Below are positions 1 to 64,000 of a DNA stretch of 64,000 bases, piece by piece. This DNA comes from Candidatus Saccharimonadales bacterium (GTDB lineage Bacteria; Patescibacteriota; Saccharimonadia; Saccharimonadales; Saccharimonadaceae), in contig DATHGB010000010.1 in assembly GCA_035317825.1 (NCBI GenBank), forward strand, positions 1 through 64,000, written 5' to 3'. Within the stretch, counting starts at the first letter, position 1; each line of letters opens with the position of its first letter. The notes beneath the pieces were generated by a model. That model had not been told where the DNA came from and ran no database searches. It saw only the letters and a program-made list of their open reading frames with translations. Both the position numbers and the translations under genes were made by a program.

Positions 1-333
1 TTCGTAATCGTCAAGTTCGTAGAGCGGCCATGAAAAAGCTTCGAGAAGTTCATTCAAGATAGGGATCTGCGTAAAGAAATCTTCGGGCGGACGCTTGCGG
101 CCGGCTTTGTAGGTCGGCATAATTTCGAGGCGCTTTCGAATACTAGTTCCCTTTTTATCCCAGGCAACGGCAACATAATCGGGTTCTAGTTTTTTGATAA
201 GTTCGAGTGCAAGACTGGCAAATCCGAAGACTCCCCCAGTTGGCGTACCGTCGCGCGTCGAAAGACCAGGCATGGCATAATAGCCGCGGTAGAAGACGGA
301 TTTTCCGTCAATAATAGCGAGTCGTTTCGGCAT
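1..333 (-). CDS. polA: DNA polymerase I, N-terminal part (5'-3' exonuclease domain), partial
   Basis: The first 111 codons of a gene that runs off the left edge. The translation starts MPKRLAIIDGKSVFYRGYYA and continues with a Gly-rich loop, AVAWD and YKAGRKRPPEDF, the pattern of the 5'-3' exonuclease (flap nuclease) domain at the start of PolA. The enzyme removes RNA primers and fills gaps in replication and repair in the cytoplasm. A TATAAT (reverse strand, 340-345) ends 6 nt before the ATG and there is no Shine-Dalgarno, so the message is probably leaderless. Whether the polymerase domain follows cannot be seen; a stand-alone exonuclease is the alternative. Confidence 0.85.
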   Translation of the reverse strand, partial: MPKRLAIIDGKSVFYRGYYAMPGLSTRDGTPTGGVFGFASLALELIKKLEPDYVAVAWDKKGTSIRKRLEIMPTYKAGRKRPPEDFFTQIPILNELLEAFSWPLYELDDYE

Positions 334-371
334 GTTTTTATTATACCCTGTTACGGAAGTTCTAGATAAGA

Positions 372-1340
372 TTATTGATTAGTCTTTCGCCTTGCATCCG
401 GCAACGAGATCCCTGATCGTTTTAAAGCTCTGGCTATAGCCTTCTCTACACTTGCACGTTGAATGTCCAATTCATCTGCAATTTCATCTATAGATTGACG
501 AGGACGCGCCACGCCTACAAGTCTGCGAAGAATATCTTCTTGTTGTCGCGTGAGACTCGGCAGGACCGTGTTAAACTCCTCTACGCTCACTTCTCCCTCA
601 TCAACCGTCCGTCTATCCACTAACGGGATAACCTTCGCTTCGGCATCTGTTTGATCACTCAGTAACGAGTTAGCTTCAAGCCATGCCTCAAGACTAATAG
701 GGTCTTTCATAAGTCGCATTTTCTTCACATCCTCTACTGGCACTTCCATGTTTTCTGCTAATACTTCCGCATCAGGTTTTGTTCCTGTTTCAGCTTCGAT
801 GCTAACTTCGAGCTTCAGTAATTCTGTCACGACGTAGTAGATATGTTCTGGCAAACGAACCATTCGACCCCTTTGAACAATCCCTCGTTGTATAGAACCC
901 CATATCCATTCATAGGCATACGTCGAGAATTTTATCCCCTTATTTGGATTAAAGTGATCGGCAGCCCTAAATAGCCCTAGATTCCCTTCTTGCACCGCAT
1001 CAAGCAGAGGCATGCTACGTCGGTCAAAACTTTTGGCAATACTTATGACTAGCCGCAGATTAGATTTAACCATTCTATCCCACGCTTCATCACCCAGAAT
1101 TTTATCTATCTCTAGCTCAGTCCTTTCCTCCTCTGTGGGGTTGTCTTCGGCAATGAGCTGACGAGCTGCTTGTCCATCTCGGATAAGGTGACCTAAAATA
1201 GCTTCTTCTTCCTCTGTAAGTAACGGCTCTCTCCCTACTTCAATTGCGTACAGTCTTATATTTGCACGCCTAGAATCTTCAAGTGCTGCCGTCATATCAG
1301 CTTTGGATGAAGAAGAGTCTAGTGGTGAAAGCTCATTCAT
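372..1340 (-). CDS. Sigma-70 family RNA polymerase sigma factor (second, RpoD-like)
   Basis: 322 residues. Region 1.2 is near residues 28-60 (IRLYAIEVGREPLLTEEEE), region 2 near 88-155 with RLVISIAKSFDRR, DAVQEGNLGLFRA and KFSTYAYEWIW, then region 3 and a C-terminal helix-turn-helix (SIDEIADELDIQRASVEKAI) in the place of region 4. It should direct core RNA polymerase to a subset of promoters. Region 4 lacks the usual TRERIRQIE recognition-helix sequence found in RpoD at 2586-3593, and region 2.4 differs (YEWIWGSIQRGI), so promoter preference should differ from the housekeeping factor. A TATAAT at 1350-1355 (reverse strand) lies 9 nt before the ATG, so it is likely leaderless. polA follows 38 nt downstream but has its own -10. 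Confidence 0.85.
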   Translation of the reverse strand: MNELSPLDSSSSKADMTAALEDSRRANIRLYAIEVGREPLLTEEEEAILGHLIRDGQAARQLIAEDNPTEEERTELEIDKILGDEAWDRMVKSNLRLVISIAKSFDRRSMPLLDAVQEGNLGLFRAADHFNPNKGIKFSTYAYEWIWGSIQRGIVQRGRMVRLPEHIYYVVTELLKLEVSIEAETGTKPDAEVLAENMEVPVEDVKKMRLMKDPISLEAWLEANSLLSDQTDAEAKVIPLVDRRTVDEGEVSVEEFNTVLPSLTRQQEDILRRLVGVARPRQSIDEIADELDIQRASVEKAIARALKRSGISLPDARRKTNQ

Positions 1341-1440
1341 TCTTTACATATTATAGCATATATTTGTTATAAATGTAACGATAGGTTGTTACGGCATAAA
1401 TGTTTGGCGTCTCAATATCCTCTCTGTTACACTAAAGATC

Positions 1441-2010
1441 ATGAAACATCACGAAAACGTTAAAATCATCGCGCTTGTTGGCCTGACAGGCAGCGGAAAA
1501 AGTACGGCTGTCGATTATTTGACCGAGAAAGGCTACCCGAAAGTTTACTTCGGCGGAATCATCTATCAAGCAATGAAGGACGCTGGCATTGAAATTACCT
1601 TTGAAAGCCAAAAGGAGTTCCGCGAAAAAATCCGCGAAGAAGAAGGCAAAGATTTTGTCGTTAAACGCGCGATCAAGCAGGCACGTGATCTGATCGCATC
1701 GGGACAACACCGTATTGTTTTAGATGGTATTTACTCTTGGACCGAATACAAACTCGTGAAGCATGAGTTCCCCGGCGAGTTAACCGTTGCAGCGATTATT
1801 GCGCCAAAACATCAGCGTAAAAGCCGCTTGGCTATTCGCGCAGAACGTCCGCTTACTTCATCTGAAGTTGACCAGCGTGACTGGGCAGAAATTGAGAACC
1901 TCGAAAAAGGTGGTCCGATTGCTATTGCCGATTATTTCATTACCAACAATGGTGACCTTGAACATATGCAAAAGCAGATTGACGACATCCTGACGCACAT
2001 CGACTTCTAA
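1441..2010 (+). CDS. P-loop nucleotide kinase, dephospho-CoA/nucleoside-monophosphate kinase-like
   Basis: 189 residues with a Walker A motif GLTGSGKST at residues 14-22 and a kinase-like layout: YFGGIIYQAMKDAG, IVLDGIYSWTEY, the lid-like part AERPLTSSEVDQRDWAEIE and ADYFITNNG near the end. The order resembles the archaeal dephospho-CoA-kinase-like family more than bacterial CoaE, from memory of family motifs and not from a search. It probably transfers phosphate from ATP to a small nucleotide-type acceptor; the substrate is unknown. TACACT at 1428-1433 sits 7 nt before the ATG with no Shine-Dalgarno. The prepilin gene starts 16 nt after the stop with its own -10. Confidence 0.65.
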   Translation: MKHHENVKIIALVGLTGSGKSTAVDYLTEKGYPKVYFGGIIYQAMKDAGIEITFESQKEFREKIREEEGKDFVVKRAIKQARDLIASGQHRIVLDGIYSWTEYKLVKHEFPGELTVAAIIAPKHQRKSRLAIRAERPLTSSEVDQRDWAEIENLEKGGPIAIADYFITNNGDLEHMQKQIDDILTHIDF

Positions 2011-2026
2011 ATGGTATAATCACATC

Positions 2027-2584
2027 ATGAAGATAAGCAAAAGCGGTTTCACGTTAGTCGAGCTACTTGTCGTTCTTGTTGTTATCGGAATTTTAGCCAG
2101 TGTTGTTATTGTTTCGTTTAATAACATTCAGGCAAAATCACGTGACGCCGAACGCATATCTGACTTACAAAATATCGCGGATGCTATTTCGTCGTATCGT
2201 GCAAAATATGGAAATGATATCAGTACCGGTAGCGGCTGCGGCGATCTAGGCAATGGTAGCGGATGGTTCAACCTTCAAAATGCGACGTACCCTAAAGCGA
2301 TCCTGACATGCCTTACCGAAAAGGCTTATCTGACTACTGCGTTTATTGATCCGTTCGGATGCACGACCACGACCGAAGCAGTCTCGGCGACATGTAGACG
2401 GCAAGGATACGCCTACATGAAATTTACCTCTGGTAGTGGCGATACAAGCGTTACCTGTGTCTACGCCAAATTAGAAGCAAGCGGTAGCACCTCTGACTTA
2501 ACGAGCGCCAATCCTTGCACCGCTGCATCGTCCAGTACCGTAGCGACAAGCTTCGGTATGAACTACGCTGTTTTAGTTAAGTAA
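2027..2584 (+). CDS. Type IV prepilin-like protein
   Basis: 185 residues with a class III signal: short basic leader, then GFTLVELLVVLVVIG, with cleavage expected before the Phe by a prepilin peptidase and Glu at +5. The hydrophobic helix spans roughly residues 8-30, followed by a soluble domain with three to four Cys pairs (CGD, LTCL, FGCTT, ATC, TCVY, PCT). It should be assembled into a type IV pilus or pseudopilus at the cell surface. It ends GMNYAVLVK, close to the ending of the prepilin at 43030-43548. TATAAT at 2015-2020 lies 6 nt before the ATG, so the mRNA is probably leaderless. It converges on rpoD with only 1 nt between the genes. Confidence 0.85.
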   Translation: MKISKSGFTLVELLVVLVVIGILASVVIVSFNNIQAKSRDAERISDLQNIADAISSYRAKYGNDISTGSGCGDLGNGSGWFNLQNATYPKAILTCLTEKAYLTTAFIDPFGCTTTTEAVSATCRRQGYAYMKFTSGSGDTSVTCVYAKLEASGSTSDLTSANPCTAASSSTVATSFGMNYAVLVK

Positions 2585-2585
2585 T

Positions 2586-3593
2586 CTAACCTAAGTATTC
2601 GTGAAGTTTTTTAGCATCTTTATGTTTGCGAAGTTTCGCAAGTGCTTTTGCTTCGATTTGACGGATACGCTCGCGGGTAACCGCAAATTCCTGGCCAACT
2701 TCTTCGAGCGTATGCGATTTGCCGTTTTCTAGGCCAAAACGCATTTTAACGATCTTTTGTTCGCGTTCGGAAAGTGTTGATAGAACTGCTTGGACTTGTT
2801 CTTTTAGCAGCTGCGAAGTCGCAGACTCTTCTGGGGTTGCACCGTCTTCGTCTTCGATAAAGTCACCAAGAACGCTGTCTTCGTCTTCACCGTCGCGGCC
2901 AACGCCAGCATCAAGCGACGTAATGTCCTGCTTGATTTTAATAACGTATTCAACTTTTTCAGGTTCCATCTCGAGTTCTTTGCCAAGCTCTTCGATGGTT
3001 GGTTCGCGGTTAAGCTCCTGTGTCATGCGGCGTTGGGTACGAAGCAATTTGTTAATTGTTTCTACCATGTGTACTGGGATACGAATGGTTCGTGCCTGGT
3101 CGGCAATCGCACGGGTAATAGCCTGGCGAATCCACCAGGTTGCGTAGGTACTAAATTTAAATCCCTTGTCCGGGTCGAATTTTTCAACGGCACGTAACAG
3201 TCCCGTGTTTCCCTCTTGGATAAGATCAAGAAAATCCAGGCCACGGCCTGAATAGCGCTTGGCGATTGAAACGACAAGACGCATGTTTGCCTCGGCCATT
3301 TTGTCTTTAGCCTTTTTTTCACCAGCAACAACGCGCTGGGCAAGGGCAAGTTCTTCTTCTGCGTTTAGTAGTGGGATTTTACCAATTTCACGAAGGTACA
3401 GACGAACACTGTCGTCACTCACATCGTCAAAATACTGGCCGCTGTTTAGCGTATCTTCATCAGTGTCTTCTTCGTCGACAAGTTCATCGATTGCAGGTTC
3501 GTCGATGTCGCTTAGCGGGCCGCCGCTTGAATCGATTACTTTATTGCTGTCATCTTCTTCTTCGACGGGTGCGATAATATCATCTTTGGCCAC
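2586..3593 (-). CDS. rpoD: RNA polymerase primary sigma factor RpoD
   Basis: 335 residues: an acidic N-terminus (about 60 residues), region 1.2 ([16 protein letters not shown]), region 2 with [32 protein letters not shown] and [12 protein letters not shown], region 3, and a canonical region 4 ending [19 protein letters not shown]. It recruits RNA polymerase to -10/-35 promoters and is the housekeeping sigma factor. The GTG start lies behind AAGGAG inside the end of dnaG, and the two genes overlap by 14 nt, the classical dnaG-rpoD pairing, so translation is probably coupled. The abundant TATAAT-type hexamers in this window fit its conserved region 2.4. Confidence 0.96.
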
Positions 3594-5334
3594 GAGTTAT
3601 CTCCTTTATAAGTGTGTTCAGCTGTGAGCGCAGTTCTAACGCTTTTGCGTCATCGCCCGCACTTTCAGCCTCACGCAACTGATTTGTTAATTGTTCTTGG
3701 GTTTGTTTCTTGTGTTCATTTGCTACTTGGCGGAGCAACCGTGCTGTTTCGAAGTAACGATCTTGGTCGTTCCAGTCAGCATATCGGGCGTCGGCCTTTA
3801 ATAGTAGTATTTTAACATACGTATCGAAGTTTAGCAATTCCGTAGGGGTTGTTTTTAAAATTGAACCTGCATGAGTCGCGAGGTATTTTGCTATTGCCCT
3901 GCGCTCCTGCCCTGCAAAAATTTCTGGATCCGTATGAACGAATAATTCCTGGCTAGGAGCATCGATCATCGCAACAGACAATAAATTATCTTGGTAGGCG
4001 GATATATCTTGAGCTATCGATCCTGCTGACGAAGCGATTGGTTTTCGTTTGGGTGCTTGGTCAAGTGGAGCAATCGACGTTAACTTTGCTTTGACTGCAT
4101 CTAATGACGAGCCAATCATGTCGGCGATTTTTTTCTCATAATGATCCTGTTCAACCGCATCTTTTAGTCCGCGTACGACGTTTAGCGCAGCCGTCGTGAA
4201 ATTACGCTTACCCGCTGCGGTTGTGATATCTTCGCGCTGGCTATATTGATCTAGAATCCAATCAACGGCAGGTTGTGACGATTCGATAGCTTGCTTCCAT
4301 AGCGTCACGTCTTGCTGAATAAGCTCGTCGGGGTCTTTGGCATCACCTGGCAAAGTAATAATCGTGAGTTCTACGCCAACTTCGCTGGCAATCGGAATTG
4401 CGCGTTCGGTAGCCGCAATTCCCGCCTTATCGCCATCAAATGCTAATCTAACGTTGCCCGTTAAGCGCCGGAGCGCCCTCAGGTGATTATCCGTCATGGC
4501 CGTTCCGGCTGATGCGACAACCGGCAGAACGCCTGCCTGGTGACTACTGACGACATCCAGGTTTCCTTCAACGATCACCGCGTAGTCGTTCGTTCGGATT
4601 GCTTCTTTTGCCTGCGAAAGACCAAATACGTGACGACCTTTATCATAGAGAAGCGTTTGCGACGTGTTTAAGTATTTCGGCGCGTTTGGATCGTCGTCGA
4701 TAATTCGGGCGGTAAAACCAATCACCTGCCCTGTAGCGTCCATCAGTGGCACCATCATACGGCCGCGGAACATATCGCTACCAAAACGATTCGTCAGTCC
4801 CGCGTCAGTAACTTCTTTTTTAGAAAAGCCTTTCTTGTCTAAAAAACGCACCAAAGCATCACCGCTAGTAGGCGCGTAGCCAATTCTGAAATCCTCGACG
4901 ATTTTTTTAGATAGCCCTCGTTTTTTAAACACATATTCAAGTGCGTGCTGGTTTTTCAGTAAACTCTGCTGGTAATAGATTGCCGCCAAGTCATTCGCTT
5001 GGTGCAAACGTTTTTTACGCTGCGCCAAGTCGCGGCTTCCCGAAGATTCGTAAATGCTTAGATCGACGCCTGCTTTTCTCGCTAAATGTTCGAGCGCCTG
5101 GCGGAAGTCCATTCCTTCGACTTCCATGATAAAGCTGAACACATCGCCGCCCTTGTTTGAAGAAAAATCATGCCAAATATGTTTGTCGGGACTGACAAAA
5201 AAGCTAGGGGTTTTCTCGCCGCTAAACGGGCTAAGTCCCTTGAAGTTACGTCCGGCGCGTTTAAGCTGTACGTATTCGCCAACGACGTCCTCGATATTGA
5301 GTTTCGCCCTAACCTCTTCTTTGGCATCCTGCAT
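3580..5334 (-). CDS. dnaG: DNA primase DnaG with zinc ligands lost
   Basis: 584 residues. It makes RNA primers at the replication fork. The N-terminal CHC2-type fold is recognisable ([13 protein letters not shown] at 33-45 and [14 protein letters not shown] at 55-68), but the four zinc ligands are replaced: Ser35, Ser38, Asp56 and Ser59 stand where E. coli has Cys40, His43, Cys61 and Cys64. The catalytic TOPRIM domain is intact, with [10 protein letters not shown] and LAFDGDKAG. The C-terminal part is a helicase-binding-like helical region. TATAAT (reverse strand, 5341-5346) ends 6 nt before the ATG, so it is likely leaderless; rpoD follows with a 14-nt overlap. Confidence 0.95.
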
Positions 5335-5390
5335 AGTTTGATTATAACACTCTTTACCTCTGTAAATGTTTGTGCTTAAATAGCGGTAGT

Positions 5391-5999
5391 ATGCAACCAG
5401 ACCAAAACGAATACCCTATCGATTATTTGAATCAGATTGCGCCTGAGCAAAAAAAGCCGCTGATGAATAGTAAGGTACTCCTTGTCATCGTTGGTATCGG
5501 GGCTATCTTAGCCGCAGTCGTAGGTTTTTTGCTTTTGATTAATAGTGGCGGCGCAAGTGATAGTCAGAAATTACAGACATTAAGTGCCCGCATGCAAACG
5601 CTTGAAAAAATTTCTAAATCGGCCGAAAGAAATATTAAAAGCAGTACGCTTCGCTCAACCAATAGTACGCTTTCACTGTTTTTAACCAATGCGAACCGTG
5701 ATATCGCGACACCGTTAAAAAACAATGGTATAAAGACAGCCAATCTAGACAAGACTATCGTCAAAAAAGAGGATGGTGCCAAGGTTACCACTACACTTGA
5801 AAACGCCAGACTCAACGCTGTCTACGATCGTACGTACGCAAGAGAAATGAGCTTTCAGCTAGATACCGTTGCCAGCCTCATGAAACAAATCTACACAACA
5901 ACAAAAAGTAAATCACTAAAAGATTTCTTACTTTCTACGGATACAAACCTAAAGCCAATTAGAACGCAGCTTGCAGATTTTAACGCAGTTAATAGTTAG
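5391..5999 (+). CDS. Conserved-looking membrane-anchored protein of unknown function
   Basis: 202 residues from the ATG at 5391 (an earlier in-frame ATG at 5370 adds seven unlikely residues). A short N-terminal segment is followed by one strong membrane helix near residues 27-51 (VLLVIVGIGAILAAVVGFLLL) and then a polar, largely helical domain of about 150 residues with many Ser, Thr and Lys. That predicts a single-pass protein with the C-terminal domain outside the membrane. No catalytic motif is visible and I do not recognise the family. It is divergent from dnaG and its 3' end overlaps the YjbR-like gene by 11 nt. Confidence 0.65.
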   Translation: MQPDQNEYPIDYLNQIAPEQKKPLMNSKVLLVIVGIGAILAAVVGFLLLINSGGASDSQKLQTLSARMQTLEKISKSAERNIKSSTLRSTNSTLSLFLTNANRDIATPLKNNGIKTANLDKTIVKKEDGAKVTTTLENARLNAVYDRTYAREMSFQLDTVASLMKQIYTTTKSKSLKDFLLSTDTNLKPIRTQLADFNAVNS

Positions 6000-6333
6000 T
6001 GCCGGATACTAACTGGTAACTGTGGCGTGCAAGATCTTTTATTTCCATGTCGCTAAGCTGGCCTGAACAAATAATCGTGTTCCAATGTTTTTTGTTCAGG
6101 TGATATCCCGGTACGACTGTCTCGTATTTTTCACGTAATGTTTCGGCTAGTTGCGGGTCGCATTTCAAACTGACACGAAGCGGTTTGCTGTCGTCACTGA
6201 TAATTGCGAATAGCTTGCCCTCGTCAGCTTCCTTATCCCCGACTTTGTATACAGATGTGCCCTCACCAAATGGAAAATCCAGCCAGGTGTTTGGAAAATC
6301 GAGTAAGTATTTTTCAAGTTCTTTATGGGTCAT
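5989..6333 (-). CDS. MmcQ/YjbR family protein
   Basis: 114 residues. It starts with an acidic amphipathic helix and FPNTWLDFPFGEGTSVYKV, then LFAIISDD, LRVSLKCDP and GYHLNKKHWNTIIC, which is the MmcQ/YjbR fold pattern (CyaY-like DNA-binding-type domain). Members are small cytoplasmic proteins, some reported as DNA-binding; the precise role here is unknown. It starts 2 nt after the stop of oligoribonuclease on the same strand, so the two are probably one transcript, and it overlaps the convergent gene on the other strand by 11 nt. Confidence 0.85.
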   Translation of the reverse strand: MTHKELEKYLLDFPNTWLDFPFGEGTSVYKVGDKEADEGKLFAIISDDSKPLRVSLKCDPQLAETLREKYETVVPGYHLNKKHWNTIICSGQLSDMEIKDLARHSYQLVSGTNY

Positions 6334-6335
6334 GT

Positions 6336-6878
6336 CTACACTTTTAATTTCTTTAGATAATATTCAAGTTCCATGATGCTGCCGCGAATGTCGCCAAGCG
6401 CACGGTGTTCTTCGGGTTTAGCAAACTTCTTTTTAAATTTGCCTTCAAATACAACCTTCCACGCGCTCACATCGAGCATACGGTAATGAAGCCGGGCATC
6501 TAGCCGTGGCCACTGCGCAGTAATAAACCGGCGGTCCATATGAATTGAATTTCCGCCCAGTAGAACAGGTTTTTCGTCGTCGAAGTGCTTTTTGATAAAT
6601 TTCAGTAGGTCTTCTTCAATTACCTGTAGGTCTTTGCCGTCACCGTTTTGTGCTTTTAGTCCATCGCGTGCCGCAGGATTTGCATCCCAGAAGACACTAT
6701 TAGTCGCGATACGTTCTTCAAGCGTCATATTTTCGTTTTTAACGATACCTTCAAACGTCGCGATTTCATTAAAATCCCAATTGGTTGCAATGGCGGCAAC
6801 TTCTAAAATAAGATCATTTTCAGCATCAAGGCCGGTCATCTCTAGATCAACCCAGAGGATTTTTGCGTTTTTAGTCAT
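6336..6878 (-). CDS. orn: Oligoribonuclease
   Basis: 180 residues, the usual length of Orn. The DEDDh exonuclease motifs are present: WVDLEMTGLD at 9-18, GNSIHMDRRF near 109-118 and EHRALGDIRGS near 157-167. It degrades 2-5 nt RNA oligomers to mononucleotides in the cytoplasm, the last step of mRNA decay. TATAAT (reverse strand, 6885-6890) ends 6 nt before the ATG, so the mRNA is probably leaderless. It is followed by the YjbR-like gene after 2 nt. Confidence 0.95.
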   Translation of the reverse strand: MTKNAKILWVDLEMTGLDAENDLILEVAAIATNWDFNEIATFEGIVKNENMTLEERIATNSVFWDANPAARDGLKAQNGDGKDLQVIEEDLLKFIKKHFDDEKPVLLGGNSIHMDRRFITAQWPRLDARLHYRMLDVSAWKVVFEGKFKKKFAKPEEHRALGDIRGSIMELEYYLKKLKV

Positions 6879-6904
6879 ATCGTCATTATACGGTCATGGA
6901 GTAT

Positions 6905-6928
6905 GGGGCGTCAATTACGCGACGCCCC
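6905..6928. repeat. Hairpin downstream of the cassette gene at 6977-7543
   Basis: A perfect 8-bp GC-rich stem (GGGGCGTC / GACGCCCC) around an 8-nt loop. It lies after the stop of the hypothetical gene on the reverse strand and just before oligoribonuclease. There is no clear T-tract, so termination activity is uncertain. Confidence 0.5.
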
Positions 6929-6976
6929 TCTTCCATCCCCTCGCTGATTTCCCGCAGTGAGGTCCGGGGGCTAGAT

Positions 6977-7543
6977 TTACAATCTCATTGTATTTTTAGT
7001 CAGCCGCAGGAGGTCCGTGCCATCCCATCTATAGAGCTCCGCATCAAGCCCTTTGAAGCTGCTTGCCCAAGCAGTGAAAAGATCGCCCTTTCTCAGTACC
7101 TGAATGAACTGTGCCGTACCCACTTCCACTACTTCAGCAGAAGGCCTGATTGGCACAACTTCTCCGTAACTAAGGGGCCGCCACATGTCCGATCCAGACT
7201 CCGTGTCGCCACGATAGTAGGTGATCTCTTCCTCTCTCCCTTCCTCGTCCTCGAACGATCCTGCTCGAAAAACGACAAGAGCCTGACTTTCGTCAATCTC
7301 TTGTTTGTTCGAGCAGACGACGAGCCTTGGAGCTTCGAGGTCTAGGGCGACAGCTTTTATGTGCGCACGTGTGTCACCTTCCTGATTGCGTAACCGGTTA
7401 TCTACCACTGGTAAGAAGCCGGGTTTATCCGCACGACCAACTAAGATCCCACGAACAACCTCTCCAGACTCTAGGGTAAACGACTCAACGTCCACCCCGG
7501 CCTTGATGATTCCTCCCTCCACCGTAAAAGCATTGATTCCCAT
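6977..7543 (-). CDS. Hypothetical protein, GC-richer cassette gene
   Basis: 188 residues, not recognised. The protein is soluble, acidic and predicted mostly beta (many Val, Glu and Gly), with no signal peptide, membrane segment or obvious catalytic motif. The start is well set: GGGGAG stands 7 nt before the ATG. Its codons favour G or C in the third position more than the neighbours, it is isolated from them, and it is bracketed by hairpins at 6905-6928 and 7583-7650. The sequence and setting suggest a recently acquired single gene. I cannot propose a function. Confidence 0.7.
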   Translation of the reverse strand: MGINAFTVEGGIIKAGVDVESFTLESGEVVRGILVGRADKPGFLPVVDNRLRNQEGDTRAHIKAVALDLEAPRLVVCSNKQEIDESQALVVFRAGSFEDEEGREEEITYYRGDTESGSDMWRPLSYGEVVPIRPSAEVVEVGTAQFIQVLRKGDLFTAWASSFKGLDAELYRWDGTDLLRLTKNTMRL

Positions 7544-7582
7544 CGTTTACTCCCCAGGTTGTGGTTTTGCCGGATTACAAAA

Positions 7583-7650
7583 AGCTTTCAATTTTGTAAT
7601 AAATTGAAAGCTCACCACGCGGGACGAATGATTTCGTTCCTCGTGGTGAG
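7583..7650. repeat. Two abutting hairpins
   Basis: The first hairpin pairs AGCTTTCAATTTT with AAAATTGAAAGCT (7583-7612, a few nt in the loop); the second pairs CTCACCACG with CGTGGTGAG (7611-7650) and has an inner GGGACGAA/TTCGTTCC stem. The two share the CT at 7611-7612. They lie between the cassette gene start (7543) and the end of msrB. Confidence 0.6.
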
Positions 7651-7676
7651 ACTTCAAATATGGATCAACAATACAA

Positions 7677-7702
7677 AACCCTTGGCAAAGAGTCAAGGGT
7701 TA
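7677..7702 (-). terminator. Terminator of msrB
   Basis: AACCCTTG pairs with CAAGGGTT around a 9-nt loop. Read on the reverse strand it is followed by TTTTGTATTGTT, so it fits an intrinsic terminator just after msrB. Confidence 0.65.
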
Positions 7703-7705
7703 GGA

Positions 7706-8098
7706 CTATTTCTTAGGCGTGAATTTCAGGCTAAGCGAATTAATACAGTATCTTTGATCGGTGGGTATGTCTAGTCCTTCCCCTTCAAAGATATGGCCTA
7801 AGTGGCTTCCGCAGTTATTGCACGTCACTTCGGTTCGGTTCATGCCATGGCTATCATCGGTAGTAAACACAACAGCATCTGGTTTGGCATCATAAAAACT
7901 TGGCCAGCCACAATGTGCGTCAAATTTCGTCGTGCTGTCGAAGAGCACCTGTCCGCAAGCGGCGCATGCATAGACCCCGTCGGCATACAGCCCATCGTAC
8001 TCACCGCTAAATGGCGCTTCGGTTGCTTTTTTACGAAGCACTTTGAACTGTTCAGGCGAGAGGATTTCGCGCCACTCTTTGTCGGTTTTTTTCACCAT
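7706..8098 (-). CDS. msrB: Peptide-methionine (R)-S-oxide reductase MsrB
   Basis: 130 residues, the size of the single-domain enzyme. It has two zinc-binding CxxC pairs (CAAC near residue 45 and CNNC near 93), the substrate motif HCGWPSF and the catalytic Cys in QRYCINS near residue 117. It reduces the R-sulfoxide of oxidised methionine in proteins, with thioredoxin as the usual reductant. No signal peptide is seen, so it acts in the cytoplasm. It lies 9 nt after mscL on the same strand and is probably co-transcribed; a terminator follows. Confidence 0.96.
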   Translation of the reverse strand: MVKKTDKEWREILSPEQFKVLRKKATEAPFSGEYDGLYADGVYACAACGQVLFDSTTKFDAHCGWPSFYDAKPDAVVFTTDDSHGMNRTEVTCNNCGSHLGHIFEGEGLDIPTDQRYCINSLSLKFTPKK

Positions 8099-8107
8099 AG
8101 GACCTAC

Positions 8108-8518
8108 CTACTCTTTCTTTTTATCAATACGGTCTAACTTGGCAAGATGAATTAACTGGTAAATCACAAGCGCTGTCGCAAGCAGGGTAATAATAGCCGA
8201 CAGGATTGCTCCCCAAGCAAAAGCAAGACCGCCATCTCCTTGTGCGTTCGGCGCAACGACGACCCATTTTAATTTACTTAGATCTACCCCGCCGATTATA
8301 AACCCGACAATCGGGTTGATGAGGCCGTCAACGATTGATTTAACCGCGCTGCCCGCTGCAGTACCCACCGCTAGACCAACCGCTAGACCGACGACACCTT
8401 GTTCACGGACAAAGGTCACAAACCCGCCTACGTGATTTGTTCCATGCTCTTTAATTGCTTTTGCGTGTGCTTTGGCGATTGCCGCTTTGGATGAATTTAC
8501 TGATTTATTTTCTGCCAT
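8108..8518 (-). CDS. mscL: Large-conductance mechanosensitive channel MscL
   Basis: 136 residues with the MscL layout: an N-terminal amphipathic region, the pore-lining helix TM1 (GVVGLAVGLAVGTAAGSAV) near residues 40-60, the NPIVGFI turn, a periplasmic loop and TM2 (AWGAILSAIITLLATALVIY) near residues 97-117, then a charged C-terminus. It opens under membrane tension to release solutes in osmotic downshock. The N-terminal extension of about 25 residues is longer than in E. coli. A Shine-Dalgarno (GGGAG) precedes the ATG, unlike many neighbours. msrB follows after 9 nt. Confidence 0.9.
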   Translation of the reverse strand: MAENKSVNSSKAAIAKAHAKAIKEHGTNHVGGFVTFVREQGVVGLAVGLAVGTAAGSAVKSIVDGLINPIVGFIIGGVDLSKLKWVVVAPNAQGDGGLAFAWGAILSAIITLLATALVIYQLIHLAKLDRIDKKKE

Positions 8519-8782
8519 AAGATCTCCCTATTTGTTACTGTCATTATATCACTGTCGTGATTAAGTCTTAACGTCAGAGTTGACGTTGTATTAATTACAT
8601 AGTAAACTAATGACTGTTATGAAGTCAGTGCAAACCCTCTCACGGCAGCGATCGACACAATTGATCCGCTGTTCGTGATGGACGGAATTCGCTTGAGTTT
8701 ATAATAACCATGATATAAACCAAGCGTAATGTTCGGACGTTTGTATTGTGGGCCAGGCTTTAACAATCTATCGGAGGTACTT
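8519..8782. other. Intergenic stretch without recognised gene
   Basis: Between mscL and the small candidate ORF at 8783. It holds AT-rich promoter-like sequence for mscL and around 8700-8720, but no open reading frame with a plausible start on either strand and no RNA family I recognise. Confidence 0.4.
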
Positions 8783-8926
8783 GTGGCAGCAAAACGTCTA
8801 GGAAACAACGGTCACTTCCCTCTCGTACAAGATCTGCGGGCTATCCGTCAGCGTCCGTCAACAATCGAGGTGCGAGACCGAAAACAGGACCTTTTGCTCC
8901 AGTTGCGTCTGCGAGGTCTTCAGTGA
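8783..8926 (+). CDS. Small basic protein candidate (47 aa)
   Basis: A GTG start preceded by GGAGG at 5-nt spacing opens a 47-residue frame rich in Arg, Leu and Gln (starts MAAKRLGNNGHFPLVQDLR). No known family. Codon third positions are GC-rich as in the other cassette genes, and a hairpin (9024-9057) follows. An overlapping reverse-strand frame at 8841-9065 also looks protein-like but needs a TTG start without a Shine-Dalgarno, so I prefer this one with low confidence. Confidence 0.35.
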   Translation: MAAKRLGNNGHFPLVQDLRAIRQRPSTIEVRDRKQDLLLQLRLRGLQ

Positions 8927-9023
8927 CCTTAGCGATGTGATCAAATAGATGGTGGGGGCGGACAAGAACGCCCGGCTGTATATTCTCCGTCGTGACCCGA
9001 AGGAGAAGCCTGAAGGAGGGAGA

Positions 9024-9057
9024 GCGAGAAGGCAGGCTTACAAGCTCGTCTTCTCGC
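9024..9057. terminator. Hairpin between the small ORF and argS
   Basis: GCGAGAAG pairs with CTTCTCGC around an 18-nt loop. It could end transcription of argS from the right or of the small ORF from the left; the T-tract is weak in both directions. Confidence 0.4.
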
Positions 9058-9070
9058 CCCCTCAAAAACC

Positions 9071-10759
9071 TTACATTCTTGAAGGAACTTCGATACCAAG
9101 CAAACTGAGCCCGTGCATAAACACGTGGCTTACTTTTTTTAGAAGCTGCAAACGAGCTGCTTTTTCACTGTCAGATACGTTTGGTAGGGCTACTGGCGTT
9201 TGTTCGTAATAGCGGTTCATTTCACGCGCTAGTTCGTATAGATACGTCGCGACTTTATGCGGTTCTAAATCGCGGGCAGCCAAGCTGACTGCGTCCGGAT
9301 ATTCCAAAAGTTTTGCGAGCACGGCTTTCTCAGCTTCATAATCATAATCGTCAAAAGATACGTTTTCATCAGTCACGTTATCCGAAATAATCTTATTTAC
9401 CCGTACCGCGGCGTACTGGATATATGGTCCGCTAAATCCAGTCAGCGCGAAGATATGATCCCAGTCGAATAAAATATTAGTCCGGCGATCAGCAGCAAAG
9501 TCACTAAACTTAATTGCACCAAGGGCAATCTTTTTTACGTCGTCTTCACTGACATCACGGCCCTCAACAATTTCATGCGCCTTGGCTTCGGCCGTATTTA
9601 GCAGCTCTTCCATCAGGACCACACCTTTTCGGCTGCTCATTTTTTCGCGAACGCCATCCTCGTTTAATTGGTCAATCATGCCAAACCATAGATGTATAAG
9701 TTCAGTGTGAATACCGAGTTTTTTCGCCATCGCGAATAGCTGCGTGAAGTAAAATTGTTGTTCACTACCCACGGCATAAATAACACGATCCGGATGCCAG
9801 TTCTCTTCGCGGTATAAAATCGTTGCAAGGTCAGTCGTCGCATACAGCGCCGTACCGTTTGATTTTTGCACCAGCAGCGGTACGTCAAATCCGAATTCAT
9901 CAAGCGGAACGATAATCGAACCGTCATCGTTCTTTACGGCAACACCGCTGTCGAGCAATTTTTGAACGGCTTCTTTTCCTTTTGGTGCAAAAAATGCCTC
10001 GCCTAATTCATTATCTGTCGAAATCTTTAGACGTTTCATAATTTCATGGATATGCGTTAAGGAAATCTCGTTAAAACGCTTGCTGTAGCCGGCAGCCTCT
10101 TCGTCACCATTTTCAAGTTTAACCAGCCAATCCTGTACTTGATTAGCTAGTTCAGTTTCACCGCGCTCTTTCTCTTCCTTCAAGGCTTTTTTGGTTTCGA
10201 TATAAATTCGACCAAGTTCATAAACGCCGCCTTTGGTTAGCGCGTCATCACTACTGAATTTCAAAAAACCAACAACCCAAATACCAAACGGGGCTCCGTA
10301 ATCGCCTAAGTGATTATCAGTGATAACTTTCCAGCCCGACGCTTCCATCAAGCGTTTAACAGCCCAGCCTTGGTTGCCCGGTCGCAAATGCCCGATACTA
10401 TATGGTTTTGCCATGTTTGGGCTTGGGTATTCAACGACAACTGTTTTACCGGCGCCATCGGTGTTTTCCCCGTAAACCTCACTCCATTCCTGATCAAGAC
10501 GCGATGCTAATTGCTTTGCCGCGATACGTAAGTTAATAAAGCCGGGGCCGGCAATTGTCACTTCTGAAAATTCATTAGTTTGGCGTAATTTGCCAGCAAT
10601 CTCTTCGGCAATTTCCCGTGGATTTTTGCCAAGCGGTTTTGCCAATTGCATTGCTACATTTGTCGCATAATCCCCAAATTCCGGATCAGGACGCGTAACG
10701 GTCGGTTCTATATCGAGTTGATATAGTTCCTTAATGCAGTTGGCTAGATTATTTTCCAT
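9071..10759 (-). CDS. argS: Arginyl-tRNA synthetase
   Basis: 562 residues from the chosen start. Class I synthetase: an N-terminal additional domain (about 1-110), the HIGH-type signature SIGHLRPGNQG, a Rossmann core, the MSSRKG form of KMSKS and a C-terminal anticodon-binding domain ending GIEVPSRM. It charges tRNA-Arg with arginine. The reading frame extends eight codons upstream, but TATACT (reverse strand, 10767-10772) ends 7 nt before the internal ATG at 10759, so that ATG is preferred and the mRNA is probably leaderless. The acetyltransferase gene is divergent with only 48 nt between the starts. Confidence 0.95.
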   Translation of the reverse strand: MENNLANCIKELYQLDIEPTVTRPDPEFGDYATNVAMQLAKPLGKNPREIAEEIAGKLRQTNEFSEVTIAGPGFINLRIAAKQLASRLDQEWSEVYGENTDGAGKTVVVEYPSPNMAKPYSIGHLRPGNQGWAVKRLMEASGWKVITDNHLGDYGAPFGIWVVGFLKFSSDDALTKGGVYELGRIYIETKKALKEEKERGETELANQVQDWLVKLENGDEEAAGYSKRFNEISLTHIHEIMKRLKISTDNELGEAFFAPKGKEAVQKLLDSGVAVKNDDGSIIVPLDEFGFDVPLLVQKSNGTALYATTDLATILYREENWHPDRVIYAVGSEQQFYFTQLFAMAKKLGIHTELIHLWFGMIDQLNEDGVREKMSSRKGVVLMEELLNTAEAKAHEIVEGRDVSEDDVKKIALGAIKFSDFAADRRTNILFDWDHIFALTGFSGPYIQYAAVRVNKIISDNVTDENVSFDDYDYEAEKAVLAKLLEYPDAVSLAARDLEPHKVATYLYELAREMNRYYEQTPVALPNVSDSEKAARLQLLKKVSHVFMHGLSLLGIEVPSRM

Positions 10760-10807
10760 CGTCACAAGTATATCACTTTTCACCCCTGTAGAGTATAGTG
10801 GCTTATC

Positions 10808-11386
10808 ATGAGTGTTGAAATTTCTAGAGTTACGACAGAAGATGCAAGCCGTATTCTTGCTCTTACAGCCCAGGATCTTCGTGAAGCACGCCTGTCAGAA
10901 GATGAAGTGTTAGCTATTGCCAATTCTTCCAATCCCGAACATATAAAGAAGCAGGAGCAAAAATTAAAACTAAAACCTGAGCTTTATAAGGTAGCGCTGC
11001 TAGACCAAGACTTGGTTGGATTTGTAAAAACCAACGAGTGGTTCACGGGTGATCAAAAGCCCTACGCTACGCCTTATGAGCACTATGCCCTTGCCATGCG
11101 TAATCTCTTCCACAGCCATCGCCTCAAGGGTAATCCTCTTGGCATATTCTCCCTTATCGCGGCTAATGATGCCGATAAAGACCGGTTCGAAATAGCATCA
11201 GCCCTCCTAGACGAGGTACTCGAAGAGCAAGACACCAGAGAAGTACGTATAGGCGTGAGTTGGAATGAACCTTTAAGGCCTCTGCTCGTTGAGGAATATG
11301 GATTTCAACCAACAGGTCAGCATGGAGAAGTCTTCGGTATTCCTCACGAACTTCACGTCAGGAAACCTAAAGCACACTCCGAATAA
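10808..11386 (+). CDS. GNAT-like N-acetyltransferase domain protein
   Basis: 192 residues. The pattern of an N-terminal beta strand and helix (SVEISRVTTEDASRILAL), a central strand with KVALLDQDLVGFVKTNEW, a helix preceded by DADKDRFEIASALLDEVLEE and then VRIGVSWNEPLRPLLVEEYGF resembles the GNAT fold, where the late strand precedes a helix and an EYGF turn. The acetyl-CoA loop (Q/RxxGxG/A) is not clear, so activity is uncertain. TATAGT at 10794-10799 lies 8 nt before the ATG. The gene converges on pyrG with a 20-nt overlap of coding ends. Confidence 0.6.
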   Translation: MSVEISRVTTEDASRILALTAQDLREARLSEDEVLAIANSSNPEHIKKQEQKLKLKPELYKVALLDQDLVGFVKTNEWFTGDQKPYATPYEHYALAMRNLFHSHRLKGNPLGIFSLIAANDADKDRFEIASALLDEVLEEQDTREVRIGVSWNEPLRPLLVEEYGFQPTGQHGEVFGIPHELHVRKPKAHSE

Positions 11387-12959
11387 GACCAGCAAAAAGC
11401 GGATGAGGCCTATTAGGCCTGGAGCGAAATTCAGGGTGAGCCTGAGTTGCCACGAAGTACGAGTGATCTTTTGCCTCAATAAATTCAACCAGCTTACCGT
11501 CTGGCGAGGTGCCGCTAATTTCTAAGCCGCCCTTTTTAATATCATCTATAAATTTTTGGTTCACCTCATAACGATGGCGATGTCGCTCAACTATTTTGTT
11601 CGCACCATAAATTTCTGCCAGTTTTGATCCCTTTGCGAGTTTTGCCGGATAGTCCCCAAGACGAAGGGTTCCGCCTGTGGATTCTTTACCTGCCTGTCCT
11701 TCCATGATGTATACAACGTTCTGCTTGGTATCTTCAAATTCTGTGCTATTTGCCTTTTTTAAGCCAGCCTTCCTAGCACTAGCTATGACCGCTACCTGCA
11801 AACCCAAACAAATCCCGAGGTATGGAACGTTATTATCCAGTGCGTAACGCGCTGCGGCAATTTTACCTTCAATACCACGCGATCCAAAACCGCCGGGAAC
11901 CAAAAGAGCATCGACGGCGGCAAAATCCTTATCCTCGGCTGTTTCGGCATTAATCCACACCACTTTTAGGCCAACTTCTTCGCTCCAGGCCGCACTTTTT
12001 AGCGCTTCCAGAACGGAAATGTACGTGTCTTCGTTGTCCATATATTTTGCGACAAGGCCAATTGAAATAGTCTTTTTAGGCTTACTTGTCTGGCGTCTAA
12101 TGATATCTTCCCATTTAGATAGATCCGGAGTTTTTGTAAAGCCAGAGAATTTTGTAAGCATTTTGTGCAGGCCGTTTCCAGCGATTGTAAGCGGGACACG
12201 AAATACCGTATCGGCATTGGGCAGCAGCAGTACGTTCTCTTCGGGAACACCACCAAATAAGCTGATTTTCTTAGCAACGCCAATTGGCGCTGGTTCGTCG
12301 GTACGAACGACAACACTGTCTGGTACGATTCCAAACCCGCGAAGATCATTCAGCGCATTTTGCGCAGGCTTGGTTTTAAATTCTTTGCTCGTGCCAATAA
12401 ACGGCACGTAGACAACGTGAACGAATAAACAGTTCTCGCGGCCGACTTTTTGTGAAAATTCACGAATTGCCTCGACAAAGCTAAGGCCTTCGTAGTCACC
12501 CACGGTCCCGCCAATTTCGACAATGTGAATATCACTTCCCTTGCCGGCTTTTGCTATCGCCCGTTGAATAGCATTCGTTAAGTGTGGCACAAGCTGTACG
12601 GTCTGGCCTCCGAATTTACCGGCGCGTTCGTCCGCAATAAGTTCTGATAATAATTTGCCAGATAATGTGGCGTTTTTCTGTGTTAATTCCAAATCCAAAA
12701 AACGCTCATAATGGCCTAGGTCAAGGTCCGTTTCGGCGCCATCTTTAGTCACGAAGCATTCGCCATGTTCCGCAGGATTCAAAAGGCCCGCATCTACATT
12801 GAGATACGGGTCACACTTTTGAATCGAAACGACAGCACCTTTGGCTTGTAGGACAGCACCTATACTAGCCGCGGTAATGCCCTTTCCTACCCCCGAGAGC
12901 ACACCCCCAGTTACAAATATGTATTTTTCTTTTTGTCCCATGTTTTCGTTCGTCTCCAT
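11367..12959 (-). CDS. pyrG: CTP synthase
   Basis: 530 residues, close to the usual 535-550. The N-terminal amidoligase domain has FVTGGVLSGVGKGITAASIG; the C-terminal glutamine amidotransferase domain has the nucleophile in LGICLGLQ and the His-Glu pair in AHPEF near the end. It aminates UTP to CTP with glutamine-derived ammonia. TACAAT (reverse strand, 12968-12973) stands 8 nt before the ATG with no Shine-Dalgarno, so it is likely leaderless. The last 20 nt overlap the convergent acetyltransferase gene. Confidence 0.96.
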   Translation of the reverse strand: METNENMGQKEKYIFVTGGVLSGVGKGITAASIGAVLQAKGAVVSIQKCDPYLNVDAGLLNPAEHGECFVTKDGAETDLDLGHYERFLDLELTQKNATLSGKLLSELIADERAGKFGGQTVQLVPHLTNAIQRAIAKAGKGSDIHIVEIGGTVGDYEGLSFVEAIREFSQKVGRENCLFVHVVYVPFIGTSKEFKTKPAQNALNDLRGFGIVPDSVVVRTDEPAPIGVAKKISLFGGVPEENVLLLPNADTVFRVPLTIAGNGLHKMLTKFSGFTKTPDLSKWEDIIRRQTSKPKKTISIGLVAKYMDNEDTYISVLEALKSAAWSEEVGLKVVWINAETAEDKDFAAVDALLVPGGFGSRGIEGKIAAARYALDNNVPYLGICLGLQVAVIASARKAGLKKANSTEFEDTKQNVVYIMEGQAGKESTGGTLRLGDYPAKLAKGSKLAEIYGANKIVERHRHRYEVNQKFIDDIKKGGLEISGTSPDGKLVEFIEAKDHSYFVATQAHPEFRSRPNRPHPLFAGLIRSVL

Positions 12960-13041
12960 GGGACTTCATTGTAGCACATTATTTGCGTAAAGCGCTACAT
13001 ATAGCGTGGTATGTTGTCTTTTCTACGCTTTATGTGGAAAA

Positions 13042-13539
13042 CTATATATCTCGCACAGGGCCGTCGGCGTGAAGCTCTTCAATGGTAAATTTGCCATCTG
13101 ATTCACGATTAAACTCTACATGATAGACGTTCTTAAATCCGTCATCATTCCTTTTGATACGAAACGCAAATTCGGCATGACTATCGTGTTCGTTTGACGC
13201 CACGGCGCCTTTATAGATCGTCAGCTGGCTCGGCCTACTAGGTGCTATATCATACTGATACGTTTGTTTCTGACCGAGCACGCTAAAGTAATCGATCCGT
13301 ACGGGCCGTTCAGAATGATTAGTTACCCATGCCATGACGGTCATCGTACCGCCATCTCGATGTGCTTTTACGTTATCGAGCGTAATACGAGGTACGATTT
13401 TATTCCCATGCTCATCAACAAGTGGAGGCTCTTCGGATCGTGCGTCTGAAGTTGGAATCTGAGGCGCGTCTGGCTGTGGTGCGCCCTCAAACGGGTCTTT
13501 ACCCTCCATGAATCGTCCTAGCCCATCAAGAAATCCCAT
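13042..13539 (-). CDS. Hypothetical protein
   Basis: 165 residues, not recognised. A short N-terminal helix (MGFLDGLGRFMEGKDPFEG), a Pro-rich linker to about residue 45, then a beta-rich domain (RITLDNVKAHRDGGTMTVMAWVTN, HVEFNRESDGKFTIEELHADG). No signal peptide, no Cys. TATAGT in reverse orientation precedes the ATG by about 8 nt. It lies 31 nt after the serine hydrolase gene on the same strand, which may place both on one transcript. No function is proposed. Confidence 0.65.
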   Translation of the reverse strand: MGFLDGLGRFMEGKDPFEGAPQPDAPQIPTSDARSEEPPLVDEHGNKIVPRITLDNVKAHRDGGTMTVMAWVTNHSERPVRIDYFSVLGQKQTYQYDIAPSRPSQLTIYKGAVASNEHDSHAEFAFRIKRNDDGFKNVYHVEFNRESDGKFTIEELHADGPVRDI

Positions 13540-13570
13540 ATATACTTACTATACTTCTCTTATTAAAATA

Positions 13571-14566
13571 TTAGTAGACCATGCGGCCGTTTTGGACTTC
13601 TTGCGGAGCTGCTTTAAGCTGTGGCATTGCGTCTTCTTGTGGACGTGGCGCACGGTCACCCTCGAACCTTAGCAAATCTCGTCCAAATGCCTGCAGGGAC
13701 ATTGTTGCGCTATTGGTTATCGTACCTGCCGGCTGCTCATAGTTAGTCGTCATAAGTACGTACCGGAGCTTATGGCCATTCTTGGCATTTTCAATAACCC
13801 CAACATCGTGACGATTATTTCCCTCCGGATCATTTAACTGGCCTTGTTTATCAATCACCGTGATGTTTTCTTTGTCTTTTACCTGGCTACGTGGCCCGTA
13901 ATCGTCAAAGATATTCGTTGCAAGCGCGTTTTTGACGGATGCCGCATAGGCATCGTCTTGCTTGTAGAGATAATCAACCATAAAGTTCGTTTCGGCAGGT
14001 GTCGTATAGCCAAGCAAGAAGCCTGATGTTCCCGCTACGGGTTGCAGTTTCGTCACCTTCAGATTTGGGTAATCTTGCTCATAGCGGGCGTTTACCGCAT
14101 CCGCACCACCCAGCACTTTGTTGACAATAATTCGCACCGCAGTATTGCCCGAATGATTAAGCATGTCGAATAAGACATCACGGACTGTACCCGTCAACGG
14201 TGAACTGTCCGAGTCATACACGCCCGCCCCCGCGCGGCGGTCGCTTGCATCCCAGCTTACCTGGGTATCCAGCGTCGTCTTACCTTCGCGCAGGTCTTTT
14301 AGGAGTAACGACGTTACGAAAAGTTTACTAATACTTGCTGCATAATGTTCATAATTGGCGTTGTGCGAATAAACGGGCTGGTTGTCGGTTAGGTCGTACA
14401 CGATAGCGCTTGTATCGATTCCTAATTTTTCATTTTCCCGTACTTGCTGAGCCAATTGAAGTTTTAGAATAAGACGTTTTGCATACCAAGAAGCATCTTG
14501 GTGTTTTGCGTCCTGACGGGTTGTTGCTTGAGCTAAATTGGTGTTATCTATTGGTGCGTCGATCAT
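13571..14566 (-). CDS. Serine hydrolase, class A beta-lactamase-like
   Basis: 331 residues from the ATG at 14566, 12 nt after GAGGAGG; the GTG seven codons upstream overlaps that Shine-Dalgarno and is unlikely. Penicillin-binding-type motifs are visible: SxxK in ASISKLF near residue 88 (Ser nucleophile), SGN in NHSGNTAV near residue 150 in place of SDN, and a KTG-like DKQGQL later. The family covers beta-lactamases and D-Ala-D-Ala peptidases, so wall remodelling is likely. Oddly no signal peptide or membrane helix is seen at the N-terminus; export by another route or an unusual anchor would be needed. Confidence 0.75.
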   Translation of the reverse strand: MIDAPIDNTNLAQATTRQDAKHQDASWYAKRLILKLQLAQQVRENEKLGIDTSAIVYDLTDNQPVYSHNANYEHYAASISKLFVTSLLLKDLREGKTTLDTQVSWDASDRRAGAGVYDSDSSPLTGTVRDVLFDMLNHSGNTAVRIIVNKVLGGADAVNARYEQDYPNLKVTKLQPVAGTSGFLLGYTTPAETNFMVDYLYKQDDAYAASVKNALATNIFDDYGPRSQVKDKENITVIDKQGQLNDPEGNNRHDVGVIENAKNGHKLRYVLMTTNYEQPAGTITNSATMSLQAFGRDLLRFEGDRAPRPQEDAMPQLKAAPQEVQNGRMVY

Positions 14567-14798
14567 GGTACTACCATTCCTCCTCACGTTATAGTTTTTA
14601 GGTCACCAATCTATTTTAACAATAAGCTTAAGCGTCCTTTTAGATTTGAGTGGGATAATTGAGCCTATTTTGACGCCAACAGGTTAAATAGTGAGTGGTA
14701 ATTTCGTCATCATCAACATGCCGTTTGTTGTCTTTTATGCCTACCGTTCAAAAACCAGTAGACGAAACAGGCAGTAAAGGTTCATACTATAACCTACT

Positions 14799-16010
14799 AT
14801 GAGTAAAGCTATGTTAATGACCGCCCAGACCAATATTCGAAGTGCCGCAAAAAGACTAAATTATGACGAAAAAGTCATTGAAGCCCTCTTAGAAGCCGAA
14901 GCCGAACATATTTTCGAAATTGAATTAAATGATAAAAACTACCCTGCTTATCGAATCCAACACAATAGTAAATTAGGTCCGTACAAAGGTGGTATCCGCT
15001 TTCATCCTGGCGTGAACATCGATGAAGTACGCGCTCTTGCGACACTTATGAGCTTCAAGACGGCAGCCGTAGGTTTGCCACTTGGCGGAGGTAAGGGCGG
15101 TATCGCAGTCGATCCCCGCGAACTAAGCCCTGAAGACGTCGAAACGCTTGCTAGGCGTTATGCACGACATCTTGCGCCACATATTGGCTCAGGCAAAGAT
15201 ATACCGGCACCTGACGTGAATACCAACGCCAAAATCATCGACTGGATGGTTGATGAGTACGAAAAAACGGTTGGTAAAGCTGATAAGGGAAGTTTTACGG
15301 GAAAATCCATGGTAAATGGCGGCTCCGAGGGTCGCCCCGCAGCAACCGGACGGGGTGGCGTTATTACGCTCGTAGAGTACCTTAAAGCGCGTGGGCTCAT
15401 CGATAAACCGCTTACCGTAGCGCTGCAAGGCTTCGGTAACGTTGGTTATTATTTTGCCGAGGTCCTAAAGAAGTATCCAAATATTAAAATCGTTGCCGTC
15501 AGCAACAGCAAATATACTTGGGTGCAGCCAGAAGGTATAGACATCAAAAAAACAACCATGGATACTGATGCTACGCCTCGCCCAGAACAGTTAACCGATC
15601 TTCAGACAGTCACTCCTGCACCAGCAACGGATATTATTGGCGTTAAAGCCGATATTCTTGTACTAGCCGCTCTCGAAGACGCACTTACCGAGGCTAATGC
15701 TGGTAAAGTTCAGGCCTCAATCGTAGTAGAGCTAGCGAACGGGCCTGTGACGAGTGCCGCGGAAAGCATTTTGGAGAAAAAGAATATCATTACCCTTCCT
15801 GACATTATCGCCAACGCCGGCGGCGTAATCGTGTCATGCCTTGAATGGCAGCAGAATTTAGTAAGCGAATCCTGGACCGAGGAAAAAGTAAATAAGATGC
15901 TTGCAGAGCTTCTTGAAAAAGCTGCAAACGGTATGATTACGCGTGCTGACGAAGCAAAAATCACGCTTCGGCAAGCAGCATTCGAGCTCGCGCTTGAACG
16001 TCTTGTTTAG
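14799..16010 (+). CDS. gdhA: Glutamate dehydrogenase (Glu/Leu/Phe/Val dehydrogenase family)
   Basis: 403 residues. The substrate motif PLGGGKGGIAVDPRELS contains the catalytic Lys, a second conserved stretch is PAPDVNTNAKIIDWMVDEY, and the Rossmann fold carries GFGNVGYYFA. It interconverts glutamate and 2-oxoglutarate with ammonia and NAD(P)H in the cytoplasm, linking carbon and nitrogen metabolism. A -10 like hexamer (TACTAT, 14785-14790) sits 8 nt before the ATG. It is divergent from the serine hydrolase gene; the 232 nt between hold promoters only. A leucine-type dehydrogenase is the alternative substrate class. Confidence 0.9.
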   Translation: MSKAMLMTAQTNIRSAAKRLNYDEKVIEALLEAEAEHIFEIELNDKNYPAYRIQHNSKLGPYKGGIRFHPGVNIDEVRALATLMSFKTAAVGLPLGGGKGGIAVDPRELSPEDVETLARRYARHLAPHIGSGKDIPAPDVNTNAKIIDWMVDEYEKTVGKADKGSFTGKSMVNGGSEGRPAATGRGGVITLVEYLKARGLIDKPLTVALQGFGNVGYYFAEVLKKYPNIKIVAVSNSKYTWVQPEGIDIKKTTMDTDATPRPEQLTDLQTVTPAPATDIIGVKADILVLAALEDALTEANAGKVQASIVVELANGPVTSAAESILEKKNIITLPDIIANAGGVIVSCLEWQQNLVSESWTEEKVNKMLAELLEKAANGMITRADEAKITLRQAAFELALERLV

Positions 16011-16032
16011 CTAATTTATATCAAATATGATA

Positions 16033-16614
16033 TCAGCCACTTATAATTTTAGAGAGTGGCTGATCAAACGTATGCCGTGGAATCGTGACGAGCTTATCCG
16101 CGTCTCCATGAGGATACTGCAATTGATATAGTTCTGTCGTGCGGCCAAAAACCGCGTTTTTCCAGTCAAAGCCAAGTTTCTTGGCTACTTCTTTGACTGC
16201 TTCTTCCGTACGGCCTTCGATCTCGATATACGGATCGAGATGAGGCCATTCATCGAGTACTACCTCGGCATCATCTAGACGCCAGGTTTCACGGCGTGAC
16301 TCTTGAAATGATTTATATGGAAGGCCCGATTGTTCTAAAAGTGCCACCGTCCCCTCAAAATCACTGACCGTTACTTCAATCTCTTTTGCACCCGTGAGTG
16401 AATTCTCGTCCACTTGCTTGTACGTAAGGGTGACTTTATTGCCCTCATCACGTACACGTACGAATGAATGCTTTTCACGCATACCCGGCGTTTCAATAAT
16501 AGCCCGTCGCATATGGCGCATCGGCTGTTCGCACGTTGCTCCGAGCGCGTCAAGTTGCCCCCGCAGCGTAGCAAAGTCAACGTTAGGAAATTTTACTTCA
16601 ATTTCTGTCTGCAC
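16033..16614 (-). CDS. CYTH domain protein (class IV adenylate cyclase / triphosphatase-like)
   Basis: 193 residues. It starts with QTEIEVKF, the ExExK signature of the CYTH fold, followed by FVRVRDEGNKVTLTYKQ and a strand with EIEVTV and VVLDEWPHLDPYIEIEG, which line the triphosphate tunnel. Family members cleave triphosphates (thiamine triphosphate, inorganic triphosphate) or make cAMP; which applies here cannot be told. GTG start behind AGGAG. It is 25 nt upstream of nothing in common with nrd genes but runs the same way as the YecM-like gene, so a short operon is possible. Confidence 0.8.
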   Translation of the reverse strand: MQTEIEVKFPNVDFATLRGQLDALGATCEQPMRHMRRAIIETPGMREKHSFVRVRDEGNKVTLTYKQVDENSLTGAKEIEVTVSDFEGTVALLEQSGLPYKSFQESRRETWRLDDAEVVLDEWPHLDPYIEIEGRTEEAVKEVAKKLGFDWKNAVFGRTTELYQLQYPHGDADKLVTIPRHTFDQPLSKIISG

Positions 16615-16639
16615 GTGAAACTCCTGACTATAATGAATA

Positions 16640-17143
16640 TTATGGCTTGAGTGTATTTTCTATACGGACCACAGCACCGAGTTGCTGTTCATGAAATTTC
16701 ACCGAAATACCCGCGGCTTTCAGACCGGCTTCAGGATTAATTAATTTGTTCAGGCCTTTTGTTGAAAAGGATAGGTCACCATGACGCTTCATGAACCTGT
16801 CCAGACTACCGACAATCACGAACTCAACATGCTCAAGGCCCTCTGGATAAGGCGAACCCTCTTTGGGTGCGGGTAATTCCAGATACGGCACAGTCCATCC
16901 TCCAGCGTTTAAATATTCTTTAAATTCAAACGTAGCGATTGGCCGGCCACTAACTTCATTTTCACCGAGTAGCAAAGCTTCCTCGCCCAACAAGTGAAGA
17001 AGTTCGTCGTAGCGCTCGGTTGTTTCTACGCGGTAACAAACATGATCCATCATCGATAGCTCGCTAGTATCAATGCCTAGCGTATCAAGCCCTGCATTAA
17101 TGTTTGCGATAAATGGTTCGTAGTCGCCAATTAGCCGTTTCAT
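16640..17143 (-). CDS. YecM-like VOC family protein
   Basis: 167 residues resembling E. coli YecM along its length: GIDTSELSMMDHVCYRV, LGENEVSGRPIATFEF, PYLELPAPKEGSPYPEGLEH and a closing GISVKFHE. It has the vicinal-oxygen-chelate fold with a likely metal site formed by the His in MDHVCYR, the Glu in LEHVEF and the Glu/His near the end. The substrate is unknown for the family. AGGAAG precedes the ATG at a good distance. It lies between nrdB and the CYTH gene on the same strand, 34 nt from nrdB. Confidence 0.75.
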   Translation of the reverse strand: MKRLIGDYEPFIANINAGLDTLGIDTSELSMMDHVCYRVETTERYDELLHLLGEEALLLGENEVSGRPIATFEFKEYLNAGGWTVPYLELPAPKEGSPYPEGLEHVEFVIVGSLDRFMKRHGDLSFSTKGLNKLINPEAGLKAAGISVKFHEQQLGAVVRIENTLKP

Positions 17144-17177
17144 GCAATCTTCCTATGTGTTGGTAGTACGTCAAATA

Positions 17178-18233
17178 TTATTTAAGAATACTTGTATCTG
17201 GATCGTTCTCGTCGCGGTCAGCACTTGGACTTTGGCCCTGAGGCTTCTTTGATCCGCCGCCAGAGTTTACTTCGTAACTGGTGTTGGTACTTTCAAAGAA
17301 GTTTACGAGTTCAAGCGTGTCGTTAGCCGTTGCCATCCATTTTGCCGGGTTACTCACTTTGTAGTGCGCGTCAAAACCAAGTTCTTCAAGACGGCGGTCA
17401 GCTAGGTATTTCACATACTGGTTTATGTAATCGCTGTTGAGGCCCAGGATACCGTTTGGCAAAAGGTCTTTGTTGTAGGCTTCTTCCATTTCAACGCCAT
17501 CAAGGATCATTTGCTTGATTTCATTAGCAAATTCTTCAGTTTGAAGATCTTCGTTTTCTTCAAGTACCGTAAGGATGAGGTTTATGCCAAACTTAAGGTG
17601 CAGGCTTTCATCTCGGACAACCCAGTCAATGAGTGAACCGAAGTTGCGCAGCAGGTTTCGCTGGCGGAATGAGAGTGCCACCATGAATCCGCTATAGAAC
17701 CAGATTCCCTCAAGGATGATGTTATAGGCAACGAGGTTACGGACAAAATCTTTTTTGCCTTCGGTCGTCGTAATATCAAGCGTCTGTTCGGTCATGCGCT
17801 TAATAAACTTGGTTTCGAACTCTTCTTTTCGCGCCATCGATGGCGTATCAACATGTGCTGAATAAGCAGTGCCCCGGTCAATCGGGAAGGTTTCAAGCAC
17901 GTACTCAAAACTCATACAGTGGTTAGCTTCTTCCCACATCTGCTTGGCTAGGTACAAGTGACACTCGGCCGCGTTGACGTATGGGTACACGCCAAATGCG
18001 AGTGCTTTATTCACGAGTAGCTCGTTCGGGTTAAAGTAGCTCATCAAAAACGTCAACGCGTGGCGTTCTTCGTCGCTCATCTTTTTCCAGTCGGCGAGGT
18101 CCTGGCTTAACTGGATTTCGTTTGGAAACCATGTGTTTGATACGGCTTGGTCATAAAGATCCATCGCCCATTGGTAATGAATCGGCTTGAGGAGCAGTCC
18201 GTCCTGAATACCTGTTCCTAAAATTCCTGACAT
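17178..18233 (-). CDS. nrdB: Ribonucleotide reductase beta subunit, class Ic-like
   Basis: 351 residues. It is the ferritin-like radical-generating subunit of class I ribonucleotide reductase. Metal ligands by position: Glu71, Glu102, His105, Glu175, Glu209 and His212. Two substitutions mark the chlamydial class Ic type: Glu71 where class Ia has Asp, and Phe109 (NHCMSFEYV) where class Ia has the radical Tyr; Tyr111 matches the Ic Phe-x-Tyr pattern. So an Mn/Fe cofactor is inferred rather than a tyrosyl radical. The C-terminus is long and flexible with acidic residues, as needed for docking to NrdA. AGGAG precedes the ATG and the 59-residue gene ends 10 nt upstream. Confidence 0.93.
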   Translation of the reverse strand: MSGILGTGIQDGLLLKPIHYQWAMDLYDQAVSNTWFPNEIQLSQDLADWKKMSDEERHALTFLMSYFNPNELLVNKALAFGVYPYVNAAECHLYLAKQMWEEANHCMSFEYVLETFPIDRGTAYSAHVDTPSMARKEEFETKFIKRMTEQTLDITTTEGKKDFVRNLVAYNIILEGIWFYSGFMVALSFRQRNLLRNFGSLIDWVVRDESLHLKFGINLILTVLEENEDLQTEEFANEIKQMILDGVEMEEAYNKDLLPNGILGLNSDYINQYVKYLADRRLEELGFDAHYKVSNPAKWMATANDTLELVNFFESTNTSYEVNSGGGSKKPQGQSPSADRDENDPDTSILK

Positions 18234-18243
18234 AGTTTCTCCT

Positions 18244-18423
18244 TTATTGACAGCCTTCGCACATGGTCAGATCAGCTGGATCGATTGGTGCGGCAGTAGT
18301 ACCATTTGCTTTGGCTTCGTCATTTGCTTGTTCTTGTGCGTTTTTCATTGCTAGTTCGATGGCTTCTAGTTTTTGCTCTAGTGTCATGTCGTCGTTGATG
18401 ATTGTGCTTGCGTTCATACCCAT
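18244..18423 (-). CDS. 59-residue protein ending in Cys-x-x-Cys, between nrdA and nrdB
   Basis: An unnoticed-looking small gene: ATG at 18423 behind AGGGGG (8-nt spacing), 59 codons and TAA. It starts MGMNASTIINDDMTLEQ, has a charged helical middle and ends with MCEGCQ at the very C-terminus. nrdA ends 23 nt upstream and nrdB begins 10 nt downstream, so all three are one operon. Known NrdA proteins carry such a Cys pair on a swinging C-terminal tail to re-reduce the active site, and the NrdA here has no Cys in its last 250 or more residues. I infer that this protein supplies the redox pair in trans; not tested. Confidence 0.85.
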   Translation of the reverse strand: MGMNASTIINDDMTLEQKLEAIELAMKNAQEQANDEAKANGTTAAPIDPADLTMCEGCQ

Positions 18424-18446
18424 TGTTTTATCCCCCTAATTTCTTT

Positions 18447-20846
18447 CTATGCTACTTGTTTTGCTTTAGCGAATCCGAATCCTGCTTTTCGTGGTCCGGC
18501 GCCGGTTTCGGCTTTGTTTACCTTGACCGTACTTTGCTCGGCCTGATGCCGCGGTTTGACGTGTAGGTAATACGTTGTCTTGAGCCCCTTCTTCCATGCC
18601 GTACTGTAGATATCCACGTACTCGTCAATATCACGGGTTTCAAGATACATGTTTCGTGAAATCGCTTGGTCAACCCACTTTTGTGCGCGGGCTGCGACTT
18701 CGATAAAGGCATACGGACTCAGCTGGAAACTTGTTTTGTATACGTCTTTGATGTGCTGCGGAATAACGTCGATCTGCTGGACATCACCTTGCAGACGAAG
18801 TACGTCTTCTTTGACCGTGTCCCAAAGGCCAATCGCTTTTAGGTCATTCACTAAGTTGCCGTTCACTTCAAGGAATTTGCCGTTTAACGTTGCGCGGCTG
18901 AAAATCTGCGCGAACTGCGGGTCGATACCCGGAGTCGTACCGGCAACGTGCGCGATGTTAGCCGTTGGAGCGATTGCCATAAGAGTTGCGTTACGCATAC
19001 CTTTTTTGACTTTAGCGCGAAGCTTTTCCCAGTCAAGGCGAGTCTTACGGTTAATCTCAACCTTTACTTTACGGTCAGCAGCTAACTGGTCAAGCGTATC
19101 GAATGGCAAAATACCCTTGCTCCAGCCGCTTCCCTTGAACGTTGGGTAGCTGCCGCGGGTCTTTGACATATCTGCTGATTCATCGATTGCCTGGTAGCTA
19201 ATGAACTCAGTCAACTGGTCCATTAGGTCATAGGCCTCTTCGGATTCATAGCTGTAACTTAGCTTTTCGATAACGTCGGTAAAGCCCATCATGCCAAGGC
19301 CAAGCGCACGGTTTTGCTGGTTAGAGTGCATTGCTTCTGGAATTGGCGTATTAGTGATATCGCACAGGTTATCAAGCTGGCGAATTGCGCTGCGGGTACT
19401 TGCGGCTAGGCGGTCCCAGTCCCATGTCTTGTCTTCATTAAGGTGCGCTGACAAGTTAATACTAACGAGGTTGCAGACTGCCGTATTGTCTTTGTCCTGG
19501 GGCAACGTAATCTCAGTACAAAGGTTTGAAAGGTGGATCGTACTGGTGTTATTGTTGAGCGCACGAACGTTGATCGTATCTTTCCACGTTAGCCATGGGT
19601 GGCTAGTTGCCTGCAACGTAATCAGGATCTGGCGGAATTGTTCACGGGCTTTTAGCTTAGTAAACTCACGCATTTTTCCAGCTTCAGCCAGTTTAACGTA
19701 TTCTTTATACTTAGCGGAAAATTCTTCGCCGTAAAGTTCTGGCAGGTCAGATACTTCAGCTGGATCAAACAAATACCAGTCTTGGTCCTTTGATACGCGC
19801 TTCATGAACTCGTCACTAATAAATACGGCGGTATTTGCGAGTCGCGTACGAAGGTACGGGTCACCCGAGTTTTGTTTCAAGTCCAAAAACTGTGGGAAGT
19901 TCAGATGCCAGTTTTCCATGTAAAGCGCGGCTGCGCCAGCTTTTTTACCCTTACGGCTAACGGCAAATAGCGCGGTGTCGATCATCTTCATGAAAGGAAT
20001 CGGGCCGGTTGATTCAGTGTTCGTCGTTTTAACCGGACTACCTGCTGCACGAAGCTTATTTAGGCTGATCCCAATACCGCCGGTGCCTTTGGCGATCCAC
20101 ATGACATCGCGAATACCCTTGGCGATTGCTTCCATGTCGTCCTGGACTTCAATAAGGAAACAGTTCGAAAGCTGCGGGAACGAACCGCCTGCGTTCACGC
20201 GGGTTGAACCACCAGGAACGTAGTTCAGGTTACTCATGTGCTTGTAAAAATCAATTGCAGCGGCCGTTGGATCTTCTTCGTTAAAACTTAGACCCATAGC
20301 AATACGCATGTGCGTAAACTGTGGAACTTCAATCGGTGCCCCACTTTGTTTACGAAGCGCGTAACGGTTTTTGTTAGTAACGACACCCAGGTATTTACTT
20401 AGGTGGTCACGGCTTGGGTCGAGCGCTTTCGCTAGTTTCTTAATATCAAAGATTTTCGTGCTCATTCGCGTATCGAGTAGGCCGTCGGTGATACCTTGCT
20501 TGATATATTCAGGAAACTTTTGCTCGTGCAGCTTTTTGAGCTCAACGTCCGTTTCGTAGTCGCCCAAGATATTCTTGTAGACGTTCTTAAGCAAAAGCCG
20601 TGCCGCGATCTTGTCAAAGTCAGGATCGTCTTTGACGTTTTGAAGCGCCGTGTGAATGACAGCTTCGTCAAGTTGTTCTGATGTAATACCATCAAATAAT
20701 GTTAACTGTAATTCGGTCGCGACTTGAACAACCTTACTGATTTGATCAGGTAGTCCTTCACTTGCTGCAACTAACGCCAAGTTGATTTTATTGGCGTCAA
20801 ATGGTTCGCGGGTGCCATCTCGCTTTACCACATTGATAGTACTCAT
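18447..20846 (-). CDS. nrdA: Ribonucleotide reductase alpha (catalytic) subunit
   Basis: 799 residues. It reduces ribonucleotides to deoxyribonucleotides. An N-terminal ATP-cone (VVKRDGTREPFDANKINLAL, residues 6-25 on) allows dATP control. Active-site residues by motif: Cys229 (QLSNCFLI), Asn441, Cys443 and Glu445 (SNLCTEI), Cys458 (NTAVCNLVSINL), the ATLMAIAPTANIAH loop, and the radical-transfer Tyr pair at 759-760 (TTYYLHVKP). The tail after that is Lys/Gly/Ala-rich with no Cys, unlike usual NrdA. It heads the operon nrdA-small gene-nrdB and is controlled by the promoter and NrdR-like boxes at 20985-21038. Confidence 0.95.
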   Translation of the reverse strand: MSTINVVKRDGTREPFDANKINLALVAASEGLPDQISKVVQVATELQLTLFDGITSEQLDEAVIHTALQNVKDDPDFDKIAARLLLKNVYKNILGDYETDVELKKLHEQKFPEYIKQGITDGLLDTRMSTKIFDIKKLAKALDPSRDHLSKYLGVVTNKNRYALRKQSGAPIEVPQFTHMRIAMGLSFNEEDPTAAAIDFYKHMSNLNYVPGGSTRVNAGGSFPQLSNCFLIEVQDDMEAIAKGIRDVMWIAKGTGGIGISLNKLRAAGSPVKTTNTESTGPIPFMKMIDTALFAVSRKGKKAGAAALYMENWHLNFPQFLDLKQNSGDPYLRTRLANTAVFISDEFMKRVSKDQDWYLFDPAEVSDLPELYGEEFSAKYKEYVKLAEAGKMREFTKLKAREQFRQILITLQATSHPWLTWKDTINVRALNNNTSTIHLSNLCTEITLPQDKDNTAVCNLVSINLSAHLNEDKTWDWDRLAASTRSAIRQLDNLCDITNTPIPEAMHSNQQNRALGLGMMGFTDVIEKLSYSYESEEAYDLMDQLTEFISYQAIDESADMSKTRGSYPTFKGSGWSKGILPFDTLDQLAADRKVKVEINRKTRLDWEKLRAKVKKGMRNATLMAIAPTANIAHVAGTTPGIDPQFAQIFSRATLNGKFLEVNGNLVNDLKAIGLWDTVKEDVLRLQGDVQQIDVIPQHIKDVYKTSFQLSPYAFIEVAARAQKWVDQAISRNMYLETRDIDEYVDIYSTAWKKGLKTTYYLHVKPRHQAEQSTVKVNKAETGAGPRKAGFGFAKAKQVA

Positions 20847-20984
20847 ACCCTATTCCCTCTTTTTGTTATATGTTGACCTTCCACACACTCACCTCCCATA
20901 GATGCCGCAAGAAGACTGCCCCCCAGCCCTCTCTCCGGGGAGTAGTGCAAATTCCTCTTGCTAAATGTGTGTTTTGATTGAACT
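20847..20984 (-). promoter_or_regulatory. nrdA 5' leader, possibly structured
   Basis: Transcription from 21003 gives a leader of about 155 nt. It contains runs of C and G (CTCCCCGGAGAG, GGCTGGGGGGCAG) that could fold, and an 18-codon frame from 20899 whose TGA overlaps the nrdA ATG. No known riboswitch is recognised. Confidence 0.35.
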
Positions 20985-21038
20985 CCTACATATGTAGTGT
21001 CTGCATAAAACTATAGACCCTAGATATGTGGTTTTCAA
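20985..21038 (-). promoter_or_regulatory. nrdA promoter with two candidate NrdR boxes
   Basis: Reverse strand: -35 TTGAAA (21033-21038), 17-nt spacer, -10 TATAGT (21010-21015). A 16-nt NrdR-box-like palindrome fills the spacer (21017-21032) and another sits just past the start point (20985-21000, core CTACATATGTAG then TGT). Their starts are 32 bp apart, about three helical turns, as usual for paired NrdR boxes. Each matches about 11 of 16 consensus positions (ACACWATATATWGTGT). Binding should block RNA polymerase. Confidence 0.7.
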
Positions 21039-21123
21039 GTCTTTTTTGTATGTTTTTATTACCACAAGCTTGATAACACCTTATAGCGTAGTGTTTGTTA
21101 TTTACAACGCTATATATAGCGCG

Positions 21124-22575
21124 TCATGACACTGCGGCACATGATTGCTGCAAACGTTCGACGGGCATAAAGTTATCCGTATACATAAAACCTCGTTGTG
21201 AATCAAATGCTTCCATGCCTTCAAAACGCCTAGGATGTTTGGTATATGCAAGAATTAAATTAGAAGCTGCCTGACTGGGCGTTATCCCCTTTTGCGAGAT
21301 AGACGCATACGGTGCGAACGAACGGTACGTGCCGTCCACGGCCTTAAGGATATCCTGACATGGACCGCTCTTTGCGGCTATCGTATTTATAATGACGGTA
21401 CTGTCTGCCGATATGATAGCGTTTAGGCTCGCCCCGTATTCCTGCGTCAAAAGAGAAAACGGCACGCTGCTATCACTATAGACATCGATAATTACGACAT
21501 CGTATTGTTTTATGGCCGTATTAACATACGCCCGCGCATCAGCATCTATAACATGGATGTTATTCAGTGGCGTGTAGTCAAAATATTTTTCTGCAATACT
21601 AACGAGCGACGGATCAATTTCTACGACGTCGATCATACTACCCGGGTATTTTCGGGCCAAGTATTCCGGCATCGTGAACGCCCCGCCACCAAGTATCAGA
21701 ATGTTCTTTTTAGACGATGTCATCCCGGTAATACGCGCGATCTCCTGCGTATACCAAAACGCTAGCTGATCGGGCTGTTGGGTGTATACGCCCGACTGCG
21801 CGCTATTCGGTCCCGTCGTTAAATACCTGATCGAGGAGGTTATACCACTATCCAATTGTCCCGTTTTCACCTCGTAGTTCGCACTGGGCGTGTCAATTCG
21901 TATATAGTCTTGTTTCTGAATAAGCGGCAATAAAACGATAACTACTACCGTCAGGCTAAATCCAGCCCGCAGCTTCCATCGGATACGCGGTTCTATTATC
22001 CAACTTGCTATCAGCATCAATAAGACAATAGCGAAAAGTGCCTCACGCGATCCGATATAACTGAATATGATAAATCCCGTGACAAACGTACCGGCAATAC
22101 CGCCGACTGAGTTAAACGCACTAAGTCCCGCAACGGATTGCCCGGCAACCGCCAAAGAAGTCACCTTTAGCTTGACCAGATACGGACTAAGTATGCCTAA
22201 AAGCAAGCTCGTGGGCGCAAAGAGTAGTAATGATGCGAGGACTCCCTGTAGCCTTGCGTCGTCAGTCAGCAGAACGACCTCCCGCATAGCGCCGTCAAAT
22301 AAAATAAGCGCGTATCCGACCGCAAAAGCTATCGCAAGACAAAGAAGAGCAACGTCCCCCGTATAGCCCCGAAGGTCCGCTAGCTTTCCGCCTACGAAAT
22401 ATCCGATACTCAGCGCGGCGATAATAACGCCGATAACGCTTGTCCAGACATACGTTGAGCTCCCTATCGTTGGCGCAAGCATACGTGCGCCCACCAGTTC
22501 AAAGGCCATCAATGAAAAGCCGCTCATAAACGCAACTAGTTCTAGCCTGCCGAAATTTCCTATAAGCCGCCTCAT
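21124..22575 (-). CDS. Fused membrane/spermidine synthase-like protein
   Basis: 483 residues. The first 210 are polytopic, with about six to seven helices starting LVAFMSGFSLMAFELVGARM, typical of the transporter-like domain fused to spermidine-synthase-like proteins. From about residue 280 the aminopropyltransferase/methyltransferase Rossmann fold follows: NILILGGGAFTMPEYLAR, DVVEIDPSLVSIA and YDVVIIDVYSD. Such proteins are common in bacteria but their substrate is often unproven, so spermidine synthesis is only a suggestion. TACACT (reverse strand, 22583-22588) is 7 nt before the ATG, so leaderless. A palindrome CGCTATATATAGCG overlaps its 3' side at 21107-21120. Confidence 0.85.
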   Translation of the reverse strand: MRRLIGNFGRLELVAFMSGFSLMAFELVGARMLAPTIGSSTYVWTSVIGVIIAALSIGYFVGGKLADLRGYTGDVALLCLAIAFAVGYALILFDGAMREVVLLTDDARLQGVLASLLLFAPTSLLLGILSPYLVKLKVTSLAVAGQSVAGLSAFNSVGGIAGTFVTGFIIFSYIGSREALFAIVLLMLIASWIIEPRIRWKLRAGFSLTVVVIVLLPLIQKQDYIRIDTPSANYEVKTGQLDSGITSSIRYLTTGPNSAQSGVYTQQPDQLAFWYTQEIARITGMTSSKKNILILGGGAFTMPEYLARKYPGSMIDVVEIDPSLVSIAEKYFDYTPLNNIHVIDADARAYVNTAIKQYDVVIIDVYSDSSVPFSLLTQEYGASLNAIISADSTVIINTIAAKSGPCQDILKAVDGTYRSFAPYASISQKGITPSQAASNLILAYTKHPRRFEGMEAFDSQRGFMYTDNFMPVERLQQSCAAVS

Positions 22576-22620
22576 TAACCTAAGTGTAGCAAAGCAGAGA
22601 GCTTAGCGACAAATGTCGTC

Positions 22621-23670
22621 TTACCGGGTGTGGGCCTGTATAAATTCGAGTGTTTTCTGAAGAGCGTTTTGACCATCGGCGTTATCAAGCACGAACTGGT
22701 ATTCATGCGCGAGTGCAGGCGTATGGTTAGCAGGATAAAAGAGATCGTCCACCTCTACGCCGAGCGATGTAAGCTTTTCGGCCATAGGTTTGGACTGCTG
22801 GTCCGTCAGTGGATCCGCATTGCCTCCGGTTATATACGTAGCAGGAAAATCTTTGGTCACATAATTAATTGAGGACATTTCTTTTATAGCATCAGAATGC
22901 TCAAAATCTTTAGTGCCAACATACGCCCATACTGATACGTCGTCTCCCCAGCCAATAATTCGTGGCAACGTTGGTTCAGGTGTCGTCAGGCGCAACATAT
23001 TATATATACCGCAGTTTAGCACCACGCCTTTAAGCTGGTCAGGCTTAAGAGACGGGGTAATCCCAACTTCCCTTGCATAGTCAGGATTCGTAATCATGCC
23101 CGCCATTTGGCTCGAAAGCTGTGATCCGGCCGAATCACCCGCGAAGATTATCTTGTTCGTATCAGCGTAAAAACTATCGGCATTGGCTTGTATGAACTTG
23201 TAGGCATCGTTCAGTTGATACACTGCCGTCGGATATTGTTTTTCAGGAGCCCTAGAATAATCAAGTCCGATGACCGTATAGCCCTCTGCGGCCAGAAGTT
23301 TGAAGTACGGCACATCCTGGGCCTTGCTGCCAGAAATCCATGCCCCACCGTGTGTCCAGATCACGACAGGTAGTTTTGTAGTTGTACCTTCCGGATAGTA
23401 AACATCCAGAAGTGCATCCTTGTCACCTTGACGATATTGCTGATTAGCAATAGTAGCAATTGGCTTACTTGGCACGTGCTTTTCCATCGCTTCAAGCACC
23501 TTCGTAGCATTATCTTCAAATACTGCACGAATAATCATTGCCCCCGGCCAAGGGCTGACACGAAACGCGATTGCGATAATTAGAATTAGTGCGAGAATAC
23601 TACCGACAGGCCATAAAAAGCCCTTGCGCTTATAAAAAGGTTGCTTTTGTTGAGATTTTTTCTTAGGCAC
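22621..23670 (-). CDS. Membrane-anchored alpha/beta hydrolase (carboxylesterase, HSL-like)
   Basis: 349 residues. Basic N-terminus and one membrane helix near residues 16-36, then an alpha/beta-hydrolase domain outside the membrane: oxyanion motif WTHGGAWISG near residue 106, nucleophile elbow GDSAGSQ near residue 172, Asp in GGNADPL near 280 and His in NHTPALAHEY near 313. It should hydrolyse an ester; the substrate is unknown. The start codon is GTG. It lies between the spermidine-synthase-like gene and a small membrane protein on the same strand. Confidence 0.9.
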   Translation of the reverse strand: MPKKKSQQKQPFYKRKGFLWPVGSILALILIIAIAFRVSPWPGAMIIRAVFEDNATKVLEAMEKHVPSKPIATIANQQYRQGDKDALLDVYYPEGTTTKLPVVIWTHGGAWISGSKAQDVPYFKLLAAEGYTVIGLDYSRAPEKQYPTAVYQLNDAYKFIQANADSFYADTNKIIFAGDSAGSQLSSQMAGMITNPDYAREVGITPSLKPDQLKGVVLNCGIYNMLRLTTPEPTLPRIIGWGDDVSVWAYVGTKDFEHSDAIKEMSSINYVTKDFPATYITGGNADPLTDQQSKPMAEKLTSLGVEVDDLFYPANHTPALAHEYQFVLDNADGQNALQKTLEFIQAHTR

Positions 23671-23714
23671 TAGATGAACCCCGTATCATTTTTGTTATTG
23701 GTTTAATTATAACG

Positions 23715-24257
23715 TTAAACGTAAGCGATATATAATATTGGCGCAAAAAAGAGAACGTAGTAGCCTACTTGGAGAAATAGCGCATAGGAATACCCTCGTT
23801 GGTTCTTAAGGGCAACCACAAGTAGCAATACCATCGCGATCAAGGAAATCCCCGCAAGCACCTTTCCTATAGCCGGCACACCGGCTGAGGTAATTATCAT
23901 AATAACAAGAGGTAGCAATAAGACACCGGATATTCCTGTAAGAATCCGGTGGACGGATGTCTTCCACCCACCCGTTTCCGGAACAAACGTGCATAAAAAC
24001 TGAAATACGACAGAAGCCGTCATCACAGGAACAAACCAATCAGATAACTTGAATGCCGGCACAAACCAGTTTACGAAAAATAGATATAGCAGTGGAAGCG
24101 CAACAGCAAACAGTAGGCTGTAATACACTGACGCCGACTTATGCCGTGCAACATGCTGGCTAAATGTCATATGTGCCCCACCCGGCCAACGCCAAACAGT
24201 AAATGCCAGACCGCATACAACGATAAAAAATGATATAAGCCCTAAATATTGAGTCAT
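23715..24257 (-). CDS. Small polytopic membrane protein (DUF998-like)
   Basis: 180 residues with about six hydrophobic helices: LISFFIVVCGLAFTVW, LFAVALPLLYLFF, VPVMTASVVFQFL, SGVLLLPLVIMIIT, VLAGISLIAMVLLLVV and FLQVGYYVLFFAPILY. The spacing resembles DUF998-type proteins. No charged catalytic motif is seen. The ATG lies 16 nt after the 3' end of tRNA-Ser(GGA) on the same strand, with no terminator between them, so the gene is probably carried on the tRNA transcript. The function is unknown. Confidence 0.7.
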   Translation of the reverse strand: MTQYLGLISFFIVVCGLAFTVWRWPGGAHMTFSQHVARHKSASVYYSLLFAVALPLLYLFFVNWFVPAFKLSDWFVPVMTASVVFQFLCTFVPETGGWKTSVHRILTGISGVLLLPLVIMIITSAGVPAIGKVLAGISLIAMVLLLVVALKNQRGYSYALFLQVGYYVLFFAPILYIAYV

Positions 24258-24273
24258 ACGTATAAATTCTTCC

Positions 24274-24363
24274 TGGCGGAGAGAACAGGATTCGAACCTG
24301 CGATACCATTGCTGGTATACACGCTTTCCAAGCGTGCGCCTTCAACCACTCGGCCACCTCTCC
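24274..24363 (-). tRNA. tRNA-Ser(GGA)
   Basis: 90 nt with encoded CCA. Acceptor GGAGAGG, D-arm, anticodon stem CACGC/GCGTG-like with loop CTTGGAAAG and anticodon GGA, a long class II variable arm (TATACCAGCAATGGTATCG) and TTCGAATCC T-loop. Reads UCC/UCU. No terminator follows before the membrane-protein gene. Confidence 0.95.
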
Positions 24364-24451
24364 AATAAAGACATTATAACCTAGCCTTGCCTATAGTAGG
24401 CACATAAACCAAATGCTACAATACGCTTATAGTTAAATGTCAGGAGACAAC

Positions 24452-25180
24452 ATGGCAACAAAACAAAAAGGCTTTTCAGCAGTTGAGGTAATCATTGTTC
24501 TCGTTATTATAGGTATCATTGCCGCATTAGGATGGTTATATTTCTCAAACATGCAGACATCAGAAGAAAAAGACGCCCAATCATCAAACCAAGACACTAA
24601 ACAGCCTGACACTCTAGGCAAATGCAAGGATGGTAGCATTGCTGCCGAAAATGGCACGTTCTGTAGTACTGACGTCGGCCTTAGTGTCCAAGTACCCGAG
24701 GCCTTCAAAGGCAAGTTAGCGAAAATCGATAATTATACCGTTTATACGCAAAATACAATCGCCGAAGAGCCAAAGGCTTTTGGCAAATCAGATACGGCTT
24801 ACGAAGCCACGATCAAAGGTACAGATGATGAATATAATCTCATAATAGCCAAAGAGCCTCTTCGCAATTTTCGGGTAAAATCATACGTTCCTGCGCTTTT
24901 TAATAAAAATACTAAACAAATTCACTACGATAGCCAGTTCAGTGACGGAAGAGAAGCTGACTCGGTCGTACTGGATGGGGTAAAATTCTATAACTACGGT
25001 GGCGGCGATGCTGGATTTACGAATACGATATATGCGGCAGTCATTAACGATAAAATTATTGTAGTATCACTAACTTCAAACCAGAAAATAGGAGATCCGG
25101 CAACAACCCACTACGTTCAAGACGTTGATACTTTGTTCACACAGTTCAAAGAACGCATCAAATCCTTAAAGGTTGTATAA
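24452..25180 (+). CDS. Prepilin-like N-terminal methylation protein
   Basis: 242 residues from the ATG at 24452, 4 nt after AGGAGA. A class III signal GFSAVEVIIVLVIIGIIAALG with cleavage expected after the first Gly, Glu at +5, then an acidic linker (EEKDAQSSNQDTKQPDT) and a mainly beta domain with two Cys. It should be exported and inserted in a pilus or pseudopilus, or remain as a membrane-anchored surface protein. The passenger domain is not recognised. It precedes the ABC transporter genes by 57 nt on the same strand but is probably an independent unit. Confidence 0.75.
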   Translation: MATKQKGFSAVEVIIVLVIIGIIAALGWLYFSNMQTSEEKDAQSSNQDTKQPDTLGKCKDGSIAAENGTFCSTDVGLSVQVPEAFKGKLAKIDNYTVYTQNTIAEEPKAFGKSDTAYEATIKGTDDEYNLIIAKEPLRNFRVKSYVPALFNKNTKQIHYDSQFSDGREADSVVLDGVKFYNYGGGDAGFTNTIYAAVINDKIIVVSLTSNQKIGDPATTHYVQDVDTLFTQFKERIKSLKVV

Positions 25181-25236
25181 ATCACCCCCTCAGTTAGTTG
25201 CTTTTACACTCTATTGCTCCCTATAATAAAGATGTA

Positions 25237-26049
25237 ATGGCCGACTCTTTATTTCAACCACCAGTTATCGAACTTCGCGGCCTCGTAAAACGCTACGGGG
25301 TTGGAGATGCTGAACATCATGCGTTAAGCGGCGTTGATCTGACGATTGAAAAAGGTGAGTTTATTACTATCATGGGTCCAAGCGGGTGCGGCAAGACAAC
25401 ACTGCTTAATGTCCTGGGGCTTCTAGACCATTCGAACGATGGTGAGTATCTGCTAGACGGAACTTCCGTGCAGAAGTTCAGTAGTGCCAGGCATGCCCGG
25501 ATTCGTAGCCAGCAAATTGGTATTATTTTTCAAAGTTTTAACCTGATTAACCGTCTGAACGTCATCGAAAATGTCGCCCTTCCCCTTGCCTACAAAGGTA
25601 TCCGACACACAAAACGCCTGAAAATGGCCAGTGATATTCTAAATACCTTTCACCTTGCCGAACGCGAATATTACATGCCCTGGCAGCTATCTGGCGGCCA
25701 AATGCAACGCGTCGCAATTGCCCGGGCACTCGTGAACAGCCCGTCGATTATCCTCGCAGACGAACCCACTGGTAATTTAGATAGCAGGTCAAGCCACGTT
25801 ATTATGGAGGAACTGTCCGACCTTCATAAACGCGGCAATACTATTATTATGGTCACGCACAACCCTGACCTTACAACCTACGCAAGCCGGGTGATTCATA
25901 TGTTGGACGGCAAGATCGATAGTGACACCAAAACACCCGTTATTGCCGAGCCTGAAGCGGCAAAAATTCCACTCAGTACGCGCCGGGCAACCAAGGTGAT
26001 ATTTAAAAAACCTGCCAAAAAGCGAAAAAAGAAAGTTGCTAAAAAATAA
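25237..26049 (+). CDS. ABC transporter ATP-binding protein (MacB/LolD-like)
   Basis: 270 residues. Walker [10 protein letters not shown] near residue 46, Q-loop IIFQSFNLI, signature [15 protein letters not shown] near 149, Walker [14 protein letters not shown] near 170 and switch His in MVTHNPDL. It energises the FtsX-type permease encoded next, whose start overlaps its stop by 1 nt. In this family the pair moves peptides, lipids or drugs at the outer face of the membrane. The last 40 residues are a Lys-rich tail ([13 protein letters not shown]) beyond the normal family end. The ATG at 25237 is preferred over upstream frame extension. Confidence 0.93.
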
Positions 26050-27278
26050 TGCGTCTCCTCGTCCTTGAACATATTCAGAATGCCCGCCAGTCACTGAAAA
26101 GCACACGGTTACGTACCCTACTGACAACTCTTGGTGTCGCGATCGGAGTTGCCAGCATTACCGTCATCTTGTCGCTTGCCAGCGGTATTACAAACGTCGT
26201 ATCACGCCAAGTTGATGCGCTGGGCGGCAATATTGCCGTTGTTCGCCCGGGGGTTGCCACAAAGGAAATAGCAGATTTTTCAAATCCAATCTCACAGCAA
26301 ACGTTTAGCACCAGTACTATTACCGAAAAAGATATCGAGGATATTAAAAAACTACCCGGCGTTGAAGCCGCTGCCCCCCTTATGATTATTAACGGAAGCC
26401 CTAAAGCTGGCAGCACGACGGTTAAGCAGAGTACGGTACTCGCTACGACTCCATCCTTTCTTTCGACGACAAGTTTGATAATCCGGGACGGCCAGTTCAT
26501 TGATAGCGTCACCAACCGCGACACGGCCGTTATCGGCCCCCAATTATCAATTGATCTGTTTGGTACGGACCAGCCAATCGGAAAAACCTTCAGCATTCGC
26601 GGGCAGACATTCACCATCATCGGCGTACTAAAACACACCAATGATCCAGTTAATTTCAATAATGTCGACTTCGACAAGTCCGCGATTATTAGTTTAGAAA
26701 GCGGCAAAGGATTCCACCAAGGCATTGCGCAAATCCAACAAATTAATATCCGTGCCAAATCAGTCAGCGACCTAGGTTCCGTCATCAACGAAACAAATAA
26801 CCATTTAATAAAAAACCATCAAGGCGAAAAGGATTTTACGATCCTTACGGGCAATGAAATAGCTGCCCCTACCAGCCAAGTTTTTATTGCCGTTGCAAGC
26901 GTGATGACCGCTATTGCCGCCATATCCCTGGTTGTTGGCGGCATTGGAATTATGAATATTATGCTAGTTGGCGTCGCTGAACGGACGCGCGAAATCGGCC
27001 TGCGAAAATCTGTCGGCGCAAGTAATGGAAATATTATCTGGCAGTTTATGATCGAGGCATTAATTATTAGCTTACTGGGCGGTATCCTCGGATACATTGG
27101 GGGCTATGTCATTGCTTTTGCTATAAGCACGTTCCTCACCTTTAGCCCTGCACTGACTTGGGAAATAGCCGCCGCCGCGTTCGGAACATCACTAGTTGTC
27201 GGATTGGTATTTGGTATTTATCCGGCAATCCGCGCAGCACGTAAAGATCCTATTGAATCTTTACGACAATATCATTAA
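26049..27278 (+). CDS. ABC transporter permease, FtsX/MacB type
   Basis: 409 residues with the MacB order: TM1 near residues 20-45 (LRTLLTTLGVAIGVASITVILSLASG), a large extracytoplasmic MacB-PCD domain of about 230 residues, and three C-terminal helices (FIAVASVMTAIAAISLVVGGIGIMNIMLV-type TM2 from 275, then TM3 and TM4) with the conserved ERTREIGLRKSVGA loop. It couples ATP use by the preceding protein to a mechanical cycle or export. The ATP-binding gene overlaps by 1 nt, so translation is coupled. A hairpin follows at 27288-27323. Confidence 0.93.
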   Translation: MRLLVLEHIQNARQSLKSTRLRTLLTTLGVAIGVASITVILSLASGITNVVSRQVDALGGNIAVVRPGVATKEIADFSNPISQQTFSTSTITEKDIEDIKKLPGVEAAAPLMIINGSPKAGSTTVKQSTVLATTPSFLSTTSLIIRDGQFIDSVTNRDTAVIGPQLSIDLFGTDQPIGKTFSIRGQTFTIIGVLKHTNDPVNFNNVDFDKSAIISLESGKGFHQGIAQIQQINIRAKSVSDLGSVINETNNHLIKNHQGEKDFTILTGNEIAAPTSQVFIAVASVMTAIAAISLVVGGIGIMNIMLVGVAERTREIGLRKSVGASNGNIIWQFMIEALIISLLGGILGYIGGYVIAFAISTFLTFSPALTWEIAAAAFGTSLVVGLVFGIYPAIRAARKDPIESLRQYH

Positions 27279-27287
27279 AAGTGAAGG

Positions 27288-27323
27288 GTCACCTGGCTGC
27301 GCTCATACTTGCAACCAGGTGAC
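27288..27323 (+). terminator. Hairpin after the ABC permease gene
   Basis: GTCACCTGG pairs with CCAGGTGAC around an 18-nt loop, 9 nt after the permease stop. A short GTTTGG follows, so the T-tract is weak. Confidence 0.5.
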
Positions 27324-27343
27324 GTTTGGTGAATCCCTCGGTT

Positions 27344-27365
27344 CAGCGGGAACTAGTTCCCGCTG
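27344..27365. repeat. 22-nt perfect palindrome spanning a stop codon
   Basis: CAGCGGGAACTAGTTCCCGC and its last two bases TG form a perfect palindrome. The TAG stop of the 31-codon frame at 27353-27448 lies at its centre. Confidence 0.6.
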
Positions 27366-27448
27366 CTGACATTCTCGCCATCGACGAAGCTGCCGTCGCA
27401 GTCGCCACCGTCATACAGTGCCGAGGGGGAGATGATGGTCATAACCAT
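27353..27448 (-). CDS. Candidate 31-residue small protein
   Basis: ATG GTT ATG opens a frame of 31 codons (starts MVMTIISPSALYDGGDCDG and is Asp/Gly/Ser-rich later), ending in a TAG inside the palindrome at 27344-27365. GGAAAGG stands upstream as a weak Shine-Dalgarno. It has the GC-rich third positions of the cassette genes. No known family; it may be non-coding. Confidence 0.3.
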   Translation of the reverse strand: MVMTIISPSALYDGGDCDGSFVDGENVSSGN

Positions 27449-27537
27449 CGCCTGCCTTTCCATTTGCCCAGACCAATTCCGGGATACGTTCAGTATGGCT
27501 TATCAATCTGCAAGAATCAATAAGCATAAGAATTTAA

Positions 27538-28134
27538 CTACTCAAGATTATTATTGATGAGACTAGTGCGCGCATAGATTTCTTTCTTAACCTCAGCGCT
27601 ACCTTTACATCCCTGAATATCTGCATACGCGATAAGTAAAAGCTCTCGCCACATATGTGGACGCTGCGCCTTGAGGATTTCAATATATTCTTGTCTCCCC
27701 GTCTTTACCGTAAGTTCAAGAAGGTCACACACGAGAATATGGTCACCTATCAGGTTTGACACGTAAGCTGTTTCGTCATTCGTAAATCCTAAGCGCCGCA
27801 AAATAGGGGTAGTCAGCCAGCGTCCCATCTGAGCATGGCTTGGTGCACTTGTTTGGCCGCTCGTATTTACATAGAAAGCTTTTAGTTTTCCTATGTCATG
27901 TAGCAGAACGGCCGCCCTTAGTAATGCGTAATTCTCGTCACGGAGTTCGAATCTTTTTGACGTATATTCATCCAAAGCTTGGAGCGCCGCTATGCTGTGA
28001 TCAAAAACATTTTGCTCAAGATGCCATAGGTTATTCTCAACAATCTGTTCAAGATCGTACAGCTCTGGCAAAGTATCTTTTAACGCACCACTCCTAATAC
28101 GTTCGACGCTTAGAGCTGAAAGATCAAAATTCAT
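27538..28134 (-). CDS. HD domain phosphohydrolase
   Basis: 198 residues. The metal-binding HD motif is in LHDIGKLK near residue 78, preceded by VFDHSIAALQAL (first His) and followed by LIGDHILV (later His). The family hydrolyses phosphoester bonds of nucleotides; the substrate is unknown. It starts 8 nt after the stop of the isomerase gene on the same strand, so the two form an operon. The region past the stop holds the palindrome and hairpin described above. Confidence 0.8.
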   Translation of the reverse strand: MNFDLSALSVERIRSGALKDTLPELYDLEQIVENNLWHLEQNVFDHSIAALQALDEYTSKRFELRDENYALLRAAVLLHDIGKLKAFYVNTSGQTSAPSHAQMGRWLTTPILRRLGFTNDETAYVSNLIGDHILVCDLLELTVKTGRQEYIEILKAQRPHMWRELLLIAYADIQGCKGSAEVKKEIYARTSLINNNLE

Positions 28135-28142
28135 ACGAAAAA

Positions 28143-29183
28143 TTAAGCAAGTTCTGCTTTCAATTTCTCTACCATCACAACCGGTGTTGGATCAACACCA
28201 TTTAATACCGCAACATAGATACTGACAAAATCAGCCAAGATGCTTCCCCATAGCAATTGCTGAATAGCAGTTTTACCTGCCATATTCACCACAACGGCTT
28301 TTGGACGCTGGCCACTTAAAAGTCGGTCGCTAACTTCAAACCTCTTTAAAATTTGTGGATGTTCCAGGTTACTGATTAAGTCAAACACCGCAAACGGTTT
28401 TTCAATTGGATGAGATGTCCAGCCGATAAATTCATTATGGTTGTTTTCAGGATATTCGTTCCAAAACGCCACGTTTTTCGCGTTTTCGTTCCAGCTAATT
28501 TTCCATTTGTAGGCTACGGACGCCGTGATGGCACCTCCATAAAATACAGGGGTTTTACCGACAGCCATAAGCGCAAGTTGCTTGGCATAATTTTTATCAG
28601 TCGTTTCCGTTGGCAACCATGCTTTTGTTTCCTCAGCTAGCCAGTCTGCAGTATCCGCAATTTCTGCAAACCGGTCGTAGTTCACGACGCCAAAGTGTGA
28701 CAATGTAGCCACAAGTGCACGGAGATTATAGATGACAGCCATTCGGGGTTGCAAGTGGCTTGGAAGCTTCACGTGCGCGATCTTTTGTCCTTCGGCAGCT
28801 TCGATTAATTTTCCGCCAGCCGCAATAATACCAACTTGGGCGTTTTTTGACCTTGCTTCATCTAAACATGCAAGCGTCTCTTCGGTATTCCCCGAATAGC
28901 TGCTGGCGATAACAAGCGTGTTGTAGTCAACATATTCCGGTAGGTCATAGGTTCGTACTACTTCAAATGGAACAGTCAGCTCTTTCTTAAGCCATGCCTT
29001 CGCAAGAAGCGCCGCTAGCGCCGATCCGCCCATGCCGGCAACGACGACCCGTGTAATCTCACGCCCGTCTTGTTCAGGGTTTTCTACTTCAACGGAAAAA
29101 CGTGCCTGTTCAGGCTGCGAAGCAGCAACGCCTAACGCATCCTCAGGATCACGCTGTTTAAGTACATTATTATCATCTAACAT
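28143..29183 (-). CDS. Bifunctional phosphoglucose/phosphomannose isomerase
   Basis: 346 residues from the ATG at 29183, 8 nt after GGAGGTGAT. Two SIS domains: GMGGSALAALLA near residue 51 and ASSYSGNTEETLAC near 85 in the first, and GAITASVAYKWKISWNENAKN with ENNHNEFIGW, which contains the catalytic Glu/His loop, in the second. It interconverts glucose-6-phosphate, mannose-6-phosphate and fructose-6-phosphate, the archaeal/actinobacterial type of isomerase. It feeds sugar-nucleotide supply; a lone phosphomannomutase-like domain lies nearby at 32373. Confidence 0.9.
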   Translation of the reverse strand: MLDDNNVLKQRDPEDALGVAASQPEQARFSVEVENPEQDGREITRVVVAGMGGSALAALLAKAWLKKELTVPFEVVRTYDLPEYVDYNTLVIASSYSGNTEETLACLDEARSKNAQVGIIAAGGKLIEAAEGQKIAHVKLPSHLQPRMAVIYNLRALVATLSHFGVVNYDRFAEIADTADWLAEETKAWLPTETTDKNYAKQLALMAVGKTPVFYGGAITASVAYKWKISWNENAKNVAFWNEYPENNHNEFIGWTSHPIEKPFAVFDLISNLEHPQILKRFEVSDRLLSGQRPKAVVVNMAGKTAIQQLLWGSILADFVSIYVAVLNGVDPTPVVMVEKLKAELA

Positions 29184-29275
29184 GATCGAAATCACCTCCA
29201 CTTACTTGCGACTTAGTCTATCACTATGATACAGTATTTAGTAAAGAAGCATAAGTATTAATATCAGGGGTGGGC

Positions 29276-29749
29276 ATGGATATTCAGCCAAAGGCGCAAC
29301 AACCAATTAGTGACGACCAAGAACTAGCTAAAGTTTTAGCTGGCGTTAATCAACAAGCAGAAGAAGCGGCAGCAACGGAAACAGTCGAGGAAACACCGGC
29401 TCCCGTGGTAGCGGAAGAACCTGCAGTCGAACCAGTTGATGCAGCGCCTGTTATGCCCGATCCTATCGCAGCAGTAGCATCTGTCGCCCCTGATGGCGAC
29501 CTAGACGCCATTAAACAAGAAGCTCTCGGTGAACTACGCCCGCTTGTTGATAAGCTAGATGTTTCACCCGAAGAAAAATTCGATACCTATTTGCTACTTC
29601 TTCGTTCTACGGATGACAAAGCACTTATCGGTCCTGCTCACGAAGCAGCTCGCGGTATCGCCGATGAAGCTCGTCGCGCACAAGCGCTTCTAGACATCAT
29701 TAAAGAAATCGATTACCTTTCTGGCGCCGGCCAGCAACAAGCTGCTTAG
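29276..29749 (+). CDS. Hypothetical acidic protein
   Basis: 157 residues. The N-terminal half is low complexity (Glu, Ala, Val, Pro repeats, EETPAPVVAEEPAVEPVDAA); the C-terminal half from about residue 75 is a predicted helical domain (IKQEALGELRPLVDKLDVSPEEKFD). AGGGG sits before the ATG at 29276. No domain is recognised. The stop overlaps the convergent gene on the other strand by 4 nt (TTAG read both ways). Function unknown. Confidence 0.65.
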   Translation: MDIQPKAQQPISDDQELAKVLAGVNQQAEEAAATETVEETPAPVVAEEPAVEPVDAAPVMPDPIAAVASVAPDGDLDAIKQEALGELRPLVDKLDVSPEEKFDTYLLLLRSTDDKALIGPAHEAARGIADEARRAQALLDIIKEIDYLSGAGQQQAA

Positions 29750-30162
29750 CTAGGACTATTTCCCTCATCCATTTCTTGGACAAGCTGTTCATGGGTTTTA
29801 TTTTGACCATGTCCCCTACCCCCAGTTTTGGAACTGGGGTGAATATCATAGCTTCTAGGCACTCGCCGGCGAGTGCCTCCTAACGTACGCCTAATTCTTG
29901 CAGCTAGCTGTTCCGGGGTTTCAGGTTGCGCGTTGCTGCTAGAGTCATCTTCATTACTTTGCTGAGAATCCACGCGATTAGGGGTTGCTTGCGTGACCGT
30001 TCGTTCACTGTTACCGTCTAATGAATCAGCCACGGCAGCGAACCTGGCAAGTGATTCTCCTACGTTGATAGGCTTCTCCCTGCCTTGAGCGCCATCTTCG
30101 GGTGATCCTTCGTAGTGCTCAAAAGCTTCAACATGGGAAGTATTGTTATATACCTCTGACAT
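29746..30162 (-). CDS. Hypothetical protein, disordered
   Basis: 138 residues of low-complexity, hydrophilic sequence with many Ser, Glu, Asn, Arg and Gln. A short helix-like segment (PEQLAARIRRTLGGTRRRVPR) lies near residues 82-102, basic enough for nucleic acid contact. No signal peptide or membrane segment. Its last codon region overlaps the convergent gene by 4 nt. Coding status is supported by the long open frame and codon use, not by a known family. Confidence 0.5.
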   Translation of the reverse strand: MSEVYNNTSHVEAFEHYEGSPEDGAQGREKPINVGESLARFAAVADSLDGNSERTVTQATPNRVDSQQSNEDDSSSNAQPETPEQLAARIRRTLGGTRRRVPRSYDIHPSSKTGGRGHGQNKTHEQLVQEMDEGNSPS

Positions 30163-30212
30163 AATTTAGGATTATTACATAATACTAGGATTGATACAAG
30201 TTTGCCGCTTCA

Positions 30213-30250
30213 TAGAATAAAAACTCCGTGAAACCGGAGTTTTTATTCTA
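30213..30250 (-). terminator. Terminator of groEL
   Basis: A 16-bp stem (TAGAATAAAAACTCCG / CGGAGTTTTTATTCTA) around a 6-nt loop, just after groEL on the reverse strand. The A/T part of the stem supplies the T-tract in either direction. Confidence 0.85.
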
Positions 30251-30261
30251 TAGAAAGCTTG

Positions 30262-31908
30262 TTACATCATCCCCATACCGGGCATGCCGCCGCCTGCTGG
30301 CATTTGTGGTTCTGCTTCTGGGATTTCCACGACCAGTGCGCCCATAGTTGCAGCTGTCGATGCGATCGAGACCGCGTTTTGAACTGCTTCTTTGGTGACA
30401 CGGGCCGGATCAATCACGCCGTCCTTTTTAACGTCGATAAGGCCTTTTTCGGGGGTATTAACATTCACGCCAAAGCCGACTTTGCCTGATTCAACCTGCG
30501 CAAGCAGGGCTTCGCTGTTTAGGCCAGCGTTTGCCATGATCTGAAGGAATGGTTGTTTTAGCGCGTTCTTTAGGATCTGACGTCCAGCGCTTGTACTATC
30601 CGCACCGTCAGCTTTAATACCCATTGAAAGGTTAACGAGTGTCACCCCGCCACCGGCAACAATACCTTCGGCAAGCGCAGCCTTGGTTGCGGCAACAGCG
30701 TCATCAACACGGAATTTCTTCTCGTCAATTTCAGTTTCAGTCGCACCACCAACCTTAATGACGGCAACTTTACCGCTTAGGGCTGCAGCGCGTTTTTCGT
30801 ATTGTTCTTTGTCGTATTCGCTTGAAGCGTTCTCAGCCTGGGCAAGAATTTGAGCAATTCGTGATTTTACGTCACTCACCTTGCCGCCACCTTCGATAAT
30901 TGTTGTTTCGTCTTTACCGACGATCACTTTTCGTGCCGTACCGACAACTTCCAGGCCAACATTCTCGAATGATAGCGCTTGGTCTTCACTGACAACAGTC
31001 GCACCCGTAAGCGTTGCGATGTCCTGAAGGATTTCTTTACGGCGATCGCCAAATGCAGGCGCTTTGACGGCTACGGTGTTGAACACGCCCTTTAGTTTGT
31101 TGAGTACCAAAATGCTAAGCGCTTCACCGTCAACTTCGTCGGCAATAAGCACAACGTCTTTTTTGCCAGCCCCAGCAAGCTTTTCGAGCATAGGCAAAAA
31201 GTCAGCAACGCTACTGATCTTTTTATCGGTAATAACAACAGCAGGTTTTTCATATGCGGCCTCTTGGCGGCTGACATCAGTCACGAAGAACTGGCTGACA
31301 AACCCGCGGTCAAAGCTAAAGCCTTCGACCACTTCAGCTTCTAGTTCAAGTCCTTGGCTAGCCTCTACTGTTACCACGCCGTCTTTACCGACTTTTTCAA
31401 TCACGCCTGCGATCAATTTGCCGATTGTTTCATCACCAGCGCTAATTGTCGCCACTTCTGCTACACGGTCACTTTTGCCTTCAATACTTTCAGCTAGCGT
31501 ATCAAGTTGCTTCACCACTTCTGCGCCAGCGGATTCAATACCTTTTCGAAGTTCCTGTGGGTTATGGCCAGCAGCAATAAGGCGGTTAGCTTCTTTTAAA
31601 ATACTGTAGGTTAAAACGGTAACGGTCGTCGTGCCGTCACCAGCGACCTTATTCAGCTTGCTCGCAGCCTGCTTAATAAGTTCCGCTCCGACTTTGTATC
31701 CCAAAGTCTCGTCGTCATCTTCGGGCAAATCAATGCTCTCAGCCACGGTTACCCCGTCGTGCGTTACCGTTGGGCCGCCGTATCCTTTTGCGATTACGAC
31801 GTTACGGCCTTTTGGTCCGTAGGTTACCTTCACCGCGTCATACAGCGCTTTTGCTCCGCCAAGTACGCGTTCGCGCGCATCGTCATCATAAAAAACTTTC
31901 TTTGCCAT
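30262..31908 (-). CDS. groEL: Chaperonin GroEL (Hsp60)
   Basis: 548 residues, the standard length. It starts with AKKVFYDDDARERVLGGAKA, has the nucleotide-binding KVTYGPKGRNVVI and GDGTTTVTVLTYSI, and ends with the Gly/Met tail GGGMPGMGMM. It forms the double-ring folding chamber for cytoplasmic proteins, capped by GroES. groES lies 110 nt upstream on the same strand, and the CIRCE element at 32331-32357 controls both. An AGGAGG Shine-Dalgarno precedes the ATG. Confidence 0.98.
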   Translation of the reverse strand: MAKKVFYDDDARERVLGGAKALYDAVKVTYGPKGRNVVIAKGYGGPTVTHDGVTVAESIDLPEDDDETLGYKVGAELIKQAASKLNKVAGDGTTTVTVLTYSILKEANRLIAAGHNPQELRKGIESAGAEVVKQLDTLAESIEGKSDRVAEVATISAGDETIGKLIAGVIEKVGKDGVVTVEASQGLELEAEVVEGFSFDRGFVSQFFVTDVSRQEAAYEKPAVVITDKKISSVADFLPMLEKLAGAGKKDVVLIADEVDGEALSILVLNKLKGVFNTVAVKAPAFGDRRKEILQDIATLTGATVVSEDQALSFENVGLEVVGTARKVIVGKDETTIIEGGGKVSDVKSRIAQILAQAENASSEYDKEQYEKRAAALSGKVAVIKVGGATETEIDEKKFRVDDAVAATKAALAEGIVAGGGVTLVNLSMGIKADGADSTSAGRQILKNALKQPFLQIMANAGLNSEALLAQVESGKVGFGVNVNTPEKGLIDVKKDGVIDPARVTKEAVQNAVSIASTAATMGALVVEIPEAEPQMPAGGGMPGMGMM

Positions 31909-31964
31909 GTCTTCCTCCTTTTAAATATATGTTCTGCCTCTGTCGGGGCGATGTAGAATACTCC

Positions 31965-31994
31965 ATTTTAGAAAAGCTCCCGTTTTTCTAAAAT
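31965..31994 (-). repeat. Hairpin between groES and groEL
   Basis: ATTTTAGAAAA pairs with TTTTTCTAAAAT around a 7-nt loop in the 110-nt space between the genes. It could stabilise processed mRNA ends or partly terminate transcription. Confidence 0.5.
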
Positions 31995-32018
31995 GTACGT
32001 ATCCTGAAGAGCCAGTCT

Positions 32019-32282
32019 TTAAACCGTCGCTAAAACGTCCTCTTCTTTAACGATCAGATATTCCGTACCGTCGATCTTTAATTCGGTTGTCGAATATTCC
32101 TTATATAGAATCTTGTCGCCTACTTTTAGTGACTTCACGTCAGGACCAACAGCCTTGATTTCGGCTATAACCGGCTTTTCCTTGGCATTATCTGGTAAAT
32201 ACAGTCCGCTTGCAGTCTTGGTTGCAACTTCAGCTCGAACGGCTACCACACGATCAGCAAGAGGTTTAATCGGTGTACTCAT
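32019..32282 (-). CDS. groES: Co-chaperonin GroES (Hsp10)
   Basis: 87 residues, slightly short of the usual 95-97. It has PLADRVVAVRAE near the start, a mobile-loop equivalent (TKTASGLYLPDNAKEK), VGPDVKSLKVGDKILYKEY and the C-terminal strand GTEYLIVKEEDVLATV. It forms the heptameric lid on GroEL. AGGAGG lies 7 nt before the ATG, and the promoter with CIRCE lies directly upstream. It is first in the groES-groEL transcript. Confidence 0.95.
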   Translation of the reverse strand: MSTPIKPLADRVVAVRAEVATKTASGLYLPDNAKEKPVIAEIKAVGPDVKSLKVGDKILYKEYSTTELKIDGTEYLIVKEEDVLATV

Positions 32283-32314
32283 GTCATTCCTCCGTTTTCT
32301 TATTTTCTCAGTCT

Positions 32315-32357
32315 ATTGTAGATAAAAAAATTAGCACTTGCAAGTGCCGAGTGCTAA
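32315..32357 (-). promoter_or_regulatory. groESL promoter with CIRCE element
   Basis: TTAGCACTT, 9 nt, GAGTGCTAA (32331-32357) matches the CIRCE consensus TTAGCACTC-N9-GAGTGCTAA at all but one position. Reverse-strand -10 TACAAT lies at 32315-32320 and a -35 like TTGCAA at 32338-32343, with a 17-nt spacer, so the -35 falls within CIRCE. HrcA binding there would block the promoter in the absence of heat stress. It also forms a hairpin able to end the neighbouring gene. Confidence 0.9.
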
Positions 32358-32372
32358 TTTTTTAGATCAATT

Positions 32373-32810
32373 TTATGCTAATTGCGTAAGCTCGCCCTTG
32401 ACTGCAGCCGGGACAAAATTACCAGCCTCGACAAGATCGCGAATTGCCTGTAATCCAGTTTCGCTATCAATCAACCTGGCTTCATCCTGATAAAGTTCGA
32501 TCGTTGTCATTTTTTCAAGTTCATCATAGCCAATAACTACCGCGCCCGATAAGCCAGCCGTTTTAATATAAGACGCTGCCGCTTCTTTGTCGCCATTACT
32601 GCCATCAATAACGTCCCGGCCTTGTAGCCGCAAGCCTTCAACAACGGCATCGGCGAGGTGCTTAGCCGACGGAAGGTACATAACGACAACTTTGCCCGCT
32701 GTTGGCAACCAGTCAGCAAGAGCTTTTCCAACATTCCACGCACATTCAACGGTAAGGCCCGTTTCTTCCGTCCCGCGGATATCGTAATTACTAATCAGCT
32801 CATCACTCAT
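32373..32810 (-). CDS. Stand-alone phosphomannomutase/phosphoglucomutase domain I-like protein
   Basis: 145 residues. It keeps the first-domain signature NYDIRG and the pattern VVVMYLPSAKHLADAVVEGL followed by LQGRDVIDGSN that in phosphohexomutases carries the phosphoserine loop. Only domain I is present (mutases have four, about 450 residues). The Arg-x-x-Ser-Ser loop is altered to LPSAKHL, so phosphotransfer is doubtful. A -10 like TACAAT lies 8 nt before the ATG used. A regulatory or sugar-phosphate-binding role, or decay of a former enzyme, are both possible. Confidence 0.6.
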   Translation of the reverse strand: MSDELISNYDIRGTEETGLTVECAWNVGKALADWLPTAGKVVVMYLPSAKHLADAVVEGLRLQGRDVIDGSNGDKEAAASYIKTAGLSGAVVIGYDELEKMTTIELYQDEARLIDSETGLQAIRDLVEAGNFVPAAVKGELTQLA

Positions 32811-32850
32811 TACCATTAATTGTATCATTTAATTTAATTCAGGTGACCGC

Positions 32851-32880
32851 TGGGTCCGTTTTATGAGGAAAACGGACCCA
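32851..32880 (-). terminator. Hairpin after the cassette gene at 32895-33302
   Basis: Perfect 12-bp stem TGGGTCCGTTTT / AAAACGGACCCA with a 6-nt loop, 14 nt beyond the stop on the reverse strand. It separates the cassette gene from the lone mutase domain. Confidence 0.75.
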
Positions 32881-32894
32881 TAAACCTTTGCGGC

Positions 32895-33302
32895 CTACGT
32901 GGATTCTTCGAACCATGTTGGTGGATCTCTCGGAAGACGCCTCCGGATTTCCCATTCACCCATGGAGTCTTCATCGCCTACGGCGGTGTGAAGCAGAACT
33001 ACTGGCCCATGTTCCGTCTTTAAAACATGGACGCTGTCGACCCCTGGAGGTATCGTTTCCCCGAGAGCCATTCTGCAACTCGTCGCCTTGGTAATCATGA
33101 CTGCTGCCCTACCCATCCCGAGTTCATGGGCAGCGGTCATCAACGCCTTAGGGTCACCCGCTTCCGTCATGTCCCATGCAAGCTTTAGGACATATGTTGC
33201 GTATGCCGCACCCTCAAGCCGCCCATGTAGAAGATGGTCGAGGAATGCTCTTCCCATCGCTAGCTGTTCCGGCGCTGCATGGGCAATTCCGTTTTTACTC
33301 AC
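32895..33302 (-). CDS. Hypothetical protein, GC-richer cassette gene
   Basis: 135 residues, not recognised. Predicted soluble, helix-rich in the first 90 residues with Ala, Leu and His, then a short beta-like part. The start is GTG behind GAGGAG. No signal peptide or membrane helix. Codon third positions are GC-rich compared with its neighbours and it is followed by its own strong hairpin. It is probably a recent single-gene acquisition; function unknown. Confidence 0.65.
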   Translation of the reverse strand: MSKNGIAHAAPEQLAMGRAFLDHLLHGRLEGAAYATYVLKLAWDMTEAGDPKALMTAAHELGMGRAAVMITKATSCRMALGETIPPGVDSVHVLKTEHGPVVLLHTAVGDEDSMGEWEIRRRLPRDPPTWFEEST

Positions 33303-33451
33303 CTAGTTCTCCTCTTCGTAGGCTCGCATACCCATCCCACGAACATATACGTCCATGAAATGATGTACTAATTATAACAAAAAGCAAACCCCACAACAAT
33401 TTGACCCCTGAAATCCTAGATACGAATCACTTTTCAGGTACAATATAAATG

Positions 33452-34492
33452 ATGGCTATACGCTTTGCTAACTCTGACGAAATTAATGACTGGAACAGTC
33501 GCATTTTAGCAAACCCAGATAATGGAAATATTTTTCAAGGTATTGAGTTCGCCGAGCAAAAAAAACTTGGCGGATGGACACCTCGACTTATCGTAGCTGA
33601 TGATCTTGCAATCACAACACTGGAAAAGACAGCCCTGGGTCTAGGTAAACTTTGGTACATTCCAAAAGGACCCGGTGTGAATACGACTCGCGAACTTGAT
33701 GAAGTCCTGCCCGAACTTCGCGCGTTTGCCGAGGAAAACGGTGTATTTGCCGTAAAAATCGAGCCTGAGATTATTAAAAAAGATGAAAATTTAGCAGACT
33801 TACTAAAACTAGGACTTAAAAAAGTAACACCGATTCAGCCCAATGCCTCGACTGTTTTATTAGACCTCTCCCCTGATCTTGAAACAATCATGGCTAGTTT
33901 AAATCAGAAAAGCCGCCATGCAATCCGGCGCGCTGAACGTGACGGCGTGACAGCAGAACCTGTTAAGGCAAATGAAGAAAACTGTCAGATCATGTACGCC
34001 CTTCTTCGCGACACTGCCGCCGGGTCATTTCGAATTCGTAGTTTTAATTACTACAAAACATTTTGGCAAGCGTATGAAAAAGCAAACCTTGGCCAATTAT
34101 TTTTTGCCTATTTCGAAGGCAAGGTTGTCGCAGGCGCGTATGCGATTGCTTTTGGCAAAAAAGGCACGTATAAAGATGGTGCGTCCGTTCGTGAACGGAC
34201 AGCCTATGGAGCTAGCCACCTTTTGCAGTGGCGGGTAATCGAATGGATGAAAACAAAGGGCGTTATTATTCATGATCTTTGCGGAACCCCGCCCGCTGAT
34301 GAAATTAATAATACCGGTCATTCGTATTATGGCATCGGCCGGTTCAAAACCAGCTTCAATAAAGAAGTTACGGATTACGTGGGAGCATATGACATTGTCA
34401 TCAAGCCACGCGCCTACGATGTATGGATAAAGATTGGTCAAAAAATCGCCTTGCGGCTTCATACCTATCTTCACCACGAAAATTATTTCTAG
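33452..34492 (+). CDS. FemAB-type peptidyltransferase (GNAT-like, peptidoglycan bridge)
   Basis: 346 residues with two GNAT-like halves as in FemABX enzymes: the first with LGKLWYIPKGPGVN and the second with HAIRRAERDGV, SFRIRSFNYYKTFWQAYEKA, GKVVAGAYAIAFGKKGTYKDGAS and IHDLCGTPPADEINNTGHSYYG, plus FKTSFNKEVTDYVGAYD. These enzymes add amino acids from aminoacyl-tRNA to the peptidoglycan stem on lipid II. The next gene, convergent, is MurE-like. TACAAT at 33439-33444 stands 7 nt before this ATG (4 nt before an ATG one codon upstream), so it is leaderless. Confidence 0.9.
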   Translation: MAIRFANSDEINDWNSRILANPDNGNIFQGIEFAEQKKLGGWTPRLIVADDLAITTLEKTALGLGKLWYIPKGPGVNTTRELDEVLPELRAFAEENGVFAVKIEPEIIKKDENLADLLKLGLKKVTPIQPNASTVLLDLSPDLETIMASLNQKSRHAIRRAERDGVTAEPVKANEENCQIMYALLRDTAAGSFRIRSFNYYKTFWQAYEKANLGQLFFAYFEGKVVAGAYAIAFGKKGTYKDGASVRERTAYGASHLLQWRVIEWMKTKGVIIHDLCGTPPADEINNTGHSYYGIGRFKTSFNKEVTDYVGAYDIVIKPRAYDVWIKIGQKIALRLHTYLHHENYF

Positions 34493-35784
34493 CTCTTGGT
34501 CAAAATCTGACGGACAACATCGCCGTCGTTCCAAGGTAACTTTTCACCGTTCACGATACGGTATTGTTCGTGTCCCATGCCGGTAATCAAGATGGTGTCG
34601 TTCTTGGTCGCAATCGAAAGAGCCTTTTCGATTGCCTCGCGGCGATCAGCGATTTCTGTCATCTTCCCGTTGCCATTCGCGTTCTCGATTCCCTCGCGAA
34701 CCTGGTCGCGAATCGCTTGTGGGTCTTCGTTGTAGCTTTCTTCGTCGGTAAGAATAATCCGGTCGGCCATACGTGCAGCAATCCCGCCCATAATCGGACG
34801 TTTTGTTTTATCACGATCACCCGTCGCGCCAAATACTAAAATAACGCGGTTTTTCGTAACGGATTTGGCAGCTTCAAGTAATTTTTCAAGCGCGTCCGGC
34901 GTATGGGCGTAATCCACAATCACGTCATACGGCAGGCCTTCGGCTACTCGCTCAAAACGCCCTGGAACACCTTCTAAGTTAGCGATGCCTTCAACAATAT
35001 CATTTAATTTAATGCCTAGTAGATATGCGGTTGATGCAGCCGCAACCATGTTATAAACATTGTATTTACCAGGCAAGGCTGTGGCTAAGTGTAATTTTGT
35101 CTGATGATCAATAACCAGTGTTGCTTCACTGCCCTTTTTGTATAATTTCACGTAATCTATTCGGGCTTCGGCATCTTCAAGTTCACCATACGTGATCTTT
35201 TGGCCAGTTGCTTGGAATTTATCAAAGAATTCAAACCATTCATCATCACGGTTAAGAACGATAAACTTAGGATCGCTGGCGAACAACTTGCCCTTTGCTT
35301 CGGCGTAAGCTTCCATTGTGCCATGGTAATCCAAATGATCCTGCGTAAGATTCGTCATGACCGCCACTTCAATTGGCACGGTCGCAAGTTTATGTTGGTG
35401 AAGCGCATGGCTGGTGATTTCTAAAACCACATAGTCAACCTCGGCCTTTTTCGCGTCGCGAAAAAATTCCTGCATTTGCTGCGTTAGCGCAACGGTTGCA
35501 TTCAAATCATTAATCTGGCGTTTACCCGCGACTTCAATCGTTGCGGTACTAAACATTGCCGTTTTCAGACCAGATTCTTTTAAAATTTCATTAATGTAAT
35601 TGACGGTGGTCGTTTTACCATTCGTCCCAGTAACTGCAATAACTCTTAAGTTTTTTGCAGGATTACCATATCTGGCGCTCACCAGTTGAACACGTCCCTT
35701 ACGATACACCTCTTCAACCCCGTGAAGGATACCTTTTGGTAATACTTTTCTCGCACCGTCTACAAGCTTTTGCTTAGTTCCCAT
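34489..35784 (-). CDS. murE: MurE-like Mur ligase lacking the N-terminal domain
   Basis: 431 residues; MurE is usually about 490. The central ATPase domain is present (VIAVTGTNGKTTTVNYINEI, residues 49-68) and the C-terminal ligase domain has VIVDYAHTPDALEKLL and VFGATGDRDKTKRPIMG. The usual N-terminal UDP-binding domain is missing; only about 45 residues precede the P-loop. The motif that selects the third stem amino acid (DNPR for diaminopimelate) reads DEESYNEDP, so the substrate cannot be inferred. It should add the third residue to UDP-MurNAc-dipeptide. TAAAAT (35791-35796, reverse) lies 6 nt before the ATG. Confidence 0.85.
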   Translation of the reverse strand: MGTKQKLVDGARKVLPKGILHGVEEVYRKGRVQLVSARYGNPAKNLRVIAVTGTNGKTTTVNYINEILKESGLKTAMFSTATIEVAGKRQINDLNATVALTQQMQEFFRDAKKAEVDYVVLEITSHALHQHKLATVPIEVAVMTNLTQDHLDYHGTMEAYAEAKGKLFASDPKFIVLNRDDEWFEFFDKFQATGQKITYGELEDAEARIDYVKLYKKGSEATLVIDHQTKLHLATALPGKYNVYNMVAAASTAYLLGIKLNDIVEGIANLEGVPGRFERVAEGLPYDVIVDYAHTPDALEKLLEAAKSVTKNRVILVFGATGDRDKTKRPIMGGIAARMADRIILTDEESYNEDPQAIRDQVREGIENANGNGKMTEIADRREAIEKALSIATKNDTILITGMGHEQYRIVNGEKLPWNDGDVVRQILTKS

Positions 35785-35815
35785 GGGTTTATTTTAGCAT
35801 CAATAGACATGAAAT

Positions 35816-35859
35816 ATCCCGCCTCCTCCGGAATATTTCGTCGACGGATGAAGCGGGAT
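35816..35859 (-). terminator. Hairpin after the C39 peptidase gene
   Basis: ATCCCGC pairs with GCGGGAT, with an inner TCCG/CGGA stem. It separates the cassette gene from murE, whose start lies beyond it. T-tract is weak. Confidence 0.45.
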
Positions 35860-35876
35860 GTAGATAAGTGGAACTA

Positions 35877-37022
35877 TTAGTGAGGCACGATGACGTACGC
35901 GATACCGCCAGCCTCTTGCCATCTTGTCTCTACCTGGCGTCGTAGGTAGATTCGGCGGACGTTCTCGTGACCATGCTCCTCACTGGTCGCCGAGTCAAAA
36001 GCGATGATGTCACCCGCTTCCGTATGTCCTCCTACGCCCATCAGGTGGCCGTCACTCTTTGGAATCGAAACACCCGCAAGATGTTTTGAGGGGTCATCGC
36101 TGTCGTTGTCCCACGACAGCGAAATAATCGAAGGGATTCCCCACGCAAGCAACTGCTCGACATCACGAAGTGACCGGAATCTGCGAACCACGGCGTCCAG
36201 CCCATACTGGGTAGCATAGGCCGTATTGAAGGGCCAATTGCCCTTGCCATCATATTCCCAGTCGTAGACACGTCGCGCCGTGTAATCAACTTCGTCGGTG
36301 TCGCGTTCGCTTCGGTCGTATGTTCTGATCGCCGCCAGATTAGGCCCGACTCCGTGGTACTTCATCAGCATGGCGAGCGTCGTTGGACTGCACAAACCTT
36401 CGCCACCATCACGAAGGAGACCTGAAAACTTCTGATACTGCGAAAGCTCTGGGACAGGCAGGTCGATCTTCTCCGTCCCAAGAGGGTCACTCGTCGGCAT
36501 CAGCGCAAGCTTGTTCATCGCCTGCGCTGCCACTTTGAAGACACTCGGACGGACGATACCGTCAGAACGCAGCTCCACCTGGAGCTGGTAGGAGTCCACC
36601 GCCCTGTTGGTGGTGTTGACGTAGGTATCGACGTTAATTGCGCCGAACTCGTCCTCCTGCGCAGGCATCGAGCGAGACCGGAAGACGTTATTGCTGGCCC
36701 ACTCGAACATGGGATACCAGCCGCTCCACTCACTCGCGCGTCGTACCTGCAGGTAAATCACAAGGTGACTACCCGGAGGTGTGTTGGCCTGCCACGAAGG
36801 CACGATCTTTCCGCCGTATTGCAAAGGTTCGTCGAGTACAACCTCTGGAGAAAACCAGAGTCCATACTTGATGCTCCACGGCAGGGTCACCGCCGAAAGT
36901 ACCGTTTCGTCCAGTTTTGCTCCTCCCTGACAGTTACCTTCCCTAAGGGTGGTAGACTCCCAGCTACGGAAGCCGTCACCGTCTTCTAGAAACTCCCTCA
37001 AGAGTTCCAGTTGAGTTGCCAT
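35877..37022 (-). CDS. Papain-like C39-type peptidase, GC-richer cassette gene
   Basis: 381 residues from the ATG at 37022, 6 nt after AGGAG. The first 200 residues are a beta-rich, Trp-containing region; the C-terminal half is a C39-like cysteine peptidase: LPVPELSQYQKFS leads to the catalytic Cys in GEGLCSPTTLAMLM near residue 222, the His in SDGHLMGVGG near 330 and an Asp in IIAFDSA near 345. No signal peptide is evident. Codons are strongly GC-rich in third position unlike neighbours, which fits transfer from a GC-rich (actinobacterial) donor; similar peptidases are common there. The substrate is unknown. Confidence 0.75.
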   Translation of the reverse strand: MATQLELLREFLEDGDGFRSWESTTLREGNCQGGAKLDETVLSAVTLPWSIKYGLWFSPEVVLDEPLQYGGKIVPSWQANTPPGSHLVIYLQVRRASEWSGWYPMFEWASNNVFRSRSMPAQEDEFGAINVDTYVNTTNRAVDSYQLQVELRSDGIVRPSVFKVAAQAMNKLALMPTSDPLGTEKIDLPVPELSQYQKFSGLLRDGGEGLCSPTTLAMLMKYHGVGPNLAAIRTYDRSERDTDEVDYTARRVYDWEYDGKGNWPFNTAYATQYGLDAVVRRFRSLRDVEQLLAWGIPSIISLSWDNDSDDPSKHLAGVSIPKSDGHLMGVGGHTEAGDIIAFDSATSEEHGHENVRRIYLRRQVETRWQEAGGIAYVIVPH

Positions 37023-37114
37023 GAATTCTCCTATGATTGAGAACAATGGACATACTTACTAAAGGTTCACACCCTCTTACTATTCCTACCTCTATAAGCT
37101 ATAATTGTCAACAG

Positions 37115-38161
37115 ATGAAGATACTTGGAATCGAGAGTAGTTGTGACGAGACGGCAGCCGCCGTTGTTGAAGACGGCCGCAAACTACTAAGTAACGTGGT
37201 GCATTCTCAGATCGATATCCACACGATATACGGCGGCGTTGTCCCCGAAATCGCCGCCCGCAGCCATATTGAAGTTGTTAACCCAGTCATTAACCGTGCT
37301 CTTAGCGACGCCAATCTAACCTGGGATGATATCGATGCTATCGCCGTTACCTACGCCCCCGGCTTAATCGGGTCATTACTTGTCGGAACTTTAGCTGCTC
37401 GTACCTTGGCCATTCTTAAAAACAAACCCCTCTATCCCATTCACCATGTCGAAGCCCATGTTTACGCTAATTTCCTAAACGAAAAAGCGCCCGAGTTCCC
37501 CATGCTCGCCCTCATTGTCAGCGGTGGACATTCCCAGTTGGTACTCTTCCGTGATCACGGCAATTATGAGTTGCTGGGACAAACCCAAGATGATGCTGTC
37601 GGTGAAGCCTTCGACAAAGTCGCGAAGATCCTTGGTCTCCCCTACCCTGGCGGCCCTTCAATTGCCAAAGCCGCTACGACTGGTGATGCAAAAAAATACC
37701 CTTTGCCAAAAGCAAAAATGCAAAACCCATATGATTTTAGTTTTTCCGGGCTTAAGACAGCCGTTCTACGGGCCGTGCAGCGCGAAGTGGGCGTTGACTT
37801 TACTTTTCCCTCGCACGAGCTTCCTGGGCGCTTAAATGATACGCAACGAGTGGATTTTGCAGCCAGCTTCCAACGAGTTGCTGTTGAAACATTGGTTGAT
37901 AAAGCCGAAAAAGCTTTTAACGACTACGCGCCGAAGTCTGTCGTCATCGCCGGAGGAGTGGCCGCTAACCAAGAGCTTCGACGCCAGTTGTCCGAACGCC
38001 TTCCCCTTCACATTGATTACGCGCCGATCAACCTTTGTACGGATAACGCCGCTATGATCGCGACGCTTGGCTATTACTACGCTTCAAAAATGGAGCCTAC
38101 TAATCCTCTGGACCTAGAGGTCGTTCCTAGTCTTTCTATGACCAAAACCGCTTGGGCATAG
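37115..38161 (+). CDS. tsaD: tRNA N6-threonylcarbamoyladenosine transferase TsaD
   Basis: 348 residues. GIESSCDETAAAVVEDG opens the ASKHA fold; the metal-binding His pair is in PIHHVEAHVYAN, and LALIVSGGHSQLVLF and AGGVAANQELRR follow. With TsaB and TsaE it makes the essential t6A37 on ANN-decoding tRNAs. TATAAT at 37100-37105 lies 9 nt before this ATG, so earlier in-frame starts are rejected and the mRNA is likely leaderless. Confidence 0.97.
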   Translation: MKILGIESSCDETAAAVVEDGRKLLSNVVHSQIDIHTIYGGVVPEIAARSHIEVVNPVINRALSDANLTWDDIDAIAVTYAPGLIGSLLVGTLAARTLAILKNKPLYPIHHVEAHVYANFLNEKAPEFPMLALIVSGGHSQLVLFRDHGNYELLGQTQDDAVGEAFDKVAKILGLPYPGGPSIAKAATTGDAKKYPLPKAKMQNPYDFSFSGLKTAVLRAVQREVGVDFTFPSHELPGRLNDTQRVDFAASFQRVAVETLVDKAEKAFNDYAPKSVVIAGGVAANQELRRQLSERLPLHIDYAPINLCTDNAAMIATLGYYYASKMEPTNPLDLEVVPSLSMTKTAWA

Positions 38162-38223
38162 CCACTCATTTACAAATTTGTTAATGATGTTATTCTATAT
38201 TTAGTTTTATAAGGAGTTTTGAT

Positions 38224-38889
38224 ATGAGTCGTGCAGTGGTTATCGGTGGAGTCGGTAACGGCAAAAAAAGTGTCGGGGGCTACGCCTCAGCAGTAGAAGC
38301 CCATCATGGCAATGACCTAGAAGACCTCGCTGCTTTTACTCTTTCGGATGCAATCTCTAACCCTTTAAAGTTAGCCATGGCTCTGAAAGATGCCAGCGCC
38401 TACACTACCTCAGGCGGATATGTGGCGGCGGTAGAGGCAATTAAGCATTATGACGCCAAACCCGAAACCATCGATGCCCTTAGCCCGCCCATTCCTACGC
38501 CCCTGCTAAGGCTTATAGGGCGACAGACTCTTGCTAAAACATGGGATATGCATTTGCACGCAGATTTTTCGGCCGTACGAAAGTATGATCACAGTACCAC
38601 CGAAGAACTATTTCATCACCCATGGGCAAACATGCGTACCCTCCCACGCATCTCGCGGTTTGACGCTATCGCTGAAGCTGGCGATATCCAACAGTCTGGT
38701 ATACCGGTGGCCATCGGGTATATGACCGAGGACCGTTATTTCATGCCTACCCCTGCGCAGTGGAATCGCGCAGAACGCCTAAGGATCAACATGTTTCGGG
38801 TTATTGGCATGCACGACCAGATCATCCTTCACCCGGCAGAAGCTTTGTCAGCCTATATGCAGGAAAAAGCTAAAGGGAATATAATATAG
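38224..38889 (+). CDS. Hypothetical protein, possible alpha/beta-hydrolase fold
   Basis: 221 residues, cytoplasmic, no signal. It begins with a strand and Gly-rich turn (RAVVIGGVGNGKKSVGGYAS). YTTSGGYVAAVEA near residue 62 resembles a weak nucleophile elbow and GMHDQIILHP near 200 could hold a catalytic His, but the Asp is not clear and G-x-S-x-G is imperfect. AAGGAG stands before the ATG. I treat it as an unassigned protein with a possible alpha/beta-hydrolase fold. It sits between tsaD and a FemAB gene on the same strand. Confidence 0.6.
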   Translation: MSRAVVIGGVGNGKKSVGGYASAVEAHHGNDLEDLAAFTLSDAISNPLKLAMALKDASAYTTSGGYVAAVEAIKHYDAKPETIDALSPPIPTPLLRLIGRQTLAKTWDMHLHADFSAVRKYDHSTTEELFHHPWANMRTLPRISRFDAIAEAGDIQQSGIPVAIGYMTEDRYFMPTPAQWNRAERLRINMFRVIGMHDQIILHPAEALSAYMQEKAKGNII

Positions 38890-38960
38890 TTGTCTTGAAT
38901 ACAACGATAAATTACGTTGGGTACAGAACAACCGAAAGCAATATACGGTACAATTGAGCT

Positions 38961-39881
38961 ATGCAGCACTTTCTTCAATCCCCCGCCTGGGGACGATTCC
39001 AGCAATCACTTCGCCGTGAAGTCATAACCGACGGTGGTGAAGGATGGCATTATCTCGCTATTCTAGAGACAGGACGCTTCAACACCCGCCTTTACTGCCC
39101 CTATGGTCCGTACGCGGAGTCCGAAAAAGCCTTTGAGAGTGCCCTGGCCTCACTAAAGGCACAGGCAGCCAAACACCATGTGACTTTTTTGCGAATTGAG
39201 CCAACAGGCGCAATCACCGCCGATTACCTAAGGAAAAATGGCTTTAAGCACGTCACTTATAACCAGCTTCAGCCCGAACATACACAGATAATAGATCTCC
39301 ATCCTGATGAGGATCAAATCATCGCCGCAATGGATCAGAATAATCGCAATCTCTATCGTAATTATCAAAAAAAAGGATTATTGATACGTACATCGCAAAA
39401 TCCAAACGACATTTCTATCCTAACCACACTGCTACACGGCGTGGCCAAGCGTAACGGTATTCACACCCACAGCGACAGTTATTTTCAGGCACAAGCTAAA
39501 GCCCTCTTTCCTGCCGGCGAGGCAAAGCTTTTTTACGTAACGTACGAAGACAAGCCAATTGCCGCATCTGTCGTATTCGATGATGCCGCCACGCGTTATT
39601 ACGTTCACGCAGGTTCTGACGACGCCTACCGTAAACTGAGTGCTGGTACAGCCCTCCTTGCTTACATGATTATCGATGCCAAGCGAAACGGCCAAACGAA
39701 TTTTGACCTATACGGCATCGCCCCGAACGACGACCCTGCTCACCCTTGGGCTGGCTTTACTAAGTTTAAAAAGTCATTCGGCGGCACTCCCCTAGCCTAC
39801 ATTGGTGCTTGGGATTTGCCCCTCATAAAGCCCCAGTATCTTTTGTACCGGCTGTACCAACAGCTTACGCGTAAACGCTAG
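38961..39881 (+). CDS. FemAB-type peptidyltransferase (second)
   Basis: 306 residues, shorter than the enzyme at 33452. It shows the same two-GNAT build: SPAWGRFQQSLRREV, LYCPYGPY, LRKNGFKHV, QNNRNLYRNYQKKG, GIHTHSDSYFQAQ, PIAASVVFDDAATRYYVHAGS and FTKFKKSFGGTPLAYIGAWD. It likely transfers an amino acid to the peptidoglycan stem peptide. TACAAT at 38949-38954 ends 6 nt before the ATG (leaderless). The two FemAB paralogues in this window suggest a branched interpeptide bridge of at least two residues, or two different acceptors. Confidence 0.9.
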   Translation: MQHFLQSPAWGRFQQSLRREVITDGGEGWHYLAILETGRFNTRLYCPYGPYAESEKAFESALASLKAQAAKHHVTFLRIEPTGAITADYLRKNGFKHVTYNQLQPEHTQIIDLHPDEDQIIAAMDQNNRNLYRNYQKKGLLIRTSQNPNDISILTTLLHGVAKRNGIHTHSDSYFQAQAKALFPAGEAKLFYVTYEDKPIAASVVFDDAATRYYVHAGSDDAYRKLSAGTALLAYMIIDAKRNGQTNFDLYGIAPNDDPAHPWAGFTKFKKSFGGTPLAYIGAWDLPLIKPQYLLYRLYQQLTRKR

Positions 39882-39912
39882 GAAATTCTGGCTACCATAT
39901 ACACTCTTGTGC

Positions 39913-40043
39913 TATACTAAGAGGTGAAAACAAACACGTGTGAAAGAGGTAAAAATTGGATGGGTCAACGTTTTCACAAGAAAACGAGGGTTATTTTTGC
40001 TGCATTTTTCACGTGGAATCGATATATCCGAAAGTCAACAGGG
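39913..40043 (+). promoter_or_regulatory. valS promoter and structured leader candidate
   Basis: TATACT at 39913-39918 gives a leader of about 119 nt before the chosen ATG. GTGAAAAC (39924-39931) pairs with GTTTTCAC (39970-39977), and ACGTGTGAAA (39936-39945) with TTTCACGT (40007-40014). The pairs compete or nest. No T-box consensus is present. Confidence 0.35.
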
Positions 40044-42593
40044 ATGAACTTAGCTAAAACATACGATCCTAATCAGTACGAGCCAAATATTTATGCCCTG
40101 TGGGAAACCTCGGGGGCTTTTGCACCTAAAGGGACAGGTGAGCCATACAGTATCGTTATGCCTCCGCCAAATGCTAACGGTAACTTGCATATCGGCCATG
40201 CGCTAGGCACGGGTATCCAAGATATCCTAGCCCGTTATCATCGCATGCAGGGCAGGGATGTCGCCTATATTCCTGGCGCTGACCATGCAGGGTTCGAAAC
40301 ATGGGTCGTATACGAAAGGGAATTAGCTAGAACAGGGCAGAACCGTTTTGATTTTAGCCGCGAACAGCTCTACAGCCAGGTATGGAACTTCGTAGAGCAA
40401 CAACGGGGCAATATGGAGCTCCAGCTTCGTGCCCTGGGTGCCAGCGCTAGCTGGGGTGATCTCGTATTCACACTTGATGAAAAGGTGATCAATACCGTCT
40501 ATAAAACATTCAAACGCCTGTGGGATGACAAGCTTATTTACCGGGGTGAACGTATTGTTAATTACAGTACGAAATACCAAACAAGCTACGCGGATATAGA
40601 AGTCGACCACAAGGTAGAGAAGGGGACTCTTTGGAAAATCGCGTACCCGTCCCTTGATAAAATCAGTGAAATCGTCATCGCAACCACCCGCCCCGAAACA
40701 CTGCTCGGTGACGTTGCCGTTGCCGTTCACCCTGACGACGAACGCTACAAAGACCTTATTGGCACGCGCGTACTGTTGCCGCTTACGAACCGTGAAATTC
40801 CTATCATCGCTGACGAATACGTCGATCCGAAATTTGGTACCGGCGCCGTAAAAATTACTCCCGCTCACGACCCTAACGACTTTGAAGTAGGAGTACGGCA
40901 TAATCTTGAACGCCTGCAGGTTATCGATTTCGACGGCCGTATGATTAACGTCCCTTCCCAATTTGAAGGTCTGGAAGTTGAAGATGCCCGCAAAAAGGTT
41001 CTCGCCGCACTTCAAGCCGAAGAACTCATTCGCGGTGAAGAAACAATCGAACATACCGTTGGGTATGACTACAAGAGCGGCCTGCCAATCCAGCCGCTTA
41101 TCAAAGACCAGTGGTTCATCAACGTGCGTCCGCTTGCCGACCGCGCGAAGCAGGTGATTGAAAGTGGCGAAATTACCTTTTACCCAGCCAGCAAAAAAAA
41201 TGCGCTTATCCAATACTATGACAACCTCAAAGATTGGAATATTAGCCGTCAAATCCCATGGGGAATCCCTATTCCGGCCTTTCAGAACATCAATAACCCT
41301 GACGACTGGATATTTGACGAAAGGGTAGACGAAGAAACAATTGTTGTCAATGACACAACATATAAGCGCGAGGAAGACACCTTCGACACGTGGTTTAGTA
41401 GCGGACAGCTGCCGTTTATTACAACTGATTACCTCGACGTCAGCGATCTGGCCCGTTTTTACCCAACCAGCGTTCTGGAAACTGGACACGACATTCTTTA
41501 TCCATGGGTAGCACGCATGGTCATGCTGGGCCTTTACGCCACCGATAAGGTGCCGTTTAAAACCGTTTACTTGCACGGGCTTGTGCTTGACGAGCACGGT
41601 CAAAAAATGAGCAAGTCAAAGGGTAATGTCATTAACCCAATGGAAGCCGTATCCGAATATGGGTCAGACGCCCTCCGTCTGGGTATCGTCGGTAACCGTA
41701 GTGCCGGGCAAAGCCAGGCGTTCGCGACAAGTAAAGTTGTCGCAGGCCGGAATTTTTGCAACAAACTATGGAACATTGCCCGCTTCATAGAGGACAAACT
41801 AGGCGAAAACTACCGAGTCAAAACGCCTGTACCTAGCACCATGGCCGATCACTGGATCGTTAGCGAACTGAACAAAACTGCAGCTGATATTAGCCAGCAG
41901 CTAGCAAGTTATAGGTTTGCCGAAGCCAGCGAAAGTATGTACCACGCTATCTGGGACGACGTCGCCGACTGGTATATCGAATCAAGCAAAGTAGAAAATA
42001 ACCCCGACATGCTTGCCTGGGTACTTGATACCAGCCTAAAACTGGCTCATCCTTTTGCTCCATTCGTCACCGAGACAATCTGGCAGTCACTCAGCTGGCA
42101 CAATGACCTCCTTATGACGACCGCTTGGCCGCAGACTGCCACCTACGACGAGATCGCCAGTGCCGAATTTAGCCGCCTGCAAAAGCTCGTTATCGAAGCC
42201 CGCTACGTTATTTCCGAACTACCCGGTAACGAACGTTACACGATGCTCTATCAAAACGATTCGCTGATCGCGGATAATGCCGGCCTCATCAAGCATCTTA
42301 TTCGCCTAAAAGACATTCAAGAAATAGACAAGGCACGCGGACTACGGCTTGCCGCAAGCAATAGGGAAGCATGGCTGGATGTCAGTGAAGAAACACTGTA
42401 CGAGCACCAATCTAACCTCGAAACGCGCCTGGCCGAGACTCGTCAATTCGTAAGTACCCTAGAAGGACGCCTAAGTAACGAAACGTACGTTGCCAAAGCG
42501 CCAGCTCATCTCGTAGAGGAATCCCGCGATCAGTTAGAGATCAAAAAGGCGCTTATTCAGCGCCTTGAAGACGAACTCGAAGTTCTTCGTTAA
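40044..42593 (+). CDS. valS: Valyl-tRNA synthetase
   Basis: 849 residues from the ATG at 40044 (MNLAKTYDPNQYEPNIYALW); the frame is open further upstream to 39924 but that part is not synthetase-like. Class I signatures HIGH (NLHIGHALG) and KMSKS (MSKSKGNV), an editing CP1 domain (TTRPETLLGDVAVAVHP) and a C-terminal coiled coil from about residue 780 as in ValRS. It charges tRNA-Val. Its stop TAA overlaps the convergent small gene by 4 nt (TTAA). Confidence 0.96.
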   Translation: MNLAKTYDPNQYEPNIYALWETSGAFAPKGTGEPYSIVMPPPNANGNLHIGHALGTGIQDILARYHRMQGRDVAYIPGADHAGFETWVVYERELARTGQNRFDFSREQLYSQVWNFVEQQRGNMELQLRALGASASWGDLVFTLDEKVINTVYKTFKRLWDDKLIYRGERIVNYSTKYQTSYADIEVDHKVEKGTLWKIAYPSLDKISEIVIATTRPETLLGDVAVAVHPDDERYKDLIGTRVLLPLTNREIPIIADEYVDPKFGTGAVKITPAHDPNDFEVGVRHNLERLQVIDFDGRMINVPSQFEGLEVEDARKKVLAALQAEELIRGEETIEHTVGYDYKSGLPIQPLIKDQWFINVRPLADRAKQVIESGEITFYPASKKNALIQYYDNLKDWNISRQIPWGIPIPAFQNINNPDDWIFDERVDEETIVVNDTTYKREEDTFDTWFSSGQLPFITTDYLDVSDLARFYPTSVLETGHDILYPWVARMVMLGLYATDKVPFKTVYLHGLVLDEHGQKMSKSKGNVINPMEAVSEYGSDALRLGIVGNRSAGQSQAFATSKVVAGRNFCNKLWNIARFIEDKLGENYRVKTPVPSTMADHWIVSELNKTAADISQQLASYRFAEASESMYHAIWDDVADWYIESSKVENNPDMLAWVLDTSLKLAHPFAPFVTETIWQSLSWHNDLLMTTAWPQTATYDEIASAEFSRLQKLVIEARYVISELPGNERYTMLYQNDSLIADNAGLIKHLIRLKDIQEIDKARGLRLAASNREAWLDVSEETLYEHQSNLETRLAETRQFVSTLEGRLSNETYVAKAPAHLVEESRDQLEIKKALIQRLEDELEVLR

Positions 42594-42910
42594 ACAACCG
42601 GCAAGTTGTAGTTATCAAACGCATGGTGACCTCGACCGACATGTTTTTGCATCAAATGTTTTCTATCTTCTCGGGGTTGTATACCGGGCGCATGTGAATT
42701 CAAGGTGGTAACTACCCGCGAAACACTCGTACGTTCAACGTGCGTGTGCGTTTCAGCACCCAGTTTGCCCGTGGTATCATGGCTTGCAAGCATCGTAGGC
42801 ATTGCGATGGCAGCAGCTGCCTGGTCAATATGCGTATCATGCACCAAGATACCTGACGTCGTCGTGAGGCTTATGAGGATGGCGAGGGAATGTAATAAAC
42901 TTGAGAACAT
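42590..42910 (-). CDS. Small putative secreted His-rich protein
   Basis: 106 residues. An N-terminal hydrophobic stretch of about 20 residues (FSSLLHSLAILISLTTTSGI) could be a signal or anchor, followed by a polar part with several His (HTHVERTSVSRVVTT, HGAF-like HHAFDN). The unusually frequent His could bind metal. No family recognised. It is convergent with valS (4-nt overlap). Coding evidence is moderate: the frame is open and starts with ATG but no Shine-Dalgarno or clear -10 was found. Confidence 0.45.
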   Translation of the reverse strand: MFSSLLHSLAILISLTTTSGILVHDTHIDQAAAAIAMPTMLASHDTTGKLGAETHTHVERTSVSRVVTTLNSHAPGIQPREDRKHLMQKHVGRGHHAFDNYNLPVV

Positions 42911-43029
42911 ATTTGATTGTTTGTGTATTATGGTTTCGTGTTTATTAATATAGCATATGCTTTATTAATTGTCAATTCAGTGTTACAAAATTCGTTGTAT
43001 TCTCGCCCCCATAAAGCTATACTTGCCCT

Positions 43030-43548
43030 ATGAAGAAAAGCGTAAGCGGATTTACTCTCGTAGAGGTTCTCATCGTTATTACGGTAATTGCGATCCTAGC
43101 AGCAATAGGCATCATCTCGTACAGCGGCATACAAGATCGCGCCAGAGATTCAAAACGGATCGAAGACGTATCGCATATTGGCAGGTCTTTGAAACTGTGG
43201 GCAGGGACAGACAAATCGCTTGCAAGTTTTGGTGGCGGATCAGGCGGCCAAGGGTTCGGCTGGTTTGAAAATAACTACGGCGGAGCGAACATTCCGATTA
43301 AAACGGTGCTGATCAATAACAAACTCGCGACGCTTGGCATACGCGACCCCAACTTCGTTAACATGTCGCAGGATTATGTTATTTCGCTATGCACGACCGC
43401 AAGCGATAACCGTCGTGTCGTCATGGCAAAACTAGAAGTCGCGCCTACGCAAACCGTTGCGCAACAAATCACCCAAGCAGGGTGCACCTCCGGTTCGTAT
43501 AGCACCTGGGTCTCGACAAACGGCATGAACTACGCCGAGGTTTTTTAA
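43030..43548 (+). CDS. Type IV prepilin-like protein
   Basis: 172 residues with a class III signal and helix (GFTLVEVLIVITVIAILAAIG; Glu at +5) from residue 7. The soluble part ends GMNYAEVF, like the prepilin at 2027-2584, with Cys in LCTTA and AGCTSG. It should be a pilus or pseudopilus subunit. TATACT at 43018-43023 ends 6 nt before the ATG, so leaderless. rlmH converges, 3 nt away. Confidence 0.85.
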   Translation: MKKSVSGFTLVEVLIVITVIAILAAIGIISYSGIQDRARDSKRIEDVSHIGRSLKLWAGTDKSLASFGGGSGGQGFGWFENNYGGANIPIKTVLINNKLATLGIRDPNFVNMSQDYVISLCTTASDNRRVVMAKLEVAPTQTVAQQITQAGCTSGSYSTWVSTNGMNYAEVF

Positions 43549-43551
43549 GTA

Positions 43552-44010
43552 TCAGCGGTGATGGTACGGGCCGCCAGCAGCGATCTCTTGTGAACGGTAA
43601 ATCTGCTCGACTAAAATAAGCCGGACAAGCTGATGCGCGAACACGAGTGGCGATAGTGACCAGACAATGTCTGCCCGCTTGTGAACCGTTTCATCAACGC
43701 CGTACGCGCCGCCGATAATGATCGTCGTGCTTTTCGACGATTCAAGAGGCGCCAAAAAAAGATTGGACAGGGCCGGTGAATCAACGAGTTTGCCGCGCTC
43801 ATCCATCAAAATAACAAACTCGTCATCGCCAATAGCAGAAAGTAACCTTTTAGACTCATCCTGACGAGCTGCAAGGCCGTCGGAAGGTGAATGAGGTAAA
43901 AGTACCCATGTCGTGTCAAAAGGCCGTTTTAAGCGCTTTTCATACCGCTGAATTCCTTCAACTACCCAACTTTCATGTTTTTTACCAACGGCAAGAATAC
44001 GAATTGGCAT
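43552..44010 (-). CDS. rlmH: 23S rRNA (pseudouridine1915-N3)-methyltransferase RlmH
   Basis: 152 residues, the usual 155. SPOUT-fold motifs: ILAVGKKHESWV at the start, FVILMDERGK near residue 67, IIGGAYGVDE near 97 and the C-terminal HQLVRLILVEQIYRSQEI with final GGPYHH. It methylates Psi1915 of helix 69 in the large ribosomal subunit. The start ATG overlaps the end of the HIT gene by 1 nt (44010), so the two are translationally coupled. Confidence 0.97.
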   Translation of the reverse strand: MPIRILAVGKKHESWVVEGIQRYEKRLKRPFDTTWVLLPHSPSDGLAARQDESKRLLSAIGDDEFVILMDERGKLVDSPALSNLFLAPLESSKSTTIIIGGAYGVDETVHKRADIVWSLSPLVFAHQLVRLILVEQIYRSQEIAAGGPYHHR

Positions 44011-44402
44011 TAGAACGCTAGCTTTTTGGCCGTTTCGGCTAATTTAGCGTGGTCAGGTTCGAGCGACATGTCAGCCCGGATAAAAAATTCATCACTGCTA
44101 GAAAAGGGGATCAGTTGGACATGGGCATGCGGAACGTCAATCCCAATCACTTTCTCACCAACATACGGCACTCCTAAAATGTCGCGCAGCCGGAGCGCTA
44201 CTTTCTTAGTCGTAGCCATGACCGCTTGGTACGTTTCGTCGTCCAAATCCCACAAAAACTCAACCTGCTTTTTAGGAATAACCAGTACGTGCCCTGAAAC
44301 GGTAGGGTGAATATCCAAAAAGGCCAACGTATCATCATCTTCATAAATTTTATGCGACGGAATCTCGCCCTTAACGATCTTGGTAAAAATAGAATCTTCC
44401 AT
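44010..44402 (-). CDS. HIT family protein
   Basis: 130 residues. The histidine triad reads HAHVQLIP near residue 90 (canonical HxHxHxx, with the third position Gln here), preceded by GHVLVIPKK and FLDIHPTVSGH. The fold hydrolyses nucleotide conjugates such as adenosine phosphoramidates. TACAAT (44409-44414, reverse) ends 6 nt before the ATG. It is divergent from tRNA-Ser(CGA), whose -10 TACAAT lies at 44426-44431, so the two promoters lie back to back. Confidence 0.9.
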   Translation of the reverse strand: MEDSIFTKIVKGEIPSHKIYEDDDTLAFLDIHPTVSGHVLVIPKKQVEFLWDLDDETYQAVMATTKKVALRLRDILGVPYVGEKVIGIDVPHAHVQLIPFSSSDEFFIRADMSLEPDHAKLAETAKKLAF

Positions 44403-44444
44403 ACCTCTATTGTAGCGCTATTTGGTACAATGGTCGAAGGATAT

Positions 44445-44534
44445 GGAGAGGTGCAGGAGTGGTTGAACTGGCCGCTCTCGAAAAGCGGTGAGGCGGCAAC
44501 GTCTCCGAGGGTTCGAATCCCTCTCTCTCCGCCA
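44445..44534 (+). tRNA. tRNA-Ser(CGA)
   Basis: 90 nt with encoded CCA. Acceptor GGAGAGG, anticodon stem CCGCT/AGCGG with anticodon CGA at 44479-44481, long variable arm and GGTTCGAATCC T-loop. Reads UCG. A TACAAT -10 precedes it and a terminator follows at 44543. Confidence 0.95.
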
Positions 44535-44542
44535 AGAAAAAC

Positions 44543-44566
44543 GATGCTCAAAAGAGCATCTTTTTT
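44543..44566 (+). terminator. Terminator of tRNA-Ser(CGA)
   Basis: GATGCTC / GAGCATC stem with an AAAA loop, followed by TTTTTT. A textbook intrinsic terminator 8 nt after the tRNA end. Confidence 0.9.
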
Positions 44567-44618
44567 CTTGCTTGCGATATCCCCCTCCTAACCCCATAGA
44601 TGCTATACTAAAACCAAT

Positions 44619-44990
44619 ATGCCAATGCCCGAAGTCCCCAAAGCAAACCACCCAGCTGACAAATCCGGCCATGTCGCTGCCACTGAACCTGTCAGCGGAC
44701 TGGGCATGGCGTCGATGATCCTTGGAATCGTCTCGTTTACCGGGCCTGGGTTAATCCTTGGTATTCCTGCTATTGTCATGGCAGCGATTGATCTTAAGAA
44801 CAAAACTCCTAGTAGAGGATTCGCGATTACAGGTCTCGTCACAGGAATTATTAGCACGATTCTTTCATTGATGGTCATCGCCATAGTCATTATCTTTTCA
44901 ATCTGGTCATACAACAACCCCGAAGAATTTCAGGATTTCTACGACGACACGCCGCCTCATACGCAACAGTTCGAGAGCTCTCACATATAA
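44619..44990 (+). CDS. Small membrane protein (DUF4190-like)
   Basis: 123 residues. A polar N-terminus of about 25 residues, two membrane segments (GMASMILGIVSFTGPGLILG and GFAITGLVTGIISTILSLMV, the second running on to about residue 93) and an acidic polar tail. The GIPAIVMAAIDLKNK loop between helices is like DUF4190. TATACT at 44604-44609 lies 9 nt before the ATG. The nadD-like gene begins immediately after its stop. The function is unknown. Confidence 0.75.
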   Translation: MPMPEVPKANHPADKSGHVAATEPVSGLGMASMILGIVSFTGPGLILGIPAIVMAAIDLKNKTPSRGFAITGLVTGIISTILSLMVIAIVIIFSIWSYNNPEEFQDFYDDTPPHTQQFESSHI

Positions 44991-45509
44991 ATGCACCGGC
45001 ATATTGGTATCTATTCCGGCACATTCGATCCTGTTCACGAAGGCCATACTGCCTTCGCCAAGGAGGCTATGGATCTTTTCCATCTTGATAAAGTCGTTTT
45101 CTTGCCCGAAAAAAAACCACGTCACAAACAAGGGGCATCAGATATCTCAAAAAGGCAGGCACTCCTTGATGAGACGTTGTTGTCCGAACCCAAATTGGAA
45201 AGTCATGTCCTTCAATCGGACCAGTTTACTATTTTAGAGACGTTGCCAGAATTACATCGGCTACTACCTGGCAGTAGGTTCACTTTCCTTATGGGGTCAG
45301 ATGTAGCGCTGCACCTACCAACATGGGAAAACCTACCTTTATTGCTAGCTGACGCGTCTTTTTTAGTTGCAATGAGAGAAGGGGACTCCCGGACTGCAAC
45401 CGAACGTATTTTTCAACAACTAGAAAAATCCCTTAATACCCCGGTTCGGTATACCACCATAGATAGCCCCCGTCCAACTCTGCGATCCTCTGATATAAGA
45501 AAAGTCTGA
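44991..45509 (+). CDS. nadD: Nicotinate-nucleotide adenylyltransferase-like protein
   Basis: 172 residues. GTFDPVHEGH near residue 10 is the nucleotidyltransferase HxGH motif, and the C-terminal PRPTLRSSDIRKV is the second conserved block (ISSTxIR type). It should join ATP and nicotinate mononucleotide to NaAD, in NAD synthesis. The gene begins directly after the TAA of the membrane protein with no Shine-Dalgarno, so it depends on coupling. It ends in TGA, which shows that TGA is a stop in this genome. It is slightly short of the usual 190-210. Confidence 0.85.
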   Translation: MHRHIGIYSGTFDPVHEGHTAFAKEAMDLFHLDKVVFLPEKKPRHKQGASDISKRQALLDETLLSEPKLESHVLQSDQFTILETLPELHRLLPGSRFTFLMGSDVALHLPTWENLPLLLADASFLVAMREGDSRTATERIFQQLEKSLNTPVRYTTIDSPRPTLRSSDIRKV

Positions 45510-45515
45510 GCGTTA

Positions 45516-46319
45516 TCAAAGATACGCCCCTGCATTTGCCTGCACGCCTTGCGGTGAACCGTTTAGGCTGTAGAGTAGCACCCGAAACGTTAGACGACTA
45601 ATCGTACTGGCGGGCTTTCGAAGGTGAAGTACCTTGTGATTGTCAAAAAATAACGCGTCGCCCCCGCCTAGTTTTACTGTCTGAACTAATAACCCGGGCT
45701 GATCATCGGGTGACTGCTTCTGTTTCATTTTGGCCAAAGCCTTTTCATCCTCTTCTTGAATAATTTCAAGAAGTTGCTTAACGCCGCTAAGAGCACCTTC
45801 GTCATCGACAACGTTTTTGTCGAATCGAACAGTGCCAGCCCCGGCATCGATTACAGGAGCAAATATGCCGTTGAACTCGACTGGTTCTTTTAACCTTTCG
45901 AGTATTGTCCGTACATCCGAGTCTCTGCCCCTCGGTGACGAGCCGGCCCATTTGATGATAGTATCAACTGGCAAAAGTTTAATGGTGTCACCTTCATCAC
46001 TTGGCTGTCCATTCCAATAGCTAATAGCTCTTTCGGGGTCATAAAAAGAAGACCCGTGGGTGTGATAAGAATCCGGAATCTGAGAAGGTTCCGTAATTCC
46101 GTCAAATCTTTCGATAGAATCCATTGGATTAACATTACTAAGTGAAATAGGCCCGACTTCTTCACATACCTCAAGTATGGCTCGATTCCGTAAAAAGAGG
46201 CCTCTTTTAGCAAATGACGCACCCGAAAGATGGACAATCGTCTCACCTTTATCGAATCCATTGGCTACTACTTCACCTGCCTCTGCGGGCGTCATACCTT
46301 CAGCGGAACTTTTTATCAT
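45516..46319 (-). CDS. Putative Fe(II)/2-oxoglutarate-dependent oxygenase (TauD/CAS-like)
   Basis: 267 residues. The C-terminal part GGGDALFFDNHKVLHLRKPA with a later TISRLTFRVLLY closely follows the TauD/clavaminate-synthase pattern (GD-x-x-x-FDN-x-x-x-LH, then the 2-oxoglutarate-binding Arg); the upstream SYHTHGSSFYDPER could hold the first His of the metal triad, with the acidic partner not certain. It would hydroxylate a small molecule or peptide. A divergent ATP-grasp gene begins 150 nt away; the pair may be a small biosynthetic unit. No signal peptide. Confidence 0.6.
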   Translation of the reverse strand: MIKSSAEGMTPAEAGEVVANGFDKGETIVHLSGASFAKRGLFLRNRAILEVCEEVGPISLSNVNPMDSIERFDGITEPSQIPDSYHTHGSSFYDPERAISYWNGQPSDEGDTIKLLPVDTIIKWAGSSPRGRDSDVRTILERLKEPVEFNGIFAPVIDAGAGTVRFDKNVVDDEGALSGVKQLLEIIQEEDEKALAKMKQKQSPDDQPGLLVQTVKLGGGDALFFDNHKVLHLRKPASTISRLTFRVLLYSLNGSPQGVQANAGAYL

Positions 46320-46469
46320 TTAACTATGATAGTACGTACCTGCATTATGTCAAATGTACACTCTTTTACAGACGACCGCAGTTAAATATCGTATTGCATA
46401 ATATATACGCGTATGCGATAGTTGTACTCCGTGAGTATCTAACGCATACATTGGTATGAAGGATTATCT

Positions 46470-47459
46470 ATGGATATTGCCCCGCAACTTAGTACTGCTA
46501 ACGCAGTACGCTCAAATAATGAAAAAAGAACTGTCGCTATTTTCTGCAGAAGCTTCCAGGATGGTGGCGACCCCTTTAGCGAAGATTACTACTGGCAAGC
46601 CTATCAAGATTTGCTATTCGGCCTACGGGATAAAGGACTGGACGCGTATTTTGTTACCGACAACAACAGCTATCTTGGCGACGGTGTTTTTGAAACCGTA
46701 TATACCAGCGAGCACAAAACAACCCTTGATAACCTTCAGGAAATTCATAATGTCAAAGTAGACATGGTTTTCGATCGCGGAGGTTTTATCGGAAGAGATG
46801 TGTTTACCGTAAACCCATCAAATCTTCAGCGCATTGGCATGAATAAGATACAGATGTACAAACATTTCGCTCAATACCAGCCCTTTTCTATTATTTGCGA
46901 GAACGAACAGGAAGTGAAAGAGGCGATCACGCATATTGACGGCGAAAAAGTGGTTGTCAAAGAACCAGAAGGGTATGGAGGCAAACAAGTCTATATCGAA
47001 TCCAAAGAAGAAATTCTTAGCAAACTACCTCCGGCATACCCTCTGCTGGTTCAGGAATTTCTTGACACCTCCTCTGGTGTTCCCGGTTCGGTAGGCGGCG
47101 TTCACGATATTCGCCTATCAGTGTGCGGAGGCGAATTTATCGGCTACTATATCCGCCAAGCAAAAGAAGGCTCGCTACATTCAAACGTCTCCCAGGGTGG
47201 AAAAATGATATTCTTCGATCCTTCTGAAATACCTACCGAAGTACAAGAGATGGCAAGGGCCATTGATACTTATTTTGCCGACGCACCACGCTACTATGCG
47301 GTTGATTTTATATATACGAACAAAGGCTGGAAGATGCTCGAGCTTAATCCCTATCTGGCACTTCTACCATTAACGGATGGTGAGAAGGCACAAAAAACAA
47401 CACGAAAGCTTATCGATTACCTGGCTGCTGTTTGCCCACAGCATATCAGCGCTCATTAA
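46470..47459 (+). CDS. ATP-grasp ligase
   Basis: 329 residues with an ATP-grasp build: a Rossmann-like N-domain to about residue 100, then GMNKIQMYKHFAQYQPFSII, the ATP-binding strand KVVVKEPEGYGGKQVYI near 165, VQEFLDTSSGVPG and the Glu-Asn metal site in FIYTNKGWKMLELNPYLALL. The fold activates a carboxylate as acyl-phosphate and joins an amine, as in glutathione or peptide ligases. GAAGG is a modest Shine-Dalgarno at 6 nt. Its substrate is unknown; it is divergent from the oxygenase-like gene. The terminator at 47468 follows. Confidence 0.8.
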   Translation: MDIAPQLSTANAVRSNNEKRTVAIFCRSFQDGGDPFSEDYYWQAYQDLLFGLRDKGLDAYFVTDNNSYLGDGVFETVYTSEHKTTLDNLQEIHNVKVDMVFDRGGFIGRDVFTVNPSNLQRIGMNKIQMYKHFAQYQPFSIICENEQEVKEAITHIDGEKVVVKEPEGYGGKQVYIESKEEILSKLPPAYPLLVQEFLDTSSGVPGSVGGVHDIRLSVCGGEFIGYYIRQAKEGSLHSNVSQGGKMIFFDPSEIPTEVQEMARAIDTYFADAPRYYAVDFIYTNKGWKMLELNPYLALLPLTDGEKAQKTTRKLIDYLAAVCPQHISAH

Positions 47460-47467
47460 ACTAACCA

Positions 47468-47509
47468 CCATAGAAAAAAGACTAACGGGTGTTAGTCTTT
47501 TTTCTATGG
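47468..47509. terminator. Bidirectional terminator with 19-bp stem
   Basis: CCATAGAAAAAAGACTAAC pairs perfectly with GTTAGTCTTTTTTCTATGG around GGGT. The A/T tracts in the stem serve either direction: ATP-grasp gene (+) and tRNA-Arg (-). The right arm includes the tRNA CCA. Confidence 0.9.
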
Positions 47510-47582
47510 TGAACCCGACTAGATTCGAACTAGTGGCCTTCGGCTCCGCAAGCCGACGCTCTATCCAGCTGAGCTACGGGTC
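47507..47582 (-). tRNA. tRNA-Arg(GCG)
   Basis: 76 nt with encoded CCA. Acceptor GACCCGT, D-arm GCTC-AGCTGGATA-GAGC with A20-like arginine identity, anticodon stem TCGGC/GCCGA and loop TTGCGGA, so anticodon GCG reading CGC and CGU. Most bacteria use ACG, deaminated to ICG, for this box. T-arm CTAGTTCGAATCTAG. Confidence 0.9.
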
Positions 47583-47722
47583 CAAAAATGCGGCGTCACA
47601 TACGAGGTACGTACATAACTCCGCTTTTCGTGTAACTAGAAGGTACTTTCAGCATACAAGAATTGCAGCGAACATCGGCTATTGTAGCATGCTCTAGAGG
47701 TAGAACGCAAGCGAGGTAGCCC

Positions 47723-48394
47723 TTAGATACGGAGTTTGCGAATAATGCGGTCAACAAAATCCATGTGGAGTTCTTGCATAGGCAGACGTGCTGCTAGCAT
47801 ATCGACAATCGCTTCGCCGGCTTCTTCGGGGAAGTAAACGTACACTCCTGGTTTGAACCGTTTTGTTGGAATAAGCATAATGGAATATTCTTCGCCATCA
47901 CGGATCACTCCGAAACCTTTAAATTCAGCAAAAGAGTAAAGACGGTCATTAACATGAAGACCCTGACGACTTAGCGTATAGTCCAGTACCCGCGGCGGAC
48001 GGTGCGAATACACAATAAGCGCCGCAGCCATGACGGGCACTAGAATCGCAAAGGTAATTGACTGCATCAGAAAGATAGCAAGGACGATTGCAATGACGAC
48101 AACGATGCCAAAAACAACAAACCACAGAGTCCCTTTGTGGCGGTGGATATATTCTGTTGCTTGCCAGTGAACTGGGTTTTCGTCCGGTGCTAATACCTGT
48201 TCCGTAGGGGTTGCCGCAGGCTGGGTCACTTCTGGTTGCGTATCAGCCGCTTCTGGTGCGACAGACGCAACAGATTGATCTGGAGTTAACGTGACGACGG
48301 GACGGGGAGTTTCATCAGCTACTGTCTGATAAGGTGCCTGTGACGGCTGTTCAGAAGGTTGCTGCCACTGCTGAGGGTCTCGATCGGGTTGCAT
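47723..48394 (-). CDS. Membrane protein with Pro-rich N-terminus
   Basis: 223 residues. The first 75 are low complexity (Pro, Gln, Thr, Ala, Asp), followed by two adjacent membrane helices (TLWFVVFGIVVVIAIVLAIFL and ITFAILVPVMAAALIVY) near residues 88-125 and a soluble C-terminal domain of about 95 residues (LDYTLSRQGLHVNDRLYSFAEF, PH-like by shape). TATAAT at 48401-48406 (reverse) ends 6 nt before the ATG. The family is not recognised. Confidence 0.7.
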   Translation of the reverse strand: MQPDRDPQQWQQPSEQPSQAPYQTVADETPRPVVTLTPDQSVASVAPEAADTQPEVTQPAATPTEQVLAPDENPVHWQATEYIHRHKGTLWFVVFGIVVVIAIVLAIFLMQSITFAILVPVMAAALIVYSHRPPRVLDYTLSRQGLHVNDRLYSFAEFKGFGVIRDGEEYSIMLIPTKRFKPGVYVYFPEEAGEAIVDMLAARLPMQELHMDFVDRIIRKLRI

Positions 48395-48548
48395 GGAATT
48401 ATTATAGCATGAGCAACATTATAGATGCAGCTATCTTACATAAAATCTCAGAACCGAGATGACATAGAGCAAGATAGCAGGGGATTGTTGACGAGGTGAG
48501 AAGTAAGATAATTCAATAAGGACGTGAAGTAGTGATCGGTTGACCAAC

Positions 48549-49201
48549 TTACTTAATTATTCCTCGAAACATAGGGGAGATAAAACGCCCAGCCGAAAGA
48601 ACAAGTTCGCGAAGTCCTTCAATTTCTTCAGGATCAACAGGTAAATAATTAGACCTGATTTCGCGCTCTAATCTTATTAGTTCCCTACGTCTTTGTTCAT
48701 GCGTGGGATCGGCTCTCGCTTCCATCCGTTCTTCGTTAGTCATATTCTCTATGCGCTTAAGCAGTTCCAGTTGTTCCTGCTCTTGTCTTCGCGCAAAGGT
48801 AACTTCTGCCGGTGAGGACTTCACCTCATCTTTACGTAATACCTCAAGAGTTCCTGGAGTGAAAGAATAATAAAATCCGCGCTCCAGCGAATACTTTCCA
48901 TCAGGTTTTTGAGCGTGTTCTTGAACAAATATCTTTTGAGTATACAGCTCGGAATCGAATGACGTTGCTTCTTTGTCAACGCCTATCGGAGTTCACTTCC
49001 ATCTTCAAGATCGTGTTGGAGTCTTAGGGCAACATGTGTTGGCAGAGTATCGGATCTCCATACACTTACCTCTCCCGCATGGGCAAGAAAAGCATCTTCA
49101 ACAAGCGTACAAAAATCAATGGCAGCCTGTTCTTTCTCGAGCGATGGCTCATCTACGATTTTATCTAGAGGCTGGATGAACTTCTCTAAGGGTTTTGTCA
49201 T
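48549..49201 (-). pseudogene. Frameshifted gene (or programmed frameshift), hypothetical protein
   Basis: Two frames read as one protein. From ATG at 49201 the first part (MTKPLEKFIQPLDKIVDEPS...) reads to a TAG near 48983. The -1 frame then continues without a break from the same point (TPIGVDKEATSFDSELYTQK on) to the stop at 48549, with no ATG, GTG or TTG in that frame until 48824. The joined product would be about 215 residues, acidic then Arg/Glu-rich helical, with no recognised domain. No classical slippery heptamer is visible at the junction, so a mutation or assembly error is as likely as programmed slippage. Confidence 0.6.
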
Positions 49202-49265
49202 TAAATGACAATAACATAAATAATGATATAAGTCAATTATACGACGTTCTTCGCGCCAAACAAAA

Positions 49266-49286
49266 AGACGACCATCTTAGTCGTCT
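49266..49286 (-). terminator. Second terminator downstream of tRNA-Ser(GCT)
   Basis: AGACGAC/GTCGTCT stem with a 7-nt loop, followed on the reverse strand by TTTTTG. It stands about 37 nt beyond the first terminator of the tRNA. Confidence 0.75.
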
Positions 49287-49322
49287 CTCTGGATATTCTA
49301 TAAATGCATAAAACCAAAAAGC

Positions 49323-49346
49323 CGGACTGAGCAGCCGCTCAGTCCG
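49323..49346 (-). terminator. Terminator of tRNA-Ser(GCT)
   Basis: CGGACTGAGC / GCTCAGTCCG, 10-bp stem with AGCC loop, followed on the reverse strand by GCTTTTTGG. It lies 7 nt after the tRNA end. Confidence 0.85.
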
Positions 49347-49352
49347 ACATCT

Positions 49353-49445
49353 TGGCGGAGGAGGGGAGATTCGAACTCCCGCTCCAGATCTCTCCAGACT
49401 AACGATTTAGCAAACCGTCCCCTTCAGCCACTTGGGTACTCCTCC
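49353..49445 (-). tRNA. tRNA-Ser(GCT)
   Basis: 93 nt with encoded CCA. Acceptor GGAGGAG/CTCCTCC, anticodon loop TTTGCTAAA, anticodon GCT reading AGC/AGU, a long class II variable arm and GAGTTCGAATCTC T-arm. Confidence 0.95.
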
Positions 49446-49552
49446 GTACGTACTGGGATATTGTAGCATAAAACAGATGTAGGAGGTAGACTTTTCGCCT
49501 AAATATTGCTAGAATTAACGATATATGGTTTAAAACTATGAGAGGAGGCCGT

Positions 49553-49966
49553 ATGAGCCGAAAACAATCTGTTTTCTTTAGTACGCTAGGCGCTGTTGTC
49601 GCCTCTTTTCTTGTAGTCTTTTTAGCACCCGTTAGCCTTGCTATCAATGAAACAATGATGGAAGGGGCGGAATCAGCCCGCGGCACTGATCAAGTAGCTG
49701 ACCTATTTGGTACGTCGGGAATCTTTTCTACTATTACGAACATCCTGCTATTTGCCGTTGGGGCAATCAGCGTCATCATGATTATCATCGGCGGTCTCAG
49801 GTACGTTACGTCAGGCGGTAACACCGCCAATGTGACAGCTGCTAAAAATACGATCCTTTATGCGGTAGTTGGCGTTGTTATTTCCTTGTTTGCCTACGCG
49901 ATGATTAACTTCGTGCTCACAAGTTTCGCTCCAGGAATCGAAGGAAGCGGCGGCACAAACGTCTAG
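49553..49966 (+). CDS. VirB2/TrbC-like pilin, first of seven in the window
   Basis: 137 residues from the ATG 3 nt after GAGGAGGCCGT. A signal-like helix (VVASFLVVFLAPVSLA) with AxA-type end, then two helices around TNILLFAVGAISVIMIIIGGLRYVTSGGNTANVTAAKNTILYA, the family signature IGGLRYVTSGG...AKNTILYAVVG with the next genes shared. Mature VirB2-like proteins form the T4SS pilus or pore. It is transcribed opposite to the other paralogues at 52138-54565 and converges with the Pr6Pr gene by a shared CTAG. Function as a pilin is inferred from family and neighbours. Confidence 0.8.
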   Translation: MSRKQSVFFSTLGAVVASFLVVFLAPVSLAINETMMEGAESARGTDQVADLFGTSGIFSTITNILLFAVGAISVIMIIIGGLRYVTSGGNTANVTAAKNTILYAVVGVVISLFAYAMINFVLTSFAPGIEGSGGTNV

Positions 49967-50610
49967 CGTTTGGCAGGTTTTTTACTCATTGCCAATTTCC
50001 ACGAACTACTCCAGGTTGCCAGCCAGACCAAAAGCGTAAACACGCCAGTAATAACGATTGCCATTATCGTCACCCGGCTCCAGCCACCTTCAAGCGTTGG
50101 ATTTAGGAACGGATAAGGATACCAGTCAACAACCGATCCCCGGATCAAACTATATACCAAGTACGAGAGAGGGAAGACCAGCCAGACCAGTCCTTGCTTG
50201 AACGAAATTCGACGCTCAGGCAGGTCAAACAGCCAATCAAGCAGCGCAGCTAGTGGCAGTACGTAGTGAAGCACCGCATTTACCCATGGAATATGCGTCA
50301 GGAGTTCTTCCTGCAAGCCCGTTAATAGAAGCGAGAATATGATTCCCGTGGCAACCATATAAATAACCGCGGCGCCTCTGAACATTTCGAAGGTTTTGCT
50401 TCGCCTACCGTGCCACGCCATGTAGGCGCCTATGGCTAGTACCGCGATAAACAGCAGGTTAGATTCGATAGTGAAGAAGCTAAAAAAATTAACGGGGTTA
50501 TAATCTTTGCCTAGAAGCGCTGCGTTATTAAAAAATTGAGCGATGACGGCGGCAAGACCTAGAAGCGCAAGGATGAGCCTGTACGATGCGATAAACGTAA
50601 GCTTTTTCAT
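49963..50610 (-). CDS. Pr6Pr family membrane protein
   Basis: 215 residues with about six membrane helices from LILALLGLAAVIAQFF on, and a conserved-looking FTIESNLLF, HYVLPLAALLDWLFD and PYPFLNP. This arrangement resembles the Pr6Pr/FAR-17a-type membrane protein family. The role is not known; these helices hold several conserved Asp, His and Tyr. Its last codons share CTAG with the convergent VirB2-like gene. Confidence 0.75.
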   Translation of the reverse strand: MKKLTFIASYRLILALLGLAAVIAQFFNNAALLGKDYNPVNFFSFFTIESNLLFIAVLAIGAYMAWHGRRSKTFEMFRGAAVIYMVATGIIFSLLLTGLQEELLTHIPWVNAVLHYVLPLAALLDWLFDLPERRISFKQGLVWLVFPLSYLVYSLIRGSVVDWYPYPFLNPTLEGGWSRVTIMAIVITGVFTLLVWLATWSSSWKLAMSKKPAKR

Positions 50611-50711
50611 ATTTGTGAGTATGAGGCAGAGGGCAGATGTTCGTCAATACTAGAGAACAGGGATGTCGTAATCAAAGATTGCTCCTTCATCGCGTTTCAT
50701 CCAACTCGGGG

Positions 50712-50749
50712 CAAGAAAAATACAGTCCATATGGACTGTATTTTTCTTG
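50712..50749. terminator. Terminator of tRNA-Ser(TGA), 17-bp stem
   Basis: CAAGAAAAATACAGTCC pairs with GGACTGTATTTTTCTTG around ATAT. It begins inside the tRNA 3' CCA, like the one at 47468-47509. Confidence 0.85.
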
Positions 50750-50837
50750 GCGGAGAGAGCGAGATTCGAACTCGCGGAACCGTTGCCGGCTCGACAGTTT
50801 TCAAGACTGTTCCCTTCAACCACTCGGGCACCTCTCC
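50748..50837 (-). tRNA. tRNA-Ser(TGA)
   Basis: 90 nt with encoded CCA. Anticodon loop CTTGAAAA with anticodon TGA reading UCA/UCG, long variable arm, GAGTTCGAATCTC T-arm. Last of the four serine isoacceptors found in this window. Confidence 0.95.
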
Positions 50838-50868
50838 AGCACGCCCCATAATAACAGATACCAGACCG

Positions 50869-51469
50869 TTAGTCGAGGGGTAGTAAGAGCACGGATTCAC
50901 GGACGCCATTGTCTTTAACGCGTGCACCGTACTTCAGCATCACACCCGTCGTTACGATATTATTTATCAATAGGTAAGGTACATACGAGTCGATAGTGCC
51001 GCTTACACCATGCCTATGCGCGAAATATTTTACTGATAAAACGTGTGGTCGCATCCTCATTGTCCGATGTGAGAAGCGACTGTTGGAATTGCTACAACGA
51101 TTGTACCCTTGGGAGTTCTTCCACATGGTCCAGGAGCAAATCACCAAGTACTTTATAGCCATCCTGGGCATTTTGGAACTTATATGTGCCTATAGGTCGT
51201 TGCAATACGCCTGATCCTCCCCAAATACGCCGAGCTCAGTTATAGGGTACGCGGTACGAATTACAGATACCAGACCTACTCGCAAGACCTCCACGTGCCA
51301 AGCAGTTTAAAAAATCCTCATATCCGATGTTATATTTACAATTATCGCATAAAAGAGTGCCCATTGTATCATACCTACAACAGTGGTGTGGAGCCAGGCA
51401 GGAGAGAAGAGCGTTTATCATTGTACTTTTTACGTTTTGCTCATTTGCTGTGTTGATTATACTGTACAT
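50869..51469 (-). pseudogene. comF: comF pseudogene (competence/phosphoribosyltransferase-like)
   Basis: Remnants of one ComF protein are spread over shifted frames. The N-terminal zinc finger is in the first frame (SCLAPHHCC...LLCDNCKYNI) to a TGA at about 51238; LQRPIGTYKFQNAQDGYKVLG and LLLDHVEELP continue in the same frame past that TGA; VVAIPTVASHIGQ lies in another frame ending in TGA; and the phosphoribosyltransferase block (YVPYLLINNIVTTGVMLKYG) and C-terminus ESVLLLPLD in a third, from about 51060 to 50869. Several frameshifts and stops make function unlikely. ComF normally acts in DNA uptake with a comE-type system. Confidence 0.8.
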
Positions 51470-51528
51470 GTTGGTTATAATTGAAGAGACTATTTGTCAA
51501 TAGAGCCTAGAGAAAAGTGGAGGATATC

Positions 51529-52002
51529 ATGGCCCGTAAACAAAATGACGATCTTTTGATCGAAGATGAGCTGGCCGCCGCGTTTTTAAACGACGACGAC
51601 CTAGCACAGCAGGACGCTCCTGCCGCCGCACCCGTTGTGGATGACAGTAGTTGGGAAGAGGATGATTCAGCAGACTTTCCTGGCCAACTAGCAGTGGACG
51701 TATATGAAACTGAGGACAAATTACTTGTTAAAGCCCGCACGGCTGGCGTTAACAAAGAAGATCTTGATGTAAGCATAAGTGACGGTATCCTAACGATTAG
51801 CGGCACGCTATCGAGCGGAGACGACACCGATGCGACCAACTGGCACATTCAAGAATGCTACTGGGGCGAATTTAGCCGCACGTTAGCACTTCCCGTAGCC
51901 GTCAAAGAAGATGAAGTAGGAGCTGTCCTAAAAGACGGTGTCCTAACAATCAGCTTTGGTAAGATCAAACAAGAACAAGCCAAGAAAATTACTATCCAGT
52001 AA
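51529..52002 (+). CDS. Small heat-shock protein Hsp20/alpha-crystallin
   Basis: 157 residues from the ATG at 51529, 5 nt after GGAGG. An acidic N-terminal extension of about 55 residues, then an alpha-crystallin domain: LAVDVYETEDKLLVKARTAG, EDLDVSISDGILTISG, the conserved YWGEFSRTLALPVAV and VLKDGVLTISFGKI. It holds unfolded proteins against aggregation in heat or other stress. TATAAT occurs at about 51475-51480 as a promoter. A perfect terminator follows. Confidence 0.92.
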   Translation: MARKQNDDLLIEDELAAAFLNDDDLAQQDAPAAAPVVDDSSWEEDDSADFPGQLAVDVYETEDKLLVKARTAGVNKEDLDVSISDGILTISGTLSSGDDTDATNWHIQECYWGEFSRTLALPVAVKEDEVGAVLKDGVLTISFGKIKQEQAKKITIQ

Positions 52003-52012
52003 TTCATCTAGT

Positions 52013-52047
52013 ATTAAAAATAGCCCTAGCGAGAGGGCTATTTTTAA
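52013..52047 (+). terminator. Terminator of hsp20
   Basis: ATTAAAAATAGCCCT / AGGGCTATTTTTAAT, 15-bp stem with a 5-6-nt loop. Bidirectional in form. Confidence 0.9.
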
Positions 52048-52079
52048 TTGTCGAAACAAGGGGAAGTACATTTGCAATA

Positions 52080-52111
52080 AAATAGCACCCTGGTTTCCCA
52101 GGGTGCTATTT
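52080..52111 (-). terminator. Terminator of the VirB2-like operon
   Basis: AAATAGCACCCTGG / CCAGGGTGCTATTT, 14-bp stem with TTTC loop, placed after the last VirB2-like gene on the reverse strand. Reverse-strand T-tract (TTTATTG) follows. Confidence 0.85.
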
Positions 52112-52137
52112 ACGTAGATTCAAACTCTAGGTATCTA

Positions 52138-52572
52138 TTAAGCTGCAGAAGCGCTAAAGCTTGTGATAACGAAGTTGACAAGTGCAAAGGCCAGAATAGC
52201 CACAACAATACCGACAACCGCGTAAAGAATAGTATTCTTGGCGCTTGTAACGGCAGCACTGTCACCACCTGATATAACGTAGCGAATACCACCGATGATC
52301 AGCATGATGACTGAAATAGCACCAATGATGAACAGAAGAACGTTGGTAACGATCTTAAAGACACCGGTTGGTCCAAAAAGATCTGTCTGTTGATCCTCAG
52401 TCTTGGCACATCCAGCACCACCGGCAATTCCACCAGAGGGGTCGGTAGTACAATCGGCGGCCTGCGCCTGTACAGCCGGAGAACTAATGACACCACCCGC
52501 AAAACTAACACCAAGTGCAAGTACAGGGACGATCAACAAGCTCTGTAGACTTTTCTTAATAATACTTTTCAT
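52138..52572 (-). CDS. VirB2/TrbC-like pilin paralogue
   Basis: 144 residues. Signal-like helix ending AQA-A at about residue 38, a short Cys-containing spacer (CTTDPSGGIAGGAGCAK), then two helices with LLFIIGAISVIMLIIGG and IRYVISGGDSAAVTSAKNT. It is the last gene of the reverse-strand array 54565 to 52138 and closest to the paralogue at 49553 in the core motif. An AAAGGA Shine-Dalgarno precedes the ATG. Likely pilus or channel subunit of the T4SS. Confidence 0.8.
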   Translation of the reverse strand: MKSIIKKSLQSLLIVPVLALGVSFAGGVISSPAVQAQAADCTTDPSGGIAGGAGCAKTEDQQTDLFGPTGVFKIVTNVLLFIIGAISVIMLIIGGIRYVISGGDSAAVTSAKNTILYAVVGIVVAILAFALVNFVITSFSASAA

Positions 52573-52642
52573 TGTTTTTCCTTTCTTAGGATTACTCTAC
52601 CTATTTTATAGCAGATGCAACCTGTTTTGTTAAGAGTTTTGC

Positions 52643-53029
52643 TTAATTAAACGCGTCGAGGACAAAGTTAACGATGGAATAAGACAGAATAGCAATAACG
52701 AGCCCCACAACCGCATATAAAATCGTATTTTTCGCACTTGTCATAGCGCTAGAATCACCGTTCGAGGTGGTGTAGCGGATACCCCCAATAACAATCATGA
52801 CTACTGCAATTGCGCCTAAAACATATAACAAAATATTAACGATGGTCTTGATACGAGCGCCGAGATCTGTTGCGCCCTTACCACCCACATCATTAGAACC
52901 TTGCTGGATACACGCTTTAGGGTTTGCGCAGGCTGCTGCATAGGCCGTACTACCCTGAAATACTTGTACGGCGCCGGCAAGTGCGAAAACCGAGAACAGC
53001 GACAGTAATCCTAATTTTATTTTCTTCAT
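52643..53029 (-). CDS. VirB2/TrbC-like pilin paralogue
   Basis: 128 residues: signal-like N-terminus (LGLLSLFSVFALAGAVQVF), a Cys pair (CANPKAC), and the shared two-helix core with IGGIRYTTSNGDSSAMTSAK and NTILYAVVGLVIAILSYSIV. Pilus or pore subunit inferred from family. A Shine-Dalgarno (AAGGAG) lies just before the ATG. Neighbours on both sides are paralogues. The stop lies about 70 nt before the next paralogue's start, the largest gap in the array. Confidence 0.8.
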   Translation of the reverse strand: MKKIKLGLLSLFSVFALAGAVQVFQGSTAYAAACANPKACIQQGSNDVGGKGATDLGARIKTIVNILLYVLGAIAVVMIVIGGIRYTTSNGDSSAMTSAKNTILYAVVGLVIAILSYSIVNFVLDAFN

Positions 53030-53052
53030 TTTCTTTCTCCTTATTTAACCTA

Positions 53053-53424
53053 TTAAAACCACTCTAATACAAAGTTGACAATTGAGTACGACAGAATAGC
53101 GACAACTAGCCCTACGACAGAGTATACAATAGTATCCTTTGCTGATTTGATCCCACTCGAATCACCTTGGGAAGTCGTATAACGGACGCCACCGATGATA
53201 ATCATGATAATTGAGATCATTCCCAGGGCAGTCAAAAGAAGATTGATAACAATCTTTATCATAGGTGTCGCATTATCTTTTTGCGACTTACATACGGCCG
53301 CTGTTGAGTTTCCGGCACACGAATCGAATACATTAACAGCCAGTGCCGGTGCAGCCGGTAACGTCATCGCACCAACGCCAGTAACGATTGCGAACGCTAA
53401 AATTAATTGTTTTATTTTTTTCAT
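53053..53424 (-). CDS. VirB2/TrbC-like pilin paralogue
   Basis: 123 residues. Signal-like segment (ILAFAIVTGVGAMTLPAAPALA) with an A-L-A end, a Cys pair (CAGNSTAAVC) and the core IGGVRYTTSQGDSSGIKSAK then DTIVYSVVGLVVAILSYSIV. The sequence is closest to the paralogue at 52643 of all seven, consistent with tandem duplication. Its ATG directly follows the TAA of the gene upstream in the transcript. Confidence 0.8.
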   Translation of the reverse strand: MKKIKQLILAFAIVTGVGAMTLPAAPALAVNVFDSCAGNSTAAVCKSQKDNATPMIKIVINLLLTALGMISIIMIIIGGVRYTTSQGDSSGIKSAKDTIVYSVVGLVVAILSYSIVNFVLEWF

Positions 53425-53727
53425 TTAAAATCTCCCTATCACGAATTGTGTTATCACGAATGCCATCATAATCACCACAAGCCCAATGACGGCACCAACG
53501 ATCATATCTTTAGCGCGGGTTATTTTAGCTTGTTCACCTTGTGATACGGAATACATAATACCGGCAATAATAATGACAAGGACAGCAATAATACCCGCCC
53601 ATATGTACACGGTATTCAGAACTGCCTGAAGAGCCGTGTCTGCGTTTTTAACAGGATTCTTAAGTCCGATCTGGTTAGGATCGATCTTGCCATTGGCGGC
53701 CAACAGGTAAAAAAGCATCGTTTTCAT
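53425..53727 (-). CDS. VirB2/TrbC-like pilin paralogue, short divergent form
   Basis: 100 residues without an obvious signal peptide (starts MKTMLFYLLAANGKIDPNQIG). The core is recognisable but changed: IIAGIMYSVSQGEQAKITRA and DMIVGAVIGLVVIMMAFVI. Its ATG overlaps the stop of the upstream gene by 4 nt, so translation is coupled. The lack of a Cys pair and a short N-terminus suggest a specialised role, such as an assembly-limiting subunit; this is inference. Confidence 0.75.
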   Translation of the reverse strand: MKTMLFYLLAANGKIDPNQIGLKNPVKNADTALQAVLNTVYIWAGIIAVLVIIIAGIMYSVSQGEQAKITRAKDMIVGAVIGLVVIMMAFVITQFVIGRF

Positions 53728-54155
53728 TTAAGCGTTCCTGCAACGACGTTAACGATTGCCACCGAGAAAATCGAAATAACAAGTCCGATAATCGCATTCA
53801 GGATCGTCGTTCGGGCTTTTGCAACCGTATCCGGTGTTCCCGTACCCGTCAAAAACTTAAATCCACCAATGATAATAAAGACAACGGCTATATATCCGAC
53901 AAGCTGAAGCATTAGTTCGATGACGTTAAGGACAATAGTCCAGATAAACTTAGAGATTCCCCCTGAGTCGTTTGGATTTTTAATCGTACAGTCCGCATTT
54001 TGAATGCCCTTGTACCAGGCAGGGAAGGTCAAAAGGCGATCACTACATGCGGCAACCGTTGTTTGCGGCAACGCGACGGTCATCGTTGCGCCACCAAGTG
54101 TCGCTACGAATAGTAACGCGGCACTCCAGTTTCGTATTTTTTGCATCATACTCAT
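53724..54155 (-). CDS. VirB2/TrbC-like pilin paralogue
   Basis: 143 residues. Signal-like part (ALLFVATLGGATMTVALPQTTVA), Cys in CSDRLLTFPAWYKG and NADCTI, then a core with VAVVFIIIGGFKF-like helix (LVGYIAVVFIIIGGFKFL) and TTILNAIIGLVISIFSVAIV. The loop after IGG differs from the TSGGD type. It is translationally coupled to the next gene by a 4-nt overlap. Pilin role inferred. Confidence 0.78.
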   Translation of the reverse strand: MSMMQKIRNWSAALLFVATLGGATMTVALPQTTVAACSDRLLTFPAWYKGIQNADCTIKNPNDSGGISKFIWTIVLNVIELMLQLVGYIAVVFIIIGGFKFLTGTGTPDTVAKARTTILNAIIGLVISIFSVAIVNVVAGTLK

Positions 54156-54160
54156 ATCCT

Positions 54161-54565
54161 TTAGTTAAATACTCCGCCAGGTACCAGAAAGTTAAGAAAC
54201 ACGTACATCAGTCCAAACGCTGCTATACCGATCACCACATTCGTAATAACGGTAATGGCTTTTTTTGTTTGTTCTGCTTTGTCACCGGCACTTGCGTATA
54301 AGATTGACCCGTATACGATACCCCCGACAGCCAATATGCCGACTCCGGCAGTCATAATGTTTAGGACGATCAGGAGAACACCCCAAACGGCACTATCCTC
54401 TGCTTTAGTAGCGCCTTTTTTTTGTGGGCAACTGATAATTGATGTTGTAACGCCTCCACAAGAAGAAGTAGCAGCGTTTGCAGTCGCTGGTGCTCCGACC
54501 AAAGCACCAGTGCCCAACACAAGGCCAAATATGAGGAAACTTATTTTTTGTTTTATATGATTCAT
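54161..54565 (-). CDS. VirB2/TrbC-like pilin paralogue, first gene of the array
   Basis: 134 residues. Signal-like N-terminus (FLIFGLVLGTGALVGAPATANA), a Cys pair (CGGVTTSIISC) and two helices around VGGIVYGSILYASAGDKAEQ, KAITVITNVVIGIAAFGLMY. It is the most diverged of the set but fits the same layout. It heads the reverse-strand array that ends at the terminator 52080-52111. It is divergent from the VirB6-like gene at 54697; the 131 nt between hold both promoters. Confidence 0.75.
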   Translation of the reverse strand: MNHIKQKISFLIFGLVLGTGALVGAPATANAATSSCGGVTTSIISCPQKKGATKAEDSAVWGVLLIVLNIMTAGVGILAVGGIVYGSILYASAGDKAEQTKKAITVITNVVIGIAAFGLMYVFLNFLVPGGVFN

Positions 54566-54658
54566 GTCTACCTATAAAATACGATAAAACCACTACAAGG
54601 GCAAGTATTTCGCCAAATAAAGCTGTCAAAAATACAGTGTTTTAACATTTGCTTTTAC

Positions 54659-54687
54659 TTGACTTTTAATCTGTAAAGTGGTAGGAT
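54659..54687 (+). promoter_or_regulatory. Promoter of the VirB6-like gene
   Basis: TTGACT -35 and TAGGAT -10 (54682-54687) with a 17-nt spacer. The -10 ends 9 nt before the ATG, so transcription starts at or just before the start codon (leaderless). Confidence 0.75.
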
Positions 54688-54696
54688 AGCAGAGTT

Positions 54697-57429
54697 ATGT
54701 GGGATCTGCGTATTGCACATCCGTTCAGTAAATTTTCGGGACGGAAAATCTTGACATGTGTCGCTGTACTTTTAGTGACGTGTTTTCTGTACATTTTTGT
54801 CGCGGCGCCAACAGCTCACGCAGCAGACGCCCAATGGAGCGGCGACTCTATCACTTACGGTGGCCAGCAGTATACAAAAATAGATAGAAGCAACAGTGCA
54901 TATAGCACCACGCTACCCGGAGCGGTACAATACCTCTACTTGGAAACCCCGCTCTCAAGCGCTGGCACCGGGCTTCACACAGCGCATGTCATTTACTTTG
55001 CAGACGGAGTTGACCCCCCGAAAGCCACTACCGCAAACTACATTACCTACAATTATGTCGCCCCAAGTACGTACAACCAGGCAACTGCTGCCAAAGCTAT
55101 TAGCTTAACGGTTCAGCCGCCAGCAGAAACAACAAACCCCGGAACATCTTCATGTAAAATGGACCGTGACACGCCTGGATTAAGCTGGGTCATCTGTCCA
55201 GTTACGAACACTTTGGCAAACGCAATGGACTCACTCTACGGGATACTGAGTAGCTTCCTGACCGTCAGGCCCGTACAGACCAATCAAGAAAACGCACTCT
55301 ACCGCGCATGGTCTATCATGCGTAACTTTGCCAATGTCGCATTCGTGATTGGGTTTTTGATTATTATTTACTCGCAAATATCAAACATCGGGCTTACAAA
55401 CTATGGGATCAAGAAAATGTTACCGCGACTTATCATCGCGGCAATCTTGGTGAACATATCCTATTGGATCTGTGCTATTGCTATCGATATCTCTAATATT
55501 GCCGGGTACTCTATCCAGGACATATTCATTGGTATCCGTAATAGTATTGTCGGGACTGAAGGGAATGGATGGGTTGAAGGCAGCGGTGTTGTTGGGTCTA
55601 TATCCTGGAAATCCATTGCAGCCATAGTATTATCCGGAGGCATAGCCGGTGGCATTGGGATAGCCGCGCTCTTGGTTAACCCAGGTTCAATCTTTATGTT
55701 GTTGCCTATCCTACTGGGTGTTATCACCGCTGCGCTTATCGCCCTATTAGTGCTTGCAGCCCGCCAGGCAATTATTACTATCCTGGTCATCGTTGCGCCT
55801 TTGGCATTCGTGGCCTATTTATTACCAAATACTGAAAAGTATTTTGAAAAATGGCGTGAATTATTTACAACAATGCTTGTTATGTTCCCGATTTTCTCGA
55901 TTATATTTGGAGGGTCACAACTTGCTGGAACGGCAATTATTCAGAATGCCGATTCTATTATTACTGTCATCCTAGGAATGGGTGTCCAGGTAGCGCCGGT
56001 AGTTATTACGCCACTTATTGTTCGATTTAGCGGATCGCTACTCGGCAAGATTGCCGGCATGGTTAACAACCCGAACAAAGGTCTTATCGATCGCACCCGC
56101 AAATGGGCAGGTGAAAGAGGCGACCAGTACACTTCTAAGGTTATGGGTAACCGTGACAATAAATATAACGACGTATTTAGCCGGACTGGACGACGCATAC
56201 GCCAAGGCCAACGCTTCCGCGAGGAGCTGAAAAAATCCAACGATGCGGCAGCGGACAATATTTTCCATGGATCAGAGGGCAAAAAGGGCTATGGCAGGAT
56301 TGACGAGATTAACCGTGGGCTTGAACAAGATAAGCAAATTATTGAACACAAACACGATAAACACTGGAACGACACTGTTAGCGTCAATGCCAAACTGCTT
56401 GAAAAAGAATTACAGGTTCGTTTAACAGGCGACCAGGCCGAGCAGGCCAAGAAGCACTTGGATACAATATATACCGAAGCGCAATATGGAGCCCGGCCCG
56501 CAGCGTTCAACTCCCTTGGCCGCAATATTTCACCGTCAATGGTCGACATCATTAATAATACTCAGGATACTGCTTTAGAAATTACCCGCGAAGCCCTTCG
56601 CAAGCAAAATGCCGACAGGGCACTCAGTAGCATGCAACACAAAGATATCAAAGAAAGCGACGCCGACCAACAAGTACGCATCGGTGGTGTCCGTGGCGAA
56701 CTTGGCGCGAACAGCGCGGTTGCGTATGCTATTAGCGAAGAACGTAAAGCTTTTGGCCAGGGATCTGCAGAGAGCTCAGAATTGTGGCGGCACTTCAACC
56801 CGGATTCTAAGGAACTTCAGAAGTTTATCAAAGGCGAGGCCATCACGTTGGAGGACGACACTGGAACTAGCCGTACCTTCAAGGCTGACGACATGTATGC
56901 CCGCGATGCAGCCATTGAGATGCAGATCACCGAAGGTCCCGTTAAATATGCTATCGAAATCGGAAGCATGTCTGGTGGGGAACTGTACGACTACCGAACC
57001 ACGGTTGCATCTGCCTGGGCTAAAGCCGGCTTAAGCAGGAAGACAAGCTTCGCGGGTGGAACTGTTCTAGATCAGATAAAATCCGGGTATTTCACATCTC
57101 CTGATAAGTTCACCAAGGGCGCCGCTCAGGATGCTATCGCCAAAGGTAAGATCGCACCTGACGTATTAGCTGACATCGACGTAGACGCAGTCCAAACATA
57201 TGTCGAGGCGGCACTTGCTGCTCATGACGGTAACACGATGCATATGGACGCCGAACTACGCGGACACATCGAAGCCCAGGTTCAAGGCTTTAGTAACCAC
57301 GCGTGGAGAGCCCTTAATGATCCTCTTTATAAGGGTCGCATTAAAGACAATGTTCGCCACCAACTTCAAACGCTTTTGGACACAGTTCCAGAAAACGTAA
57401 CGCCCGAGGAAAAAGCCAGGTTCTCTTAA
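54697..57429 (+). CDS. VirB6/TrbL-like T4SS channel protein with large cytoplasmic domain
   Basis: 910 residues. Signal or first helix near residues 18-42, an outside domain of about 160 residues, then about eight helices from residue 205 to 450, starting MRNFANVAFVIGFLIII and IKKMLPRLIIAAILVNISYW. This resembles VirB6/TrbL inner-membrane channel subunits. The last 450 residues are hydrophilic, helical and charged, predicted cytoplasmic, without recognised domains. It is paralogous to 59691-62447 in the membrane part. It is separated from that by two unrelated genes. Confidence 0.8.
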   Translation: MWDLRIAHPFSKFSGRKILTCVAVLLVTCFLYIFVAAPTAHAADAQWSGDSITYGGQQYTKIDRSNSAYSTTLPGAVQYLYLETPLSSAGTGLHTAHVIYFADGVDPPKATTANYITYNYVAPSTYNQATAAKAISLTVQPPAETTNPGTSSCKMDRDTPGLSWVICPVTNTLANAMDSLYGILSSFLTVRPVQTNQENALYRAWSIMRNFANVAFVIGFLIIIYSQISNIGLTNYGIKKMLPRLIIAAILVNISYWICAIAIDISNIAGYSIQDIFIGIRNSIVGTEGNGWVEGSGVVGSISWKSIAAIVLSGGIAGGIGIAALLVNPGSIFMLLPILLGVITAALIALLVLAARQAIITILVIVAPLAFVAYLLPNTEKYFEKWRELFTTMLVMFPIFSIIFGGSQLAGTAIIQNADSIITVILGMGVQVAPVVITPLIVRFSGSLLGKIAGMVNNPNKGLIDRTRKWAGERGDQYTSKVMGNRDNKYNDVFSRTGRRIRQGQRFREELKKSNDAAADNIFHGSEGKKGYGRIDEINRGLEQDKQIIEHKHDKHWNDTVSVNAKLLEKELQVRLTGDQAEQAKKHLDTIYTEAQYGARPAAFNSLGRNISPSMVDIINNTQDTALEITREALRKQNADRALSSMQHKDIKESDADQQVRIGGVRGELGANSAVAYAISEERKAFGQGSAESSELWRHFNPDSKELQKFIKGEAITLEDDTGTSRTFKADDMYARDAAIEMQITEGPVKYAIEIGSMSGGELYDYRTTVASAWAKAGLSRKTSFAGGTVLDQIKSGYFTSPDKFTKGAAQDAIAKGKIAPDVLADIDVDAVQTYVEAALAAHDGNTMHMDAELRGHIEAQVQGFSNHAWRALNDPLYKGRIKDNVRHQLQTLLDTVPENVTPEEKARFS

Positions 57430-57471
57430 TCCCTTGGTAGGGCCATTGCTTTATATCTAATAAAATAGTAT

Positions 57472-57505
57472 AATAACCTTGCTTACACCCGTGAGCAAGG
57501 TTATT
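57472..57505. terminator. Terminator after the VirB6-like gene
   Basis: AATAACCTTGCT / AGCAAGGTTATT, 12-bp stem with a 10-nt loop, followed by CGTTTATT. TATAAT at 57470-57475 overlaps its start and may be the -10 of the next gene. Confidence 0.65.
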
Positions 57506-57546
57506 CGTTTATTCGAACAACCCCTTAACAAGACAGAGGAGTCCTG

Positions 57547-58161
57547 GTGGCCACTTCCAGTGATTGGCCTCCTCCTATCGACGACAAAGACGATACGGCG
57601 GAGAATGCACGTAAAGTCCTCCTAGAGAGGATATGCGAGAGAATCAGGGAAGTTGAAGCGCAGGGCGCAAAGCAATTCTTGCTTCCTTGGCACAAGAGAG
57701 CTGACTGGGTCGATCTCGTGCGTGTCTACCCACGTGGAGCTCGCCAGATTGACGAGGCAGCCTTTTTCCGCCTGAACTACGAGATCGCCGAGGCGACCGG
57801 ATACGGCTGCATCGACCTTCTGAAGGGATGTGCTGTTCAGATTCAGTCTGACGACGAACAGCGCGAAGGGGCAGAAAAGATGATCGTCCGATTTATTCGT
57901 GACGGGATTCTGCATATCAAGGACGGGGACTGGGCTGAATACCCGGGACTCACCGGCAAGACCGACCTTCAGGGTCTCTACATCTACGACGAGAAGGATC
58001 GCGGCGACAAAGCAAGACTACGGAGGAATTTCCCCAGTGGATGCCCCCTGATTAGCGATTCCAGGATCGTAGCTGCGGTCCTCGCCGACAAAGGCGTAAA
58101 GAAGTGGAGGCCGGGTTGGATCATCGATCCGACACGAAACTACGCCGCTCGCTCGAAGTAA
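57547..58161 (+). CDS. Hypothetical protein, GC-richer cassette gene
   Basis: 204 residues, not recognised. GTG start behind GAGGAG. Soluble, mixed helix and strand, with several Trp and Asp/Arg (HKRADWVDLVRVYPRGARQI, DGDWAEYPGLTG). No signal peptide, membrane segment or catalytic motif. Third codon positions are GC-rich against the neighbouring VirB6 genes and the gene has its own flanking hairpins, so it is probably a single-gene insertion inside the T4SS locus. Function unknown. Confidence 0.68.
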   Translation: MATSSDWPPPIDDKDDTAENARKVLLERICERIREVEAQGAKQFLLPWHKRADWVDLVRVYPRGARQIDEAAFFRLNYEIAEATGYGCIDLLKGCAVQIQSDDEQREGAEKMIVRFIRDGILHIKDGDWAEYPGLTGKTDLQGLYIYDEKDRGDKARLRRNFPSGCPLISDSRIVAAVLADKGVKKWRPGWIIDPTRNYAARSK

Positions 58162-58465
58162 GGCTCGCTACACACACCCCGCAAGGTGATGAGTGCAGAA
58201 GAGTCTCACCGCTCCTCTGTCCTCATCACCAGAATAGTGAATTCACTTCACTCGTCTGGTGATGATAAACAATATTTTAGATAATTAAGCTAGGTTAAGC
58301 AGTTTATATTGCTCTAGATGTTACATTTTTTATGTGTAACATAAACACTACATCTGGTGTCTTGACTTTAATACCGACCCCTTGCATTTTTTACACATAT
58401 GATGTATAGTAATGAGTATTAACAAACATGATTAAGTGCCGTCGTCGCACAAAGGAAACCCAAGT
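58162..58465. other. 304-nt gap with hairpins and a promoter
   Basis: Contains the competing repeats at 58185-58265 and, before the next gene, a promoter TTGCAT - 17 nt - TATAGT (about 58384-58412). No frame with a plausible start was found elsewhere in it. Confidence 0.5.
58185..58265. repeat. Three-arm mutually exclusive hairpin
   Basis: Arm 1 GGTGATGAG (58185-58193) can pair with arm 2 CTCATCACC (58222-58230). Arm 2 extended (TCATCACCAGA, 58223-58233) can instead pair with arm 3 TCTGGTGATGA (58255-58265). Thus the middle arm has two partners, an attenuator-like layout. Confidence 0.6.
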
Positions 58466-59605
58466 ATGCATGTGAATCTTCGCCGAACTCATGAGCAATC
58501 AAGCGGTCCATTTATTGAAAAAAACAATCTACCTCCACTGTCAGAGGCAAATAACGGTGGTCCTGATGATCCTGACAAATTTAACGGTGCAGAGGATAAA
58601 GATCCGCGCAGGAATCGCGGTCTGCTCATTGGCCTAGGGTCAGCCGCTGGTACTGCAGCCCTTGCAGCAGGTTTATACTTTGGTGTTCTTAAAGGCGGTG
58701 AAAAAAGCAGCACTAGCACAGAGCCTCATGTCGGACCTACCGCTACTGCACCCGTAACACCCGGCGAAACCGCTGCAACTCCTATTGAAACTCCAGGTGC
58801 TTCTGAACAAGCCCCTGATGCTAAGATGGTCGGCGTACCCCTTAGCGAGCTAGATCCTGCTAAGGTTGCAAGCTACAAGGCGGAGACAGCCCATACAGCA
58901 GAAGAATTCTGGTTTGTTCTCGACGGCAAAGTATACGAAGGTATTGATGAAGCTCAAAAAGTACTCGAGATCGACACCGCAAAATACAAAACTTCTGAAG
59001 AAGCTCTATCCGTGATTATAGAAGACCGGCTAAACAACTGGGTTAATTCAGGGAATACAGTTGAGGAAAATAGTTGGTATGACACTTACTCGCTTACTGA
59101 TCCTAACACCGGACAAATAACAGGCGGAAGGCGCGCGGCAGCAAGCTTCTATGATGCCGCTTACAGTGATGCCATTATTAAAGTCGGCGACGCCCGAGTA
59201 CTACCTGGTTCAGCAAACTCAGCCAAGTCCTGGAGTGAAGTACAAACCCAAGGTCATGCCGACACAATTAGGAACTGGGGAGTAGGACGAGCAAAAGGTG
59301 ATACCGATGCTAATGAATACAAAAGAATCTACATCATTGACTCTCCGCTGAATAAACAAATTGAGGTAGACGGGGCTGCATCATTCGTAGCACCGAAAGT
59401 TACCTACAAAGATAACGGTGATAAAAATGCGATAGGAAAAATGCGATCAGAACCCGGTGGTGATCTGGGTATTACAGAGGAAGTAGACAAGAGTATCGCC
59501 AGGTGGGATATCTCTGTCGCTAAAGTAGAAAATACTGATGGATCCGAAACATGGAAAATTATTAGTATGGATATTTCCGAACCTAACAAAACACCCGCTA
59601 ACTAA
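58466..59605 (+). CDS. Single-pass membrane protein inserted in the T4SS locus
   Basis: 379 residues from the ATG behind AAAGGA (an upstream GTG at 58436 is less likely). About 50 polar residues inside, a membrane helix near residues 52-74 (LLIGLGSAAGTAALAAGLYFGVL), a Thr/Pro-rich linker and an outside domain from about 110 on, mostly beta with Trp and Asp (EFWFVLDGKVYEG). This topology matches T4SS VirB8-like proteins, but no NTF2-like motif is proved. The promoter at about 58384-58412 suggests an independent unit. Confidence 0.65.
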   Translation: MHVNLRRTHEQSSGPFIEKNNLPPLSEANNGGPDDPDKFNGAEDKDPRRNRGLLIGLGSAAGTAALAAGLYFGVLKGGEKSSTSTEPHVGPTATAPVTPGETAATPIETPGASEQAPDAKMVGVPLSELDPAKVASYKAETAHTAEEFWFVLDGKVYEGIDEAQKVLEIDTAKYKTSEEALSVIIEDRLNNWVNSGNTVEENSWYDTYSLTDPNTGQITGGRRAAASFYDAAYSDAIIKVGDARVLPGSANSAKSWSEVQTQGHADTIRNWGVGRAKGDTDANEYKRIYIIDSPLNKQIEVDGAASFVAPKVTYKDNGDKNAIGKMRSEPGGDLGITEEVDKSIARWDISVAKVENTDGSETWKIISMDISEPNKTPAN

Positions 59606-59624
59606 CCATAGATTAGATGAATTC

Positions 59625-59652
59625 GAAAAGCTCGCCACATGGCGAGCTTTTC
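59625..59652 (+). terminator. Terminator after the 58466 gene
   Basis: GAAAAGCTCGCC / GGCGAGCTTTTC, 12-bp stem with ACAT loop, followed by ATTTTGTT. Lies 20 nt after the stop. Confidence 0.9.
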
Positions 59653-59690
59653 ATTTTGTTCAATATGCGGCATAATTTAGCGTAAGTACT

Positions 59691-62447
59691 ATGAAAACAA
59701 AATTATTAGCGTTTTTTGGCTTGATAATTACCGTCGCTAGCCTGTCGGTTATCTTTAGTGCCCCTCCGGCAGCAGCTACGGGCGAAACGTACAACTGGTT
59801 AACTGCTGAACGTATCGAGGGAACGAACGGCTATCTTCCTCAAACTGCCTCAGGAAAAGCCAATAACGGAATTGTCACTTTTATCCGAGAAGGTACTAGT
59901 AACATATATAAAGGCGAGACCACGGAAAATGGTTGTAAATCTACCATCACGATTACCGTAACCGAGAACAATAGCAAGGGATCGCTGGTATATAGCAACT
60001 GTGGTCGCGGTATTCCTGTTATGCCGCTCGACACAAGCTTCGTCATTTCAAATACGCAAAACGGTCCGTCACAGAATGATGGTTCCGAGGTACCCTATGC
60101 ATCCGTTAACTGTAATACGTACTACACATCGGGCACGGACCTTGAAAAAAATAGGAACCGATGTGAGGCGGTTAAGGCTTGTATAATGACCGCCGGAAAG
60201 CAGCAAAGCGAATGTCTTGCTGGCTGGAATGCCTGCGAAAAAAGCTATATAGATGGGTTTACGTCAGCAGATCAAAAATTCTGCAGGGATAAAGTTGCGG
60301 CAGGCAAGCTAACGGAAGCGGTGAATCCAAATGCCGCTACGGGGGATGAAAACAAAACGACCTGTGCCGTTGAGGGCATAGGCTGGATTGTCTGTCCGGT
60401 GACTAATTTCCTCGCCAAAATAGTAGACGGTGCGTATGGTTTTGTCGCAAGTTTATTACTTGTTCAACCCTTAATGACAACCGGCAACACGGCAGGCATA
60501 TATAACGCTTGGGTGATCATGCGTAACTTTGCCAATGTCGCGTTTGTTATAGCTTTTCTGATAATTATATTTTCCCAGCTTACAAACGTAGGTGTGAGTA
60601 ATTACGGTATCAAAAAAATGTTACCCCGACTGATCATAGCCGCGATACTGGTGAATATTTCGTATTGGGTCTGTGCTATCGCAATAGACCTGTCAAATAT
60701 TTCGGGGTCTTCTCTGTACGGGTTGTTTGGCAATATTGAAGGACAGCTGCCCGACCCTAATTTTGGCGATGCTACAACAGGTAAAGGCTGGGCGGGCGCA
60801 GCCGGTTTTATATTAGCTGGCGGTATCGCTCTTGGCGCAGCCTTCTATGTCACCCTTTCTGCCTTCCTACCGGCACTGGTTGCTGCGCTCATGGCTATTG
60901 TGACGGTATTTTTGGTACTAACTCTTCGACAGGCGCTCATTATCCTCCTTGTCGTCATTTCTCCGCTTGCATTTGTCGCGTACCTCTTGCCTAATACTGA
61001 ATCATTGTTCAATAAGTGGAAGGGCTTATTCCAGACACTGCTATTAATGTATCCGATCATCGCATTAATATTTGGGGCGTCCGCACTGGCTTCTACGATC
61101 GTAGGCAATAGTGCGTCCGGAGACTACAAGGTCGTAATCCAGATCATGGGCGCGTTAATTGCCATCCTTCCACTGGCGATCACGCCTGTAGTCATGAAAA
61201 CCGCCGGCGGGTTATTAAACCGATTTGGCGGCATCGTAAATAATCCGAATAAAGGACCATTTGACCGTCTAAAAAAAGGTGCCGAGGGTTACCGTGATAA
61301 ACGGCAAGACATAGCATCTACTCGCCGTCTAGGAGGTACAAACATGTTCCGTGAGGCGTCTAAGAATATTAGGGGCAACGAGGGAAGCAGGTTCAAAAGA
61401 ACCCGTGGCGCTATGTCGGGTGCGCTAGGAACCGCCGCTTTCGTAGGTCAAAAAATAGGCATCCAAAAAGGTGCGGGCTGGGGCGAACAAAGAAAGTTAG
61501 TAAAAGAAGATCAGGCTGCGAATGCTAAAAAAGCATTTGCTGAAGAAAAGCAAAGCTATAGGGCGGAAAGAGCAACGACCGATCCATCTTTCGTCGTAAA
61601 AATCGCTGGACCTACAGGTGACAAGGAAGCTATCAAGGCCGCGGCCCAAGATGCCGTACGTAAAGAATTTATGGAGAACGTTGGACGCATAAAGGGACAG
61701 TACGGGTCTTCAGGAGAGAATGGTGATCAGATTCTTGCAAAAGTTAAAGAAGATCAAAGAGCAGGTGGCGCAAAGAAGATGTCGACCGCTGAACTTAGCG
61801 CTGCCATGCTTGAAATAACAGAAAATGGCCGTTCTGAAACACAACTGAATCTCGCCAATTTTGTGGCCGAACTCGGTACGGAACGTGCGGAAATGGATGA
61901 TAAAGATAATGCCCGGGCGCATCAGATTAAAGATGTTCAGCAAATGGCACAGTCTGGTTGGAAGTCCTCAAAACTTAAACCAAAGGGCATGTCTCAATCA
62001 GAACTTACGAATATGGGTTCTGGCGATTACACCGATCTGGTGATGGAACCCGTACGCGATGCGGCCGGAAATCCTGTCAAGGGCGCTGATAACCTAACCA
62101 TAACACAACCCGTACTCAATCCTAACGGATCGAAACAGCGTATGGCTAAGATGGATCAGATGAGTCTTAAGTTTCTTACTGACAAGAAGGGTGCTGGTGA
62201 GAAGTTTGCTGGTATGGACGTAGATGAAATGAACCACCTCGTGTCTATGGCCAATGGTGGCAAACTAGATCATTTGGACGTACCGACCAAACAAGCCGCC
62301 TACGCCTCGCTATATAAGCTAATCGGTGATCCCGATCCTGCCAACCCAAACATCCGTGTAAATTCCGATCCACAGCGCGAGCCTACACTTGAAAGACGAC
62401 AGGTCGCTTCTTTGGACGTTGTTATGAATAGACTAAGAACGCCATAA
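59691..62447 (+). CDS. VirB6/TrbL-like T4SS channel protein (second)
   Basis: 918 residues. Signal peptide (FFGLIITVASLSVIFSAPPAAA) and an outside domain of about 245 residues with about eight Cys, then about eight helices from residue 275 to 515. MRNFANVAFVIAFLIII and IKKMLPRLIIAAILVNISYW match the paralogue at 54697 almost exactly. The last 400 residues are hydrophilic and Lys/Glu-rich, with little similarity to the paralogue by eye. It should form part of the T4SS inner-membrane channel. The PrgI gene follows 22 nt after the stop. Confidence 0.8.
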   Translation: MKTKLLAFFGLIITVASLSVIFSAPPAAATGETYNWLTAERIEGTNGYLPQTASGKANNGIVTFIREGTSNIYKGETTENGCKSTITITVTENNSKGSLVYSNCGRGIPVMPLDTSFVISNTQNGPSQNDGSEVPYASVNCNTYYTSGTDLEKNRNRCEAVKACIMTAGKQQSECLAGWNACEKSYIDGFTSADQKFCRDKVAAGKLTEAVNPNAATGDENKTTCAVEGIGWIVCPVTNFLAKIVDGAYGFVASLLLVQPLMTTGNTAGIYNAWVIMRNFANVAFVIAFLIIIFSQLTNVGVSNYGIKKMLPRLIIAAILVNISYWVCAIAIDLSNISGSSLYGLFGNIEGQLPDPNFGDATTGKGWAGAAGFILAGGIALGAAFYVTLSAFLPALVAALMAIVTVFLVLTLRQALIILLVVISPLAFVAYLLPNTESLFNKWKGLFQTLLLMYPIIALIFGASALASTIVGNSASGDYKVVIQIMGALIAILPLAITPVVMKTAGGLLNRFGGIVNNPNKGPFDRLKKGAEGYRDKRQDIASTRRLGGTNMFREASKNIRGNEGSRFKRTRGAMSGALGTAAFVGQKIGIQKGAGWGEQRKLVKEDQAANAKKAFAEEKQSYRAERATTDPSFVVKIAGPTGDKEAIKAAAQDAVRKEFMENVGRIKGQYGSSGENGDQILAKVKEDQRAGGAKKMSTAELSAAMLEITENGRSETQLNLANFVAELGTERAEMDDKDNARAHQIKDVQQMAQSGWKSSKLKPKGMSQSELTNMGSGDYTDLVMEPVRDAAGNPVKGADNLTITQPVLNPNGSKQRMAKMDQMSLKFLTDKKGAGEKFAGMDVDEMNHLVSMANGGKLDHLDVPTKQAAYASLYKLIGDPDPANPNIRVNSDPQREPTLERRQVASLDVVMNRLRTP

Positions 62448-62469
62448 ATAGGTTAGAATAGATTATACA

Positions 62470-63444
62470 ATGGCAGTGTATAAAGTACCCCAAGATGTCG
62501 AAGCTGACGACAAGCTCATCGGGCCGTTTAGCTTTCGCCAATTTATCTATTTGATCATCGCGGCGATTTCGATTGCGCTCGCCTGGGGACTGAGTCAATT
62601 ATTTATTCCACTTGCGATTATTCCTTTGCCGGTAATTATCTTTTTTGGAGCGTTAGCATTGCCGCTCAAAAAAGACCAGCCAATGGAAACATATCTTGCA
62701 GCAGTCGTATCGTTTTACTTAAAACCGCGAAAACGCCTGTGGCAGCCCGATGGTATTCAATCGCTCGTCGAAATTACTGCGCCAAAAGTCGTTGAAATTC
62801 AACGGTCTAAAAGTCTGTCTCAAAGCGAAGCCGAGCAACGGTTATCTTATCTAGCTGATATCGTCGACACACAAGGTTGGGCTGTTCGAGGCGTCAGTAC
62901 GCCAGCAGTCGATACCGCGATGCAAAATGACGCCTATTTTGAAGCGCAGCAGGCGGAAGATATCCTAGATAGTTCGGGTGGCGTAGCGCAGTCATTTGAC
63001 AGCATGATTAGTCAGTCAGATGCAAAACGACACCAGGAAATGATGGCGCGCATGCAACAACCGCCCACAATGCAGGCATCGATCCCGCAAGTTGCCGATC
63101 CGTATGCTACATTGACGCCCACACCCCCTGTAGCAAGTGCCGTAGATCCTTCAGTAACATTCAATCCTTATCCTAATTCGATGCACCAGACGGTTATTAA
63201 CCCACTCGGTAGTCAGCCAGCAAAACCAGCCCAGGCAGCTCCAGTCGTAACAGCTCCTCCGCAGCCTGCCCCCGTTGCGCCAAATCCGCCTACAATCACT
63301 AGCGAAAAGGTTGTATCACCTGATATAATAAACCTTGCAAATAACTCCGATTTATCTATCGAGACAATTGCGCATGAAGCTAACCGCATTCATCAAAAGG
63401 AAGAAAAACTTCCAGAAGATGAAGTTATTATCTCTTTGCGTTAG
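62470..63444 (+). CDS. PrgI family protein (T4SS)
   Basis: 324 residues. The first 70 hold two membrane segments (FIYLIIAAISIALAWGLSQL and IIPLPVIIFFGALALPL) as in PrgI, a small inner-membrane partner of T4SS ATPases. The middle (about 100-160) is polar and the rest is a Pro/Ala/Gln-rich linker (from about 190 to 290) far longer than PrgI proteins of Gram-positives. The TAGAAT at 62454-62459 is 10 nt before the ATG. The VirB4-like gene begins 35 nt downstream. Confidence 0.75.
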   Translation: MAVYKVPQDVEADDKLIGPFSFRQFIYLIIAAISIALAWGLSQLFIPLAIIPLPVIIFFGALALPLKKDQPMETYLAAVVSFYLKPRKRLWQPDGIQSLVEITAPKVVEIQRSKSLSQSEAEQRLSYLADIVDTQGWAVRGVSTPAVDTAMQNDAYFEAQQAEDILDSSGGVAQSFDSMISQSDAKRHQEMMARMQQPPTMQASIPQVADPYATLTPTPPVASAVDPSVTFNPYPNSMHQTVINPLGSQPAKPAQAAPVVTAPPQPAPVAPNPPTITSEKVVSPDIINLANNSDLSIETIAHEANRIHQKEEKLPEDEVIISLR

Positions 63445-63479
63445 AATAGATACATAAGTCAAAAGGAAAAGAGTGGGAA

Positions 63480-64000
63480 GTGCCTCCAAGTAACCAACAA
63501 CCTCAGGCCGCGCCTATAGGTGCCGTCACCCCGGGTGTTCCTCCTCAGCAGCCGCCACAGGCGCAAACTGCAAACGGGACAGCTCCAAAACCTGCGAGTG
63601 TGAATACGACGCAGAATAGTTTGCTTATCTCCGAAATAAGGGATGGCATGGTGATTATGAGCGACGGGAGCTTTAGGGCGGTCGTTGCCTGTAAGTCGAT
63701 CAACTTCGATCTGATGAGTTCCCGCGAACGCGAAGGCGTTGAGTTTAGCTATCAAAACTTCCTAAACGCACTGTACTTTCCAATACAAATTTTTATCCGC
63801 TCTCAGCGGGTTGATATCGGGCCTTACATTGACCGGCTGGTAACGATCCGTCGTTCGCAAGACAACATGCTGCTAAACGTATTGATGGATGACTACATTA
63901 ATTTCATCGATGTTTTATCACAAGAAGCAAATATTATGGACAAGAGCTTTTTCATTGCGATCCCATTCTATCCGGCAGGGGATTTGAATAATTTCGTTGA
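63480..64000 (+). CDS. VirB4-like T4SS ATPase, N-terminal part, partial
   Basis: 173 codons to the right edge. A GTG start opens a Pro/Gln-rich tail (PPSNQQPQAAPIGAVTPGVP) of about 45 residues, then LLISEIRDGMVIMSDGSFRA and IFIRSQRVDI, LVTIRRSQDNMLL, FIDVLSQEANIMDKSFFIAI, a layout seen in the N-terminal domain of VirB4/TraC-type proteins that follow PrgI in such loci. The Walker motifs lie beyond the window, so the assignment rests on position and N-domain likeness. The ATPase would power secretion or pilus assembly. Confidence 0.65.
   Translation, partial: MPPSNQQPQAAPIGAVTPGVPPQQPPQAQTANGTAPKPASVNTTQNSLLISEIRDGMVIMSDGSFRAVVACKSINFDLMSSREREGVEFSYQNFLNALYFPIQIFIRSQRVDIGPYIDRLVTIRRSQDNMLLNVLMDDYINFIDVLSQEANIMDKSFFIAIPFYPAGDLNNFV

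Follow-up and report, generated by a model that had tools for sequence, protein, structure and literature searches.

Can the catalytic subunit of a class I ribonucleotide reductase (RNR), the enzyme that makes the building blocks of DNA, work with a redox tail that is encoded by a different gene? In ordinary class I enzymes, such as those of E. coli and P. aeruginosa, NrdA carries its own flexible C-terminal Cys pair, which reduces the active site and is in turn recharged by glutaredoxin or thioredoxin; this tail is among the features that define class I RNRs, and it is essential to them. The question is raised by the nrdA–nrdB locus in a 64,000-nucleotide stretch of DNA (hereafter, the window) from a Saccharimonadales bacterium, a representative of the Saccharibacteria, a large group of very small bacteria with a parasitic way of life. 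An initial annotation of this locus, made from the sequence alone, had proposed that the tail was split off from NrdA and survives as a small gene between nrdA and nrdB.

The reductase of the window and its missing cysteine pair

The window's NrdA (Table 1) matches PF03477, PF00317 and PF02867 above the respective cut-offs (the ATP cone, the all-alpha N-terminal domain and the barrel), its active-site residues Cys229, Cys443 and Cys458 align with those of the P. aeruginosa enzyme (5im3), and the tyrosine pair of the radical path is kept (TTYYL). What it does not have is a C-terminal redox pair. The last Cys is at position 495, so that the final 304 of the 799 residues are Cys-free, in agreement with the original statement that none occurs in the last 250 or more, and the pair is likewise absent from every NrdA of the window's clade that was examined. 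The best NCBIfam model, NF005101, comprises 822 positions; its match to the window's NrdA stops at position 793, leaving 29 further C-terminal positions unmatched, and the protein itself breaks off close to where the linker begins (GFGFAK...).

In NrdB, the position of the radical Tyr is occupied by Phe, with the metal ligands kept (EEANHCMSF aligned with EEAVHTHTF of Chlamydia NrdB 1syy). As this subunit is nearest to the class Ic subunit of Chlamydia and has Phe at the radical-Tyr position, we classify the reductase, by its sequence, as a class Ic-like RNR; in the absence of metal analysis a Mn/Fe cofactor can at most be inferred. The enzyme is probably essential, because its NrdA is the only PF02867-type RNR detected in the window's genome (96.5% complete).

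Table 1. Location of the features discussed in the text (coordinates without a locus prefix refer to the window)
Feature	Location	Strand	Description	Basis
nrdA	18447..20846	-	class I RNR catalytic subunit, 799 aa	Pfam/NCBIfam; alignment to P. aeruginosa NrdA 5im3; Cys positions
nrdB	17178..18233	-	radical-generating subunit, class Ic-like by sequence	closest solved chains Chlamydia NrdB 1syy/4d8f
NrdA redox tail gene, separately encoded	18244..18423	-	59-codon ORF	conserved in relatives and phages; dN/dS 0.12
Shine-Dalgarno-like AGGGGG of the tail gene	18432..18437	-	9-14 nt ahead of the ATG	sequence
N-terminal segment, residues 15-39	18307..18381	-	predicted long helix, proposed docking part	AlphaFold2; docking inferred
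C-terminal motif DPADLTMCEGCQ	18247..18282	-	invariant CxxC pair	conservation; same motif fused in relatives
C55 codon of CxxC	18259-18261	-		
C58 codon of CxxC	18250-18252	-		
Tail frame in G378 (family f48)	L138:3973-4188	+	71 codons, directly after nrdB	
f39 tail gene	L249:2947-3057, also L251-L260	- (L249)	ends ...CPIDPKELAECEACQ	conserved, apart from nrdAB
Phage tail genes (examples)	L227:6001-6165; L234:6001-6174			
Phage glutaredoxin gene	L234:6364-6591			
Glutaredoxin gene of the window's genome	L250:1411-1698			
Phage tRNA arrays	L234:2326-5870; L235:3883-5956		22 and 20 tRNAs	

A conserved small gene between nrdA and nrdB

The initial annotation had described a 59-codon frame with a good Shine-Dalgarno sequence, ending in MCEGCQ and lying between the two reductase genes. 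Both the ORF and an AGGGGG ahead of its ATG were confirmed, and the reported spacings, 23 nt from nrdA and 10 nt to nrdB, are exact by the gene coordinates. The encoded protein is MGMNASTIINDDMTLEQKLEAIELAMKNAQEQANDEAKANGTTAAPIDPADLTMCEGCQ. As most homologues start with MNA..., which corresponds to residue 3 here, the actual product may be 57 rather than 59 residues long.

Searching 101 sampled genomes of the same family by tblastn recovered the small protein in 47 of them, and NrdA of the window type occurs in nearly the same genome set. An alignment of 24 diverse homologues, diverged members included, has four invariant positions (D48, P49, C55 and C58), both cysteines of the CxxC pair being unchanged in every aligned homologue; the median dN/dS is ∼0.12 (188 pairs), with every pair below 1. 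The small gene is therefore a real, conserved gene and not a chance ORF. An upstream Shine-Dalgarno-like sequence is found in 71 of 73 homologous loci. The protein gave only sub-threshold matches to Pfam and NCBIfam models and no match to a Pfam redoxin; a weak PHROG match (phrog_14482, E 1e-4) covers the N-terminal segment only.

Co-occurrence with tail-less NrdA and gene order

A comparison of NrdA C-termini, combined with a search for the small gene across Saccharibacteria as the initial annotation had suggested, revealed that a tail-less NrdA of the window type is accompanied by the small gene in each of the 49 sampled loci. Its absence from related operons, which would have refuted the proposed split, was not found in this sample. 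In 47 of the 49 fetched loci the gene lies alongside nrdA; the other two loci lie at the end of a contig, and their small gene is found on a different contig. What would be expected of a trans-acting RNR redox subunit by kind, namely a separate gene with a CxxC end that always goes with a tail-less catalytic subunit, is met throughout this set. A wider scan of GTDB species genomes yielded 74 loci, nearly all titled Saccharibacteria or Saccharimonadia, the remainder being generic Patescibacteria or 'bacterium' bins, oral TM7 single cells and one Chloroflexi-labelled bin.

That Saccharibacterial genomes are reduced and that tiny ORFs are often spurious might suggest a fragmentary or decaying RNR, with the small gene as a relic or an unrelated CxxC micro-protein. 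This reading is contradicted by the conservation (a low dN/dS and complete co-occurrence), by the status of the enzyme as the only PF02867 RNR detected in the window's genome, probably an essential one, and by the retention of tail genes after repeated splits (see below); we consider it practically untenable.

Among the 71 loci holding all three genes, the order is nrdA–small gene–nrdB in 50, and in the other 21 the small gene follows nrdB, at times after other genes. Its frame and distance relative to nrdA vary freely. The location directly downstream of nrdA in most loci, sometimes in frame and with only a few codons between, leaves room for the idea that there is no true action in trans because a programmed frameshift, stop read-through or protein ligation unites NrdA with its tail. 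We rejected such a fusion in view of the varying frame, distance and gene order and of the gene's occurrence alone in phages; the ribosome-binding-like site preceding the gene in nearly all loci and a tail gene located far from nrdAB in another family (∼66 kb in one genome, see below) also speak against any joining, which is left with only a very slight chance.

Fused tails in relatives and the origin of the split

Nearly all other Patescibacterial class I NrdAs that were examined end in CxxC. The closest of the intact relatives are the NrdA of genome G468, 58% identical to that of the window's clade, with the fused tail ...ACPIDPQERLQCDSCQ (against AAPIDPADLTMCEGCQ in the small protein), and the NrdA of G278, 53% identical, with the fused tail ...ACPVDPQERLNCESCQ. 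Both tails match the profile of the small protein even when the fixed Cys and Gln positions are excluded (p ∼5e-6 for G468 and ∼1e-5 for G278). An intermediate between the fused and separate forms was found in G566, a genome of the same class, where a tail-less NrdA of the window type is followed by a 54-residue gene ending in ACPIDPAERALCDSCQ, identical to the fused G468 tail at 13 of 16 positions. Taken with the complete co-occurrence described above, the presence of the same motif at the C-terminus of the nearest intact relatives supports the original proposal that the redox tail has been split off from NrdA.

The more distant fused tails (of the CxIxDPxCEACQ type) showed no match to the small-protein profile beyond the cysteines, and for this reason we claim homology of the tails by sequence only for the near clade and for family f39 (see below). 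The small protein's N-terminal helix has no detectable counterpart in the fused NrdA tails, which implies that it was either added or evolved fast.

A maximum-likelihood tree of NrdA, built by a quick method, nests the split clade inside fused clades, with G468 and G278 as its successive sisters (starred support). By parsimony, the fused form is the ancestral state. Three changes of state are required on this tree, and three separate splits within Patescibacteria are the simplest reading of them.

Independent splits in other Patescibacteria

Splitting was observed again in two other families. In G378 (family f48), NrdA ends without Cys and a 71-codon frame directly after nrdB ends in DPNLNVCESCQ; in its sister species, DPNLNICESCQ is fused to NrdA. 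In G473 (family f39, which belongs to the same class), NrdA also ends without Cys, and no tail gene occurs near nrdAB. Since the split hypothesis requires one, a tail gene elsewhere in this genome was predicted; a scan of the DNA for the pattern C[DE]xC[QE]-stop then located a single genomic site, a 36-codon ORF MPDKKAQKNSIADSDWDKPMVCPIDPEELKECEACQ ∼66 kb from nrdAB. Homologues of this ORF form a conserved tail gene, present in 10 of 13 f39 genomes, with frames of 32-36 codons as counted from the first Met; of the 12 f39 genomes in which NrdA was found, 11 encode a tail-less form. The sister family f161 retains a fused CSILDPDCEACQ. We interpret the f39 gene, from these sequence comparisons, as a second, independent split. 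The f39 tail is preceded only by a short acidic/aromatic segment (DDDWDKP), so any docking in this family must differ from that of the Saccharibacterial tail.

Three f39 genomes with tail-less NrdA (G541, G542 and G544) yielded no tail gene when one was sought; a pattern match in G541 is not a tail gene. A fragmented f39 MAG (G549, L264) combines an NrdA with a fused CxxC tail and two separate copies of the small gene, and is possibly a mixed MAG. It is the only instance of what the initial annotation had regarded as refuting evidence, a relative that keeps its own Cys tail next to a separate gene. The expectation that no such relative exists holds for the Saccharibacterial clade and fails only in this f39 case, which concerns an independently split gene.

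Tail genes on phage contigs

Fifteen IMG/VR viral contigs (L226-L240) encode the small protein with its N-terminal segment and CxxC pair; they form nine groups that share no substantial nucleotide sequence with one another. Genes for terminase, endolysin, primase and polynucleotide kinase were identified in the viral contigs tested. Scanning all 15 whole viral records revealed no PF02867 RNR large subunit, and a viral scan with NrdA itself, of the kind that had revealed the tail genes, found no contig encoding a relative of this NrdA; some of the contigs are fragments, so absence is not established for every one of them. In L234, a glutaredoxin gene starts ∼0.2 kb downstream of the tail gene, and its product shares 54% identity over 67 residues with the only glutaredoxin detected in the window's genome, where no PF00085 thioredoxin was found above threshold. 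Arrays of tRNA genes end just before the tail gene in L234 and in L235.

We think it likely that the RNR tail is an exchangeable micro-subunit, split about three times in Patescibacteria (and reduced to 32-36 residues in one family), which phages of Saccharibacteria captured alone, once together with a glutaredoxin, as a means of accelerating or taking over the host RNR during infection. It would then be an auxiliary metabolic gene that consists of nothing more than a fragment of an enzyme. The function of the phage copies is an inference in either direction and, with no detectable large subunit on the phage records, these copies could instead act as decoys, competing with the host tail or drawing electrons away from glutaredoxin. 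We hold this to be unlikely: the Cys pair and the docking segment are intact in the phage copies, and the neighboring glutaredoxin and tRNA arrays suggest a supply to replication.

Proposed mechanism

In our reading, which we regard as highly probable, the small protein is a trans-acting redox tail subunit of the class Ic-like RNR that is separate from NrdA and docks via its N-terminal helix; electron transfer in trans, the docking site and the electron donor are all inferred, without biochemistry. Each turnover would leave an active-site disulfide (Cys229/Cys458) in need of reduction, and the 57-59-residue protein would supply a CxxC in trans to the tail-less NrdA. Its conserved N-terminal segment (MNAxxIIxDDMTLEEKLAAIDxAM, a predicted helix) most likely mediates docking on NrdA; beyond a variable linker, the last residues, DPADLTMCEGCQ, could then swing into the active site. 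Glutaredoxin, most likely the single one detected in the host, would reduce the CxxC, which would pass the electrons on to the active-site disulfide.

In an AlphaFold2 model of the small protein alone (31 homologues), residues 15-39 form a helix (pLDDT ∼86-89) that is followed by a linker and then by a short helix (residues 49-53), with the end predicted less reliably. Phage copies, too, conserve the segment of the long helix. When NrdA and the tail were modelled as one read-through chain (10 rows), the pLDDT was only 42, too low for the model to be of use. Action in trans and docking on NrdA remain an inference, made much more likely by phages that carry the tail alone, and this analysis cannot separate a diffusing shuttle from a stably bound subunit. 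In yeast R1 the C-terminus acts in trans on the active site of the neighboring monomer, so a tail can reduce the active site of another chain, although the yeast tail is still part of the R1 chain.

A small, mostly helical protein with its own conserved N-terminal segment, unseen in fused tails and carried alone by phages, might also bind NrdA as a regulator or inhibitor (as Sml1 does in yeast) or as an assembly factor, with the active site reduced otherwise, for example directly by a redoxin. It is the CxxC motif, however, that is the most conserved part, and this same motif is absent from NrdA and fused to it in relatives; moreover, the second family keeps only a 32-36-residue tail, too short to leave much space for a regulatory domain. 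We therefore view such a role as very improbable and retain the assignment as a redox tail. That the small protein supplies the pair in trans is most likely also because the redox role of C-terminal Cys pairs is established in class I RNRs (PMC5704485, PMC4390871).

Comparison with known systems

A redox subunit acting in trans has a precedent in the split class II RNR of P. aeruginosa, where NrdJa and NrdJb are encoded by adjacent genes and NrdJb, needed in vivo, mediates the disulfide exchange in trans (PMC4520616; PMC5704485); the 2015 paper on it stated that no other split RNR had been found outside viruses (PMC4520616). In both systems the catalytic subunit and the C-terminal part responsible for thiol-disulfide exchange are separately encoded. 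On the other hand, NrdJb belongs to a class II (B12) enzyme and is a 229-residue protein equivalent to the Cys-rich zinc-binding domain, which has 150-220 residues and six conserved cysteines, four of them for zinc (PMC5704485). These features are not met by the present class I protein of 57-59 residues, a bare tail with a helix and a single CxxC contributing its only two cysteines.

Other rearrangements are known in class I. The nrdA gene of Aeromonas phage Aeh1 is split into nrdA-a and nrdA-b by insertion of a homing endonuclease (PMC3653736), so that there too NrdA comes in two pieces and still works, but this is a single phage case and not a separable, conserved tail gene. Facklamia ignava has a glutaredoxin-NrdB fusion (PMC6187632); the electron-delivery part is rearranged in both organisms, by fusing on an external reductant in Facklamia and by splitting off the internal tail here.

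Compared with the tail of an ordinary class I NrdA, the Saccharibacterial tail likewise has a Cys pair at the extreme C-terminus on a flexible linker, but it is not covalently attached: a gene of its own encodes it, and an N-terminal helix has been added. Nor does it resemble glutaredoxin, thioredoxin or NrdH, as it is not a thioredoxin fold with an N-terminal CxxC but a predicted helix followed by a tail with the CxxC at its C-terminal end. The open-licence literature searched for a split class I tail, for the RNR of Saccharibacteria and for phage-borne tails yielded nothing beyond the class II and phage split-gene cases. On this basis, what seems new here is the class I RNR tail as a separate gene, its occurrence on phages being the newest part.

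A tail that is separate, repeatedly split and acquired by phages appears able to work as a diffusible or docked subunit. It also suggests that dNTP supply could be controlled through the dose of host or phage tails. Such a natural two-part system would allow measurement of tail docking, swing and recharging by redoxins, steps that are hard to separate in a one-chain enzyme. For the window's organism, with only one detected RNR of this type, the interaction is unusual and probably essential. From the viewpoint of annotation, tail genes of 32-59 residues are easily missed, and NrdA would then look incomplete.

Gene neighborhoods and other reductases in the family

The order nrdA-nrdB-x-tail is found in loci L085, L090, L099-L102, L104, L148 and L149; inspection by eye, without a profile search, often places such loci near genes for a pyridoxamine-oxidase-like protein, a glucose-6-phosphate dehydrogenase-like protein and CTP synthase. 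A Chloroflexi-labelled public MAG (L222, SEAL01000031.1) has a Saccharibacterial nrdA-tail-nrdB arrangement that groups with the window's family, and is probably mislabelled. Some family members without this NrdA (L111-L114) have an RNR of ∼940-1000 residues ending in CxxCG...CHICELCGTTSGCS, looking like a class II enzyme with a Cys-rich end, and genome G033 has both an RNR of this size and an NrdA of the window type.
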